Origin: Oscillospiraceae bacterium | GTDB taxonomy: Bacteria > Bacillota > Clostridia > Oscillospirales > Ruminococcaceae | Assembly (NCBI GenBank): GCA_014799395.1 | Contig: JAAVID010000089.1 | Span: 1-48,365 of the forward strand | Length of the DNA stretch: 48,365 nucleotides | Direction: 5' to 3' | In this document: positions 1 through 48,365 of the stretch, in pieces | Numbering within the stretch: position 1 is the first letter of the stretch | How the letters are laid out: every line of letters starts with the position of its first letter | Program-made: the position numbers and the translations under genes | The notes under the pieces: generated by a model | Database searches by the model: none | The model's input: the letters and a program-made list of their open reading frames with translations, nothing else | What the model was told of the DNA's origin: nothing

Positions 1-689
1 ATGAACTCGTCGGCTTGATTTTGCTTCGCGAAATCCATTATTTCGGTAGTGCTGCCGACAAAATCGGCATACGCCACGACCTCGGGATCGCACTCGGGGT
101 GAACCAGCAGCAGAGCGTTCGGGTATGCCGATTTCGCGCGTTCAACGTCCTGCTTTGTCATTTTCGCGTGAGTAGGACAGCAACCCTGCATAGTCACTAT
201 CTCTTTTTCGGGGCACTGCTTGGCGATATAGCCGCCGAGATTGCGGTCGGGGATAAACAATATCTTATCCTCCGGCATACGCTTGATTATCTTCGGCGCG
301 GAGCTTGACGTTACGCACACGTCGCAGAGCGTTTTCAGCTCGGCGGTGGTGTTTATGTACGCCACGACCGCGTAGCCCCGGTACTTTTCCTTTAACTGAG
401 CGAGCATTTGTCTGTCGAGAAATTCCGCCATAGGACAGCCCGCGTCGGGCTCGGGAAGCAGGACTTTTTTCTCGGGACAGAGTATCTTCACGGTCTCCGC
501 CATAAAGCGGACGCCGCACATCATAACGGCTTTGCTGCCGGTTTTCTGCGCCCTCTGCGCGAGACCGAAGCTGTCTCCGACATAGTCCGCGATCTCAAGA
601 ATGTCGTGCGTCTGATAGCAGTGCGCGAGAATGCACACGTCCTGTTCCTTTTTGAGCTTTAAAATGCGCTCCTGAATATCCTTTATCAT
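1..689 (-). CDS. nadA: Quinolinate synthase NadA (3' end outside window)
   Basis: NadA condenses iminoaspartate with dihydroxyacetone phosphate to quinolinate, the first committed intermediate of de novo NAD synthesis, using a [4Fe-4S] cluster in the cytoplasm. The visible 229 residues contain the family hallmarks: AHCYQ near residue 22, MCGVRFMAET at 57-66 (C58 is a predicted cluster ligand), TSSSA near 127, the second Cys region QGCCPTH at 168-174, and HPEC at 197-200. The third ligand Cys and the C-terminus lie beyond position 1, so the gene is cut by the window and not visibly broken. The ATG at 689 follows a GGTGAAAT ribosome site. It lies only 18 bp downstream of the Rrf2 regulator on the same strand, so the two are probably co-transcribed. 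No nadB or nadC is visible here. Confidence 0.95.
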   Translation of the reverse strand, partial: MIKDIQERILKLKKEQDVCILAHCYQTHDILEIADYVGDSFGLAQRAQKTGSKAVMMCGVRFMAETVKILCPEKKVLLPEPDAGCPMAEFLDRQMLAQLKEKYRGYAVVAYINTTAELKTLCDVCVTSSSAPKIIKRMPEDKILFIPDRNLGGYIAKQCPEKEIVTMQGCCPTHAKMTKQDVERAKSAYPNALLLVHPECDPEVVAYADFVGSTTEIMDFAKQNQADEF

Positions 690-707
690 AATTTCACCTC
701 AAAAAAT

Positions 708-1139
708 TCAAATGCAGTAATCGCCGCCGTTATTGAGCTTATCGATAATGTCGGCGAGGGTTATTCCGTCAAGATAGTCGGTGACGGTCTTGTACAAGCC
801 CTCCCAGATAGGCAGGGTCGCGCAGTCCGCCTTGCGGGGGCAGTCGTTCTCCTCGTATTGCAGACAGGCGACGGGCGCGAGACTTCCCTCCGTCACGCGC
901 AGTATCTCCCCTACCGTGTACTTATCGGGAGACTTCGCGAGCGAATACCCTCCCTGATACCCGCGGTTGGTGCGCAGAAGCTCCGCCTTATTCAGCAGAG
1001 GAACTATCTGCTCGAGATATTTTTTAGAGATGTTCTGCCGCACCGCTATGTCTTTGAGCGCGACGTAGCCGTCCGCGCGGTGCTGAGCGAGGTCGATAAG
1101 CATACGCATTGCGTAGCGTCCTTTGGTGGATATTTTCAT
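708..1139 (-). CDS. Rrf2 family transcriptional regulator with three conserved cysteines
   Basis: A 143-residue Rrf2/IscR-type regulator. The N-terminal winged helix-turn-helix carries the typical MKISTKGRYAMR start, followed by IAVRQNISKKYLEQI (about 31-45), which forms the recognition helix region, and the wing GGYSLAKSP (63-71). Cysteines at 92, 100 and 106 sit where IscR and other Rrf2 proteins bind an Fe-S cluster, so an Fe-S- or redox-responsive repressor is likely; this is inference from the family. The ATG at 1139 is the only start matching the family N-terminus. The gene has its own SigA-type promoter and is followed closely by nadA, itself an Fe-S enzyme. Plausible targets are its own operon and nadA, but the regulon is not shown by the sequence. 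Confidence 0.9.
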   Translation of the reverse strand: MKISTKGRYAMRMLIDLAQHRADGYVALKDIAVRQNISKKYLEQIVPLLNKAELLRTNRGYQGGYSLAKSPDKYTVGEILRVTEGSLAPVACLQYEENDCPRKADCATLPIWEGLYKTVTDYLDGITLADIIDKLNNGGDYCI

Positions 1140-1189
1140 TCGATCATTCCTTTACATATATTGACAGTGACCTGTTATTTCTGATTTAT

Positions 1190-1218
1190 ATTATAACACT
1201 AAATATATATCTTTTCAA
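1190..1218 (-). promoter_or_regulatory. SigA-type promoter of the rrf2-nadA operon
   Basis: On the minus strand TTGAAA (1213-1218) is separated by exactly 17 bp from TATAAT (1190-1195). Transcription would begin near 1183, about 45 bp before the start codon at 1139. An imperfectly placed dyad, TGTTAT (1173-1178) and ATAACA (1193-1198), overlaps the -10 box and the start region and could be an autoregulatory operator for the Rrf2 protein; the dyad is seen, its role is inferred. Confidence 0.75.
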
Positions 1219-1255
1219 TAGTTTTTGTAATTTTTGTCGATTTTAATTATTGTAC

Positions 1256-1284
1256 TTGAAATTTTTGTAGAAGTATAGTATAAT
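1256..1284 (+). promoter_or_regulatory. Distal promoter of the amino-acid ABC transporter operon
   Basis: TTGAAA (1256-1261), a 17-bp spacer and a consensus TATAAT (1279-1284). It diverges from the rrf2 promoter and would give a transcript starting near 1291, with a leader of about 190 nt before the first permease. Confidence 0.7.
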
Positions 1285-1289
1285 AAAAG

Positions 1290-1480
1290 GTGGTGTTTGT
1301 TCCCGACGGTAATTAAAGTTACACGGGAAAGCGAAGTGCATATAATAATATGTGTACCGTTAAAATCAACAAATTCGGCGCATACTTGTTGATTGCTTTT
1401 GTGACATAAAATCCTAAAAACCTATTGACATAGTATGCATTTAGTGGTAAAATAAACTTGTGAGATAAAGGTAGGTTGAC
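1290..1480 (+). promoter_or_regulatory. Structured 5' leader of the ABC transporter operon
   Basis: This 190-bp stretch holds no recognised gene. It contains several possible RNA pairings: TTCCCG (1300-1305) with CGGGAA (1324-1329), CATAT around 1340-1350 folding back on itself, and a 9-bp perfect hairpin AATCAACAA (1364-1372) / TTGTTGATT (1386-1394) with a 13-nt loop followed by GCTTTT. ACGGTA near 1306 can also pair with TACCGT near 1355, so alternative folds are possible. It resembles a cis-regulatory leader but matches no riboswitch class I recognise. A second promoter starts inside it at 1425. Confidence 0.4.
1425..1453 (+). promoter_or_regulatory. Proximal promoter of the ABC transporter operon
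   Basis: A perfect TTGACA -35 box (1425-1430), a 17-bp spacer and TAAAAT (1448-1453). The transcript would start near 1460, giving a leader of only about 20 nt that bypasses the upstream hairpins. The operon therefore appears to have two SigA promoters, one with and one without the structured leader. Confidence 0.75.
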
Positions 1481-2134
1481 TTGGACTTTAATTTCATTCA
1501 AAAATTTCTGCCCATGTACGCCGAGGCGGCGCGGCTTACGCTTATAATAGGCGTTATCGGCATAGTGCTTTCGGTGATGATAGGGCTTGTGTGCGCGCTG
1601 GTAAAGTATTACCGCGTGCCCGTGGCGCGGCAGATAGCGTCGGCTTATATCGAGCTGTCGCGCAATACGCCGCTGATAGTACAATTGTTTTTCCTGTACT
1701 TCGGGCTGCCTAAGGCGGGGATAGTGTGGTCGAGCGAGGCTTGCGGAATTATCGGTCTGGCGTTCCTCGGCGGAAGCTATATGGCGGAGAGCTTTCTCGG
1801 CGGGCTGAGATCCGTCGGGAATATACAGCTTGAAAGCGCGGAGAGCCTCGGCTTCCGCCGCTTGCAGACAATGCGCTACATAGTCGTTCCGCAGGCGGCG
1901 ACGGTCTCCGTGCCCGCGATCTGCGCGAACGTTATCTTCCTGTTGAAGGAAACGAGCGTGTTCAGCGCGGTGTCGCTCGCCGACCTGATGTACGTCGCAA
2001 AAGACCTTATCGGTATGTACTACAACACCTGGGAAGCGCTTCTTATGCTTGTCGCGGCTTATCTGGTGCTGATACTGCCTATTTCCATAGTATTCACGAT
2101 ACTGGAAAGGAGGCTGCGCCGTGCAAGGAATTGA
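1481..2134 (+). CDS. Polar amino-acid ABC transporter permease (HisM/GlnP type), first subunit
   Basis: A 217-residue inner-membrane permease of the His/Glu/Gln/Arg/opine family. The EAA-like cytoplasmic loop that docks the ATPase is seen as ESAESLGFRRLQTMRYIVVP (about 119-138), and the N-terminal segment IELSRNTPLIVQLFFLYFG is the classical family signature. About five membrane spans are expected. The start is TTG at 1481, behind AAAGGTAGG at a good distance; no ATG fits the family length. It overlaps the next permease by 14 bp, indicating translational coupling and a heteromeric permease pair. The substrate is probably a polar amino acid or cystine, but the sequence alone does not decide which. 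Confidence 0.9.
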   Translation: MDFNFIQKFLPMYAEAARLTLIIGVIGIVLSVMIGLVCALVKYYRVPVARQIASAYIELSRNTPLIVQLFFLYFGLPKAGIVWSSEACGIIGLAFLGGSYMAESFLGGLRSVGNIQLESAESLGFRRLQTMRYIVVPQAATVSVPAICANVIFLLKETSVFSAVSLADLMYVAKDLIGMYYNTWEALLMLVAAYLVLILPISIVFTILERRLRRARN

Positions 2135-2795
2135 AGTGCTGTTTATGGGCAACAACTTTCTGAGACTGTTGTCGGGATTATGGGTGACTATCCGTATCTC
2201 GCTCATCTCGATAGGGTTCTCCCTTATTCTGGGAACGCTGCTCGGCGCGGTGATGACCTCGAAGAATCCCGTCGTAAAGGCTGTCTGCCGCGTTTATCTG
2301 GAGATAGTACGGATAATGCCGCAATTGGTATGGCTGTTCGTGGTGTTCTTCGGAGTTACCAAGCTCACGGGGCTGAACCTCGGCGGAGAAACGTCGGCTG
2401 TTATCGTGTTCACGATATGGGGCGCGGCGGAAATGGGCGACTTGGTTCGCGGCGCGTTCCTTTCAATACCGCGTCATCAATTTGAGTCGTCGCTCAGTCT
2501 CGGTCTGTCGAAAATGCAAATGTACGTTTTCATCATCTTCCCGCAGGCTATACGCGGATTGATACCGAACGTTATCAATCTGTCGACGCGAATGATAAAG
2601 ACCACCGCGCTGGTATCGCTGATAGGCGTTACCGAGGTGCTCAAGGTCGGCAAGCAGATAATAGACGCCAACCGTTTCGAGTACCCAAATGCGGCGATAT
2701 GGGTGTACGCGGCGATATTCTTTATGTATTTCATTATTTGTTTTCCGCTGTCAATGGCTTCAAGAGCGTTGACAAAGAAACAGGGAGGTGAGTGA
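2121..2795 (+). CDS. Polar amino-acid ABC transporter permease, second subunit
   Basis: A 224-residue permease homologous to the preceding one, with the family signature [20 protein letters not shown] (about 59-78) and the coupling loop [20 protein letters not shown] (about 121-140). It starts at a GTG (2121) behind AAAGGAGG, inside the last codons of the upstream permease. The two permeases would form the heterodimeric channel with a dimer of the ATPase encoded next. It runs right up to the ATPase gene, with the ribosome site for the latter overlapping its end. Confidence 0.9.
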
Positions 2796-2796
2796 T

Positions 2797-3537
2797 ATGT
2801 CGGAGCATATTATTGACATAAACGGCTTGGTGAAGCACTTTGGCGACAACGCGGTAATAGACGGCATATCGCTTTCGGTATCGAAGGGCGAGGTCGTGGT
2901 GCTGATAGGTCCGTCGGGATGCGGAAAAAGCACGCTGCTGCGATGTCTTAACGGGCTTGAGCCTATTCAGGGAGGAACGGTCACGCTGCACGGCGAGCCC
3001 GTAATTCACGGCGACAAGAGCCTGTACAAGATACGGCAGAAGATCGGTATGGTGTTTCAGAGCTACGATCTGTTCCCGCATTTGACGGTGCTGAAAAATA
3101 TCACGCTCTCGCCGATAAAGGTACAAAAGCGCGATAAAACCGAGGTCGAAGCGGCGGCGCGCGAGCTTCTGGAACGCGTTGGATTATCGGATAAGGCGGA
3201 CAGTTATCCGTCGGAGCTTTCGGGAGGTCAGAAGCAGCGCGTGGCTATCTGCCGCAGTCTGATAATGAACCCCGAGATAATGCTGCTGGACGAAATAACG
3301 GCGGCGCTTGACCCCGAAATGGTACACGAGGTGCTGAACGTCGTGCTGGACTTAGCGAAAAACGGCACTACGATGATGATAGTAACGCACGAAATGGCGT
3401 TCGCGGAGGCTGTCGCGGACAGGATAATCTTTATGGACGGCGGCGTTATCGTCGAGGAGGGAACGCCCGAGTTCTTCAAAAACCCGAAAACGGAGCGCGC
3501 TCAGCGGTTCCTCAAAACCTTTACCTATACAAAATAA
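2797..3537 (+). CDS. Polar amino-acid ABC transporter ATP-binding protein (GlnQ/HisP type)
   Basis: A 246-residue cytoplasmic ATPase that powers the two permeases. Visible motifs are Walker [10 protein letters not shown] (38-46), Q-loop [10 protein letters not shown] (about 87-96), ABC signature LSGGQKQR (141-148), Walker B IMLLDE (161-166) with catalytic E166, and the H-switch VTHEM near 198. The family consensus after Walker B is usually PTSALDPE; here it is ITAALDPE. I chose ATG 2797 because GGGAGGTGA lies 7-8 nt upstream; an in-frame GTG at 2788 would overlap that ribosome site. A 48-bp gap separates it from the binding-protein gene. Confidence 0.92.
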
Positions 3538-3585
3538 CCCTCAGAGGCTATTATATAAAGAACAAAAGAAACGAGGTAATTTATT

Positions 3586-4461
3586 ATGAAGATCTTTAAG
3601 AAAATCGCGGCTTTGTTTGCGGCTTCGGCGCTTGCGTTGACATTCGCGGGCTGCAATAACTCGCAGGAGTCCGGAAGTAATGACAATTCGGGAAGCTCCG
3701 GAAACGCGGCGTTCAAGACCGTCGATCAGATCAAGGAGAGCGGCGAGGTAACTATCGGCGTATTCTCCGACAAGAACCCGTTCGGCTATGTCGACAACGA
3801 GGGCAAGTATCAGGGCTACGACGTGTATTTCGCGGAGCGTATCGCCAAGGATCTGGGCGTTGAGCTGAAGCTCGTTCCCGTTGAGGCGGCTTCGCGCGTG
3901 GAGTTCCTCGAGACCGCTAAGGTCGACATTATCCTCGCTAACTTCACCGTTACCGAGGAGCGCAAGCAAAAGGTAGACTTCTCGCTTCCGTATATGAAGG
4001 TGGCGCTGGGCGTTGTTTCGCCCGACAGCGCCGTTATCAAAAACGCGGAGGAGCTTAACGGCAAAACGCTTATCGTCGTTAAGGGCACGACCGCCGAGAC
4101 TTATTTCACAGAGAACTATCCCGATGTTAAGCTCCAGAAGTACGACGAGTACAACGAGGCTTACTCTGCGCTCCAGGACGGACGCGGCGACGCGTTCTCG
4201 ACCGACAACACCGAGGTACTGGCTTGGGCTAAGAGCAATCCCGGCTTCACGGTAGGCGTTGAATCCCTCGGAAGCACGGACGCTATCGCGCCCGCTGTCA
4301 CAAAGGGCAACGACACCCTGCTGGGCTGGCTGAACGACGAGATAAAGGCGCTCGGCAGCGAGCAGTTCTTCCACAAGGACTACGATGAAACGCTTGCGGC
4401 AGTCTACGGAGATGACGAGGCTTACAAGGAGAACCTTGTTGTCGAGGGCGGAGTAATGTAA
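3586..4461 (+). CDS. Amino-acid ABC transporter substrate-binding lipoprotein
   Basis: A 291-residue extracytoplasmic binding protein (SBP family 3). The N-terminus is a lipoprotein signal peptide, with KIFKK followed by a hydrophobic core and lipobox TFAGC with the lipidated Cys at 23; a Ser/Asn/Gly-rich tether follows to about residue 44. The ligand-binding domain shows the family features: IGVFSDKNPFGYVDNEGKYQG, then GYDVYFAERIAKDLG, and the EERKQKVDFSLPY hinge. The ribosome site GAGGTAA precedes the ATG at 3586. It delivers substrate to the permease pair encoded upstream and is the last gene before a strong terminator. Confidence 0.92.
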   Translation: MKIFKKIAALFAASALALTFAGCNNSQESGSNDNSGSSGNAAFKTVDQIKESGEVTIGVFSDKNPFGYVDNEGKYQGYDVYFAERIAKDLGVELKLVPVEAASRVEFLETAKVDIILANFTVTEERKQKVDFSLPYMKVALGVVSPDSAVIKNAEELNGKTLIVVKGTTAETYFTENYPDVKLQKYDEYNEAYSALQDGRGDAFSTDNTEVLAWAKSNPGFTVGVESLGSTDAIAPAVTKGNDTLLGWLNDEIKALGSEQFFHKDYDETLAAVYGDDEAYKENLVVEGGVM

Positions 4462-4478
4462 CAATTGACGTAAAAAGA

Positions 4479-4507
4479 AACACCGAGGACTCACCTCGGT
4501 GTTTTTT
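4479..4507. terminator. Bidirectional intrinsic terminator shared by the ABC and MFS genes
   Basis: A 10-bp perfect stem AACACCGAGG (4479-4488) / CCTCGGTGTT (4494-4503) with a 5-nt loop is followed by a T run on the plus strand and, read on the minus strand, by a TTCTTTTT tract. It ends two convergent transcription units. The stop codon of the MFS gene (4491-4493) lies in the loop. Confidence 0.9.
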
Positions 4508-5663
4508 CATTCTTACTCGAGATCACCGACAATACCGCCATTGCAACGGGGAAAATCACCGCGAGGAGCACTCCCCTGCGGAGGTCTCCGCCCGACAAGT
4601 CCGCCGCAAATCCCGCCAATGCGGGTCCCGAAGCGCACCCTAAGTCCCCTGCCAGCGCAAACAGCGCGAACATCATCGTGCCGCCCTTTGGTAATGCCGC
4701 CGCGCCCTTGCTGAACGTCCCGGGCCACATTATCCCCACCGAAAATCCGCATACCGCGCAGCCCGCAAGTCCTGCCGCCGCGTTCGGTATCAGCGCGATA
4801 GTCAGATAGGCGCACACGCACAGCAATGCGCTCGCGAGCATTGTTTTGCCGAGTGGAAGCCCGAACTTTCCGTGGAGCGCTCTCGCAGTGCCCATAAGCG
4901 CCGCAAACGACGCCATTCCCGCGAGGTCGCCTATCGTCTTGGATACGCCGAGCGCGTTCTCGCATAACGTGGACGCCCACTGCGACACCGCCATTTCGCT
5001 TGCGCCCGCGCATAACATCATCGCGAACAGTATGCGGAACGTTCCGCTTTTTATCAGCTCCTTGAGCGACATTCCCTCGCCCTCGGGAACGGGTGTGTTT
5101 ATCGGTACAAATACGAACATTATGCCGTCCGCAAGCGGAACGAGCGCCCAGATAAAAGCGAGTATCCGCCAGTTTTCAATACCGAATACCGTGAAAAACA
5201 GCGTCGACAGCACGATGACCGCCACAACTCCCCAGCAGTAGAACGAGTGAAGTATGCTCATCATCCGCTCCTTGTTGTCGGTCGGGCACGCCTCGACGAT
5301 TGGGCTTACCAGTACCTCGAGCAGTCCGCCGCCTATCGCGTTCAAAAACACCGCGATAAGCAGTCCGACAAACGGAGGCAATATCTCGGGCAAAACCGCC
5401 ATTGCCGCAAAGCCCGCGATGCTCAGCCCGTGCGCGAGAAGCATTGATCTTCGGTAGCCGAGGCGTTCCGCAAAGCCCGCGGAAGCGGTGTCGACAATCA
5501 ACTGAACGACAAAATTAAAGCCGATAAGCATTGTGATCTGCGACAATGGAATATTGTAGCTTGACTGAAACGTTAAAAACAACAGCGGCGCGAAATTGTT
5601 GATTATCGCCTGGACGACATACCCTATAAAACAGGAAAAAATCGTGTGTTTATAAGTAAACAT
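4491..5663 (-). CDS. Major facilitator superfamily transporter
   Basis: A 390-residue membrane protein with the alternating hydrophobic segments of a 12-span MFS carrier. The A-like motif between spans 2 and 3 is seen as GFAERLGYRRSMLLAH (about 63-78), and a central hydrophilic loop around PINTPVPEGEGMSLKELIKSG separates the two halves. I prefer ATG 5663, which has GGGAG about 8 nt upstream, over a TTG at 5675 that would overlap that ribosome site. The substrate cannot be assigned. The gene lies alone, downstream of the flagellar operon terminator and convergent with the ABC operon. Its stop codon is inside the shared terminator hairpin. Confidence 0.85.
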   Translation of the reverse strand: MFTYKHTIFSCFIGYVVQAIINNFAPLLFLTFQSSYNIPLSQITMLIGFNFVVQLIVDTASAGFAERLGYRRSMLLAHGLSIAGFAAMAVLPEILPPFVGLLIAVFLNAIGGGLLEVLVSPIVEACPTDNKERMMSILHSFYCWGVVAVIVLSTLFFTVFGIENWRILAFIWALVPLADGIMFVFVPINTPVPEGEGMSLKELIKSGTFRILFAMMLCAGASEMAVSQWASTLCENALGVSKTIGDLAGMASFAALMGTARALHGKFGLPLGKTMLASALLCVCAYLTIALIPNAAAGLAGCAVCGFSVGIMWPGTFSKGAAALPKGGTMMFALFALAGDLGCASGPALAGFAADLSGGDLRRGVLLAVIFPVAMAVLSVISSKNEKTPR

Positions 5664-5679
5664 AAATTCTCCCAAAGAA

Positions 5680-5709
5680 ATCCGCCCGAATACTTACGTC
5701 CGAGCGGAT
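5680..5709 (-). terminator. Terminator of the flagellar operon (after cheD)
   Basis: On the minus strand a 9-bp stem ATCCGCTCG / CGGGCGGAT (one G-T wobble, 12-nt loop) begins about 22 nt after the cheD stop and is followed by TTTCTTT. On the plus strand the other arm is followed by TATTTTTA. It would separate the flagellar transcript from the MFS gene. Confidence 0.6.
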
Positions 5710-5731
5710 ATTTTTATTGTGCTTGCCATTA

Positions 5732-6211
5732 TCAGAACTGCTTTATGCCCTTTGCCGCGGCACGAATTTCCATTATTCCCGTTTCGGGATAGAAGAACTG
5801 TGTACGACCATAGTCAAGACCCGTGTCCTCAGCAAGAATGGGGATACGGTTAGCCATAAGTATTTTCTTTACAGCCGCGACATTGCGCTCGCCGATGTTG
5901 AACTTATCGCTCGCAGTCGCGAACATAGTTGCTCCGCCCGCGATTTTGGCTTTCAGGCGCACTCTGCTCGCGCCCATTCCCTCCATCTGGCGAATAAGCA
6001 TAGGAATAGCCGTATCCGCGAACCTCATAGGCGTTGAAGCACCATTCACACCCGAAGTGCTCTCGGGGAGCATAATATGCGACAGTCCGCCAACTCCGAC
6101 AACACTGTCCAACAGGCAAATTCCCACACACGACCCGAGCGCGTAGGTCACCAATACATCAGGCGCTCTGCAAACCTTTAAGTCACCAATACCAATAGTT
6201 ATGTTACTCAT
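5732..6211 (-). CDS. cheD: Chemoreceptor glutamine deamidase CheD
   Basis: CheD deamidates glutamines in methyl-accepting chemoreceptors and, in Bacillus-type systems, also binds and stimulates CheC. The 159 residues contain the catalytic triad in the usual context: T22 and C28 in VTYALGSCVGICL and H45 in GGLSHIMLP. The AKIAGGATMF and GRTQFFYPETG stretches are also typical. ATG 6211 overlaps the cheC stop by one base (TGATG), so the two genes are translationally coupled, matching their known partnership. A TTG one codon upstream is possible. It is the last gene of the flagellar cluster. Confidence 0.93.
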   Translation of the reverse strand: MSNITIGIGDLKVCRAPDVLVTYALGSCVGICLLDSVVGVGGLSHIMLPESTSGVNGASTPMRFADTAIPMLIRQMEGMGASRVRLKAKIAGGATMFATASDKFNIGERNVAAVKKILMANRIPILAEDTGLDYGRTQFFYPETGIMEIRAAAKGIKQF

Positions 6212-6828
6212 CAATTTACACCAAGCTTTTTCATTAGAATGTCAAGAGATTCCATCTCGGGAATCAGAATGATGCTTGAATTAATGCTCACACCATCAAT
6301 AATAAATCCGTCGTCGATGAACAGAACCTTGTCGCCCACCTCCGAGAATTCGATCATAGGAACGTTCATTATCGCGCCCATCATATCCACCTTCAGCGAC
6401 GGAACGTCCATCGTTACCGTAAAGTCCGCCAAAGCCGCCAACGCGTTAAGATACGAGCCGCCCATAATATTGCCCATTTCCTTGACCGCCGAAATATCCG
6501 TTTCATCCAATGTGAGCACATCAACGTTATCCTTGCCCATAAACGTGTTGACAACGATCTTTGCGAACGCGTCCTCAAGCAGGAACATTATCATACCGTT
6601 AATATCGCCCTTGAACATAACGAGAATACCCGTAATCACCTTTTCGGGGCCGCCTACCTCGTCGATAGCCGCCTGATAATCAAGAACACGAACATCCGGA
6701 ACGTGCATCGTTACGGGCTTTGACAACATTGCGGAAAGCGCCGAAGCCGCGTTGCCCGAACCGATATTTCCTATTTCTCTAAGGCAATCGATCGCCACGG
6801 GAGAAAGCTCCTCAAAATTTTTCAGCAT
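6211..6828 (-). CDS. cheC: CheY-P phosphatase CheC
   Basis: CheC dephosphorylates CheY-P and takes part in adaptation with CheD. Both phosphatase centres are intact: D14/E18/N21 with P44, and S113/E117/N120 with P143, i.e. the D/S-x3-E-x2-N-x22-P pattern twice in 205 residues. The protein is of normal length for the CheC class. It has its own ribosome site (AAGGGAAG) and follows the flgG-like gene by about 31 bp. No cheA, cheW, cheB, cheR or receptor gene is visible in this window, so those must be elsewhere. Confidence 0.93.
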   Translation of the reverse strand: MLKNFEELSPVAIDCLREIGNIGSGNAASALSAMLSKPVTMHVPDVRVLDYQAAIDEVGGPEKVITGILVMFKGDINGMIMFLLEDAFAKIVVNTFMGKDNVDVLTLDETDISAVKEMGNIMGGSYLNALAALADFTVTMDVPSLKVDMMGAIMNVPMIEFSEVGDKVLFIDDGFIIDGVSINSSIILIPEMESLDILMKKLGVN

Positions 6829-6859
6829 AACATCACTTCCCTTCTGCTGAGATCACCTT

Positions 6860-8629
6860 TTATCTCAAATTATTTGCAATCCTTGCCAGCTCGTCGGAGG
6901 TCGTTACCACTCTCGAGCTTATCTGATACGCTCTCTGCGTTTCTATCAGCTTTACCATCTGCGTCGCGAGGTCAACGTTGGAGACTATCAGCGTACCCGT
7001 GAGCTTATCCATTGTGGGCACCCAAACGTCCTCGCCGTCTACGTTCCTCAGCTCGCGCGCGGCAACCGCCGCACCGCTTCTGTCGGTCTCAACATAACGG
7101 TTGGTTCCCCAAGCCTCTATCCCGTAGGGGTTCGGGAACTCGAACACGCCGACCATTTCCGTCAGCTCTGCCCAGTCGACGTTGGGAGTGTACTGCTCCG
7201 CCTCGGCTACCATAATACGCTGATTATCCGCGCCGAGAATGTATTCGCCCTCGTTCGTCGCCAGATACCACGCGCCGTCCTCGCCCTGCAATACGTCAAA
7301 GTGCGCGTTGCGCGTATATCTTACGGTACCGTCGGCACCCTCAACCGCGAAAAACGCGTCCGCGTCACCGAGCCTTACGCCGCTTCCCTCAACGATCTTT
7401 TCAATGTTTCCGTCAGCGACTCCCGTGCCCTCGTAGCGGGTGCGGTCGTCTGTCGACAGATCGGTGGGGTTGGCGAATTGGAACACGCCGATTATCTGGC
7501 GCTCCTCCTCGTCCTCGCCCGCGGGCGTTACGAGATCGTCCCAGTTTACGCTGTAATAATCGCCGTCTCTTGAGGGAACCTCTATACGGCGGTTAGAACT
7601 GTCGAGAACATACTCGCCGTCGGGAGATACGACATAGAACTTTTTGCCGTCCTGCTGTACCTCGAAATTATTGACCGCCTTGAAAACGATCTCGCCCGTT
7701 TCAAGATCGCGGACCGCGACCTGATCGTTCTCGTCTCTCTGAACCTGTCCGTCAATAACGTCCTCGCCTACATCTTCGATAGTCGGGGCTCTGAAAGTCA
7801 CCGGTATCGGATTAAGATCGTTGTCGAGGATAAGCTCGCCCTCCGAAGATCCGAGATACCATTTTCCCTGATACCTCTGAATGGAAAGCTGACCGTCGTG
7901 GGTATATTTTACATTTCCGTAATCGTCCATTACCGCGAAATAACCGTTCGCTGTCGTAACTACCGCCGAGCTCGGAGCCTCCGCGTCGGAACCCGTCATC
8001 TGAAGACCCGCGTCCTCAACGGGAGCGGGATCGGGAACCTCGGTCGGATTGCCCTCCTCATCGGGTTCGCCCTCGACCGTGCCCGCGCCGTTATAAATAT
8101 AACGTACCCTCTGGTTGTCAACATCATTCAAAGTGAACGCGCCTATCTGCTCACCGACCGCTTCCCAGTCGATCCTGCCGCGCACGTCGCCCTTTGAGAT
8201 CTCCTCAAACGGCACTATTATACGGTTCTTTTCGTAATCGAGAACAAACTCGCCCGAGCTCGATACGAGATACCACTCACCGTCCAGCTGCGTAATACCG
8301 AACGCGCCGTCACGGGTGTAGTTCACGTCGCCCCAACGATCCTCGACCGCGAAGAAGCCCTCGCCCGCTATCGCGAAATCCTGCGGACGGTCGGTATACT
8401 CAAAATGCGACTCGCTGAACATAAGGTCTGTTTTCTGGATATATGTACCGTGACCTGTCTGCCAGTCGGGCTGCGGCTCTCTTTCAACGTCGTAGATACA
8501 GTCCGCGAAAGAGGGACGGATAGTCTGATAACCGACGGTATTAACGTTCGCGATATTGTTTCCGTAGATGTTCAGCGCCTTTGCCTGCGCTATCATCGCG
8601 GATTTACCCGTGTGGAACGATATATTCAT
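6860..8629 (-). CDS. flgG: FlgG-like distal rod protein enlarged by internal repeats
   Basis: The termini are those of a flagellar rod protein: N-terminal helix with LNIYGNNIANVNTVGYQT (19-36) and C-terminal SNVDLATQMVKLIETQRAYQ (550-569) ending IANNLR, the FlgG pattern. FlgG is normally about 260 residues; this protein has 589. The extra length is made of repeats of the surface domain: a 'FFAVED..G.V.YTRDG' unit at 92-110, 230-248 and 426-444; a 'WYL.SS.GE.VLD' unit at 119-131, 257-269, 331-343 and 454-466; and a 'GVFxFxNP' unit at 163-170 (degenerate), 380-388 and 494-501. A Pro/Glu-rich linker lies at about 185-220. The reading frame is open throughout, so this is not an assembly fusion visible in sequence. 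ATG 8629 has GGGAGGAG upstream. Confidence 0.88.
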   Translation of the reverse strand: MNISFHTGKSAMIAQAKALNIYGNNIANVNTVGYQTIRPSFADCIYDVEREPQPDWQTGHGTYIQKTDLMFSESHFEYTDRPQDFAIAGEGFFAVEDRWGDVNYTRDGAFGITQLDGEWYLVSSSGEFVLDYEKNRIIVPFEEISKGDVRGRIDWEAVGEQIGAFTLNDVDNQRVRYIYNGAGTVEGEPDEEGNPTEVPDPAPVEDAGLQMTGSDAEAPSSAVVTTANGYFAVMDDYGNVKYTHDGQLSIQRYQGKWYLGSSEGELILDNDLNPIPVTFRAPTIEDVGEDVIDGQVQRDENDQVAVRDLETGEIVFKAVNNFEVQQDGKKFYVVSPDGEYVLDSSNRRIEVPSRDGDYYSVNWDDLVTPAGEDEEERQIIGVFQFANPTDLSTDDRTRYEGTGVADGNIEKIVEGSGVRLGDADAFFAVEGADGTVRYTRNAHFDVLQGEDGAWYLATNEGEYILGADNQRIMVAEAEQYTPNVDWAELTEMVGVFEFPNPYGIEAWGTNRYVETDRSGAAVAARELRNVDGEDVWVPTMDKLTGTLIVSNVDLATQMVKLIETQRAYQISSRVVTTSDELARIANNLR

Positions 8630-8648
8630 AAACTAGTCTCCTCCCGCG

Positions 8649-9401
8649 TTAAACCTTTTTGCAGAGCGATGTCGCTCCTTGGTTAATGCCGTCACATATC
8701 TGCAATATCTTACTGTTTGTCTCAAACAGTCTGTTTGCGTTCATCATCATTGTGAGCTCGTAATTATAGTCGATATTCGAGCGCTCCAGCGCGCCCTGAA
8801 CAATATCAAATCTCATATCCTCGGGAACGGGCTGAGCGTCGACCGACGTAAACAAATTCGCGCCGAACTTCGCGACGTCCGAGTTGGGGTCTATGTAGCT
8901 GAGAGCCAGTCTGTCGATAAGCTCGCGCTCGCCCATTTCGTTGTTCTGATAAATACGGCCGTCAACGTCGATAACGAAATCCTTGTTGCCGATGTATATC
9001 TCGCCGTTTTCGCCGAGAACGCGTCCCGAATTGGACAAGGTGAGGTAACCCTCCTCGTCAAGCTCCCAGTCGCCGTTTCTCGTCAGCATCGTCTCGCCGT
9101 TATAGCCAGCGATGTTGAAGTAAACGTCGCCCCAGATAGCCACGTCGAACGGGGAGTCCGTCTGCTCGAAAAAGCCCTGCTCCAGATCGGTATAGGTGGA
9201 ATCGACATAAGTATGAGCAAACGTTCCCGAAAGCTCCTGGCGGTGCTTTACAAGTATCATATGCTCGTCAAATCTGTCGACCAGAAGAGTGTCGCGCTTA
9301 TAACCCGCCGTGCTTGCGTTCGCGAGGTTGTTGCCTATGGTGTTTATCCTGCGCTGATTCAATATCATTCCGTTACAAGCGTAATAATAGCCTCTGTTCA
9401 T
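8649..9401 (-). CDS. flgF: FlgF-like proximal rod / hook-basal body protein
   Basis: A 250-residue rod protein with the N-terminal family helix (RRINTIGNNLANASTAGYKR, 17-36), a central FDVAIWGDVYFNI segment (FlgF/FlgG core) and a C-terminal helix ERSNIDYNYELTMMMNANRL. It lacks the QRAYQxNSR ending of FlgG, which supports FlgF, although the two classes are similar. It lies between fliA and the enlarged flgG, the usual fliA-flgF-flgG order of clostridia. The ATG at 9401 overlaps the fliA stop by four bases behind AAAGGAGG. Confidence 0.85.
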   Translation of the reverse strand: MNRGYYYACNGMILNQRRINTIGNNLANASTAGYKRDTLLVDRFDEHMILVKHRQELSGTFAHTYVDSTYTDLEQGFFEQTDSPFDVAIWGDVYFNIAGYNGETMLTRNGDWELDEEGYLTLSNSGRVLGENGEIYIGNKDFVIDVDGRIYQNNEMGERELIDRLALSYIDPNSDVAKFGANLFTSVDAQPVPEDMRFDIVQGALERSNIDYNYELTMMMNANRLFETNSKILQICDGINQGATSLCKKV

Positions 9402-10150
9402 ACGGCTCCTCCTTTAAAATACGGCTCGAGCTTTGCCTTTAACAGCAAGACAGCCTTTGTATGGATCTGACACACGCGGCTCTCGGATACGCCGAGCGCC
9501 TTTGCTATGTCCGAATATTTCATATTTTTGTAGTAGTAAAGAGTAACGACCTGCCGCTCCTTATCCTTGAGCTCGTCGATAGCGTTTGCTATCTCGCGGC
9601 TCATTTCCTCGCGGAGCAGTCCGCTGTCGGACGGCGCGTCCACGGCGGGCTCGTCTATATTGTCCTCGTAGAGAAGCTCCTCAAACGACAGCGTTATCGT
9701 ACACGAGCACTCTGCCATCTGCTTTAGCAGCTTATCCTCATCCATTGCGAGGTACTCCGCAAGCTCGGCGGTCGTGGGCACTCTCCCATTTAAATTATAC
9801 AACATACTGTTCGCTTTGTCAAGAGTACGAGCAAATTTTCTCACATTTCTGGGTATCCAGTCCTGTTTTCGGAGAAAATCTATTATCGCGCCGCGTATCT
9901 TCAGCGAGGCATAGGTCTCGAACTTCGCGCCCTTGGCGGGGTCGAAGCTCTCTATCGCGTCCATGAGAGCAAGCACGCCCTCGTTGATAACGTCGTCGGT
10001 GTCGCCGTGCTTGATATACATATTACGCATTGACATCGCACAGGAGCGGACAAGCCCCATATTGTTGAGCACGATCTCATTTCGGAGCGCAATTTCGCCG
10101 CTTTGCTGATATATAGCTATCTGCTCGGCGTTGTTAGAAATATTTTCCAT
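9398..10150 (-). CDS. fliA: Flagellar sigma factor FliA (SigD, sigma-28)
   Basis: A 250-residue sigma-70 family factor of the FliA/WhiG group that directs late flagellar genes such as flagellin and chemotaxis genes. Region 2 is seen as the segment around AKGAKFETYASLKIRGAIIDFLR (about 75-97), region 3 around PTTAELAEYLAM, and region 4 helix-turn-helix as YSDIAKALGVSESRVCQIHTKAV near the C-terminus. It follows flhA directly, with only about 60 bp between. That gap contains a GGGCAGAGAGG stretch twice (minus strand). The ribosome site AGGT is weak. No anti-sigma flgM is seen here. Confidence 0.95.
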   Translation of the reverse strand: MENISNNAEQIAIYQQSGEIALRNEIVLNNMGLVRSCAMSMRNMYIKHGDTDDVINEGVLALMDAIESFDPAKGAKFETYASLKIRGAIIDFLRKQDWIPRNVRKFARTLDKANSMLYNLNGRVPTTAELAEYLAMDEDKLLKQMAECSCTITLSFEELLYEDNIDEPAVDAPSDSGLLREEMSREIANAIDELKDKERQVVTLYYYKNMKYSDIAKALGVSESRVCQIHTKAVLLLKAKLEPYFKGGAV

Positions 10151-10213
10151 ACTGCGCTACCTGCCTCTCTGCCCTTTATGCCCTCTCTGCCCTCTTTTCT
10201 GTCGGCGAAAACG

Positions 10214-12307
10214 TTATCCCGCCATTACGCGTGTTGAAAGCGAAATATTGCCTATCGCCTGTATCTGAGCGGACGCGTCAATTTCACTGTACGACAGCAC
10301 GGTTATGTTGGAAATGAACTGCTCGGTCAGCTTTTTGAAGTAAATTCTCACAACGGGAGAGGTCAAAATAATGACGGTAGGTATAACGTCCTTTATCTTG
10401 TCGATCTCGTCGTTTGTCGCCGCGACGATATTCTGAATGATGTCGGGCGCCATTGCGAGGTAGCTTCCCTGATCGTTCTTTTTAACGGAGCTTACTATCA
10501 TATCCTCTATCTGAGTATCAAGCGTTATCACGCGCAGGGAATTCGCCTCCGCGAAACGGTGCGTTATCGTACGCTTGAGCGACTGACGCACATACTCCGT
10601 GGCAATATCAATATCCTTGAGCACGTTGGTATGGTCGCCAAGGGTCTCGAGAATGGTCTCGAGGTCGCGGATCGGTATACCCTCTTTAAGCAGATTTGCC
10701 AATACCTTCTGTAAATATCCGACGGATACGACCTTCGGGATAAGATCCTCCACCACGATCGGGTTGGTTTTCTTGACGTTCTCGATCATAGTGTTTACGT
10801 CCTGACGGGAGAGCATTTCGTGCGAATAGCGCTTCATTATCTCCGACCAGTGCGTTATCATTACGGAAACGGGGTCTATAAGCGTATAGCCCGCCACGTC
10901 CGCCATTATCTTCTTGTCCTCGCTTATCCACTTAGCGGGCAGTCCGAACGCGGGCTCAACGGTGTCGATACCCTCTATCGTCGTTGTGACGTCGCCGCTG
11001 TCAAGTGCGAGGTAGTGGTCGACGAGTATCTCGCCGCGGGCTACCTCCTCGCCCTTTATCTTGATAATATACAGATTGGGGTTTATCTCGGGGTTGTCCG
11101 TCATTCTTACCGACGGGATTACCATACCCATATCCATTGCGAACTGCTTACGGAAGATAACTACGCGGTCGATAAAGTTACCGCCGCTCTTTTCATCTAC
11201 CAGTCTCAGCAGTGAATAACCGAACTCCATTTCAATAGGCTCGACATTCAGCAGCTTGAAAACGTTGTCAATGTCGCGGTAATAGTCGTTATCGGTCTTG
11301 GGCTTTTCAAGCTCCGCCTGCTCCGCCTTAGCGCGCTGAGCGAGCTCCAGCTCCGCCATTTTCTTCTTGTTCCTGTCAAGCAGGATAGCGCCCGCTATCA
11401 GCGCAACGCCGAGAACGAGCAGTACATACCACGGGAAACCCGGGATGACCATCATTACCAGCACGACCATACCCGCTATCAGCATAACGAACGGCTGAGC
11501 GGTAAACTGCGCCTTGATGTCGTTCATAAGGCTGTCGTTGCTTGCCGCGCGGGTCACGATCATACCCGTAGCCACAGAGATAAGCAGCGCGGGGATCTGC
11601 GAGCACAGACCGTCGCCGACCGTTGCCAGCGAGTAGGTGTTGAGGATAGTGTTGAAATCGCCGCCTCCGCGCACCATACCGATGATAACGCCGCCTATAA
11701 GGTTTACGAGCGTCGTGATAATGGACATTATCGCGTCGCCCTTTACGAACTTCGTAGCACCGTCCATAGAGCCGTAGAAGTCCGCTTCACGCTGAATATT
11801 GGAACGGCGGGTCTTCGCCTGTTCCTCGTTTATCAGACCCGAATTAAGGTCCGCGTCAATAGCCATCTGCTTACCCGGCATAGCGTCCAGGGTAAATCTC
11901 GCAGCAACCTCGGATACACGTTCCGAACCCTTGGTAATAACGATAAAGTTTACCAAAACTATGATTATGAATATCAGGAAGCCGACGATAGCGTCGCCGC
12001 CCATTACGAAGTTACCGAACGCCTTGATTACCTCTCCCGCGTAGCCCGTGGAAAGAATACCTCTTGTCGTCGAAATGTTCAGCGACAGTCGCAGAACCGT
12101 CGACAAAAGCAGAATCGTCGGGAATACCGAGAACTCCAGCGCTTCTTTGATAAACATCGTCATTATCAGAATTATCAGCGACAGCGCTATATTCAGCATT
12201 ATCATAAAGTCCAGCAGCCCGGAAGGGAGCGGAATGATGATAGCGAGAACTATGAAGATGACAAACAGAACCATAGAGTTGCTGAGGATCTTTCTTATCA
12301 TTCCCAT
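10214..12307 (-). CDS. flhA: Flagellar type III export gate protein FlhA
   Basis: A 697-residue core component of the flagellar type III export gate. The N-terminal half is multi-spanning membrane and contains the conserved FHIPEP-like cytoplasmic loop region around [30 protein letters not shown] (about 130-160); the C-terminal cytoplasmic domain from about 330 includes [18 protein letters not shown] and ends with a nucleotide-independent docking region. The length is normal. It lies 28 bp downstream of flhB. It is followed directly by fliA, with flhF and flhG, its usual Firmicutes neighbours, missing. Confidence 0.97.
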   Translation of the reverse strand: [697 protein letters not shown]

Positions 12308-12334
12308 ATTCTCACGCCCTTTCTTTTATTATTT

Positions 12335-13399
12335 TTAAGCATGCAAGCTCTTATTTTTCTCGCGGTATACCACTGTAAGTATCTCCGCGACCGCGTTGTA
12401 AAGCTCAAACGGGATCTCGCGCCCGACGTCTACGTCGGCGTACAGCGAACGCGCCAGCGGCGGGTTCTCAACGCACATTATGTCGTTCTTCTCGGCGATC
12501 TCCACTATTTTCATTGCCAGATAATCCTTGCCCTTGGCTACGACCACGGGCGCGCGGTTCTCGTCCTGGTCGTATTTCAGCGCTACCGCGTAGTGCGTAG
12601 GGTTACGGATGATTACGTCGGCGGAGGGAACGTCCTGCATCATACGGCTCTGTGCCATCTGCTGCTGTCTCTGCTTGATCTTGGACTTGACCTGAGGGTC
12701 GCCCTCCATCTGCTTGAATTCCTCCTTGACCTCCTGCTTGGACATTTTGAGCTTTTTCTCAAACTCCCACCACTGGAACAGAAAGTCTCCCGCCGCGACA
12801 AATACCAGCAAAATGCATATTAGCATTACCATATCGAATACGGACAGTCCTATATATGCGAGACCCTGCATTAGTCCCGCGTCCGTAAGCGACAGTATTA
12901 TCGGCATACGCTTGGAGATCTCGTTATATATCATATACGCGATAACGATTACCTCGATAAGTCCCTTTACTATGCCGACTATCGACTGAAGCGAAAACAG
13001 CTTTTTGATACCCTCCAACGGGTTCATTCTGGAAAACTTCGGCTGAAGCGCTTTCATCGTGAACAATCCGCGCGTCTGAGCGACCGTCGGGATAATTCCC
13101 AACAGCATCGCGACCGCGCATATTGGACCTACTATCATCACAATGACCGTTATCAATTGGACAACGAGCGACATCAGATTGTCGGCGGTGACGTTGTAGG
13201 TCGCGCAGTTTTCGTACATTCTCGCGGTGAACGACAGCAGGTTCTTAACAATGAAGCCCGCCAGTAGTCTCACGGCGAAGAATATACCCAGTACGGAAGC
13301 GGCGGTAACTATCTCCTTTGACTGGAGAACATTGCCCTCTTTACGCTGATCGCGCCGCTTTTTCGGGGTGGCTTTTTCGGTTTTTTCCTCGCCCGCCAA
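12335..13399 (-). CDS. flhB: Flagellar export switch protein FlhB
   Basis: A 354-residue membrane protein of the type III export gate that switches substrate class from rod/hook to filament proteins. The autocleavage motif NPTH is at 266-269 in RNPTHYAVALKYD, and the conserved charged N-terminus EKTEKATPKKRRDQRKEG precedes four membrane spans. The start is TTG at 13399 behind GGGGGGAGAA; no ATG fits. The order fliR-flhB-flhA is the usual one. The partner FliK (hook-length ruler) is encoded further upstream in the same cluster. Confidence 0.96.
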   Translation of the reverse strand: MAGEEKTEKATPKKRRDQRKEGNVLQSKEIVTAASVLGIFFAVRLLAGFIVKNLLSFTARMYENCATYNVTADNLMSLVVQLITVIVMIVGPICAVAMLLGIIPTVAQTRGLFTMKALQPKFSRMNPLEGIKKLFSLQSIVGIVKGLIEVIVIAYMIYNEISKRMPIILSLTDAGLMQGLAYIGLSVFDMVMLICILLVFVAAGDFLFQWWEFEKKLKMSKQEVKEEFKQMEGDPQVKSKIKQRQQQMAQSRMMQDVPSADVIIRNPTHYAVALKYDQDENRAPVVVAKGKDYLAMKIVEIAEKNDIMCVENPPLARSLYADVDVGREIPFELYNAVAEILTVVYREKNKSLHA

Positions 13400-13450
13400 A
13401 GTTCTCCCCCCTTATTTCGTACCGTATATCAAATATTACTTATTATCACA

Positions 13451-14230
13451 CTAAACGACCCATTTATCAACTATTCCGTTAAGATTCTCGAACAGCTTTC
13501 CCATTATCATATCCATAAACTCGCTTACCACGCCGCAGCCTGCCGCTAAGACGATAAAGCCCACGAGCATTTTTATCTGGATATTGAGAACGAAAACGTG
13601 GATCGTAGGAACTGCCTTCATAAGCACGCCTATACAGAACTCGGAGATCAGCGAGGCTGCTATTACGGGCATTGCGAGCTTTAGCCCAAGCGTCATAACC
13701 GCTTGAAACATCTTCACCATAATATACAAAATGTTGAAGTTAAAGCTCGTGTACCCCATCGGGATACTCTCATACGATATGGCGAACAGCTCAATGTAGC
13801 TTTTATGTCCGCCTACCGCGAAAAAATACAGCATAAACCAGTAGCTGTAATACTGGGTGGACAAGCCCGCGTTGCCGAAGGTCGGGTCGTAGCTCTTAGC
13901 CATCGACAGACCCAGCTGCATATCCGTGACTTCGCCCGCCATTGAAAACACTTGCAGGAACAAATTAACAAAAAATCCCAGAATTGCTCCGACAAGCAGT
14001 TCTTTTACCAAGTCAAACACAAACGGGAGCAGTCCCGCGGGCATCGTGTAGTCGAAGCCGCCCGCCGCCGTCATTACGACCGCCAACATTATCGACGCGC
14101 CCGCCTTTATCGTATTCGGTACGCCTCGGCGCGAGAATATGGGATTAAAGCTGAAAATTCCCGTCACCCTTGCCAATACCATTATCAATACGATAAAGTT
14201 CGTTTGAATTATCGTCCATACTTCAGACAC
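13451..14230 (-). CDS. fliR: Flagellar export gate protein FliR
   Basis: A 259-residue multi-spanning membrane protein of the FliPQR export channel. It shows the family features RVTGIFSFNPIFSRRGVPNTIKAG near the N-terminus, GFFVNLFLQVFSMAGEVTDMQLGLSMA in the middle and a Gly/Val-rich C-terminal membrane segment. An ORF extends to 14272, but the extra 14 residues are basic and overlap fliQ. GTG at 14230 has AGAGGTC just upstream, and gives the normal length. It begins 10 bp after the fliQ stop. Confidence 0.94.
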   Translation of the reverse strand: MSEVWTIIQTNFIVLIMVLARVTGIFSFNPIFSRRGVPNTIKAGASIMLAVVMTAAGGFDYTMPAGLLPFVFDLVKELLVGAILGFFVNLFLQVFSMAGEVTDMQLGLSMAKSYDPTFGNAGLSTQYYSYWFMLYFFAVGGHKSYIELFAISYESIPMGYTSFNFNILYIMVKMFQAVMTLGLKLAMPVIAASLISEFCIGVLMKAVPTIHVFVLNIQIKMLVGFIVLAAGCGVVSEFMDMIMGKLFENLNGIVDKWVV

Positions 14231-14240
14231 GGCAAGACCT

Positions 14241-14513
14241 CTATAATATCGGTGTCTGCGCCATCTTCTCAAAGATGAAGTTTACGAAATCAATACATTC
14301 GTTCGTCATCCAGGGCGCGAGGAAAAACAGAACAAGCCCTACCGCTATCGCTTTCGGCGCGAAAGAGATAGTCTGCTCGTGGATCTGCGTTGCCGCCTGT
14401 AAAATGGCTATAACAAGACCCACGATCATTGCCACGAGCAGAACGGGCAGTGCCAGCTTAAATGCCAGCATTATTGCCTCGCGGAATATTTCCATTACTA
14501 AATCCTGTGTCAT
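14241..14513 (-). CDS. fliQ: Flagellar export gate protein FliQ
   Basis: A 90-residue two-span membrane protein of the FliPQR export channel. The typical sequence ATQIHEQTISFAPK (41-54) lies between the hydrophobic segments at about 14-37 and 56-70. The length is standard for the family. An AAGGGGA ribosome site precedes ATG 14513, and the gene fits between fliP and fliR with gaps of 21 and 10 bp. Confidence 0.95.
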   Translation of the reverse strand: MTQDLVMEIFREAIMLAFKLALPVLLVAMIVGLVIAILQAATQIHEQTISFAPKAIAVGLVLFFLAPWMTNECIDFVNFIFEKMAQTPIL

Positions 14514-14534
14514 AGCAAAATCCCCTTAACCCCG

Positions 14535-15449
14535 CTACAAATTGTAGCTCGAAACGATCGAGCCTATCATAAGGTTCCAACCGTCCGCCAAGACAAACAC
14601 CAGTATCTTGAACGGCATTGAGATCATCGCCGGCGGCAGCATCATCATACCCATCGACATTAGCGTCGAGCCGACTACGATGTCAATTATCAAAAACGGC
14701 AGGAAAATCATAAAGCCCATCTGGAAAGCTCTTTTCAGCTCTCCTATCATAAACGACGGTATTATGACCGTCAGCGACAAGTCGTTTTCCTTGTACTCGT
14801 CGCTCAGACCGCCCTCGGGAATATCCTCCTTGGCAAGTCCGATAAAGAACTCGAGATCGTCGTTGGTCGTCTGCTTCAGCATAAAGCGCTTCAGCGGCAC
14901 GGACGCGCGTTCAAGAGCCTCTTTTGTGTCGATCTGCTCATTAGCGTAGGGCTGATAAGCGATCTCGTTGATCTCTCCGATAACGGGAGCCATAATGAAA
15001 ACCGTCAGAAAGAGTGCCAGACCCGTCAGCACCATATTCGGCGGCGTATTCTGCGTCTGCATGGCGCTTCGCAGAAAGCCCAGCACGATAACGATACGCG
15101 CAAAGCAAGTCATCATAATAAGCATTGACGGCAAAAGCGCTATCAATGTCAGCAGAATGACGATCTCCAACGGCTGCGACGCGTCTACGCCGATGACCTC
15201 CTGCAATACCGACGACCCGGGATCACGTCCGACGACCTCGGAGGGGCTGTCCTGCAAATAATCCCCCGCCTGCTGAGCGGGATCGCTGTTCGTATCGGCA
15301 TCGCCCGTACTTACAGTCGCCGACGACTCGGTCGACGCCGCATAGGAAGTCACGCCCACAAGCACGAACGTGAAAAGTATCGTCAGAAAAAGTGAAACGG
15401 CAAACTTCAGTACAAGCTTTTTATCCGTTTCAAGCAAACGTTTTATCAA
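14535..15449 (-). CDS. fliP: Flagellar export gate protein FliP
   Basis: A 304-residue protein that forms the export pore with FliQ and FliR. The conserved core is clear: MMTCFARIVIVLGFLRSAM followed by QTQNTPPNM and LALFLTVFIMAP, then the C-terminal GFMIFLPFLIIDIVVGSTLM and MGMMMLPPAMISMPFKI. The N-terminus has a signal-peptide-like hydrophobic segment (about 12-35), then a Ser/Thr/Asp-rich periplasmic-type linker to about residue 85 that is longer than in many FliPs. The start is TTG (15449) behind GGAGGTAC. Confidence 0.95.
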   Translation of the reverse strand: MIKRLLETDKKLVLKFAVSLFLTILFTFVLVGVTSYAASTESSATVSTGDADTNSDPAQQAGDYLQDSPSEVVGRDPGSSVLQEVIGVDASQPLEIVILLTLIALLPSMLIMMTCFARIVIVLGFLRSAMQTQNTPPNMVLTGLALFLTVFIMAPVIGEINEIAYQPYANEQIDTKEALERASVPLKRFMLKQTTNDDLEFFIGLAKEDIPEGGLSDEYKENDLSLTVIIPSFMIGELKRAFQMGFMIFLPFLIIDIVVGSTLMSMGMMMLPPAMISMPFKILVFVLADGWNLMIGSIVSSYNL

Positions 15450-15462
15450 AACCGTACCTCCG

Positions 15463-15795
15463 TTATTTTTTACGTTTCATATTATCGAGAACTGTTTTAA
15501 AACTCTCCTTGAACGACGGATTTTCCGCCGTTTGCGCGGTGAGCTCCTCCTCGGTCTGCTCAAGCTCGCATATCTTCTCGGTATGGCTTGACGTTACGCC
15601 AAGCACCATACACCGCCCGCAAACGCTCACCAACAGGAGCATTTTGTCGGGACCGAGATTTATGCGCTCGAGTATCTTCATATTCTTACTGTCGTACAAG
15701 GAAACGCGCGCGTTGAACTTCTTCATGATCCAGAACAGCACAAATACCAGCGCAAGCACACCGATAAGCGCCATTATCATTTGAAAATATTCCAA
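15463..15795 (-). CDS. fliO: Flagellar biosynthesis protein FliO/FliZ
   Basis: A 110-residue protein with a single N-terminal membrane span (about 5-24) and a small cytoplasmic domain containing MKILERINLGPDKMLLLVSVCGRCMVLGVT, typical of FliO. FliO assists assembly of the FliP complex. The call rests mostly on this domain and on its position immediately before fliP. The start is TTG 15795 behind AAGGAGG. A terminator-like hairpin lies upstream, between it and cheY. Confidence 0.85.
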   Translation of the reverse strand: MEYFQMIMALIGVLALVFVLFWIMKKFNARVSLYDSKNMKILERINLGPDKMLLLVSVCGRCMVLGVTSSHTEKICELEQTEEELTAQTAENPSFKESFKTVLDNMKRKK

Positions 15796-15879
15796 AGCTA
15801 CGCCTCCTTAACGCCTCCCAAACGGCACATTTTCTCAAACGCTCCGCCATTTTCTGCCGCACCGTCCGAAAAAAACGCC

Positions 15880-15907
15880 AAAAGGCGGGAATTTGTCCCC
15901 GCCTGTG
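15880..15907 (-). terminator. Terminator-like hairpin between cheY and fliO
   Basis: On the minus strand AGGCGGG pairs with CCCGCCT around an 8-nt loop, starting about 14 nt after the cheY stop. It is followed by TTTTGGCG and then a run of seven T. It lies inside the flagellar cluster with fliO about 85 bp further on, so it would act as a partial terminator or attenuator that lowers export-gate expression relative to the switch genes. No promoter matching the consensus was found between it and fliO. Confidence 0.6.
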
Positions 15908-15920
15908 TAATATGCAGAAA

Positions 15921-16283
15921 TCAGCCGAGTACCTTTTTTACAGTCTGGAGAATTCTGTCAGCCTTAAAAGGCTTTACTATGAAGTCCAGAGCGCCGAGCT
16001 TGATAGCCTCAACTACCATTGCTTCCTGGCCCATCGCGGAACACATAACGACCTTAGCCATAGGATCGCTTGCCTTGATGTCCTTGAGCGCGTCAATACC
16101 TGTTTTGTTAGGCATGGTGATATCCATGATAACGAGGTCGGGCTTCTCTGCCGCGTAAATATCGCACGCAATCGCGCCATCCGCAGCCTCAAGGATATTA
16201 GTATAGCCGTTCTTTGTCAACGTATCCTTGATAAGCATTCTCATGAAAGCCGCGTCGTCCACCAATAAAATCTTCTTGTCCAT
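15921..16283 (-). CDS. cheY: Chemotaxis response regulator CheY
   Basis: A 120-residue single-domain receiver. The acidic pocket is D9/D10, the phospho-acceptor is D54 in DLVIMDITMP, and the switch residues S82 and K104 (VKPF) are in place. CheY-P binds FliM and FliY at the motor to set rotation direction, and is dephosphorylated by FliY and CheC encoded in the same cluster. It has an AAGGAGAG ribosome site and sits between fliY and fliO, the usual Firmicutes position. Confidence 0.96.
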   Translation of the reverse strand: MDKKILLVDDAAFMRMLIKDTLTKNGYTNILEAADGAIACDIYAAEKPDLVIMDITMPNKTGIDALKDIKASDPMAKVVMCSAMGQEAMVVEAIKLGALDFIVKPFKADRILQTVKKVLG

Positions 16284-16328
16284 TATCTTCTCTCCTTAAA
16301 AAAGTATTTAAAAGGTTTAAATTTTATT

Positions 16329-17507
16329 TTATTCCTTGCCAAGGCTGTCCATAAACTTTGACTTGACAATCTCGGTTATTCTAACAGCGAAGTTATCGTC
16401 GATAACAACAACGTCGCCGCGCGCGATGAGGTTTCCGTTTACCACGATGTCAACGGGCGCACCCGCCTGACGTTCTAGCTCGATTATCGTGCCCTGTGTA
16501 AACTCGAGTATGTCCTTTACCTTACGCTTTGCCGTACCGATCTCAACGCTTATCTCGAGCGGCACGCCCATAAGGAGCTTAAGGTTATCCTTTTGATCCG
16601 CGGGTATTCCGAAATCCATTGCGTCAAACTGGTGAAGCTGCGCGTTCTGGATGTTGACGGGAGGGGGAGGCGGCGGATAAGCGCCATAAGCCGCGTACTG
16701 ATTGGGGTATCCGTAGCCTGCCTGCGGCGGCATCTGATACATCGGCTGCTGCGGCATTTCGCCGGCGGGCATTTGCGGCATCTGAGGCATCTGGGGCATT
16801 TGTTGAGGCATCGGCGCGGGAGCAGCCGCCGCGGGAGCGGGTGCAGGTGCGGGCGCGCTAGCGGGAGCGCTTGCCTCTTCTTCCTCGGCAACCGAGAACT
16901 TATCTATCATCTTGCCCGAGAGCGTCTTAGCAAGCGGCAGGGAAAGCACCGACATAAACTCACTTTCCATTACGCCGTCTATTGTCAGATTAAATGTGAC
17001 AGCAACGACCGTCTCGCTCGCGTCCATCTCGCAAAGATCGCCGAAGCTGGTCTTTTCAATGATATACGGAGTAGGAACGGAGATGTCCACCGTCATACCC
17101 AGCAGATCGGACAGCGCCGTTGCCGAAGCGCCCATCATCTGGTTCATGATCTCGCTGACAGCGCTTATGCTCATCTCATCGAACTGGAAATCGGGATCGA
17201 TAACCAGCGGATTACCCAACAGCTGGTTTAAGATAAGCTGAACGTCGTTCTGCTTCAAGACCATCATATTGAGACCCGTTATGCCCTCGACATAAACTAT
17301 CTTAACGCAGATAGCGGGCTCAAGATTGTCATAGTTAAGCTCGTCAACCTTGACTACGTTGACCTGGGGAGTTGTTATCCATACCTTTGCATTAAGCAGC
17401 TCTGAGACCGCCGTTGCCGCCGAGCCCATGCTTATATTAAGTATCTCGCCGACCGCGTCAATTTCATACGAGTTAAACTCAATGTTCTCGCCATTTCCGT
17501 TAGCCAT
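16329..17507 (-). CDS. fliY: Flagellar motor switch phosphatase FliY (CheC-like domain plus FliN domain)
   Basis: A 392-residue switch protein. The N-terminal CheC-like domain has both phosphatase centres intact: D17/E21/N24/P47 and S115/E119/N122/P145. A low-complexity linker rich in Ala, Pro, Met and Gln runs from about 210 to 290 with MPQ repeats and a run of six prolines, and the C-terminal SpoA/FliN domain (about 300-392) includes LLMGVPLEISVEIGTAK and VDIVVNGNLIARGDVVVIDDNF. It both builds the C-ring and removes phosphate from CheY-P. It follows fliM by 13 bp and precedes cheY. Confidence 0.93.
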   Translation of the reverse strand: MANGNGENIEFNSYEIDAVGEILNISMGSAATAVSELLNAKVWITTPQVNVVKVDELNYDNLEPAICVKIVYVEGITGLNMMVLKQNDVQLILNQLLGNPLVIDPDFQFDEMSISAVSEIMNQMMGASATALSDLLGMTVDISVPTPYIIEKTSFGDLCEMDASETVVAVTFNLTIDGVMESEFMSVLSLPLAKTLSGKMIDKFSVAEEEEASAPASAPAPAPAPAAAAPAPMPQQMPQMPQMPQMPAGEMPQQPMYQMPPQAGYGYPNQYAAYGAYPPPPPPVNIQNAQLHQFDAMDFGIPADQKDNLKLLMGVPLEISVEIGTAKRKVKDILEFTQGTIIELERQAGAPVDIVVNGNLIARGDVVVIDDNFAVRITEIVKSKFMDSLGKE

Positions 17508-17520
17508 CAGTAACTTTACC

Positions 17521-18510
17521 TCAATTCTCTATAAAATTTTCAACCATTATAGCTTTTTTATTATTGTATGTGCCGAGCTTGCCGTCACACCAATCTCTCT
17601 CGCCAACTCTGACCAGAATATTCTCGCTGATCTTTTTATCAAGCGGAATAACATCATTTACCTGAAGCGTAAGCACCTCGTACATATCCAGATTTATTTC
17701 ACCAAGAACAGCCTTAACAACAAGGTCTGTCGTGCTTATGCCCGTCATAATGCTGTCGCGGCGTTCCTGCTCGCGGGTCACGTCGGTCTTTCTGCGCGTT
17801 CCCGAATATCTCGGGATAAATTTGCTCATGATCTCATCAAGATTTATTGCGGGAATACATACCGAAACTATTGATTTCTGACTGTTTATCTCAACCTCGA
17901 GAGCTACGATTATTACCGTATCCTCGTGGCCGATCGTCTGAACGACTCTGGAATTCGTCTCAATGCCGATAAGCCTCGGCTCAAGGTCGATATGCGTCAT
18001 CCACGGCTCCTTAAGCATATCCGCGAAAGACCTCATAACGTCCGTCATGATCGTGATCTCGATCTCCGTGAAATCACGGCTGGTATCGGAATACTCGCCC
18101 TTGCCTCCGAGCAGTCGGTCGATCATCGTATATGTAACGGGATTGGATACCTGAACGATTACATCTGTCTCGCTGATCTCGTCGTTCTTGATACCAAGAT
18201 CTACCATACCCATAATAACGTAATCGGGCAGAGCGTTATTGAACTCGTTATAGCGCTGTTCCTCGATATTCAACAGGCTCACGCGGCAGTACAGCCTGAG
18301 CTTACCCGTAAGATACGATGAAAGTAAACGCGCGTAATTCTCAAAAATACTTTCAAGTATTTTGATCTGCTCTTTGGTGAACTTCTTAGGAGCACGGAAA
18401 TCGTATTCCTTTACCTGTGTTTCCTCTGTTTTCGTAACCACAGGCTCAGCTCCCATTGCAACGCTTTTAAGCATCTCATCGATCTGCGCCTGCGTTAATA
18501 CGTCAGCCAC
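17521..18510 (-). CDS. fliM: Flagellar motor switch protein FliM
   Basis: A 329-residue C-ring protein. The extreme N-terminus LTQAQIDEMLKSV is the CheY-P-binding EIDALL-type peptide, the middle domain contains RLLSSYLTGKLRL, GMVDLGIKN and MIDRLLGGKGEYSD, and the C-terminal SpoA domain ends with ENILVRVGERDWCDGKLGTYNNKKAI. The start is GTG at 18510 behind AGGAGGGA. It follows motB by 23 bp; the fliL gene usually found at this point is absent. Confidence 0.96.
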   Translation of the reverse strand: MADVLTQAQIDEMLKSVAMGAEPVVTKTEETQVKEYDFRAPKKFTKEQIKILESIFENYARLLSSYLTGKLRLYCRVSLLNIEEQRYNEFNNALPDYVIMGMVDLGIKNDEISETDVIVQVSNPVTYTMIDRLLGGKGEYSDTSRDFTEIEITIMTDVMRSFADMLKEPWMTHIDLEPRLIGIETNSRVVQTIGHEDTVIIVALEVEINSQKSIVSVCIPAINLDEIMSKFIPRYSGTRRKTDVTREQERRDSIMTGISTTDLVVKAVLGEINLDMYEVLTLQVNDVIPLDKKISENILVRVGERDWCDGKLGTYNNKKAIMVENFIEN

Positions 18511-18533
18511 CGGCTATCCCTCCTGCTTCCATT

Positions 18534-19562
18534 TTATTCGGATTGATCTCCGTCTCCGGCGGCAGCGGCACCGCTGCTGCTCTCGGAGCTATCCGACGCT
18601 ATAAACATACTTCCGTCGACTGCGCCCGGACCCATATTGCCCGCGGACGCCGAACCGTCATCCTTGAACCTATCGGTGATATTGGCGATGACCTTGTCGA
18701 CCGAGCCCTCGGGAAGAGTGGTGGGATCCTTGATATTACCGGGGTTGTTAATATCAATAGGCTCACCTTCAATACCGTAATCGTGCTTGATTATATCCTG
18801 GAGGACCTTTGAATCCATCGGATCCTCAACATCCTTAAGCATAACCAGCTCGACGCGGCGGTTCTGCTGTCTGCCGTCCGCCGTGTCATTCGACGCTATC
18901 GGCTCGGTGTTGCCGCAGCCTCTGGTACGGTATTTCTGTTCTTCTATTACCGATGTGCCCATACCCGTATGCAGGTAATTGGTAACGCTTGACGCACGGC
19001 TTGAGGACAATGTCCAGTCGCTGACCGCCGGGTTATTGTCAAAGGCAGTGTGACCCGTGACCGTAAGCGTCTTTATATGCGAATCGAGCGCATGGATATA
19101 AGGGCTGAACTTCATAAGCATTTCCTTGCCCTCAGCCTTTAAAATAGCCTGATTCGGCTCAAAGAATACCGCGGAATTAAAGCGGAGCGTAAAATACGCG
19201 GCGCTGTTTTCTATCGAAACGCTGTCGCTGAGATTGTTATCATCAATGAACTCGGCGAGATACTGATACATCTCGTCGAAGCTCTGAGGCATCGTTCCGT
19301 CGCCTCCGCCGTCCTGTGAGCTGTTTGTGACGCCGGTTATATCCGTTGCGTTATCGTCCGGATTAGGCTTCGAGACTACGGTGTTGACAAACTTTCCGTG
19401 ATTCTGGAACGCCTGAACGATAAACTGCATCTTTGATTCATCAAGGTTTGAGGAAGCGAACAGCAAAACGAAGAACGTCAGCAGCAGCGTAACCATGTCC
19501 GCGTATGTGTTGAGCCATTCCTGCGAGTTGCCTTCTTGTTTTTTAGGCGGTAACTTTGCCAT
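18534..19562 (-). CDS. motB: Flagellar stator protein MotB
   Basis: A 342-residue stator subunit. The N-terminal single span has the proton-channel aspartate D22 in WLNTYADMVTLLLTFFVLLF. The OmpA-like peptidoglycan-binding domain covers about 120-255, with VTGHTAFDN and SSSRASSVTNYLHTG, and QNRRVELVML at its end. After it comes a tail of about 85 residues rich in Gly, Ala, Ser and Asp, longer than usual. It has an AAGGGGTG ribosome site and its own promoter in the 164-bp gap after motA, so it heads a sub-operon running into fliM and beyond. Confidence 0.94.
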   Translation of the reverse strand: MAKLPPKKQEGNSQEWLNTYADMVTLLLTFFVLLFASSNLDESKMQFIVQAFQNHGKFVNTVVSKPNPDDNATDITGVTNSSQDGGGDGTMPQSFDEMYQYLAEFIDDNNLSDSVSIENSAAYFTLRFNSAVFFEPNQAILKAEGKEMLMKFSPYIHALDSHIKTLTVTGHTAFDNNPAVSDWTLSSSRASSVTNYLHTGMGTSVIEEQKYRTRGCGNTEPIASNDTADGRQQNRRVELVMLKDVEDPMDSKVLQDIIKHDYGIEGEPIDINNPGNIKDPTTLPEGSVDKVIANITDRFKDDGSASAGNMGPGAVDGSMFIASDSSESSSGAAAAGDGDQSE

Positions 19563-19604
19563 ATTTCAGCACCCCTTTCCACAAACATAACTACCCATTT
19601 AGTA

Positions 19605-19633
19605 ATTATACCACAAATCCGAACAAAATGCAA
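19605..19633 (-). promoter_or_regulatory. Internal promoter upstream of motB
   Basis: On the minus strand TTGCAT (19628-19633), a 17-bp spacer ending in TG-G (extended -10) and consensus TATAAT (19605-19610). The transcript would start about 35 bp before the motB ATG. AAATCCGA (19614-19621) is repeated inverted as TCGGATTT near 19649-19656, flanking the -35 box, and could be a regulator site or part of a stem. Confidence 0.7.
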
Positions 19634-19678
19634 ATACTTTTTTCGGATTTTTTTAATGTAAACGATATTATTATGAAA

Positions 19679-19716
19679 AATACACAAAACAGTTATGCAA
19701 TAGCAACATGTTTTGT
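19679..19716 (-). terminator. Weak terminator-like hairpin after motA
   Basis: Minus strand ACAAAACA (19709-19716) pairs perfectly with TGTTTTGT (19684-19691) across a 17-nt loop and is followed by GTATTTTTC. It is AT-rich and so weak, but together with the motB promoter just downstream it suggests a transcription boundary inside the flagellar cluster. Confidence 0.4.
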
Positions 19717-19726
19717 TGGATTACGG

Positions 19727-20524
19727 TTATTTTTTGTCCGCCGTGTGCTGGCTCTTCGGGAGCATAAACTCAAGTTTCTCCTGAATGTACCTCGGGTTGG
19801 AGCCTCCCGCTATCGCGAGGACGCCCTCCTCGATTATCTGCATGCACAGAAGCTCGTCGTTATGAACATTTTGCAGCGCCGACGCAACAGGCGCGAATAC
19901 TACGTTCGCGAACAGCGAGCCGTAGAACGTCGTGATAAGCGCGACCGCCATACCGCTTGTAAGAGCGGACGTATCGCCCGTTGACAAATCCAGACCATTA
20001 AGCATGTTGATAAGTCCAACCAGCGTACCCAGCATACCGAACGCGGGGAATATCGAAACGCCCTTTTCAAAGAACGAACGGCCCGAGTCGTGACGCTCGC
20101 ACATAAACATTATCGTATCGTCCAGCATTCCGCGGACCTTGTCGGGGTCGTTAGCGTCGACAATCATCATAAGGCTGGACTTCATAAACGGATCCTGACA
20201 CTGGTTCGCGCTCTCTTCAAGCGCCAGCAGACCTCTGGTACGCGCTACCTGCGCATATTCTACGATTTCGGCGATATACTTTGTGGGATCGTACTTCTTT
20301 GGCTTTAGCGCAATACCGAGACGCTTGCCCACGCCTTTCAGATACGACAGCGGGAACGACGCGATAAGACATCCGATAGTACCGCCGATCGTGATAAGAG
20401 CCGACTGCAACTCAAGGAAGTTACCCATCTGATCCACTTGCAAGCCTTTTTCCATATCAAATATGATACCGAAAATGACAAGTCCGAAAGACACGACCCA
20501 ACCTATAATAAGTGATAAATTCAA
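19727..20524 (-). CDS. motA: Flagellar stator protein MotA
   Basis: A 265-residue four-span stator subunit. Spans lie near 3-22, 37-55, about 150-170 and 180-205; the cytoplasmic loop between spans 2 and 3 contains ARTRGLLALEESANQC (about 88-103), which carries the conserved charged residues, and ALITTFYGSLFANVVFAPVA marks span 4. I chose TTG 20524, which has GAGGG about 7 nt upstream and gives the standard NLSLIIGW start; an ORF upstream to 20557 adds 11 basic residues. It lies downstream of the FlbD-like gene, the common clostridial arrangement. Confidence 0.92.
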   Translation of the reverse strand: MNLSLIIGWVVSFGLVIFGIIFDMEKGLQVDQMGNFLELQSALITIGGTIGCLIASFPLSYLKGVGKRLGIALKPKKYDPTKYIAEIVEYAQVARTRGLLALEESANQCQDPFMKSSLMMIVDANDPDKVRGMLDDTIMFMCERHDSGRSFFEKGVSIFPAFGMLGTLVGLINMLNGLDLSTGDTSALTSGMAVALITTFYGSLFANVVFAPVASALQNVHNDELLCMQIIEEGVLAIAGGSNPRYIQEKLEFMLPKSQHTADKK

Positions 20525-20595
20525 AACATATCCCTCACTTCTTGTTTTAATATGCAATATTCATCTTCTCGGCGAATCCGTTCGCCAAGGGTTCT

Positions 20596-20820
20596 TTATG
20601 TCAAAGGCTCATTGTCGTTGCCGCGCCAACGCAGACGCGCCTTTCGCCGAAGCCTGCTATTTTCAAAAATTTTATTTTGCAGCTCTGTCATGCTTTCGCG
20701 CACTATGTAGCTGTGCCCGTTTTCAAGAACGATGACCGTGTCGGGCGTTTCGTTTACGGTCTCGATAAGCTCCTCGTTGAGCAAAAACTCTTTGCCGTCA
20801 AGCTTTGTTAAAAAAATCAT
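20596..20820 (-). CDS. flbD: FlbD/SwrD family flagellar protein
   Basis: A 74-residue small protein of the FlbD family, known in Bacillus subtilis as SwrD, which raises motor power through the stator. The sequence IFLTKLDGKEFLLNEELIETVNETPDTVIVLENG (2-35) matches the family. A basic C-terminal tail (SRLRRKARLRWRG) is unusually rich in Arg. It sits between flgE and motA as expected. A GAGGGTA ribosome site precedes ATG 20820. Confidence 0.9.
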   Translation of the reverse strand: MIFLTKLDGKEFLLNEELIETVNETPDTVIVLENGHSYIVRESMTELQNKIFENSRLRRKARLRWRGNDNEPLT

Positions 20821-20845
20821 ATTACCCTCAAAAAATCAACTCACT

Positions 20846-20884
20846 GCCGCAGACCGCACAGTCCGGACGGACACAGTCTGCGGC
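20846..20884 (-). promoter_or_regulatory. Stable intergenic hairpin after flgE
   Basis: GCCGCAGAC (20846-20854) pairs perfectly with GTCTGCGGC (20876-20884). The 21-nt loop contains a smaller self-complementary GTCCGGAC. It begins about 30 nt after the flgE stop. Ten bases separate it from a six-T run, so it is not a classical terminator; mRNA 3'-end protection or partial termination for the highly expressed hook gene is plausible. Confidence 0.6.
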
Positions 20885-20913
20885 GAGCTGATGTTACTTA
20901 TTTAATTAAGCGA

Positions 20914-22950
20914 TTATCTCTTGAGGTTGAGCAGCTCCTCAAGCATCGTATCGGAAACCGTTACGACACGTGAGTTAGCCTGATAACCTCTCTGAGTGGT
21001 GATCATGTTGGTGAATTCGTCCGCGAGGTCAACGTTGGACATTTCGAGCGTACCGTTAAGTACTACGCCCGCGCCGTCCTGACCGGGAACGGTAAGTCTC
21101 GGAGCGCCCGAAGCTACCGTCTCCGCGAAGTTCGTACCGCCGACCTTTGCAAGACCGTTGGGGTTATCGAACAGCGCGATGTCGATACGTCCGAATACCA
21201 TATAGCCGTGAACAGCGTGATAACCGATGATCGTACCGTCGTTCTGGATAGTAAGGTCGGTTACCGACTTCAGCGGCTGCTCGGAGCCGGTACGTCCGTC
21301 CTCGAGAGCGAATGTGGAGAGCTTCTTTGCTACCTGAGTGAAGAAGGAGTCCTCACCGTCCTTGGGAGCTACGGAAGGATTGCCTCCGAAGAACTCCTTG
21401 CGCAGACCCGAGTTCCAGTTATCGTCATCGGTTTTCGGATTTGCAGTCACATACTGGGAAGTAGTGGGCTTGGGATCGGTCTCATATGTTTCCTCATAGC
21501 TCAGATAGCCGTCGCCGTACTCCAGACCCTCGATATTATCGAAATGCAGGAGCTTATACTCGTTTCCTCTTGCCGCCTCTACGATAGCCGCGTTTACTTC
21601 CGCAATGGTAGAGGTATCGGAAACCGTGATAGTAAGCGTGTTCTCGTCCCAGACTGCCTTGGTCGTACCCATTGTCGAAGAATAAGCGAAGTTTATTCTG
21701 TAAGCGTTCGCAAACTCGCCGGGCTGTACTACCTTAAGGTCAAAGCCGCCGTTAGCGGGCTTAGCGATGCTTGCGCCCTTAAATGCCTTGGCACCGGTAA
21801 CCTCGCCCATAAACTCGCCAAGATTCTTGCCGGGCTTCCATGCTGTGCAGGAGATCTCCTCCGCGGGAGTGTTGGGGTTATCGGCATTATATTTATCAAC
21901 GGCAGTGGAAATCGCCTTGTTGATGTCGGTCATAGTAGCGTCTTCGCCGATAGTGATAGTCCAGTTAGTGCCGTCATAGGTAGCTTCGGTCGCAGCGCCT
22001 GCCGCACCTGTTCCCGTCAATGTAATATTACCGGTAAACTCCTTGTTGCTTGCCGCAAACTTAGCGTACTGATACTCGGTAGTGCCGGTAGTATCGTTTG
22101 TTACTACGCGTCTGAAATCCGCGTAAGCCTGGCTGGTCGTGAAATCAAAACCGTCAGATACTACGTTGGAAGCAGCCTTTGCCTCGGGATCGTTGGGGAT
22201 CTCCTCAAACTCGAACTCCATCTCAACGTCATCGGGGAGGTTGATACCGCCCGCCTGGAGCGCCGCGTTTACGGCGTTCTGGAAGTCCTCCTGAGAGCTG
22301 TACTGCTTGTTGGGGTTAAAGTAAACCGTCAGAATGTTGTTAGCGTAAGTAGCGTAAGGGAATTCCGACTCCTGGAACGAAACGGACATATCGGTGTAGT
22401 CCGAGGGCGCGGTAACGGAGATAGTAACGTTTACGCCGTTTACCATCTTGGTAGCGCTCGAAACGTTAGCGTTGGTATCGGGAACTACAATTCTGATTAT
22501 CTCTGAGCCCGCCTGTACGCCGTCGGTGGCGCCCGTAATACCGAGAACGTGATAACCGTCGGCATTCAGCAGATAGCCGTTGTCGTCAATGTAGAAGTCG
22601 CCGGCTCTTGTATAGCGGATATTGCCCGTACCGTCCATTACCTGGAAGAAGCCCTCGCCGTCGATAGCCAGGTCGGTAGTCTTATCGGAGAAAGTAAAGC
22701 CCGACTGGGTCATATTTGCGGTAACGCTGTTTACCTTAACGCCGTAACCAACCTGTCTGGGGTTTACGCCGCCGAGGGTAGAAGTCGCTGCCGAAGGAGA
22801 ACGCTTCGTCTGATAATAAACGTCTGCAAAGGTTACAACGTCGGTCTTGTAGCCGACAGTGTTTACGTTAGCGATATTGTTACCGATAACGTCCATTCTC
22901 TGCTGGTGGGTCTTAAGACCCGATACGCCTGTATAAAGTGACTTAACCAT
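20914..22950 (-). CDS. flgE: Flagellar hook protein FlgE
   Basis: A 678-residue hook subunit. The N-terminal helix (RMDVIGNNIANVNTVGYKTD, 18-37), the LAIDGEGFFQVMDGTGNIRYTRAGDF stretch (94-119) and the C-terminal EMSNVDLADEFTNMITTQRG with NSRVVTVSDTMLEELLNLKR are canonical. The variable surface region (about 140-560) is large and holds three related units (about 203-233, 324-353, 433-463), each a short beta strand such as NILTVYF or WTITIG followed by a DxNxAI helix, reminiscent of Flagellin-IN motifs. It has a GGAGG ribosome site and is flanked by intergenic hairpins on both sides. Confidence 0.95.
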   Translation of the reverse strand: MVKSLYTGVSGLKTHQQRMDVIGNNIANVNTVGYKTDVVTFADVYYQTKRSPSAATSTLGGVNPRQVGYGVKVNSVTANMTQSGFTFSDKTTDLAIDGEGFFQVMDGTGNIRYTRAGDFYIDDNGYLLNADGYHVLGITGATDGVQAGSEIIRIVVPDTNANVSSATKMVNGVNVTISVTAPSDYTDMSVSFQESEFPYATYANNILTVYFNPNKQYSSQEDFQNAVNAALQAGGINLPDDVEMEFEFEEIPNDPEAKAASNVVSDGFDFTTSQAYADFRRVVTNDTTGTTEYQYAKFAASNKEFTGNITLTGTGAAGAATEATYDGTNWTITIGEDATMTDINKAISTAVDKYNADNPNTPAEEISCTAWKPGKNLGEFMGEVTGAKAFKGASIAKPANGGFDLKVVQPGEFANAYRINFAYSSTMGTTKAVWDENTLTITVSDTSTIAEVNAAIVEAARGNEYKLLHFDNIEGLEYGDGYLSYEETYETDPKPTTSQYVTANPKTDDDNWNSGLRKEFFGGNPSVAPKDGEDSFFTQVAKKLSTFALEDGRTGSEQPLKSVTDLTIQNDGTIIGYHAVHGYMVFGRIDIALFDNPNGLAKVGGTNFAETVASGAPRLTVPGQDGAGVVLNGTLEMSNVDLADEFTNMITTQRGYQANSRVVTVSDTMLEELLNLKR

Positions 22951-22989
22951 TTAATTTGACCTCCAAATTTAATAGTGTTCTTCCGTGAG

Positions 22990-23013
22990 CGGAGCTTCAT
23001 TCACAAGCTCCGC
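22990..23013 (-). promoter_or_regulatory. Stable hairpin in the flgE 5' intergenic region
   Basis: A 9-bp perfect stem GCGGAGCTT (22990-22998) / AAGCTCCGC (23005-23013) with a 6-nt loop. It lies about 40 nt upstream of the flgE start in the transcribed strand and has no T tract, so it is not a terminator. It could be an RNA processing or stabilising element at the 5' side of flgE. Confidence 0.55.
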
Positions 23014-23042
23014 ATGAATTCCCGAAGGTCCGTTCATAAGTG

Positions 23043-23060
23043 TGAATGCTTTAGCATTCA
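23043..23060 (-). promoter_or_regulatory. Small hairpin overlapping the TIGR02530 stop codon
   Basis: TGAATGC (23043-23049) / GCATTCA (23054-23060) with a 4-nt loop. The stop codon of the upstream gene (23058-23060) is inside the stem. It lies 30 bp before the larger hairpin at 22990-23013. Confidence 0.4.
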
Positions 23061-23462
23061 TACGATCACGGTAGAATCAATATTTGTGAAAATGTTACCC
23101 TTTAATTCCTCCTGAGGAATAGTGGTAATGACCTTGTTGTTCTTCACGCTCACAACAAACGCGTTTCTGTCCACAAGAACCAAGGTATCGCTGCTGCCCT
23201 TGTCGGCAGCTATCTCAACGCCCTTATTCAGCCTTTCGAGAGTATTTCCCTCGGTAATGTCTATGCTGCGTTCGGAAAGCCGCTGCATTGCGTGTTTCGT
23301 GAACTCCACGCCTTGCTGTTCCGCTAACTTCTTTTGCAGTGCCTCCGCAAAACTCGTGCCGTTTTCCTCGGGGATATTCTGCGTAACATTTCCCGTGCTT
23401 AAAGGGTTTCCGGTGGTAACGCTGATTTGGTTGCGGAGCGCTAAATACTCGCTTATCAGCAT
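23058..23462 (-). CDS. TIGR02530 family flagellar operon protein
   Basis: A 134-residue protein of the conserved 'flagellar operon protein' family found between flgD and flgE in many Firmicutes. The core FTKHAMQRLSERSIDITEGNTLERLNKGVEIAADKGSSDTLVLVDRNAFVVSVKNNKVIT (about 54-113) is typical. Its biochemical role is not established; the position suggests a part in hook assembly. It has an AAGGAGGC ribosome site. The stop codon lies in a small hairpin. Confidence 0.85.
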   Translation of the reverse strand: MLISEYLALRNQISVTTGNPLSTGNVTQNIPEENGTSFAEALQKKLAEQQGVEFTKHAMQRLSERSIDITEGNTLERLNKGVEIAADKGSSDTLVLVDRNAFVVSVKNNKVITTIPQEELKGNIFTNIDSTVIV

Positions 23463-23506
23463 TTTAAGCCTCCTTGCTTATCATCGGATATTATCCGTTT
23501 GCTTCC

Positions 23507-24433
23507 TTAACCGAAATTAGTGTTGGACGGATCGTCGTCTTCAACAAACAGGTTGTTCTTAACATCAACATCGGAATTGCTCTCGGGATTGCCGTTTACC
23601 GAACCGTTGTCAAGCTTGTTTGTGTTCGCTGCTTTGTTGGTGTTATCAGCCTTATCGGTGGTTTTATCCTCTTCGCTGTCAACGCCGTCAACCTTTTCGT
23701 CATTTTCCTTATCGTCGTCAACTTCCTTGTCGTTTGCGGCGTCGCCCTTTTCGCTTTCATCGGGTTCTTCCACGATAGTCGCGTATGTAACCTCGGTGAT
23801 CTTATCCAGGGGAGACTCGATAGACCATTTGCCCTCGGGATCGGTAATAACCGCCGTGATCTTGCCGTCCTTGACCTTGATAGAATCAATGAAGCCGGAC
23901 TTGGTATCCTTATCGCCGACATTAACGGTAGCGTACATACCTACCATATTTGCCGCTCTCGCAATGCTGTCCGCAAGACCGTTGGAAGTAACGCCGGAAG
24001 CGTCCGCAGTGTCCTTGTCCTTGACCGCCGTGATCTTCTTGATGTCGAAGTCAACGCCGTCGATTCTTACCGTGTAGCTGTTGTTCGTCGAAGTTACCGA
24101 CTCGACAACGCCCGTCTTGGTAACAAGCTCCGTGCCGTCCATCTTAGAACCCGTCGCAACCTTGCCTACCAGAGTAGCCGCGTAATTCGCCATTGCGAAC
24201 TTACTGGAATCCTGCGCGTAGGTCAGCTGAGTGAACTGTGCGAGCTGAGCGATAAAATCGGTATTGGAAGTAGGCTCCAGCGGATCCTGGTTAGTCATTT
24301 CCGCAACCATCAAGTTCAGGAACGTTTCGGAGTTTACAAGCTCGTCGGTAGAGTCCTTATACTTGTTTCTGTACTTCTCGTAATTGGCTTTCATCTGATC
24401 CGATGACGAGAGTACGCCCGGAATATCTGCCAT
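23507..24433 (-). CDS. flgD: Hook-capping protein FlgD with long acidic tail
   Basis: A 308-residue hook cap scaffold. The conserved N-terminal motif ETFLNLMVAEMTNQDPLEP (36-54) with DFIAQLAQFTQL (59-70) is diagnostic. Two similar beta modules follow (about 82-127 and 160-206), resembling the Tudor-like domain of FlgD in duplicate. Residues 221-308 form an Asp/Glu/Asn/Lys-rich low-complexity tail containing EVDDDKENDEKVDGVDSEED, which is not a usual FlgD feature. It lies between fliK and the TIGR02530 gene; ATG 24433 has AAAAGGAGG. Confidence 0.92.
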   Translation of the reverse strand: MADIPGVLSSSDQMKANYEKYRNKYKDSTDELVNSETFLNLMVAEMTNQDPLEPTSNTDFIAQLAQFTQLTYAQDSSKFAMANYAATLVGKVATGSKMDGTELVTKTGVVESVTSTNNSYTVRIDGVDFDIKKITAVKDKDTADASGVTSNGLADSIARAANMVGMYATVNVGDKDTKSGFIDSIKVKDGKITAVITDPEGKWSIESPLDKITEVTYATIVEEPDESEKGDAANDKEVDDDKENDEKVDGVDSEEDKTTDKADNTNKAANTNKLDNGSVNGNPESNSDVDVKNNLFVEDDDPSNTNFG

Positions 24434-24463
24434 TTAAATTCCTCCTTTTCAATAAAATTCAGC

Positions 24464-26083
24464 TTACATAGAAGCTATGATCTCCGCGAACGTTGATTTA
24501 TCGTCGGAATTATCCTCCGCGTTGTCATTGTCGTCGCGGTAGTAGGGGTTCTTGCTGCTGCCGTTGTAGTCCTGCGCCAGAGTTTCCTGCTGACGTTCAT
24601 TGACTGTCTGCCAGCTCTCGAGATTAACGCCGTTGGAGCGCAGATTGTTCTGCATAAGGTCGCTGTTCTGCTCGATAATGCGCTGTGTTCTCGCGTTCTC
24701 CGCCGCGATGGTTACGGATACCGCGCCGTCCGCCGCCTTTGTGAGCTTTACCGTGATCTTTCCGAGCTCCTCGGGATTGAGCACCAGACTGTACTCGGTC
24801 TTGTCGTCGTTCTCGGTGACTGCCTTTTCGACCAGCTTTGCTGTCTGCTCGATAACTTCGCTCGGGCGAACCTCGATCTCGCTTCCGTCCTCTTTTCTGA
24901 GAACTATCGGCGAATCCGTGTTAAGCGGCTGTGCTGCGTTCTCGGGCTTGACCTCGAACTCCTCCTCGACGGGCTTTGCCTTCGCCTTGGCGTTCCTGAG
25001 CATTTCAAGCTCCTCTGTCGCCGACTTTACTCGTTCGGAACGGCTGTCGACCGGCTGCGCGTTTTCGTTTCGGGTAACCACCTTAACGACAACGGGCTCC
25101 TCGACCTCCTTCTGCTGAACGGCATTTTCCGCGATCTCGGGCTTTTCGTTCTTTACCGTTTTAACGGTGAACTGCTCAACGGGGATAGTCTGCTGTGCCA
25201 CGGTCTCGGCTGTCTGCTCGGTCTGCGAAGCCGACGCCTGGATAGTAACGGGCTGCTCGGTCATCTCGGGCTTTACCGCCTCAACGGTCTGTACCACGTT
25301 CACCGCAGCGTCCTGTGCAACTGCCTCGGGTATCTCGGCATTGTCGCTCGGCACGAACAAGTCAACGTTCGGAATAATTTCCGCCGTTTTCTCAACGACC
25401 TCCTGCTCCTCCGCAACTGTCTCGACAAGGTTATCGATAAGCTCCGTGAAAATGCCCTCGCCGACAGCCGTTTCTTCCTCCGCTGTCACGATAGACGGCA
25501 GAGTTTCCGTCTCGTCGATCGGCTCGGAAATGCCGTCGAGCATCGTTACCTTGTCCTCGCTCTCACGCTCGTTGTGCTTTTCAATGATCTGATAAAGCTC
25601 CATAAGCATTGCGTTGGACAATTCCTGCTGGAACTTCTGCTCCGCCGCGACCGCTTCGACCGCGTAAGTCATATCATTGTCCTCGTCGTCCTCGTCCTCG
25701 TCACCGCCGAACTCGTCCGCTTTTTTCATCAGCATAAGCAGCTTCATAAGCTCCGGAGTTATCAACTCCTCGGGAACATTCTTGAGCTTGACCTTGCCGG
25801 AAGCGATCAGTTTCGCCAGCTTCCGCGGATCCTCCGGAAGGACATCACCCGTCTCCTTGTCGCGGTAGAGCGCCGCTTCGCCTGCCTGCTTCATATCGGA
25901 GTACTTTTGTACAACTTCTTCAACCTCAGCAACGAGATCGCTCTTAGCGTCACCTATGTCGCTCAACAGCTGCGCGAACATTCCCGCCTGCTCCTCCGCC
26001 ATCTCCTCCATTCTCTGGGGGAGCGCCGCGTCGGAGATCATAAAGTCTGCCCGCATACTGCTCGAGTTCATAGTTACTGCCAT
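24464..26083 (-). CDS. fliK: Flagellar hook-length control protein FliK
   Basis: A 539-residue secreted ruler protein. The long central part (about 120-400) is low-complexity and rich in Glu, Val, Thr and Gln, as expected for a stretchable ruler. The conserved C-terminal switch domain is seen as SLVLNPEELGKITVKLTKAADGAVSVTIAAENARTQRIIEQNSDLMQNNLRSNGVNLESWQT (about 430-495), which contacts FlhB. I chose ATG 26083 behind ACAGGAGGTGA; an ORF continues upstream to 26119 but would include that ribosome site. It lies between fliJ and flgD. Confidence 0.92.
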   Translation of the reverse strand: MAVTMNSSSMRADFMISDAALPQRMEEMAEEQAGMFAQLLSDIGDAKSDLVAEVEEVVQKYSDMKQAGEAALYRDKETGDVLPEDPRKLAKLIASGKVKLKNVPEELITPELMKLLMLMKKADEFGGDEDEDDEDNDMTYAVEAVAAEQKFQQELSNAMLMELYQIIEKHNERESEDKVTMLDGISEPIDETETLPSIVTAEEETAVGEGIFTELIDNLVETVAEEQEVVEKTAEIIPNVDLFVPSDNAEIPEAVAQDAAVNVVQTVEAVKPEMTEQPVTIQASASQTEQTAETVAQQTIPVEQFTVKTVKNEKPEIAENAVQQKEVEEPVVVKVVTRNENAQPVDSRSERVKSATEELEMLRNAKAKAKPVEEEFEVKPENAAQPLNTDSPIVLRKEDGSEIEVRPSEVIEQTAKLVEKAVTENDDKTEYSLVLNPEELGKITVKLTKAADGAVSVTIAAENARTQRIIEQNSDLMQNNLRSNGVNLESWQTVNERQQETLAQDYNGSSKNPYYRDDNDNAEDNSDDKSTFAEIIASM

Positions 26084-26139
26084 TCTTTCACCTCCTGTTA
26101 AAAAAATTTTATATATCAAGGCTTGCGCCGTTGATAACG

Positions 26140-26589
26140 TTACCGATTAGCCGCGCGGACGGTCTGTCCGCTTACGAACTCCTCAATAAACTGCTCGTTT
26201 TCCTTGCCCGCCTGATGATTGTACTCCTCAAGCTGCTTTTCCTCGAGCTTTTCAAGGGTCTTAACGTCCTTTGTCGCCTCTACGACAACGCCGAGCTGCT
26301 GCTCGATCTCCTGCTGCTTTTGCAGCGCCTGTTGTTCCTTTAAGTGAATTTCCTGCTGAAGCGTCACTATATAACGCTTTCTCATTGCAATATCCGACGC
26401 CGACGAACCCAATCTGCACACTCTTTCAAGCTGCTCGCTCTGCTCGTCCACTTTGTCGAGGAGAATCTCGCGCGCCTCCTGAATACGTCTCAAGTCCGCC
26501 TGAAGCATAGACAGCGTGTTTTTTTGTCTGTCAAGCTCCTGCTCGCGGAAGTCCATCAGCTTTTGCAGCGAGAACTGGAATTTCTTCAA
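26140..26589 (-). CDS. fliJ: Flagellar export protein FliJ
   Basis: A coiled-coil protein of 149 residues that links the FliI ATPase to FlhA. The N-terminus KKFQFSLQKLMDFREQELDRQKN is typical, and heptad-like charged helices run through the rest. TTG 26589 gives the family start (MKKFQF) and has AAAGGG 8 nt upstream; a GTG at 26598 is the alternative and would add three residues. It starts 15 bp after the fliI stop. Confidence 0.85.
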   Translation of the reverse strand: MKKFQFSLQKLMDFREQELDRQKNTLSMLQADLRRIQEAREILLDKVDEQSEQLERVCRLGSSASDIAMRKRYIVTLQQEIHLKEQQALQKQQEIEQQLGVVVEATKDVKTLEKLEEKQLEEYNHQAGKENEQFIEEFVSGQTVRAANR

Positions 26590-26604
26590 CAAAATCACCC
26601 TTTA

Positions 26605-27921
26605 TTACTTTTTGTCGCCAACCGCGTCAATAAGACGCTGAACGGTCTCATCAAAGCTCACGCTGTCATCGACCTTCTGCATAAGAAAGCCGTTTATCGC
26701 GTCTATCTTGTTAATCGCCTCGTCAAGCTGCGGGTTTGTGCCGTGCTTGTACGCGCCGATAGAGATAAGATCGAAGTTGCTGTTATAGAGCGACAAAAGA
26801 TTTCTGAGCCGCCCCGCCGCTTCCTTGTGGATAGGCGTTGCGATCTCGCTCATAAGTCTTGAAACGCTCGACAGTATGTCGATCGCGGGATAATGGTTCT
26901 GCGCCGCTATCTTACGCGACAAAATGATATGTCCGTCAATGATACCGCGGACTGTATCGGCTATAGGCTCGTTCGTATCGTCGCCCTCTACAAGAACCGT
27001 GTAAATACCCGTTATAGAACCCTCGGGGAAGTTCCCCGCGCGTTCGAGCAATTTAGGCATAGCGCTGTAAATTGACGGCGTGTAGCCTCTCGCAATAGGC
27101 GGCTCGCCCGTTGAAAGACCGACCTCGCGCAGCGCCATAGCGTAACGCGTCAGACTGTCCATCATAAGGAGCACATCCTTGCCCTGCTTCATAAAGTACT
27201 CCGCGATAGCCGTCGCGGTGAGCGGGCACTTGCTTCTCATCATCGCGGGCTGATCGGAGGTAGCAACCACCAGCACCGACCTTGCCATGCCCTCGGGACC
27301 CAGGTCGCGCTCTATAAACTCGCGAACCTCACGGCCACGCTCGCCCACAAGAGCGATAACGTTGACATCCGCCTTGACCTTTCGCGCGATCATACCCATA
27401 AGCGTGGATTTTCCGACGCCCGAGCCCGCGAAAATGCCCATTCTTTGTCCCTTGCCCATAGTGAGCATTCCGTCGATAGCCTTAACGCCAAGCTCTATCG
27501 TATCGTGGATAGGCGGTCTCGTAAACGGATTTACGGGGATTCCCGTAATGGAGACCTCGTCGGTGTAATCGATCTCCGCACCGCCGTCAAGCGGATTTCC
27601 CGTCGCGTCGACAATTCTTCCGACAAGCTCCCAACCCGCCTTGACATTGAGCTTATCGCCCGTGTTGTCGACGATACTGCCGGGACCTATGCCCTCTATT
27701 TCGGTGTACGGCATCAACAAAATATTGCTCTTGTTGAAGCCAACAACCTCGGCTTTTATATATGATGACATATCTTTGGAGAAAATGCGGCACACGTCGC
27801 CGATATTGCAGGCGGGTCCGCTCGCCTCGATAGTCATACCTACGATTTTTTCGATTTTTCCCATATAGCGGAACAGATCGCTATTTTCGATATCCTCTCG
27901 GAATGCAGTCAAATTCAGCAT
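26605..27921 (-). CDS. fliI: Flagellum-specific export ATPase FliI
   Basis: A 438-residue F1-beta-like ATPase energising flagellar protein export. Walker A is GSGVGKST (166-173); ALVGERGREVREFIERDLG, Walker B VLLMMDSLTRYAMALREVGL and the ARGYTPSIYSAMPKLLERAGN region follow in the canonical order. The length is standard. It sits between fliH (its regulator) and fliJ, and has GGAGGAAC before ATG 27921. Confidence 0.97.
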   Translation of the reverse strand: MLNLTAFREDIENSDLFRYMGKIEKIVGMTIEASGPACNIGDVCRIFSKDMSSYIKAEVVGFNKSNILLMPYTEIEGIGPGSIVDNTGDKLNVKAGWELVGRIVDATGNPLDGGAEIDYTDEVSITGIPVNPFTRPPIHDTIELGVKAIDGMLTMGKGQRMGIFAGSGVGKSTLMGMIARKVKADVNVIALVGERGREVREFIERDLGPEGMARSVLVVATSDQPAMMRSKCPLTATAIAEYFMKQGKDVLLMMDSLTRYAMALREVGLSTGEPPIARGYTPSIYSAMPKLLERAGNFPEGSITGIYTVLVEGDDTNEPIADTVRGIIDGHIILSRKIAAQNHYPAIDILSSVSRLMSEIATPIHKEAAGRLRNLLSLYNSNFDLISIGAYKHGTNPQLDEAINKIDAINGFLMQKVDDSVSFDETVQRLIDAVGDKK

Positions 27922-27942
27922 TATTGTTCCTCCGCAGGGTAA

Positions 27943-28902
27943 TTATTCCTCGCCGCCGTCTTCCTCTGTCTGTTCGGACTCTTCGGGTCCGGCGGACTTT
28001 TTGTGTCTCCTCGGAGTGCTCGTACGGAATTTACCGTCGCCGATCTCCTTTATCATTTTAAGCTGCGTCCGAATTCCGGCATCGGTGATCTCCTCGCCAT
28101 TGTCGACGATGACCGTACCCGTCTCAGCGTCTTTCAGCAATTCTACCTCAACGTGCTCCGCGTTCGGGCAAAGCTCCTTAAGGTACTCATAGTCGCCCGC
28201 AAGCTCCGTGGAAGCGCCGTTCTCGTCCAGCGTAATGCGGATAAGCTGCGCGTTTCGGAACTCCTTCGCGGCTTTCTTGATGAGCTTTTTCGCCGCCGTG
28301 CCGTCCTTTACGCTCATACTGCCGAGAGTTACCTTGTTGGCGATCTCCATAACAGTCTCGTAAATTTCCTTTTCATAGTGTTCGAAAAGCTCCGTTTTCT
28401 TCTCGTTTATACGGTCGGAGAACTCCTTTGCCTCGTCGAGAATACCCTGTCCCGCCTTGAGACAAGCCGCAACTCCGTCCTTTTTTCCCTGCTCGTAGCC
28501 CTCGGCGCGAGCCTTGATGAACACGTCGTCGCGGTTCTGCTCCGCATCGCTTACGATCTCGGAAGCCTGCTGTTCGGCGGTATTCACAATTCCCTCGGCG
28601 CGGCGTTTTGCCTCGAGAATGACTTCCTTACCCTGCTCTATGTACATTGCCTTTAAAGCGGCAAGCTCATTCTCGCGCTCCTCTATCTCGCGTTCACGGA
28701 GAGCCAGCTCCTCTTCACGCTGAGCAAGCAGCTCCTCAACCGAAAATTTCGGCTCCGCGGAAACCGCCTCTGCCGTCATTTCCTCTTCGGACTGCCTTTG
28801 CAGCTCCTCGAGCATTGTCTGCGGCTTTCGGATATTCATAGTATTCGCTATATCCACACCGCTTCCGCCGTACATAACGGAGTTGTATTTCAATACGCCC
28901 AA
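27943..28902 (-). CDS. fliH: Flagellar assembly protein FliH
   Basis: A 319-residue stalk protein that binds and regulates FliI. A long charged coiled coil (EELLAQREEELALREREIEERENELAALK, about 52-80, continuing through Ala/Glu/Arg-rich repeats to about 150) precedes the conserved ATPase-binding C-terminal domain with EIYETVMEIANKV and the KDAETGTVIVDNGEEITDAGIRTQL segment. A basic-then-acidic tail of about 30 residues follows. Start TTG 28902 is behind GGAGGGA. The assignment rests on the domain pattern and on its position between fliG and fliI. Confidence 0.88.
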   Translation of the reverse strand: MGVLKYNSVMYGGSGVDIANTMNIRKPQTMLEELQRQSEEEMTAEAVSAEPKFSVEELLAQREEELALREREIEERENELAALKAMYIEQGKEVILEAKRRAEGIVNTAEQQASEIVSDAEQNRDDVFIKARAEGYEQGKKDGVAACLKAGQGILDEAKEFSDRINEKKTELFEHYEKEIYETVMEIANKVTLGSMSVKDGTAAKKLIKKAAKEFRNAQLIRITLDENGASTELAGDYEYLKELCPNAEHVEVELLKDAETGTVIVDNGEEITDAGIRTQLKMIKEIGDGKFRTSTPRRHKKSAGPEESEQTEEDGGEE

Positions 28903-28938
28903 TAAAATCCCTCCGAATCACGGCGATAATATCCGCCA

Positions 28939-29961
28939 TTAAGCAATAATTTCATCACTGCCGCCGCGGGAAATAGTGATCGTGCCCTCCTGCTCGAGAC
29001 GTCTTATAATGCCGACGATACGCTGCTGCGCCTCGTCAACGTCACGCATACGGACGTTATGCAGGTACTCGATATCCGCCTGCAGGTTCTCTCTCGCACG
29101 AGAGGAGATGTTCGCGAAGATACACTCCGCAACCTCCTGTGTAGAGCCCTTGATAGCGACCGCAAGATCCTTGGAATCCACCTGCTTGACGAATTCCTGA
29201 ATATCCTTGGAATCCAGTTTGACAATATCCTCGAATACAAACATCTTCTGCTTGATAAGGTCTGCCAGCTTCTGGTCGCGTGCAGACAGTTCGTCGAAAA
29301 TATATTTCTCGGTCGCGCGGTCTACGTTGTTCATGATCTCCGCAACATAATTGATACCGCCGACCTCCATAGAATCGGTGCTTGCCAGCGTCGCGAACTT
29401 CTTTTCAAGCGAGCCCTCGATAGCCTTTACGACCTCCGGTGAAGCTCTGTCCATATTCGCTATACGCTCTACGACCTCAACGCGCTTTTCCTTGGGAAGC
29501 TCCGACAGTATAGCCGATGCCTGATCCGTTCTCGCGTAGGACAAAATAAGCGCGATAGTCTGCGGGTGCTCGTTCTGAACGATAGCCAGCAGGTTTTTGT
29601 AGTCCGCCTTTCTCACGAAATCGAACGACTTGGTCTCAAGCTGCTTGGTTATGCGGTTTAACAGCGCGCTTGCCGCCTCGGCGCCGAACGCCTTTTCCAG
29701 TACGTTTCTCGCGTAATCCAGACCGCCCTCCGCAACTACCTTCTGTGTAAGGCACAGCTCGTAGAACTCGTTAAGTACTTCCTCCACCACATCGATAGAG
29801 TGATACTCCATACGCGCAAGCTCCACGGAGATCGACTCAACGTCATCGTCCGACAAGTGCTTGTATATCGCGGAAGCATTCTCCGCTCCCATTGACGCGA
29901 GCACCAGCGCCGTTTTCTGCGCGGCGTTAAGCTCGCCCGACTTTGTTGCATTTTCTGCCAT
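28939..29961 (-). CDS. fliG: Flagellar motor switch protein FliG
   Basis: A 340-residue C-ring protein that transmits stator torque. It shows KTALVLASMGAENASAIYKHLSDDDVE near the N-terminus, the EHPQTIALILSY and RVEVVERIANMDRASPEVVKAIEGSL (middle) repeats, and the C-terminal charged torque helix region VFEDIVKLDSKDIQEFVKQVDSKDLAVAIKG. I chose ATG 29961 behind GGGAGGG; a GTG five codons upstream would overlap that site. An intergenic hairpin pair lies upstream after fliF. Confidence 0.95.
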   Translation of the reverse strand: MAENATKSGELNAAQKTALVLASMGAENASAIYKHLSDDDVESISVELARMEYHSIDVVEEVLNEFYELCLTQKVVAEGGLDYARNVLEKAFGAEAASALLNRITKQLETKSFDFVRKADYKNLLAIVQNEHPQTIALILSYARTDQASAILSELPKEKRVEVVERIANMDRASPEVVKAIEGSLEKKFATLASTDSMEVGGINYVAEIMNNVDRATEKYIFDELSARDQKLADLIKQKMFVFEDIVKLDSKDIQEFVKQVDSKDLAVAIKGSTQEVAECIFANISSRARENLQADIEYLHNVRMRDVDEAQQRIVGIIRRLEQEGTITISRGGSDEIIA

Positions 29962-29994
29962 TAAATTCCCTCCCACGGCTCAGCGCCGTTATAT

Positions 29995-30014
29995 CTGCCG
30001 CAGCGCTGCGGCAG
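29995..30014 (-). promoter_or_regulatory. Perfect GC-rich palindrome between fliF and fliG
   Basis: CTGCCGCAGC at 29995-30004 is followed immediately by its exact complement GCTGCGGCAG at 30005-30014, a 20-bp perfect palindrome. A second small hairpin, ACGGC (29975-29979) / GCCGT (29985-29989), lies between it and the fliG ribosome site. There is no T tract. As RNA it folds into an 8-bp stem with a GCGC loop. Confidence 0.6.
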
Positions 30015-30031
30015 CCGAAAATTTATCGGAC

Positions 30032-31699
30032 TTATCCGCCTTCCTCACGCAGCATATTCCTGATAATGGAAGCCACGATCTCGGGGCTGTTTTTCGCGAA
30101 GTCCGCGATCTCGCGCTTGAGAATGGTCTCGCGGGACTCCTTGCCCGCCTCTTCCGTAAGGCTCGCAATGTTGAAGTCGATATCCTGAGGCATTTCGCGT
30201 TCGCCACCTCCGTTGTATACATCGGCAGCCGCGGCAGCCTGCGCCGCAGCGAGAGCCTGCTCCTGTCTGCGTCTGATCTTCTTCTTGCGGCTTCTGCTCA
30301 TGCAGAGCGACAGAATAAGCAGCGCGATAAGGATAATACCCAGAGCGATAACAACAATAAGCAGAATGTTGCGGTAGGTATCAAACGGTCTCGTAAAGAT
30401 ACCCGAGTTGTCGCCCGCGTTTACCGTCGTTCCGCCGCTTCCCGAAAGAGCAAACGGTGTATTGTAAACAGTTACATTGTCAACATCGGCGCCGACCGCG
30501 TCAGCGACCAGCTGCTCGATATATTCGCGCTCCATCTGCGTCATATCCGAGGTATTGATGAAAACGCCCACGGAGAGCTTGTCGATCTTGTATCCGTCGC
30601 CCGTTATCTCCGTTATAAGGTTGGAAACGTCGTACTGACGCTCGTTTTTCTGATAATAGTATTCCTCGCCCTCGTCCAGATCGTCAAGCGTGGGGTACTG
30701 AGGAGACTCGTCTCCGTTCGGGGTAACACCCACGAGACCGCCCTGGTTGGCGTCGTTGATATGTTCATTGATATACTGTTCATGATCGAGAACGCCCGTG
30801 TTATTCTCATCGACGGGATAATAATAAGTATCCTTTTTCTTAACATCGTCGAAGTTGAGAATAGCCGATACATTGAGCGCATAGCCGTTCGTGCCGAACA
30901 CCTTGGTCATCATAGCGTCGATGTTCTGCTTGATAGCTGCCTCCATCTCGTGCTGGAACTGCAGACGGCGTCTGCCGGTCGTTACGCCCGATACATCCTC
31001 AAAGCCCGCCGCTTCTTCCTCGGGAGATACATAAGGGTAATTGCGAAGATATGTATCGGTAATGGAAACGTGCTCTCTTGTAAGCCCTTCAACGCTCGTG
31101 GTAACGAGATTATATATCGCGCGTACCTCCGAGTTTTTCAGCTCCTCGTCTCCCGCCAGTTCAAGCTGAACGGAACAGGTCGGGACCTCCTCGGTCTCGG
31201 TAATGACATAATCCCTTGTAGCGGGTATATCCAGTACCACGGTAGCGGATCTTACCGCCTCCAGATTTGTCAGCGCCGCGCCGATCTGCTTTTCGCGCTG
31301 CTGCTGCCAAACGACCTGCTTATCCTTATCGGTAGACCACAGATTGATGCCGTCGTTCCAGATATCATAATTCTGGGAACTCTTCGGGAATCCCTTTACA
31401 GCCAGCTGCATACGCAGATAATCGACCTGATCTTCGGGAACGATAACATCGCCGTTCGCCTTTATGCGGACGTCGGAAACTCCGAGATCCGCGATCGCAG
31501 TGGCGACCTCAGCCTGATCCGCGGTGTTGAGCCCCGAAAACAGAACCGCGTCGTTCTTATGATTCAATAAGATCGCCAGAATAATGATTATCGCAATAAG
31601 CGCAATTGGTATCGCCACGACCATTATTTTGACAGCCTTTGAAAAGCCCGTCCACTTATCCTTAACAAAGGTAGTAACCTTTTTTACTCTTTCATTCAT
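30032..31699 (-). CDS. fliF: Flagellar MS-ring protein FliF
   Basis: A 555-residue MS-ring subunit. N-terminal membrane span about 24-46, ring-building motifs including LFSGLNTADQAEVATAIADLGV and VPEDQVDYLRMQLAVKGFP (about 53-110), and a C-terminal second span near 440-465 followed by the FliG-binding cytoplasmic tail ETILKREIADFAKNSPEIVASIIRNMLREEG. The length is normal. GGAGGC precedes ATG 31699. It is placed canonically between fliE and fliG. Confidence 0.96.
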   Translation of the reverse strand: MNERVKKVTTFVKDKWTGFSKAVKIMVVAIPIALIAIIIILAILLNHKNDAVLFSGLNTADQAEVATAIADLGVSDVRIKANGDVIVPEDQVDYLRMQLAVKGFPKSSQNYDIWNDGINLWSTDKDKQVVWQQQREKQIGAALTNLEAVRSATVVLDIPATRDYVITETEEVPTCSVQLELAGDEELKNSEVRAIYNLVTTSVEGLTREHVSITDTYLRNYPYVSPEEEAAGFEDVSGVTTGRRRLQFQHEMEAAIKQNIDAMMTKVFGTNGYALNVSAILNFDDVKKKDTYYYPVDENNTGVLDHEQYINEHINDANQGGLVGVTPNGDESPQYPTLDDLDEGEEYYYQKNERQYDVSNLITEITGDGYKIDKLSVGVFINTSDMTQMEREYIEQLVADAVGADVDNVTVYNTPFALSGSGGTTVNAGDNSGIFTRPFDTYRNILLIVVIALGIILIALLILSLCMSRSRKKKIRRRQEQALAAAQAAAAADVYNGGGEREMPQDIDFNIASLTEEAGKESRETILKREIADFAKNSPEIVASIIRNMLREEGG

Positions 31700-31737
31700 T
31701 TATAAAATGCCTCCGAAATAACGCTTTTTACGCTATT

Positions 31738-32076
31738 TTAAATTTGCATATTTATTATAGAGTTATATGCGCTGAGAACCTCGTTCTTTACCGTTACGAG
31801 AACGTCAACGGCGGTGTTCGCCTTTTCGATGTTCGCCTGTACGGTCGCGAGGTCGTCGATATTGCCGAGCAGCAGGTCAATAGCGTCGCGGTCAACCTGC
31901 TCGTTCGTCTCTACGACTTCATTTACAAGACCTCTGAATATATCGAGGAACGACGCGTTTTCAACGTTTACCTCCACATAGTCCTGATCCATTGAACGCA
32001 TACGGTTCATACGAACCATTCTGTCAAGCCTGTCAATAGTATCCGCCGACTGAAGCGGGATATAATAATTACTCAT
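31738..32076 (-). CDS. fliE: Hook-basal body protein FliE
   Basis: A 112-residue adaptor between the MS ring and the rod. The C-terminal half SFLDIFRGLVNEVVETNEQVDRDAIDLLLG, then ATVQANIEKANTAVDVLVTVKNEVLSAYNSIINMQI, is the FliE domain. It fits the canonical flgB-flgC-fliE-fliF order, 41 bp after flgC, with AAAGGATA upstream of ATG 32076. Confidence 0.93.
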   Translation of the reverse strand: MSNYYIPLQSADTIDRLDRMVRMNRMRSMDQDYVEVNVENASFLDIFRGLVNEVVETNEQVDRDAIDLLLGNIDDLATVQANIEKANTAVDVLVTVKNEVLSAYNSIINMQI

Positions 32077-32117
32077 AATATATGTATCCTTTCACACGTG
32101 ATCAATATCCGAAGTTA

Positions 32118-32576
32118 TCAGCCCTTGCCGATATTCAGCGAAGCCTGTATCATAGACGCCATAGCCTCGTACATAGACTTGCAGGCGTTGAACGAGTTCG
32201 CCGCCTCGATAGCGTCCATTTCCTCTACCGCAACGTCAACGTTCGCCTCGTAAACATAACCGTACTCGTCCGCGAGGGGGTTGTTGGGGCTGTATACGGG
32301 CTCCGCGGGAGTGGGATCGTCTACCACTCTGGTAGCCTGCACGCCCTTGAGCTGCTTATACTTATACATATAAGCCTCGCCCTCGCCCATATGGTTGCGG
32401 AGTATTCTCTTAAACGACTTATCCTCCTGGAACACTACCATCTGGCGCTTGTACACTTCGTCGGCGGTAGTCGCGAAGTTATGCGCATTGTCAACGTTCT
32501 GCGCGATAATATCAAGTCTGAAACGCTGCGCGGTCATACCCGACAGCGGAATGTTAAGCGAGCTTAAAAATGCCAT
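32118..32576 (-). CDS. flgC: Flagellar rod protein FlgC
   Basis: A 152-residue proximal rod protein. Its N-terminus has LNIPLSGMTAQRFRLDIIAQNVDNAHNFAT, the rod-protein family helix with variant DN in place of the usual AN, and the C-terminus has DVAVEEMDAIEAANSFNACKSMYEAMASMIQASLNIGKG. Length and position are standard. A CGGAGGAA ribosome site precedes ATG 32576. Confidence 0.93.
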   Translation of the reverse strand: MAFLSSLNIPLSGMTAQRFRLDIIAQNVDNAHNFATTADEVYKRQMVVFQEDKSFKRILRNHMGEGEAYMYKYKQLKGVQATRVVDDPTPAEPVYSPNNPLADEYGYVYEANVDVAVEEMDAIEAANSFNACKSMYEAMASMIQASLNIGKG

Positions 32577-32596
32577 AATATTCCTCCGTTCCTATG

Positions 32597-32962
32597 TTAC
32601 TTGGTAACTATCGCGCTTCTTATGCGCGTAAAGTTTCCGTTCATCTGATTTATAATAGCGTCCAGCTGGTACTGTGTCTTAAGCATTTCCGCCTGCTGAA
32701 CGTCGCTGTCGACGTTGTTGCGGTCTGCCTGGTCGCTCGTCAGCTTGTCGATACGAAGCTGAGTAGCGAGGTTGAGCTCTTTCTTTATTGAGCCGTCCGC
32801 GCGGAGCTTTTCCTTTAAAATACCTGCAAAATCGAGATATTTGCAGTTATAGTTAGGTGTATCCTGATTTGCGATATTCTCCTGAATTACCTGAGTTCTC
32901 TGCCACATAACCGAGGCGCCCTGCTCAAGTATCCTGAAAGCCGTCGTATCAAACAGTGCCAT
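32597..32962 (-). CDS. flgB: Flagellar rod protein FlgB
   Basis: A 121-residue proximal rod protein and the first gene of the flagellar cluster. The family helix is seen as VMWQRTQVIQENIANQDTPNYNCKYLDF (18-45) and the C-terminal helix as DVQQAEMLKTQYQLDAIINQMNGNFTRIRSAI. GAGAGGTA precedes ATG 32962. A consensus promoter lies about 90 bp upstream. Confidence 0.94.
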   Translation of the reverse strand: MALFDTTAFRILEQGASVMWQRTQVIQENIANQDTPNYNCKYLDFAGILKEKLRADGSIKKELNLATQLRIDKLTSDQADRNNVDSDVQQAEMLKTQYQLDAIINQMNGNFTRIRSAIVTK

Positions 32963-33049
32963 AAATTATACCTCTCTGACGTTTCTTTTCTAATAGGAGA
33001 CAATATTTAAAAGCATACTGCTCCCCTGGTCTGTAATTATCCATACTCT

Positions 33050-33078
33050 ATTATACACTATCCAAAAATATTTTTCAA
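33050..33078 (-). promoter_or_regulatory. SigA-type promoter of the flagellar operon
   Basis: On the minus strand TTGAAA (33073-33078), a 17-bp spacer and consensus TATAAT (33050-33055). The start would be near 33043, leaving a leader of about 80 nt before flgB. The form is that of the housekeeping sigma factor, not sigma-28, as expected for early flagellar genes. Confidence 0.8.
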
Positions 33079-33245
33079 CCTTTTTTTTGATTTTTATTTT
33101 TCCGATTGGTACAAAATACCAGTTATAAATCAAATTTCTTGTCTATTTTGCACACACAAACATTGATTTTATGCGATATTCAAAAGCCGTTGTGCACTTT
33201 TTACAAATTTTTCGACGAAATTTCTATGTTATCTACAATTTAGCT

Positions 33246-33259
33246 TGTAAACGTTTTTA
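33246..33259 (+). promoter_or_regulatory. Possible CcpA (cre-like) site upstream of flgB
   Basis: TGTAAACGTTTTTA matches the Bacillus cre consensus TGWAANCGNTNNCA at all fixed positions but one. It lies about 190 bp upstream of the flgB -10 box in an otherwise AT-rich stretch (33061-33327) with no gene. A chance match is possible in such AT-rich DNA. Confidence 0.25.
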
Positions 33260-33327
33260 ATTCACAAACAAGGAAATATTTTTTTAAGGGATTTTCCGTT
33301 TAAGTTAAATTTTTCAAATAAATCAAA

Positions 33328-33984
33328 ATTTAACGTAAAGTCTTACAGCTAAAAAAACGGGATTCCTAAGGGGCTTGCCCCTTAGGCGGAGTGCAGAGGC
33401 AGAGCCTCTGCGCAGGTTTGGGCGGCAGCCCAAAACGCCGTGCGAAGCACGGCTGTTGCGCACGCAGTGCGCAACGCGGCGCGTAGCGCCGAGCCCCCAC
33501 AAGCGCTAAAAGGGTTTGGGTAAAAACAAGAGTTTTTCCCCAAATCAAGAATTTTGCCAACAGGCAAAATTCTTGATCAATCACTTTTTTCTGCCGGGGG
33601 CAGAAAAAAGTGATCCCCGCTCCAAGCACGACTATACAAGGAGAGCAACTTCAAGCCGACTGAATTATCGGCTATCTGCAACGCCGTATACTGGCTCAAA
33701 GCGCGGTTGAGAAAATATGCCCCGGCATATTTTCTCAATAGTCGACGATTACGCCTTACGGCGCAATCGCCGATGCGGAGCTCTGCTCCGCACCTCGCGG
33801 GTGGAAAACGTGGCACTGGTGTCCTTGTTTTCCCCCAGACCCCTTTAGCGCTCTTTTTGTTTTTGCCGCTTCGCGGCGTTCCGGGCTCCGCCCGGACCCG
33901 GCAAGGGCTCTGCCCTTGCATTCCGCCAAAGGGGCTTGCCCCTTTGGAATCCCGATTTTTTAGCCGTAAGTGTTAATGTTAAAT
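33328..33984. repeat. Hairpin-packed inverted-repeat element, non-coding
   Basis: This ~650-bp block lies between the divergent flgB and trp promoters and holds no credible gene. Its ends are inverted repeats: 33328-33366 and 33946-33984 match at about 33 of 39 positions, including GCTAAAAAA and CGGGATTCC. The arms continue inward with the same hairpins: 33365-33386 with 33926-33947, 33393-33411 with 33901-33919, 33417-33434 with 33880-33896, 33437-33453 with 33865-33877. Left-only hairpins lie at 33455-33475 and 33477-33491. The centre has three long perfect stems (33544-33577, 33580-33614, 33707-33738) and shorter ones (33655-33672, 33746-33769, 33774-33792). Read outward from either end, the arm closes and a 6-7 T run follows. 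I do not recognise a named family. It could be a REP-like or non-autonomous mobile repeat, or a structural boundary. Confidence 0.85.
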
Positions 33985-34002
33985 AAAATTTTTTATAACC
34001 CC

Positions 34003-34031
34003 TTGACAAATCTTCCGCAATGTGCTAAAAT
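34003..34031 (+). promoter_or_regulatory. Promoter of the trp operon
   Basis: Perfect TTGACA (34003-34008), a 17-bp spacer and TAAAAT (34026-34031), giving a start near 34038. It lies just outside the right end of the hairpin element and upstream of the T-box leader. Confidence 0.85.
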
Positions 34032-34084
34032 ATTCGTGTAACAATTGAATATGCCCTTATAAACCTATGACGTGGAGATAAAAA

Positions 34085-34331
34085 TGTTTGTGCACTCCCA
34101 GAGAGCGGTCGTTGCTGAGAGTACCGCAGAACGCAGAGCATTAAATGGACCACCGAGGGTGCGAGGAAAGGCTTTCCCGCCAAGTATTTCGCAACGTTAA
34201 GCAAGCGTTAATTGCAGGGATATGTTAGTATCCGATGAGTGCGCGGTCTTCCGCGAATTAAGGTGGCAACGCGGTGAGTTTTTCTCCGTCCTTATGGCAG
34301 AATTGTACTGTCTTTGAGGGCGGATTTTTTT
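34085..34331 (+). ncRNA. T-box leader of the trp operon (tRNA-Trp sensing)
   Basis: A T-box antitermination leader. Stem I closes through GCACTC (34092-34097) with GGGTGC (34157-34162). Its apical part pairs GCGGT with ACCGC, and the specifier loop presents TGG (34146-34148), the tryptophan codon. The T-box sequence AAGGTGGCAACGCGG ends at 34274; its UGGC bulge (34264-34267) can pair with a tRNA ending GCCA, matching the G discriminator of bacterial tRNA-Trp. AAGG and CGG of the T-box can pair with CCG and CCTT (34286-34293) as the antiterminator, competing with the terminator. Uncharged tRNA-Trp would therefore turn on the operon. Confidence 0.95.
34285..34331 (+). terminator. T-box attenuator terminator of the trp operon
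   Basis: TCCGTCCT (34285-34292) pairs with AGGGCGGA (34317-34324; one G-T wobble) and is followed by seven T. Its 5' arm is shared with the antiterminator helix. trpE begins 30 bp further on. Confidence 0.85.
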
Positions 34332-34360
34332 GTTGTCAAATACCGAAAGGAGAAAGAATT

Positions 34361-35833
34361 ATGCTCAATCCCACGCTAGAACAGGCAAAAGGGCTGACCG
34401 AATACAGCCTTATCCCGATAAAACGGGAAATTTTATCCGATATTAAAACGCCTATCGAGGTGCTGAAAATTCTCAAGAACGTAAGCCGTCACTGCTATAT
34501 TCTCGAGTCGGTGGAGAACCAGGAAAAATGGGGACGCTACACCTTCCTCGGCTACGACCCAAAGCTGGAGATCTCCTGCCTTAACGGAGAAATGACCGTT
34601 AAAAACATCCGCACGGGCGAGACCGAAATAAAGCAGACCACTCACCCCGCCGAATATATCCGCGGGCTGATGAACGGCTTCACGTCGCCGAAGCTCGACG
34701 GCTTCCCCAGCTTTACGGGCGGACTGGTCGGCTACTTCGGCTACGACTACATCAAGTACAGCGAGCCCTGCCTCAAGCTCGACGCCGAGGACGAGGAGCA
34801 CTTCAAGGACGTTGACCTTATGCTGTTCGACAAGGTAATAGCGTTCGATAACATTCACCAGAAAATAGTGCTTATTACAAATATTTCCACGGAAAACATC
34901 GGCGAGCAGTACAAAAAAGCCGAAGCGGACCTCGACGAAATGGTAAAGCTGATACGCACGGGCACTCCCGCTCCCTCCAAAAAGGCGCGGCTTACAAGCG
35001 AGATACGCTCGCTGTTCAATAAAGAGCAGTATTGTGAAATGGTCGAGAAAGCCAAGCGCTACATTCACGAGGGCGATATTTTCCAGGTAGTGCTCTCCAA
35101 CCGTCTGGACGCGGATTTCGAGGGCAGCCTGCTGGACGCCTACCGCGTTCTCCGCACCATAAACCCATCGCCGTATATGTTCTATTTCTCGAGCGACGAT
35201 ATGGAGGTCGCGGGCTCGTCCCCCGAAACGCTCGTTAAGCTCGAAAACGGCATACTTCACACATTCCCTCTCGCGGGAACACGTCCGAGAGGAAAGACCG
35301 AGTCACAGGACAAACAGCTCGAAACGGAGCTTCTGGCGGACGAAAAGGAGCTTTCCGAGCACAATATGCTGGTCGACCTCGGGCGCAACGATCTGGGAAA
35401 AATTTCCGAATTCGGTACCGTCGAGGTAGAGAAATATATGTCGATAGAGCGCTATTCGCACGTTATGCACATCGGCTCGACAGTCCGCGGTAAAATGCGC
35501 GGCGAGCTGCACGCTCTCGACGCGGTCGACGCGGTGCTCCCCGCGGGAACGCTCTCGGGCGCGCCGAAAATACGCGCCTGTGAAATAATCAATGAGCTCG
35601 AAAACAACAAACGCGGCATTTACGGCGGTGCGATCGGCTACATCGACTTCCGCGGAAATCTGGACACGGCGATCGCGATACGGCTCTGCTTCAAGAAAAA
35701 CGGCCGCGTTTTCGTCCGCTCGGGCGCGGGCATAGTTGCGGACAGCGTTCCGGAAAACGAATTCAATGAATGCATAAACAAGGCAAAGGCGGTCATGAAC
35801 GCGCTTGAGCTCTCACAGGAGGCGGAATTATGA
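34361..35833 (+). CDS. trpE: Anthranilate synthase component I TrpE
   Basis: A 490-residue aminase subunit that turns chorismate and ammonia into anthranilate, the first step of tryptophan synthesis. The Trp-feedback motif appears as ILESVE near residue 43, and the chorismate-binding core as NPSPYMFYFS, GSSPETLVKL, LAGTRPRG and AGTLSGAPKIRACEIINELE near the C-terminus. An ORF reaches 34274, but that part is the T-box terminator; ATG 34361 follows AAAGGAGA and is the clear start. It overlaps trpG by four bases, the usual coupled arrangement. Confidence 0.97.
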   Translation: MLNPTLEQAKGLTEYSLIPIKREILSDIKTPIEVLKILKNVSRHCYILESVENQEKWGRYTFLGYDPKLEISCLNGEMTVKNIRTGETEIKQTTHPAEYIRGLMNGFTSPKLDGFPSFTGGLVGYFGYDYIKYSEPCLKLDAEDEEHFKDVDLMLFDKVIAFDNIHQKIVLITNISTENIGEQYKKAEADLDEMVKLIRTGTPAPSKKARLTSEIRSLFNKEQYCEMVEKAKRYIHEGDIFQVVLSNRLDADFEGSLLDAYRVLRTINPSPYMFYFSSDDMEVAGSSPETLVKLENGILHTFPLAGTRPRGKTESQDKQLETELLADEKELSEHNMLVDLGRNDLGKISEFGTVEVEKYMSIERYSHVMHIGSTVRGKMRGELHALDAVDAVLPAGTLSGAPKIRACEIINELENNKRGIYGGAIGYIDFRGNLDTAIAIRLCFKKNGRVFVRSGAGIVADSVPENEFNECINKAKAVMNALELSQEAEL

Positions 35834-36405
35834 TTTTACTGATCGACAACTACGACAGCTTTTCTTACAATTTATACCAGCTCATCGGCGAGATCGAACC
35901 CGACATCAAGGTCATCCGCAACGACGAGCTTACCGTTGACGAGATAATGGCGCTCGCGCCCTCGCATATCATCGTAAGTCCCGGTCCCGGCAGACCCGCC
36001 GACGCGGGGGTCTGCGAGGAGGTCATCAAGACCGCGGCGGGCAAGATACCGATCCTGGGCGTGTGTCTCGGTCATCAGGCGATCTGCGAGACGTTCGGAG
36101 CGGAGATCACCTACGCCAAGCGGCTTATGCACGGAAAGAAGTCCGTCATCACGTTTGACAGGGATTCGCGCATTTTCAAGGGAATAAGCGGCGATATCGC
36201 GGTCGCGCGGTATCATTCGTTAGCCGCGTCGCAGAACGGCTTCCCCGAAGCGCTCAAAATAACCGCGCAGACCGACGACGGCGAGATAATGGCGGTGGAG
36301 CATAAAAGCTATCCCGTTTTCGGGCTTCAATTTCACCCCGAAAGCATACTCACCCAACACGGGAAAAAGCTGCTTAACAACTTCCTTGAAATAGGTAAAA
36401 AATAA
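35830..36405 (+). CDS. trpG: Anthranilate synthase component II TrpG (glutamine amidotransferase)
   Basis: A 191-residue class I glutamine amidotransferase supplying ammonia to TrpE. The nucleophile is C79 in GVCLGHQAI, and the His-Glu of the triad is in FGLQFHPESI near 167-176; SPGPGRP (50-56) forms the oxyanion-side loop. It is not fused to trpD. Start ATG 35830 overlaps the trpE stop. A 201-bp gap follows before trpD, the only large gap in the operon. Confidence 0.96.
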   Translation: MILLIDNYDSFSYNLYQLIGEIEPDIKVIRNDELTVDEIMALAPSHIIVSPGPGRPADAGVCEEVIKTAAGKIPILGVCLGHQAICETFGAEITYAKRLMHGKKSVITFDRDSRIFKGISGDIAVARYHSLAASQNGFPEALKITAQTDDGEIMAVEHKSYPVFGLQFHPESILTQHGKKLLNNFLEIGKK

Positions 36406-36606
36406 AATGTCAAAAACGCTTCAAAAAAGCGGGGTGTTTTTGAAATTAAAAAAAACCTCATTTGCGTTATTTTAAAGCGGTTTTGAAGCATTAAAGCATA
36501 TGTTTTTTCAAGGTCATTTTTTGAGACGGTAAACGTCAAAAATATCGGAGAAAATCCGATAATTTTTGAACGATTTCGGACATATTTTTTCGGAGGTAAT
36601 TTTATT
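36406..36606 (+). promoter_or_regulatory. trpG-trpD gap with a terminator-like hairpin
   Basis: This AT-rich 201-bp gap has no gene. TATCGGA (36543-36549) pairs with TCCGATA (36555-36561), followed by ATTTTT, a short intrinsic-terminator-like element 40 bp before trpD. A weaker foldback lies near 36414-36443 (AAAACGCTT with AAGCG and GTTTTT). No consensus promoter is evident. It could reduce read-through between the trpEG pair and the rest. Confidence 0.4.
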
Positions 36607-37617
36607 ATGATAAAAGAGGCAATTTCTAAGGTCGCAAACGGCGAAAATTTGACCTATTCCGAGGCGGAAGAGGTAATGCGCGAAATTATGACGGGAAACA
36701 CGACCACCGCGCAGACGGGTTCATTTCTGACCGCGCTCCACATCAAGGGCGAGACCACCGACGAGATCTCCGCGTGCGCGTATGTAATGCGCGACTGCGC
36801 GACCCGCGTGGAGTACGCGGGCGACGTAATGGAGATAGTCGGCACGGGCGGCGACGGCGCACAATCTATAAACGTTTCCACCATTTCGGGAATGGTCTGC
36901 GCGGCGGCGGGCGCTAAGATCGCCAAGCACGGAAACCGCGCGGCTTCGTCGAAATGCGGCGCGGCGGACTGTCTTGAAGCGCTCGGCATAAACATTTCCG
37001 TGTCGCCCGAGGGCTGCAGCAAGCTGCTCGACGAGGTGGGAATGTGCTTTATGTTCGCGCAGAAGTACCACAGCGCGATGAAGTACGTCGGACCCGTCCG
37101 CAAAGAGATCGGTATCCCGACTGTGTTCAACATTCTCGGCCCGCTCACCAACCCCGCTCACGCGAATTTGCAGCTCCTCGGCGTTTACAAGCCCGAACTG
37201 CTCAAGCCCATGGCGAACGCGCTGATGAAGCTCGGCGTAAAGCGCGGAATGGCAGTTTACGGACAGGATAAGCTCGACGAGATATCCGTCGGCGCACCTA
37301 CGACCGTTGTCGAGTTCGGCGACGGCAAGATGACCGAGTACGAGATAACCCCCGAACAGTTCGGGTTACAGCGCTACGATCTCGACGGTCTGAAAGGCGG
37401 CGAGCCGTCTATCAACGCGGAACTGGCGCGTAAAATACTCTCGGGAGAACAGGGCGCGGGACGTACCGCCGTCCTGCTGAATGCTGGCGCGGCGCTCCAT
37501 ATTTATAAAGGTATAACGATCGAGGACGGCGTGAAGCTCGCCGCAGAGACCATCGATAGCGGCGCGGCAATGAAAACGCTGGAAAAATACATACAGATTT
37601 CCCAAGGTTTGGAATAA
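36607..37617 (+). CDS. trpD: Anthranilate phosphoribosyltransferase TrpD
   Basis: A 336-residue enzyme joining anthranilate to PRPP. Diagnostic segments are EIVGTGGDGAQSINVST (77-93; PRPP loop), KHGNRAASSKCGAADCLEALG, FAQKYHSAMKYVGPVRKEIG and the FNILGPLTNPA motif. The length is standard for a stand-alone TrpD. TCGGAGGTAA precedes ATG 36607. It is followed by trpC after 9 bp. Confidence 0.97.
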   Translation: MIKEAISKVANGENLTYSEAEEVMREIMTGNTTTAQTGSFLTALHIKGETTDEISACAYVMRDCATRVEYAGDVMEIVGTGGDGAQSINVSTISGMVCAAAGAKIAKHGNRAASSKCGAADCLEALGINISVSPEGCSKLLDEVGMCFMFAQKYHSAMKYVGPVRKEIGIPTVFNILGPLTNPAHANLQLLGVYKPELLKPMANALMKLGVKRGMAVYGQDKLDEISVGAPTTVVEFGDGKMTEYEITPEQFGLQRYDLDGLKGGEPSINAELARKILSGEQGAGRTAVLLNAGAALHIYKGITIEDGVKLAAETIDSGAAMKTLEKYIQISQGLE

Positions 37618-37626
37618 GAGGTCACT

Positions 37627-38409
37627 ATGATATTAGACGAAATTGCGGCAAAAACGCGCGAGCGAATTGCCGAAAAAACAAAGGAGATACCGCTGTCGGA
37701 GGTACGCTCCGAAGCGGAACGCATGCCCTCAAACGGAGACTTCCCGTTTGAAAAGGCGCTTTCGGGCGATGATATTTCATTTATCTGCGAGGTAAAGAAA
37801 GCCTCGCCGTCAAAGGGGATAATCGCGGAGGATTTCCCGTATTTGCAGATCGCCAAGGATTACGAAACGGCGGGCGCGGCGGCAATATCCTGCCTTACCG
37901 AGCCGTTCTGGTTCAAGGGCAGCGACGCGTATCTGCGTGAAATTACACAAAATGTGAAAATACCCGTTCTGCGCAAGGACTTCACGATAAACGAGTATAT
38001 GATCTACGAGGCGAAAATTCTCGGCGCAGCGGCGGTGCTGCTTATCTGCTCTATTTTGAGTGAACGGCAGCTTGCCGAATACCTTGAACTTGCGCACTCG
38101 CTCGGATTGTCGGCGCTTGTCGAAGCTCACGACGAAACCGAGATCGAGACCGCCGTCGGAATCGGCGCGAAGATAATCGGCGTGAACAACCGCGACCTGA
38201 AAACGTTTTCGGTAGACACGGGCAATTCCGCGCACCTGCGGGATTTAGTTCCGCCCGACAGGATATTCGTTTCCGAAAGCGGCATAAAAACCGACTCCGA
38301 CGTTGACGGACTGCGCAAAATAGGCGCAAACGCGGCTCTTATCGGCGAAACGCTTATGCGCGCTCCGGATAAGAAAGCCAAGCTTGACGAATTGAGAGGG
38401 CTGAAATGA
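37627..38409 (+). CDS. trpC: Indole-3-glycerol phosphate synthase TrpC
   Basis: A 260-residue TIM-barrel enzyme that decarboxylates and closes the indole ring. Family segments are ICEVKKASPSKGII (with the catalytic Lys), ISCLTEPFWFKGS, PVLRKDFTINEYMIYEAKILGA, GVNNRDLKTFSVD and FVSESGIKTDSDV. It is separate from trpF, unlike the fused enterobacterial form, and overlaps trpF by four bases. AGAGGT precedes ATG 37627. Confidence 0.97.
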   Translation: MILDEIAAKTRERIAEKTKEIPLSEVRSEAERMPSNGDFPFEKALSGDDISFICEVKKASPSKGIIAEDFPYLQIAKDYETAGAAAISCLTEPFWFKGSDAYLREITQNVKIPVLRKDFTINEYMIYEAKILGAAAVLLICSILSERQLAEYLELAHSLGLSALVEAHDETEIETAVGIGAKIIGVNNRDLKTFSVDTGNSAHLRDLVPPDRIFVSESGIKTDSDVDGLRKIGANAALIGETLMRAPDKKAKLDELRGLK

Positions 38410-39032
38410 GCACATCGGACACTAAGATCAAGCTCTGCGGAATGTTCCGCGAATGTGATATTGACTATGTAAACGAGGCAAAGCCCGACTATATCGGCTT
38501 TATCGTGATGTTCCCGAAAAGTCACCGCAACATCGGCCTTGAAACGGCTCTGCGGCTGAGATCGCGGCTCTCGCCCGAGATAAAGTCCGTCGCCGTTTCG
38601 GTGAACGCTCCCGTTGAAATGCTCGCGGAGTTCGCAAAACGGGGAGCGGCGGAACTTCTGCAATGTCACGGCAATGAAAACGCGGAGTATATCGCACGGT
38701 TACGCGAATTGACAGGCGTTCCGATAATAAAGGCGGTCAAGGTGACGACTTCCTCCGACATTGAGAACGCACAAGCTCTCGGCGCGGACTATCTGCTGCT
38801 GGACAGCGGCACCGGAAGCGGCGTGACATTCGATCACACGCTTATCGACCGCGAAAAAATACGCGTCCCGTTCTTTCTGGCGGGCGGGCTCACCCCGGAT
38901 AACCTCGGAGCGGCGATACGCAATGTTAAGCCGTTCGCGGTTGATCTGTCGAGCGGAATAGAGACGGATAAGCTCAAAGACCGCGAAAAGATACTCGCGG
39001 CGGTAAGGGAGGCACGAAATGCGCTCGGATAA
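38406..39032 (+). CDS. trpF: Phosphoribosylanthranilate isomerase TrpF
   Basis: A 208-residue TIM barrel. The N-terminal KLCGMFRECDIDYVNEAKPDYIGFIV carries catalytic C11 (the family usually reads CGxxxxED), LLQCHGNE is conserved, and LLLDSGTGSGVTFDH includes the catalytic Asp; FFLAGGLTPDNLGAAI forms the phosphate site. ATG 38406 overlaps trpC by four bases. Its end overlaps the methyltransferase gene by 14 bp. Confidence 0.95.
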   Translation: MSTSDTKIKLCGMFRECDIDYVNEAKPDYIGFIVMFPKSHRNIGLETALRLRSRLSPEIKSVAVSVNAPVEMLAEFAKRGAAELLQCHGNENAEYIARLRELTGVPIIKAVKVTTSSDIENAQALGADYLLLDSGTGSGVTFDHTLIDREKIRVPFFLAGGLTPDNLGAAIRNVKPFAVDLSSGIETDKLKDREKILAAVREARNALG

Positions 39033-39855
39033 GGTAAGACAGCACTTCAACACCGCCGCCCAAGCGGAATGGGAGCGCCTTGACTCCAGCGAGTATTTCC
39101 GGCTTATCTATCGGCTTCACCTCGCGTTTATAGAGGAGGAGCTTGCGGAAAAGCCGCGCGTTCTCGACGCGGGGAGCGGTCCGGGGAGGTACGCGCTGGA
39201 GTTCGCGAAACGCGGCTGCGCGGTAACGCTCTGCGACATATCTGACGGCGAGCTTAGGCTTGCCGAGGAGAAATTCGGCGAAAACGATCTCTCTGCCGAA
39301 CGCTTTGTTCAAGCGGATCTGCGCGACTTAAGCGCGTTCCCCGACGGCGCTTTTGACCTCACGGTCTGCTACGGCGCGCCGCTCTCGTACATCACCGAGG
39401 ACCGCGAAAAGGCAGTCTCGGAGTTGGTTCGCGTAACGCGGCGCGGCGGCACGGTCGCCGTCAGCGTGAACAACACCTGGGGAATACTCCGAAATTTGCT
39501 CGGCAAGACGGACGAGAATTTCTTCGCGAACGGCGAATACTGGCACATAAACGAGGTTATCGAAACGGGCGACTGTCCGTCGTTCGAGAGCGTACAATTC
39601 GGCGGCGATACCGCTCCCGAAAAGCATTTCTTTCAGCCCGACGAGCTTACGGATGTGCTGAAAAAAGCCGGCTTAACGGATATTGAGCTCGGCGCGGCGC
39701 CCTGCCTTTGCTCGGGAAGCCGCTCACAGTATAACGAGCTCGCCGAAAATCCCGCCGCAAAAGCGCAGATCGAGGAACTGGAGCTGAAATGTTACCGTGA
39801 TAAAAATATGGTAGGTTTTGGAGACTTTCTGCTTGCAAAGGGTGTTAAGATCTAA
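39019..39855 (+). CDS. Class I SAM-dependent methyltransferase inside the trp operon
   Basis: A 278-residue Rossmann-fold methyltransferase. The SAM-binding motif I is VLDAGSGPGRYALEFAKRG (48-66), followed by motif II CDISDGELRLAEEKF and VQADLRDLSAFPDGAFDLTVCYGAPLSYI. LVRVTRRGGTVAVSVNN is the post-motif strand. It resembles ubiquinone/small-molecule methyltransferases (Methyltransf_11/25 type); the substrate is unknown. It starts inside the last codons of trpF (14-bp overlap), so it is translationally tied to the trp genes, but no step of tryptophan synthesis needs a methyltransferase. An anthranilate- or indole-derived product would be one guess only. Confidence 0.85.
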   Translation: MRSDKVRQHFNTAAQAEWERLDSSEYFRLIYRLHLAFIEEELAEKPRVLDAGSGPGRYALEFAKRGCAVTLCDISDGELRLAEEKFGENDLSAERFVQADLRDLSAFPDGAFDLTVCYGAPLSYITEDREKAVSELVRVTRRGGTVAVSVNNTWGILRNLLGKTDENFFANGEYWHINEVIETGDCPSFESVQFGGDTAPEKHFFQPDELTDVLKKAGLTDIELGAAPCLCSGSRSQYNELAENPAAKAQIEELELKCYRDKNMVGFGDFLLAKGVKI

Positions 39856-39883
39856 ATTACAGAAAGTGAGACATTGAAAAATC

Positions 39884-40960
39884 ATGGCAAAAGCAAAAAA
39901 GAGCAAACTAAAAATAGCGCTGATAATCGTAGCGATTTGGCTCGTCGTTACTTTCACGGTGGGAATGATCGTTACATCCTCAATGATGGCGGATAACTTC
40001 TCGCGCGGCGATTACTCCGATCAGCGGTTCACAGTCGACTATTATTACGAGCATTACCAAGCCGAATACCCCCGCACGGAGGTTGAGTTCCAATCGGGTG
40101 ATAACACGCTAAAGGGCTTTATCTATGGAGCGGACAACGACAAGGGATTATTAGTGTTCGCGCACGGGATAGGCAGCGGTCACGAGGAGTATATGAAAGA
40201 GCTGCTTTGGTTCGTCGACAACGACTGGCGCGTGTTCACATACGACGCGACGGGCAGCGGTCACAGCGAGGGCGGCGGAACGCGCGGACTTCCGCAATCG
40301 GCGCTCGATCTGGACGCGGCTCTGACGTTCGCGGAAAGCGACGAAAGACTCAATTCCCTGCCCGTGTTCCTTATGGGGCATAGCTGGGGCGGATATGCCA
40401 CGGCGGCGGTGCTGAATTTCGATCACAAAATAGCGGGTGCGGCGAGCATTTCGGGCTACAACGAGCCTATCGAAATGATACTCGAATGGACGGAGGATAT
40501 GATGGGCGGATTCCGCTACGCTATGCTGCCGTTCGTTTGGATATACAACAAGGCTCTTTTTGGGAAGAATTCGGGGCTGACGGCAGTTGACGGGATAAAC
40601 AGGCTGAACAAGCCCACGGTTCCCGTGCTGATAATCCACGGCACGGAGGACGGCACTATCGGCTATGACAAGTCGAGCATAATCTCCGAAAGGGAACATA
40701 TCACCAACCCGAACACGCAGTACATCACCTTGGACGGCGGCGGACACAGCAACATTTTCTATACCAAGGAAGCGCTGGAGTATATCAACGAGTTCAACAA
40801 GGATTATCGAGTGATCTACGATCAATATAACGGCGATATCCCCGAGGACGTTCTTGAGGAGATCTATTCCGGCTCCGACAGGGAGCTTATCAACACGCCT
40901 AACGAGGAGCTTCTTTCGCAGATCGAGAGCTTTTTTATGAGCTGTCCGTCCGGAAATTAA
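39884..40960 (+). CDS. Membrane-anchored alpha/beta hydrolase
   Basis: A 358-residue protein with a basic N-terminus and one hydrophobic segment (about 11-31, a signal anchor), so the catalytic domain is probably outside the membrane. The hydrolase fold is clear: HGIGSGHEEY oxyanion region (94-103), YDATGSGHSEGG, nucleophile S167 in MGHSWGGYA (164-172), HGTEDGTIGYDKS with the likely acid, and GGGHSNIF with the catalytic His. It resembles serine aminopeptidase S33/lysophospholipase-like proteins; the substrate is unknown. It lies 28 bp after the methyltransferase and 12 bp before the next gene, within the trp operon. Confidence 0.85.
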   Translation: MAKAKKSKLKIALIIVAIWLVVTFTVGMIVTSSMMADNFSRGDYSDQRFTVDYYYEHYQAEYPRTEVEFQSGDNTLKGFIYGADNDKGLLVFAHGIGSGHEEYMKELLWFVDNDWRVFTYDATGSGHSEGGGTRGLPQSALDLDAALTFAESDERLNSLPVFLMGHSWGGYATAAVLNFDHKIAGAASISGYNEPIEMILEWTEDMMGGFRYAMLPFVWIYNKALFGKNSGLTAVDGINRLNKPTVPVLIIHGTEDGTIGYDKSSIISEREHITNPNTQYITLDGGGHSNIFYTKEALEYINEFNKDYRVIYDQYNGDIPEDVLEEIYSGSDRELINTPNEELLSQIESFFMSCPSGN

Positions 40961-40972
40961 AGAGGTGATACA

Positions 40973-41656
40973 ATGTTCAAGCTGAACGGCGTAGTCCCGT
41001 GGGGCAGAAACTTCGAGGAATACCGCCTGATGTTCCGCCTTACCGAGGACGACCTGAAAAAGAAGATAGCGGGCTTCGGCGACGGTCCCGCGAGCTTTAA
41101 CCGCGAGCTTACCGAACGCGGCGGAAATGTCACATCGTTCGACCCGATATATCAATTCACAAGAGAAGATATTGAAAAGCGGATCGAAGAGGTGCGTGTC
41201 GAAGTAATGGAGCAAATGCGCCAAAACCGAGACAACTACGTCTGGACTAAGATCAAGAGCCTTGACGAGCTTGATAACCTCCGAATGTCGGCAATGAAGC
41301 GGTTTTTGGAGGATTACGATAAGGGCAGATCCGAGGGGCGTTACGTTTATCACGAGCTGCCCGACAGACTGCCGTTTGAGGATAATTATTTCGGCATAGG
41401 TCTGAGCTCGCATTTTCTGTTGATGTACACGTCGCTCGGGTATGATTTCCATATCAAGGCGATGAGCGAAATGCTCAGGGTTTGCAGGGAGATACGCATT
41501 TTCCCGATAGTCGATCTTGACGCTAATAAGACAGAGTTGATTGGCAGCGTTATCGGGCATTTTCGGGAGAATTACCGTGTTGAGATAGTCGATACGGATT
41601 ACGAGTTCCAGAAGGGCGATAATAAGCTATTGACAATACAAAAATTAACTTCTTGA
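40973..41656 (+). CDS. Methyltransferase-like protein of unknown function
   Basis: A 227-residue protein. IAGFGDGPASFNRELTERGGNVTSFDPIYQF (32-62) has the form of a SAM-binding beta-alpha-beta (G-x-G-x-G followed by an acidic residue at the end of strand 2), but the rest of the domain is not a textbook methyltransferase. The middle is helical and charged, and the C-terminal RVCREIRIFPIVDLDAN with FRENYRVEIVDTDYEFQKGDNKLLTI resembles the last strands of a Rossmann domain. Homologues annotated as SAM-dependent methyltransferases occur in bacteria, but I cannot name a function. AGAGGTGA precedes ATG 40973; the gene is 12 bp upstream of trpB. Confidence 0.7.
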   Translation: MFKLNGVVPWGRNFEEYRLMFRLTEDDLKKKIAGFGDGPASFNRELTERGGNVTSFDPIYQFTREDIEKRIEEVRVEVMEQMRQNRDNYVWTKIKSLDELDNLRMSAMKRFLEDYDKGRSEGRYVYHELPDRLPFEDNYFGIGLSSHFLLMYTSLGYDFHIKAMSEMLRVCREIRIFPIVDLDANKTELIGSVIGHFRENYRVEIVDTDYEFQKGDNKLLTIQKLTS

Positions 41657-41668
41657 AAGGAGAAAAAA

Positions 41669-42853
41669 ATGGCAAACGGAAGATACGGCGATTTCGGCGG
41701 ACAATATATCCCCGAAACGCTCATGAACGAAATTCACAAGCTGGAGGAGGCTTACGAGCGCTTCTCCAAAGACCCCGACTTCATTCGGGAGCTGGACGAG
41801 CTTAACCGTCAATACGCGGGCAGACCGTCTCTGCTCTACTACGCGGACAAGATGACCAAAGATTTAGGCGGCGCGAAGATATACTTCAAGCGCGAGGATC
41901 TGAACCACACGGGCTCGCACAAGATAAACAACGTTCTCGGACAGTGTCTGCTGGCGAAAAAAATGGGCAAAACGCGCATTATCGCCGAGACGGGCGCGGG
42001 TCAGCACGGCGTTGCGGCGGCGACCGCGGCGGCGCTGATGAACCTCGAATGCGAGATATTCATGGGCAAAGAGGACACGATAAGACAAGCGCTGAACGTG
42101 TACAGAATGGAGCTTCTCGGCGCTAAAGTAAACCCCGTCACCACGGGAACTATGACCCTCAAGGACGCGGTAAACGAGGCTATGCGCGACTGGACGACGC
42201 GCGTTGACGATACGCTGTACGTTCTCGGCTCGGTAATGGGTCCGCACCCGTTCCCGATGATAGTCCGCGACTTCCAGAGCGTCATCTCAAAGGAGGCGCG
42301 CGAGCAGATACTCGAGCTTGAGGGCAAGCTCCCGACCGCCGTTATGGCGTGCGTGGGCGGCGGCTCAAACGCAATGGGAATGTTCTACAACTTCATAAAC
42401 GACAAGGACGTTCGTCTTATAGGCTGTGAAGCCGCAGGGCGCGGAGTTGACACGGGCGAGACCGCGGCGACTATCGCGACGGGTTCTCTCGGCATTTTCC
42501 ACGGAATGAAATCGCTGTTCTGCCAGAACGAATACGGACAGATCGCGCCCGTGTACTCGATATCGGCGGGGCTTGACTACCCGGGAATAGGTCCCGAGCA
42601 CGCTCATCTGCACGAGATAGGACGTGCGGAATACGTTCCCGTGACGGACGACGAGGCTGTAAACGCGTTTGAGTATATCGCGCGTACCGAGGGCATAATC
42701 TGCGCTATCGAGAGCGCTCACGCCGTTGCTCACATGATGAAGATAGCGCCGAAAATGAGCAAGGACGACATTATAATCTGCTGTCTGTCGGGGCGCGGCG
42801 ATAAGGACGTTGCGGCAATTGCAAGATACAGGGGGATAGATATACATGAATAA
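41669..42853 (+). CDS. trpB: Tryptophan synthase beta subunit TrpB
   Basis: A 394-residue PLP enzyme that joins indole and serine to make tryptophan. PLP lysine K85 is in HTGSHKINN (80-88). [14 protein letters not shown], the phosphate-binding loop [12 protein letters not shown] and [16 protein letters not shown] are canonical for TrpB1. AAAGGAGA precedes ATG 41669. The last 8 bp overlap trpA, so the two subunits of the alpha2beta2 complex are made together. Confidence 0.98.
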
Positions 42854-43622
42854 TTCAAGAATACAAAGCGCTTTCACGAATAAAAAGGCGTTTATCGGCT
42901 TTCTGACGGCGGGAGACCCTACCTACGAAAGCTCGTTTAACAACATTATGGCAATGGTAAAAGCGGGCGCGGACCTTATCGAGATAGGCATTCCGTTCTC
43001 CGACCCGATAGCGGAGGGACCCGTTATCCAGAACGCGGACGTCCGCGCGCTTTCCGCGGGTATGACTACCGACAAAGCGTTCGAGCTTGCCGCAAGAGTC
43101 CGCAAGGAAACGGACATTCCGCTGGTGTTTATGACCTATCTGAACCCTGTGTTCAAGTACGGCTATGACAGGTTTTTCGCGAAATGCGCGGATATCGGAG
43201 TTGACGGGCTTATCTGCCCCGATATGCCGTTCGAGGAGAAGCGCGAGGCTGACGAGATCGCCAAATCGCACGGAATCTCGATAATCTCCATGATCGCGCC
43301 CACCTCCGAGGAGCGCATAAAGTCCATTGCCGAGAGCGCGGAGGGCTTTTTGTACATAGTTTCCTCCCTCGGCGTTACGGGAGTGAGGAGCGAAATAAAG
43401 ACCGACCTCGCTTCCATTATGGAGACGGTCAAGAAATACGCGAAAGTTCCCGCGGCTATCGGCTTCGGTATCTCCACGCCCGAGCAGGCGGAAAAGATGT
43501 CCAAGCTCGCGGACGGCGTTATCGTCGGCTCGGCGATAGTGCGCATTATCGAGAAGCACGGCGAGAATTCCGCGGACGAGATCTACAAGTACGTCAAGTC
43601 TATGACCGACGCGGTTCATTAA
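42846..43622 (+). CDS. trpA: Tryptophan synthase alpha subunit TrpA
   Basis: A 258-residue TIM barrel that releases indole from indole-3-glycerol phosphate for TrpB. Catalytic E46 and D53 are in [19 protein letters not shown] (44-62), and [29 protein letters not shown] and [10 protein letters not shown] are conserved. It is the last gene of the operon and is followed by a strong terminator 23 bp after its stop. Confidence 0.97.
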
Positions 43623-43644
43623 GGACGCGTTGCCAAAAACTTAA

Positions 43645-43669
43645 ACCGCCGTATTTCTACGGCGGTTTT
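43645..43669. terminator. Bidirectional terminator after trpA
   Basis: A 9-bp perfect stem ACCGCCGTA (43645-43653) / TACGGCGGT (43658-43666) with loop TTTC and flanking A and T tracts (TTTT on the plus side; AAA giving TTT on the minus side). It also ends the convergent gene whose stop is at 43672. Confidence 0.85.
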
Positions 43670-43671
43670 GC

Positions 43672-44226
43672 TTATTCAAACGACCCGTCGTCCATAAGAC
43701 CCGCGGGCATTTCCATTGAACACTCCATATTATCCACGACCTCGCTTGCGGACGGTTCGTTTTTGTTTTCTTCCTGTTTTTTCCACAGGCTTTCGTATTT
43801 CTTTTGCTTTTCGTTTTTCGCCATAGCCGCCATATTCTTTGACATCTGATAAATATCGGAATTGTATTCCAGCAGCTTTTGCTCGTCCTTTAGCGGAACT
43901 TTATCGCCGCGGGCTATCCTGCGCGCTATTTCCATACACTTTGCCTGTTCCTCGGTTCTTTTCGCCATCGACTCGCCCGACTGACGGTTGGCTACGGCGC
44001 TGTGGAGGAACATTTTCTGCATATTGAAGCCCTCCATAAACTCGGAGGCTCTTTCGTAACGGAAGTTTATGGTGTCTATCGCCTTGCCGAGCGAAGCGGC
44101 TTCCTCCTCCGTCATCTGTATCTCGCCCTTTTCGAGGCTCTTTTTTTGCTCGAGAAGCTCGTTTCGCTTTTCGCGGAGCTTGCTCATCTGTGCGGAATAC
44201 AGTTGACTTGCTTCTCCTATTTTCAT
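43672..44226 (-). CDS. Hypothetical coiled-coil protein
   Basis: A 184-residue soluble protein with no signal peptide or membrane span and no family I recognise. The N-terminal part (about 8-45; SQLYSAQMSKLREKRNELLEQKKSLEKGEI) and residues 125-155 are rich in Lys, Glu and Gln with heptad-like spacing, suggesting coiled coils. The C-terminus is acidic and Met-rich. It starts one base inside the stop of the upstream membrane-protein gene (TAATG) behind GGAGGTC, so the two are translationally coupled. The N-terminal layout recalls small secretion or flagellar accessory proteins, but that is a resemblance only. Confidence 0.7.
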   Translation of the reverse strand: MKIGEASQLYSAQMSKLREKRNELLEQKKSLEKGEIQMTEEEAASLGKAIDTINFRYERASEFMEGFNMQKMFLHSAVANRQSGESMAKRTEEQAKCMEIARRIARGDKVPLKDEQKLLEYNSDIYQMSKNMAAMAKNEKQKKYESLWKKQEENKNEPSASEVVDNMECSMEMPAGLMDDGSFE

Positions 44227-44744
44227 TATTGACCTCCTTTATGTACGCCGCGGCTCTCCAGAAGCGCTTTCAGCTCCTCGGGCGAGCCCTCCGAATACGA
44301 ATCGTTATGCAGGGCGAAAAATCTTTTACGTCCGTCGATCGTAAGCATTATGTAAACGGCGTTGTTTTCCTCAAAGTATTTTTCCATTATCGAATAGGAA
44401 TACCGCTCGCTGCTTTCAATTCCGTTGAGCGCGATCCTGCACCGAGCCTCTCCGTCCGAAAACTCGTAGGTTCTGGGCGCTTTCAGACTTGGCAGTTTGA
44501 GCGCTCTCCACACCGAGATCTTGTTGAAAAAAACGCACCAGAGGATAAACAGCGTGCCCGCCGCGAACGCAAGCGCGACAGTACCCATACGTCCTCCTCT
44601 GCATATCGTTAATACGCCGAGTATCAGCAGGAAAACTCCGCAGAAGCCGACGAAATAAACCGAGAACGCAAATTTTTTTCTGCGGCTGTGCTTCATTGAA
44701 AATTCCAGGTCCTTTTTGGTAAAGACCGTTTGATTTACTATCAT
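44226..44744 (-). CDS. YcxB-like two-span membrane protein
   Basis: A 172-residue protein with two hydrophobic segments (about 26-48 and 53-74) after a short cytoplasmic N-terminus, then a soluble C-terminal domain containing RTYEFSDGEARCRIALNGIESSERYSYSIMEKYFEENNAVYIMLTIDGRKRFFALHND. The order of two spans followed by a small beta domain with S-Y-S-x-I-x-K-Y and Y-I-M-L resembles the YcxB-like family, whose function is unknown. It has an AAAGGAATG ribosome site and leads a two-gene unit with the coiled-coil gene. Confidence 0.65.
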   Translation of the reverse strand: MIVNQTVFTKKDLEFSMKHSRRKKFAFSVYFVGFCGVFLLILGVLTICRGGRMGTVALAFAAGTLFILWCVFFNKISVWRALKLPSLKAPRTYEFSDGEARCRIALNGIESSERYSYSIMEKYFEENNAVYIMLTIDGRKRFFALHNDSYSEGSPEELKALLESRGVHKGGQ

Positions 44745-44907
44745 ATCGTCATTCCTTTCAATATCTGTCTTTATTTTACCATATTACAGGCGAAATGTCT
44801 GCATTTATAGAAAAAATTTTTTTCGTCATTTTTCACAAACTTGTAAAATTATTATTGTATAATGGGGGTTTCGGCGTTTTATTACTTCTCCTCAAAGACA
44901 ATTAGTC

Positions 44908-44950
44908 ATACTAAATAGTATACCAAAAATGATTTTAGTTGTGGTATACT
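44908..44950 (+). promoter_or_regulatory. Extended -10 promoter with operator-like dyad for the LRR lipoprotein
   Basis: TG-G-TATACT (44942-44950) is an extended -10 box. Three related half-sites surround it: ATACT (44908-44912), AGTATACC (44917-44924) and GGTATACT (44943-44950). The last two form an exact 8-bp inverted repeat with an 18-bp spacer, and the first pair forms ATACT-AAAT-AGTAT. The arrangement covers the -35 to -10 region and would suit a repressor, although no regulator gene is adjacent. The rest of 44745-45017 is AT-rich with nothing else recognised. Confidence 0.45.
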
Positions 44951-45017
44951 TAATATTGTTGCAGACGACCGCACCTAAGCGCCTGCACTTATTTTGACCG
45001 AAAGGAAATGTAAAATT

Positions 45018-46547
45018 ATGACAAAAAGAATTTTAGCCGCTTTGATATGCGCGGCGGCATTGTCTATGACGGCTTGCAGCAGCGGCTCGGAGAGCTCGTC
45101 GACAAAGAGCGATACGAGCACGTCAAGCACAACGAGCTCCTCAAGCTCAAGCACAACAAGCTCAAGCACAACAAGCTCAAGCACGACAAGCTCCGAGAGC
45201 TCCGCAAGCACGGAGAGCACCGAGAGCAGCGCCCCCGAAGAGCCCGAAGCCCCCGCTGCCAAGGAAGAGGATTTTGAATTCACCGAGGAGAACGGCGAAA
45301 TTACAATCACGGGTTACAAGGGCAGCGATACCGACTTGGTTATCCCGCAGAAAATAGACGGAAAGCCCGTTACCGTTATCGGCGAGAAAGCATTTCAAAG
45401 AAAATCGCTTAAAAGCGTGGTCATTCCCGACGGTGTTACAACAATAGGCGAATATGCTTTTGGGGAATGCGGTGAACTGGCTGATATAACCATTCCCGAA
45501 AGCGTTACCGAATTTATTAATACCTCTAACATTTATATGACACCGTTTTCCGGCACCGCGTGGCTGAAAAACAAAAGAGCGGAAAACCCTCTTGTAGTTG
45601 TAAACAATACGGTAATTGACGGACGGACCTGTACAAGAAGTGTGGAAATACCCGAGGGTGTAAAAGCAATCGGGGAACGTGCTTTTAACGGCTGCACAAC
45701 GATAACGGAGATTTCTATTCCGAAAAGTCTGGAAAAAATCGGATCGTCCGCATTTTGTAATTGCTCACGCCTTACGGATATAGTACTGCCCGACAGCGTA
45801 TCTTCAATCGGGGATTTTGCCTTTTACAGCTGCACTGCCCTTGAAAATGTTACTTTCCCCAATAATACGGTTGAAATGGGAGACCGTATATTTGGATATG
45901 ATGATGGATTTAATGACTATACAGCTCCTTGGCTCAAGAAATTGCGGACGGCTGACCCTATTGTTATAATCAACGGCAACCTTATCGACGCAAGTTCCGC
46001 CACAGGTGACGTTATTATTCCGGACAGCGTAAAATCAGTTGCGGGAGGCTCTTTTTTGGGTAGCCAAATAAGTAGCGTAAAGCTGCCCGAGGGTATAACG
46101 GAGATACCCGCCATTTGTTTCGAATGGTGCGCAAATTTACAAAATATAACTATCCCAAACAGTGTGACGGAGATCGGCAATTACGCTTTCAATTATTGCT
46201 CAAGTTTAACAAGCATAACTATTCCGAACAATGTAACGAAGATTGGCGATTATGCTTTCGCTGAATGCTTTAATTTGACAAGCGTGACCCTCTCAAACAA
46301 TCTGAAAGAGATAGGCATACGAGCTTTCTCGGATTGTAAATTATCAAGCATAACTATCCCGGACAGCGTTACGGACATCGGCAATATGGCTTTCGGCTCC
46401 ACAATTAAAAGCGTTACCCTGCCCGATAATATAAAACACTTAGGCAAAAATGTATTCGCAAGCGCCGATATAACTTACCGGGGCGAAATTTATTACCCCG
46501 AGCTTTATAACGAGCTTGTTGCCGACATAGAAGCAAACAACGCATAA
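45018..46547 (+). CDS. BspA-type leucine-rich-repeat surface lipoprotein
   Basis: A 509-residue lipoprotein. The signal peptide ends in lipobox SMTAC with the lipidated Cys at 20. A Ser/Thr-only tether (about 21-70), then a Pro/Glu/Ala stretch, leads to about a dozen LRR_5 (BspA) repeats of roughly 23 residues, recognisable as 'ITIPxSVTxIGxxAFxxCxxL'. It would stand on the outer face of the membrane and probably bind ligands or host/partner surfaces; this is family inference. ATG 45018 follows AAAGGAAATG; an upstream GTG-type start at 44994 would add eight residues before the signal peptide and is less likely. It is a single-gene unit with its own promoter and terminator. Confidence 0.88.
   Translation: MTKRILAALICAAALSMTACSSGSESSSTKSDTSTSSTTSSSSSSTTSSSTTSSSTTSSESSASTESTESSAPEEPEAPAAKEEDFEFTEENGEITITGYKGSDTDLVIPQKIDGKPVTVIGEKAFQRKSLKSVVIPDGVTTIGEYAFGECGELADITIPESVTEFINTSNIYMTPFSGTAWLKNKRAENPLVVVNNTVIDGRTCTRSVEIPEGVKAIGERAFNGCTTITEISIPKSLEKIGSSAFCNCSRLTDIVLPDSVSSIGDFAFYSCTALENVTFPNNTVEMGDRIFGYDDGFNDYTAPWLKKLRTADPIVIINGNLIDASSATGDVIIPDSVKSVAGGSFLGSQISSVKLPEGITEIPAICFEWCANLQNITIPNSVTEIGNYAFNYCSSLTSITIPNNVTKIGDYAFAECFNLTSVTLSNNLKEIGIRAFSDCKLSSITIPDSVTDIGNMAFGSTIKSVTLPDNIKHLGKNVFASADITYRGEIYYPELYNELVADIEANNA
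45144..45188 (+). repeat. 15-bp in-frame tandem repeat in the lipoprotein tether
   Basis: Three consecutive copies of a 15-bp unit (AGCTCAAGCACAACA; third copy with one change) encode repeated Ser-Ser-Ser-Thr-Thr. More degenerate copies precede it from about 45119. Because the unit is a multiple of three, copy-number change would lengthen or shorten the tether without breaking the frame. Confidence 0.8.
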
Positions 46548-46565
46548 GCGTTTACCTTATCACAG

Positions 46566-46601
46566 ACCGCCCCGAGCGCACCTTTTCGGGGCGGTTTTTT
46601 T
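46566..46601 (+). terminator. Terminator after the LRR lipoprotein gene
   Basis: A 10-bp perfect stem ACCGCCCCGA (46566-46575) / TCGGGGCGGT (46586-46595) with a 10-nt loop, followed by a run of seven T, 18 bp after the stop codon. Confidence 0.9.
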
Positions 46602-46858
46602 CATATTCCCCCGGTTAGCTTTGGCTAACTCGTTGGAAAAAAGAGGTAATTTAAAGCGATTTTTGTGCAGGTTTCACAAAAAGGTTGTTAAAAATTCTAC
46701 AATGAAATAATTCTCAAACGAAGTCTTTTTTATAGATTTTTTGTCGAATATATGTTATAATACATAGTGATATATCCTGCCGCGCATAAATAGTATAGCG
46801 GTATAAAGGTTGTACAATTCCGCCGAAAAGCGGTAAAATTATTCAAGGAGGCTATAAC
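46602..46858 (+). promoter_or_regulatory. Upstream region of the NuoE/NuoF operon with an extended -10 promoter
   Basis: This AT-rich gap holds no gene. TG-T-TATAAT (TATAAT at 46756-46761) is an extended -10 box without a convincing -35, so transcription would start near 46768 with a leader of about 90 nt. GTTAGC and GCTAAC near 46614-46631 form a small hairpin just after the preceding terminator, and CCGC/GCGG near 46821-46834 forms another just before the AAGGAGG ribosome site of the first gene. Confidence 0.5.
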
Positions 46859-47353
46859 ATGGCTTTTAAAAAGAGCGCTGTTCCCTTTTCGGGAACGCCC
46901 GAGCAGGAGGAAAGGCTGAAAGCTGTGATCGCCGAGCATAAGGACGATCCCGGCGCGCTGATGCCCATTCTCCAGAAAGCTCAGGACATTTACGGCTATC
47001 TGCCCATAGAGGTGCAGAGCATGATCGCGGACGCAATGGAAATACCGCTTGAGAAGGTCTACGGCGTCGTTACCTTCTACGCGCAGTTCTCCATTAACCC
47101 GAAGGGTCAGTACAAAATTTCCGTATGTCTGGGAACGGCTTGCTATGTAAAGGGTTCGGGCGACATCTTCAACAAGCTCCAAGAAAAACTCGGTATCGGA
47201 AGCGGCGAGATCACTCCCGACGGAAAGTTCTCTCTGGACGCGTGCCGCTGCATAGGCGCGTGCGGACTTGCTCCCGTACTCACCGTCAACGAGGACGTTT
47301 ACGGCAGACTTACCGTCGACGATGTTGACAAAATACTCGAAAAGTACAATTAA
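46859..47353 (+). CDS. nuoE: NADH dehydrogenase/hydrogenase subunit NuoE-like (24-kDa, [2Fe-2S])
   Basis: A 164-residue thioredoxin-like [2Fe-2S] protein. The ligand cysteines C90 and C95 (VCLGTACY) and C131 and C135 (RCIGACG) show the C-x4-C ... C-x3-C pattern, and DIYGYLPIEVQSMIADAM with VYGVVTFYAQF is the family helix region. In anaerobic Clostridia such a subunit followed by a NuoF with an N-terminal ferredoxin-like domain usually belongs to an NAD(P)-linked or electron-bifurcating [FeFe] hydrogenase (HydC/HndA type) and not to a complete complex I. The hydrogenase subunit itself would be downstream, outside the window. CAAGGAGGC precedes the ATG. Confidence 0.92.
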   Translation: MAFKKSAVPFSGTPEQEERLKAVIAEHKDDPGALMPILQKAQDIYGYLPIEVQSMIADAMEIPLEKVYGVVTFYAQFSINPKGQYKISVCLGTACYVKGSGDIFNKLQEKLGIGSGEITPDGKFSLDACRCIGACGLAPVLTVNEDVYGRLTVDDVDKILEKYN

Positions 47354-47410
47354 GTATAAAAGTACTGTCAGGTACATAGAATTCCGATTTTTAGAAAGGA
47401 AATCTTTAAG

Positions 47411-48365
47411 ATGAATGTGATTAAAACAATAGACGAGCTTAACGCTGTAAAAGCCGCGGCAGCGGAGGTCGTTAACGTCCGCGTTGAGGGCAAGGACAGC
47501 GGCGTTAAGGACGTTCTGGTCTGCGGCGGTACTGGCTGTACCTCGTCGGGCTCTATGAATATCATCAAAAAGCTCGAGGAAGAGATCGAGCGCAACGGCC
47601 TCAAGGACAAGGTGAACATCATCAAGACGGGCTGCTTCGGTCTGTGCGCGCTCGGTCCTATCATGATCGTTTATCCCGAGGGAACGTTCTACTCCAAGAT
47701 GGAGGTCGACCATATCCCCGAGATCGTTGAAAGCCACCTGAAGAACGGCGTTCCCGTAAAGAAGTATCTCTATGCGGAGACCGTTGAGGGCGATACCATA
47801 AAGTCGCTCAACGATACCGCTTTCTACGCAAAGCAGCACCGTGTGGCGCTCCGCAACTGCGGTCTTATCTCCCCCGAGCATATCGAGGAGTACATAGCGC
47901 GCGACGGTTATCAGGCTTTGCATAAGGTACTTACTTCAATGTCGCAGGACGACGTTATCAACTGTCTGCTCGCTTCGGGTCTGAGAGGACGCGGCGGCGC
48001 GGGCTTCCCGACGGGAAGAAAATGGCAGTTCGCAAAGGCTTCCGTAAACGAGCAGAAGTACGTTTGCTGTAACGCCGACGAGGGCGACCCCGGCGCGTTT
48101 ATGGATCGTTCCGTACTCGAGGGCGACCCCCACAGCGTTATCGAGGCTATGGCTATCGCGGGTTACGCTATCGGCGCAAATCAGGGCTATATCTACGTCC
48201 GCGCGGAGTACCCGATCGCCGTTGAGCGTCTCGAGATCGCAATCAAGCAGGCAGAGGAAGCGGGAATGCTCGGCGATAATATCTTCGGCACGGGCTTTAA
48301 GTTCCACCTCGGTCTGAGACTTGGCGCGGGCGCGTTCGTCTGCGGCGAAGAGACCGCGCTGATGA
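47411..48365 (+). CDS. nuoF: NADH-binding subunit NuoF-like / HydB-HndC type (3' end outside window)
   Basis: The visible 318 residues begin with a thioredoxin-like [2Fe-2S] domain (C38 and C43 in VCGGTGCTSSG; C75 and C79 in TGCFGLCALG) that is typical of hydrogenase-linked NuoF proteins. The flavin/NADH domain follows: GLRGRGGAGFPTGRKW, CNADEGDPGAFMDR and GAGAFVCGEETALM at the window edge. The FMN site and NADH-binding Gly-rich loop are intact as far as seen; the C-terminal [4Fe-4S] region is cut off. GAAAGGAAA precedes ATG 47411. It lies 57 bp after nuoE and is clearly co-transcribed. It passes electrons between NADH and the Fe-S chain. Confidence 0.93.
   Translation, partial: MNVIKTIDELNAVKAAAAEVVNVRVEGKDSGVKDVLVCGGTGCTSSGSMNIIKKLEEEIERNGLKDKVNIIKTGCFGLCALGPIMIVYPEGTFYSKMEVDHIPEIVESHLKNGVPVKKYLYAETVEGDTIKSLNDTAFYAKQHRVALRNCGLISPEHIEEYIARDGYQALHKVLTSMSQDDVINCLLASGLRGRGGAGFPTGRKWQFAKASVNEQKYVCCNADEGDPGAFMDRSVLEGDPHSVIEAMAIAGYAIGANQGYIYVRAEYPIAVERLEIAIKQAEEAGMLGDNIFGTGFKFHLGLRLGAGAFVCGEETALM

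What the first reader, a model, noticed from the sequence alone, without database searches (positions are those of the whole stretch)
33328..33984. Large hairpin-packed inverted-repeat element between two divergent operons
About 16 hairpins fill a ~650-bp non-coding block, and the whole block is itself an inverted repeat. The ends (33328-33366 and 33946-33984) match at about 33 of 39 positions, and both ends point outward with a T run (minus strand on the left, plus strand on the right). It lies upstream of both the flgB and trp promoters, so neither known transcript would contain it. It must act as DNA (cruciform, boundary, protein target), be transcribed on its own, or be a mobile repeat. 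No transposase or tRNA gene is nearby. I do not recognise a named family; whether it is undescribed cannot be told from sequence alone.
Basis: seen in the sequence. Interest (0 to 1): 0.85.

Follow-up and report, generated by a model that had tools for sequence, protein, structure and literature searches.

The report
Mobile repeat packed with DNA hairpins
The block is one copy of a small mobile DNA repeat, found as far as searched in one group of uncultured gut bacteria, that is built almost entirely of hairpins; it resembles known bacterial hitch-hiking repeats but is unusually modular and is often doubled into a giant palindrome.

Summary
33328-33984 holds 17 hairpins (15 strong; shuffles average 1.6) and its ends match at exactly 33 of 39 positions. 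It is not unique: the same genome has matches at 40 places or more, and 18 of 24 other same-genus genomes match, against 2 of 16 genomes of other genera. The nearest genomes held (G020, G014) have the flgB-trpE spacer without it, so the window copy is most likely an insertion in this lineage. The basic unit, about 290 bp, has hairpin modules in fixed order (A to J) around a conserved core. The window copy is two units back to back, A ends outward; 25 of 25 distinct inverted close pairs in the loci held are of this kind. In sister species G020 units have 14-bp terminal inverted repeats; the window's only match to these lies at 33319-33332, its left edge. An unrelated 370-bp interior uses the same ends. 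Best reading: a non-autonomous MITE-like family comparable to pneumococcal BOX, mobiliser not found. Arms change on both sides together (77 double, 3 single changes), modules are mixed and some loops flipped, which points to DNA-level shaping. A terminator role is possible, not established.

The parts
33319..33332 (+). left terminal repeat TAAATCAAAATTTA (1 mismatch to the G020 terminal repeat TAAATYNGAATTTA)
   Evidence: only match in the 48,365-base window; 0.28 expected, 22 of 100 shuffles had one or more somewhere
33328..33366 (+). left outer end (A end), pairs with the right outer end, 33 of 39
33365..33386 (+). hairpin A, left unit
33393..33411 (+). hairpin B, left unit
33417..33434 (+). 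hairpin C, left unit
33437..33453 (+). hairpin D, left unit, loop GAA
33455..33475 (+). hairpin E, left unit, loop GCA
33477..33491 (+). hairpin F, left unit, loop GTA
33503..33527 (+). core motif GCGCTAAAAGGGTTTGGGTAAAAAC, left unit
   Evidence: the core is the part shared by the genus copies read
33515..33544 (+). hairpin H, left unit, loop AAGA
   Evidence: read; loop counts
33544..33577 (+). hairpin I, left unit
33580..33614 (+). hairpin J, left unit
33615..33706 (.). centre joining the two units; a similar centre is in the inverted copies L002 and L003
33707..33738 (-). hairpin J, right unit
33742..33773 (-). hairpin I, right unit
33774..33792 (-). extra hairpin of the right unit type
33827..33851 (-). 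core motif, right unit
   Evidence: 1 match in the window, 0 in 100 shuffles
33865..33877 (-). hairpin in the D/G position, right unit
33880..33896 (-). hairpin C, right unit
33901..33919 (-). hairpin B, right unit
33926..33947 (-). hairpin A, right unit (loop flipped relative to 24 of 25 G000 copies counted)
33946..33984 (-). right outer end (A end) with outward T run

Best explanation
A non-autonomous, MITE-like interspersed repeat of one genus of uncultured Oscillospiraceae-type gut bacteria. SHOWN: many dispersed copies; the window copy is absent from the same spacer in the nearest genomes held; sister-species copies are bounded by 14-bp terminal inverted repeats; the interior is an ordered set of hairpins around a conserved core; two units often stand back to back with A ends outward. 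INFERRED: it encodes no protein; it is moved in trans by a transposase that acts on the terminal repeats (the same ends also enclose an unrelated 370-bp interior). The hairpin arms are kept matched, and modules are exchanged, by DNA-level processes between and within copies (gene conversion or template switching at hairpins), with selection for stable single-stranded DNA hairpins possible. In the window it sits upstream of two divergent genes whose spacer lacks it in relatives, so it is most likely a tolerated insertion and not a required regulatory part.
For: Copies: 113 matches that I merge by eye to 40 places in G000, 24 of them at contig ends; a lower bound, as 40 of 89 candidate stretches were scored. 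Genus: 18 of 24 other same-genus genomes, 2 of 16 genomes of other genera with one weak match each. Core scan of public genomes stopped at its limit with 103 stretches; the 80 rows shown are all uncultured Clostridia or Oscillospiraceae MAGs. Spacer without the element: G020 (flanks align up to 33268 and from 33980), G014, and by reading G057 and G058. Terminal repeats: 93 hits in G020 against 7 for the reversed-pattern control, palindromic hits counted on both strands; bounded units of 291-399 bp; unrelated interior with the same ends; window hit at the expected edge. Covariation: 99.1% of 1195 cells paired, 77 cells changed on both sides, 3 on one side. Mosaic: 27 module combinations in 28 units, with six of 36 module pairs linked at p<0.02, within D-E-F-G and D-I. 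Polarity: 25 A-out, 0 A-in, 9 tandem among 34 distinct close pairs. Flipped loops in modules A, D, E, H and I.
Against: No mobiliser found: no DDE_3 in 7 genomes, no terminal repeat or core in the 15 loci around Y1 and DDE_Tnp_1 hits, and I see no terminal-repeat pair 0.8-3 kb apart in the G020 list. Target-site duplication not settled: both outer dinucleotides are TA in 5 of 11 G020 units with both ends. Most G000 copies lack a recognisable terminal repeat: A side 3 of 29, J side 2 of 17. Of 8 orthologous G000/G020 sites read, 4 are occupied in both, so much of the family is old. The window's right terminal repeat is not recognisable.
Confidence: 0.77

Rival explanations
1. Mobile or recruited bidirectional transcription terminator/insulator: in back-to-back copies the outermost stem (CGGGATTCC...GGAATCCCG) runs into a T run on both strands, so readthrough from either side ends there.
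For: Outward T runs at both ends. A-out polarity 25:0. At two sites where G020 has a full unit, G000 has only a short stem with A run and T run (for one of them only the left flank could be aligned). In G005, 5 of 15 classed copies lie between convergent genes against 0 of 11 other spacers.
Against: No terminator called at the ends (the single unit has about 8 bases between hairpin A and the T run). In G020, where the background is large, no bias to gene 3' ends: 7 tandem, 4 divergent, 2 convergent of 13 classed against 209, 65, 43 of 317 other spacers. The T run is missing in the G012 and G015 copies read. One copy seems to lie between a promoter-like site and pyruvate kinase.
Confidence: 0.3
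2. A large structured non-coding RNA made from the A-to-J strand.
For: Strong two-sided covariation. Hairpin H loop AAGA in 102 of 104 H hairpins matched across five genomes, copies with the longer H loop not counted. In G000, 13 G-T against 1 A-C mismatch on that strand.
Against: Few G-U intermediates (3 of 14 non-Watson-Crick cells). Strand bias of wobbles not consistent: G012 has 1 G-T against 6 A-C. Flipped loops. No Rfam match at gathering score; below it only weak hits, best E 0.012 to a Burkholderia sRNA.
Confidence: 0.12
3. REP/RAYT or IS200/IS605-type single-strand element.
For: Hairpins with a conserved asymmetric 5' foot (core) and one-strand loop bias: 70 c(GNA/GNNA)g against 2 flipped of 176 in G000, 21 against 1 of 116 in G020.
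Against: No Y1 transposase in G000, G001, G005 or G012; found in G020 and G015, with no element beside it. The G020 units have terminal inverted repeats, which that class lacks (recalled).
Confidence: 0.08
4. Remnant of a phage, plasmid or a decayed known IS.
For: Repeated and intergenic.
Against: No match at 1e-5 in 50,697 phage or 72,556 plasmid records, nor in viral contigs by exact core pattern. No conserved coding content seen, though this was not tested formally.
Confidence: 0.03

Closest known systems
BOX elements of Streptococcus pneumoniae
   Same: Modular (boxA-boxB-boxC), variable length (67-637 bp), stem-loops, genus-limited, with some MITE features (passages of PMC3049150)
   Different: Here up to ten different hairpins in fixed order, near-perfect stems with two-sided allele changes, recurrent A-out dimers; no sequence comparison with BOX was made
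SPRITE / RUP of S. pneumoniae
   Same: SPRITE has AAAA/TTTT ends and a terminator-like stem; RUP has terminal repeats (passages of PMC3049150)
   Different: Both are typically under 200 bp and AT-rich; this is about 290-660 bp and GC-rich inside
Bacterial MITEs in general (Correia, ERIC, Nezha, QMITE)
   Same: Short, terminal inverted repeats, strong folding, mobilised in trans (PMC10969869, passages)
   Different: No parent IS found; target duplication not shown; interior more ordered
REP/BIME with RAYT (features recalled)
   Same: Arrays of intergenic hairpins with strand-specific features
   Different: No Y1/RAYT enzyme found in this genome; terminal inverted repeats present in G020

Membership tests
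MITE | Terminal inverted repeats | tested here: met
   Clear in G020; left end found in the window, right end not recognisable; eroded or absent in most G000 copies
MITE | Short, no coding capacity | tested here: inconclusive
   291-399 bp in G020, about 660 bp for the window dimer; ORFs up to 114 aa exist by chance or otherwise, but 3- or 4-nt loops and whole modules present or absent shift any frame; element ORFs were not scanned against families
MITE | Multiple dispersed copies and insertion polymorphism | tested here: met
MITE | Target-site duplication | tested here: inconclusive
   TA on both sides in 5 of 11 units; no close enough empty site
MITE | Autonomous IS with the same ends | tested here: not met
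   None seen; other transposase families not searched; type II MITEs share only their ends with a parent (PMC10969869)
BOX element | boxA/B/C module sequences | not tested
   No BOX sequence was compared; named only as an analogue
REP/RAYT | Y1 (RAYT) transposase in the genome | tested here: not met
   0 matches in G000
Rfam structured RNA | Score over a family's gathering cut-off | tested here: not met
Intrinsic terminator | GC stem directly followed by T run | tested here: inconclusive
   Not called locally; formed only by the outermost stem of dimers and by short remnants

The most novel reading that the evidence does not exclude
A mobile system of exchangeable hairpin cassettes working through a single-stranded DNA stage. 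A conserved core with a conserved loop is recognised on one strand; hairpin modules are swapped or re-copied as units (both arms change together, loops flip), and inverted units are joined only with A ends outward, giving giant palindromes by a mechanism unlike ordinary cut-and-paste MITEs.
Probability: 0.15. Interest if true: 0.78.

Novelty: new variant of a known kind. Interest (0 to 1): 0.56.

Why it matters
It adds a well-bounded repeat family for which I found no description in the open-licence papers searched. It coincides with assembly breaks (24 of 40 places at contig ends). It offers a natural experiment on how hairpin arms stay matched: copies differ at 10.6% of left-arm positions on average, yet 14 of 1195 pairs (1.2%) are not Watson-Crick. 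The A-out polarity of inverted pairs is an unexplained rule that can be tested.

Tried and rejected
Rfam families: only sub-threshold hits, rejected. IS630/DDE_3 parent suggested by TA next to the ends: none in 7 genomes. Y1 (6 genomes) and DDE_Tnp_1 (7 genomes): hits, none with the terminal repeat or core in the fetched locus. Exact insertion junctions: among the closest genome pairs (93-94% in the trp region) the sites compared gave only remodelled sites, so the target duplication stays open. Strand-wobble test of RNA against DNA: G000, G020 and G005 have more G-T, G012 more A-C; rows not independent, so not used as proof. Loop-type control: c(GNA/GNNA)g or g(CNNG)c make 92 of 176 G000 element hairpins but only 21 of 116 in G020; the G000 background (8 and 11 of 68) probably includes outlying A hairpins, so G020 is the cleaner contrast (21 GNA/GNNA against 1 flipped of 116; background 3 against 6 of 214). 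That GNA triloops and GNNA/CNNG tetraloops are extra stable in DNA is recalled; only statements on extraordinarily stable mini-hairpins such as d(GCGAAGC) were seen, in passages of PMC10527192. Gene-context test: no 3'-end bias in G020; G005 leans to convergent with a tiny background. First genome contigs pattern was too strict and found nothing. The strict core pattern (1 of 295 genomes) also misses G010, which has copies, so it understates the spread. Covariation control against me: the number of further pair types (17) is below the shuffle mean (20.1), which fits a few discrete alleles. Rows dropped: of 11 G000 loci with unique flanks aligned, 8 were read (L060, L067, L068 were not); 4 of 17 G020 and 12 of 27 G005 copies were not classable; 2 of 28 units (L001 right unit and L026) were left out of the covariation alignment because they lack modules. 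A first count of close pairs gave 26 A-out; with stricter removal of doubles it is 25.

Full report
WHAT IS THERE. The block 33328-33984 is as described: 17 hairpins cover 378 of 657 bases, 15 of them strong against 1.58 on average in 100 shuffles, and the ends match at 33 of 39 positions. As single-stranded DNA either strand folds about 21 standard deviations below its 20 shuffles. It lies between FlgB and TrpE, and the likely trp promoter (34003-34031) is outside it.

IT IS A REPEAT FAMILY. The own genome gives 113 matches, which I merge by eye to 40 places; 24 lie at contig ends, so some are two pieces of one copy, while only 40 of 89 candidate stretches were scored, so others may be missing. 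Among 41 genomes the own one, 18 of 24 others of the genus, and 2 of 16 of other genera (one weak match each) match; here too only up to 14 candidates per genome were scored. A strict core pattern is found in 1 of 295 genomes of the order, the own one; only two members of the genus were in that sample, and the pattern misses known copies in G010. In 13 genus genomes a looser core pattern is found in 8; G020 is missed although it has copies. No match was found in phage or plasmid records or, by exact core pattern, in viral contigs.

ANATOMY. The unit of about 290 bp has modules A to J in constant order: end with A run, hairpins A-G (some absent in some copies), the core GCGCTAAA(A/G)GGGTNTGGGG(A/G)AAAAC, hairpin H with loop AAGA or a longer loop, hairpins I and J. 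The core is the part shared by the genus copies read. Genomes have their own preferred core, e.g. GGGGTATGGGGG in 25 of 25 listed places of G001. The window copy is two units back to back. Among 34 distinct close core pairs (under 500 bp) in the loci held, 25 are A-out, 0 A-in and 9 tandem; they are not phylogenetically independent, and G020 contributes none.

IT INSERTS. In G020 (TrpE 95% identical) the flgB-trpE spacer aligns on the left up to 33268 and on the right from 33980, with about 70 unrelated bases and no element between. G014 also lacks it, and G057 and G058 show the same gene order without it by reading. None of the 29 other trpE loci fetched holds the core, but in several of them flgB is not the neighbour. 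Of 8 orthologous G000/G020 sites read, 4 have no element in G020 and 4 hold different forms in both; for 5 of the 8 only one flank could be compared because the G000 contig ends in the repeat. Two further G020 sites hold short stems in G000. Because G020 and G014 have this spacer without the block, it is not needed there (inference).

ENDS. In G020 the units are bounded by TAAATCAGAATTTA...TAAATTCTGATTTA and are 291-399 bp long. The pattern with one mismatch has 93 hits there, against 7 for the reversed-pattern control, palindromic hits counted on both strands. An unrelated interior of about 370 bp has the same ends, complete in two fetched copies and partly seen in others. In the window the single hit is 33319-33332, at the left edge (0.28 expected, 22 of 100 shuffles with a hit somewhere). 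Own-genome copies seldom keep such ends (3 of 29 A sides, 2 of 17 J sides). Outer TA on both sides is found in 5 of 11 G020 units, so a target duplication is not shown.

HOW IT EVOLVES. In 26 aligned G000 units, 99.1% of 1195 cells are standard pairs; 77 cells changed on both sides and 3 on one side. Shuffles give 19.7 double changes on average, and sliding the partners gives 0-8; the number of further pair types (17) is below the shuffle mean (20.1). Left arms differ between copies at 10.6% of positions, but only 14 of 1195 pairs are not Watson-Crick. Module alleles occur in 27 combinations in 28 units; six of 36 module pairs are linked at p<0.02, all within D-E-F-G or D-I (not corrected for the number of tests). 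Loops are flipped in single copies of modules A, D and E (G000) and D and H (G020), and in three copies of I (G020). Flips and the lack of intermediates fit DNA-level copying or exchange better than stepwise RNA selection (inference). Loops of the GNA, GNNA or CNNG kind on the A-to-J strand make 92 of 176 hairpins in G000 but only 21 of 116 in G020; I recall these as unusually stable in DNA. Their strand bias (70 to 2 and 21 to 1 flipped) is absent in the background (8 to 6 and 3 to 6).

FUNCTION. Most likely a tolerated mobile repeat. A terminator or insulator role is the main rival: it is supported by outward T runs, A-out polarity, short remnants, and a lean to convergent genes in G005. It is opposed by the lack of context bias in G020, the lack of T runs in copies of two species, no local terminator call, and a copy in what looks like the pyruvate kinase leader.

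KNOWN OR NEW. The nearest analogue is the pneumococcal BOX repeat, modular and MITE-like (passages of PMC3049150; review PMC10969869, passages). I found no description of this family in the papers searched, which cover open-licence papers only. I call it a new variant of a known kind.

Noticed in passing
L356:1505-1872, L357:1501-1868 (G020): An unrelated repeat of about 370 bp with the same terminal repeats as the hairpin units, several copies in G020 and no match in the 6 other genomes searched.
   Followed up: partly
L094:3235-3427 and L099 (G002, G005): A different insert of about 193 bp in the trp leader, absent in G010 and G007.
   Followed up: no
window 34060-34330: Looks like a T-box leader before trpE (recognised from memory), yet Rfam gave no match over its gathering score in the whole window.
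   Followed up: no
L342:173-201 and L333:2049-2095 (G000): Sites with a full unit in G020 hold only a short stem with A and T runs in G000, like a minimal two-way terminator.
   Followed up: partly
L005:1824-1859 (end of contig C109): The contig ends with 36 bases identical to window 33313-33348, next to a unit with other modules: a second copy, or an alternative joining of the same site.
   Followed up: partly
L016, L007, L011, L017, L061: By eye, the A end of the repeat lies about 10-40 bases before a likely ribosome-binding site, so the repeat is probably in these 5' leaders.
   Followed up: no
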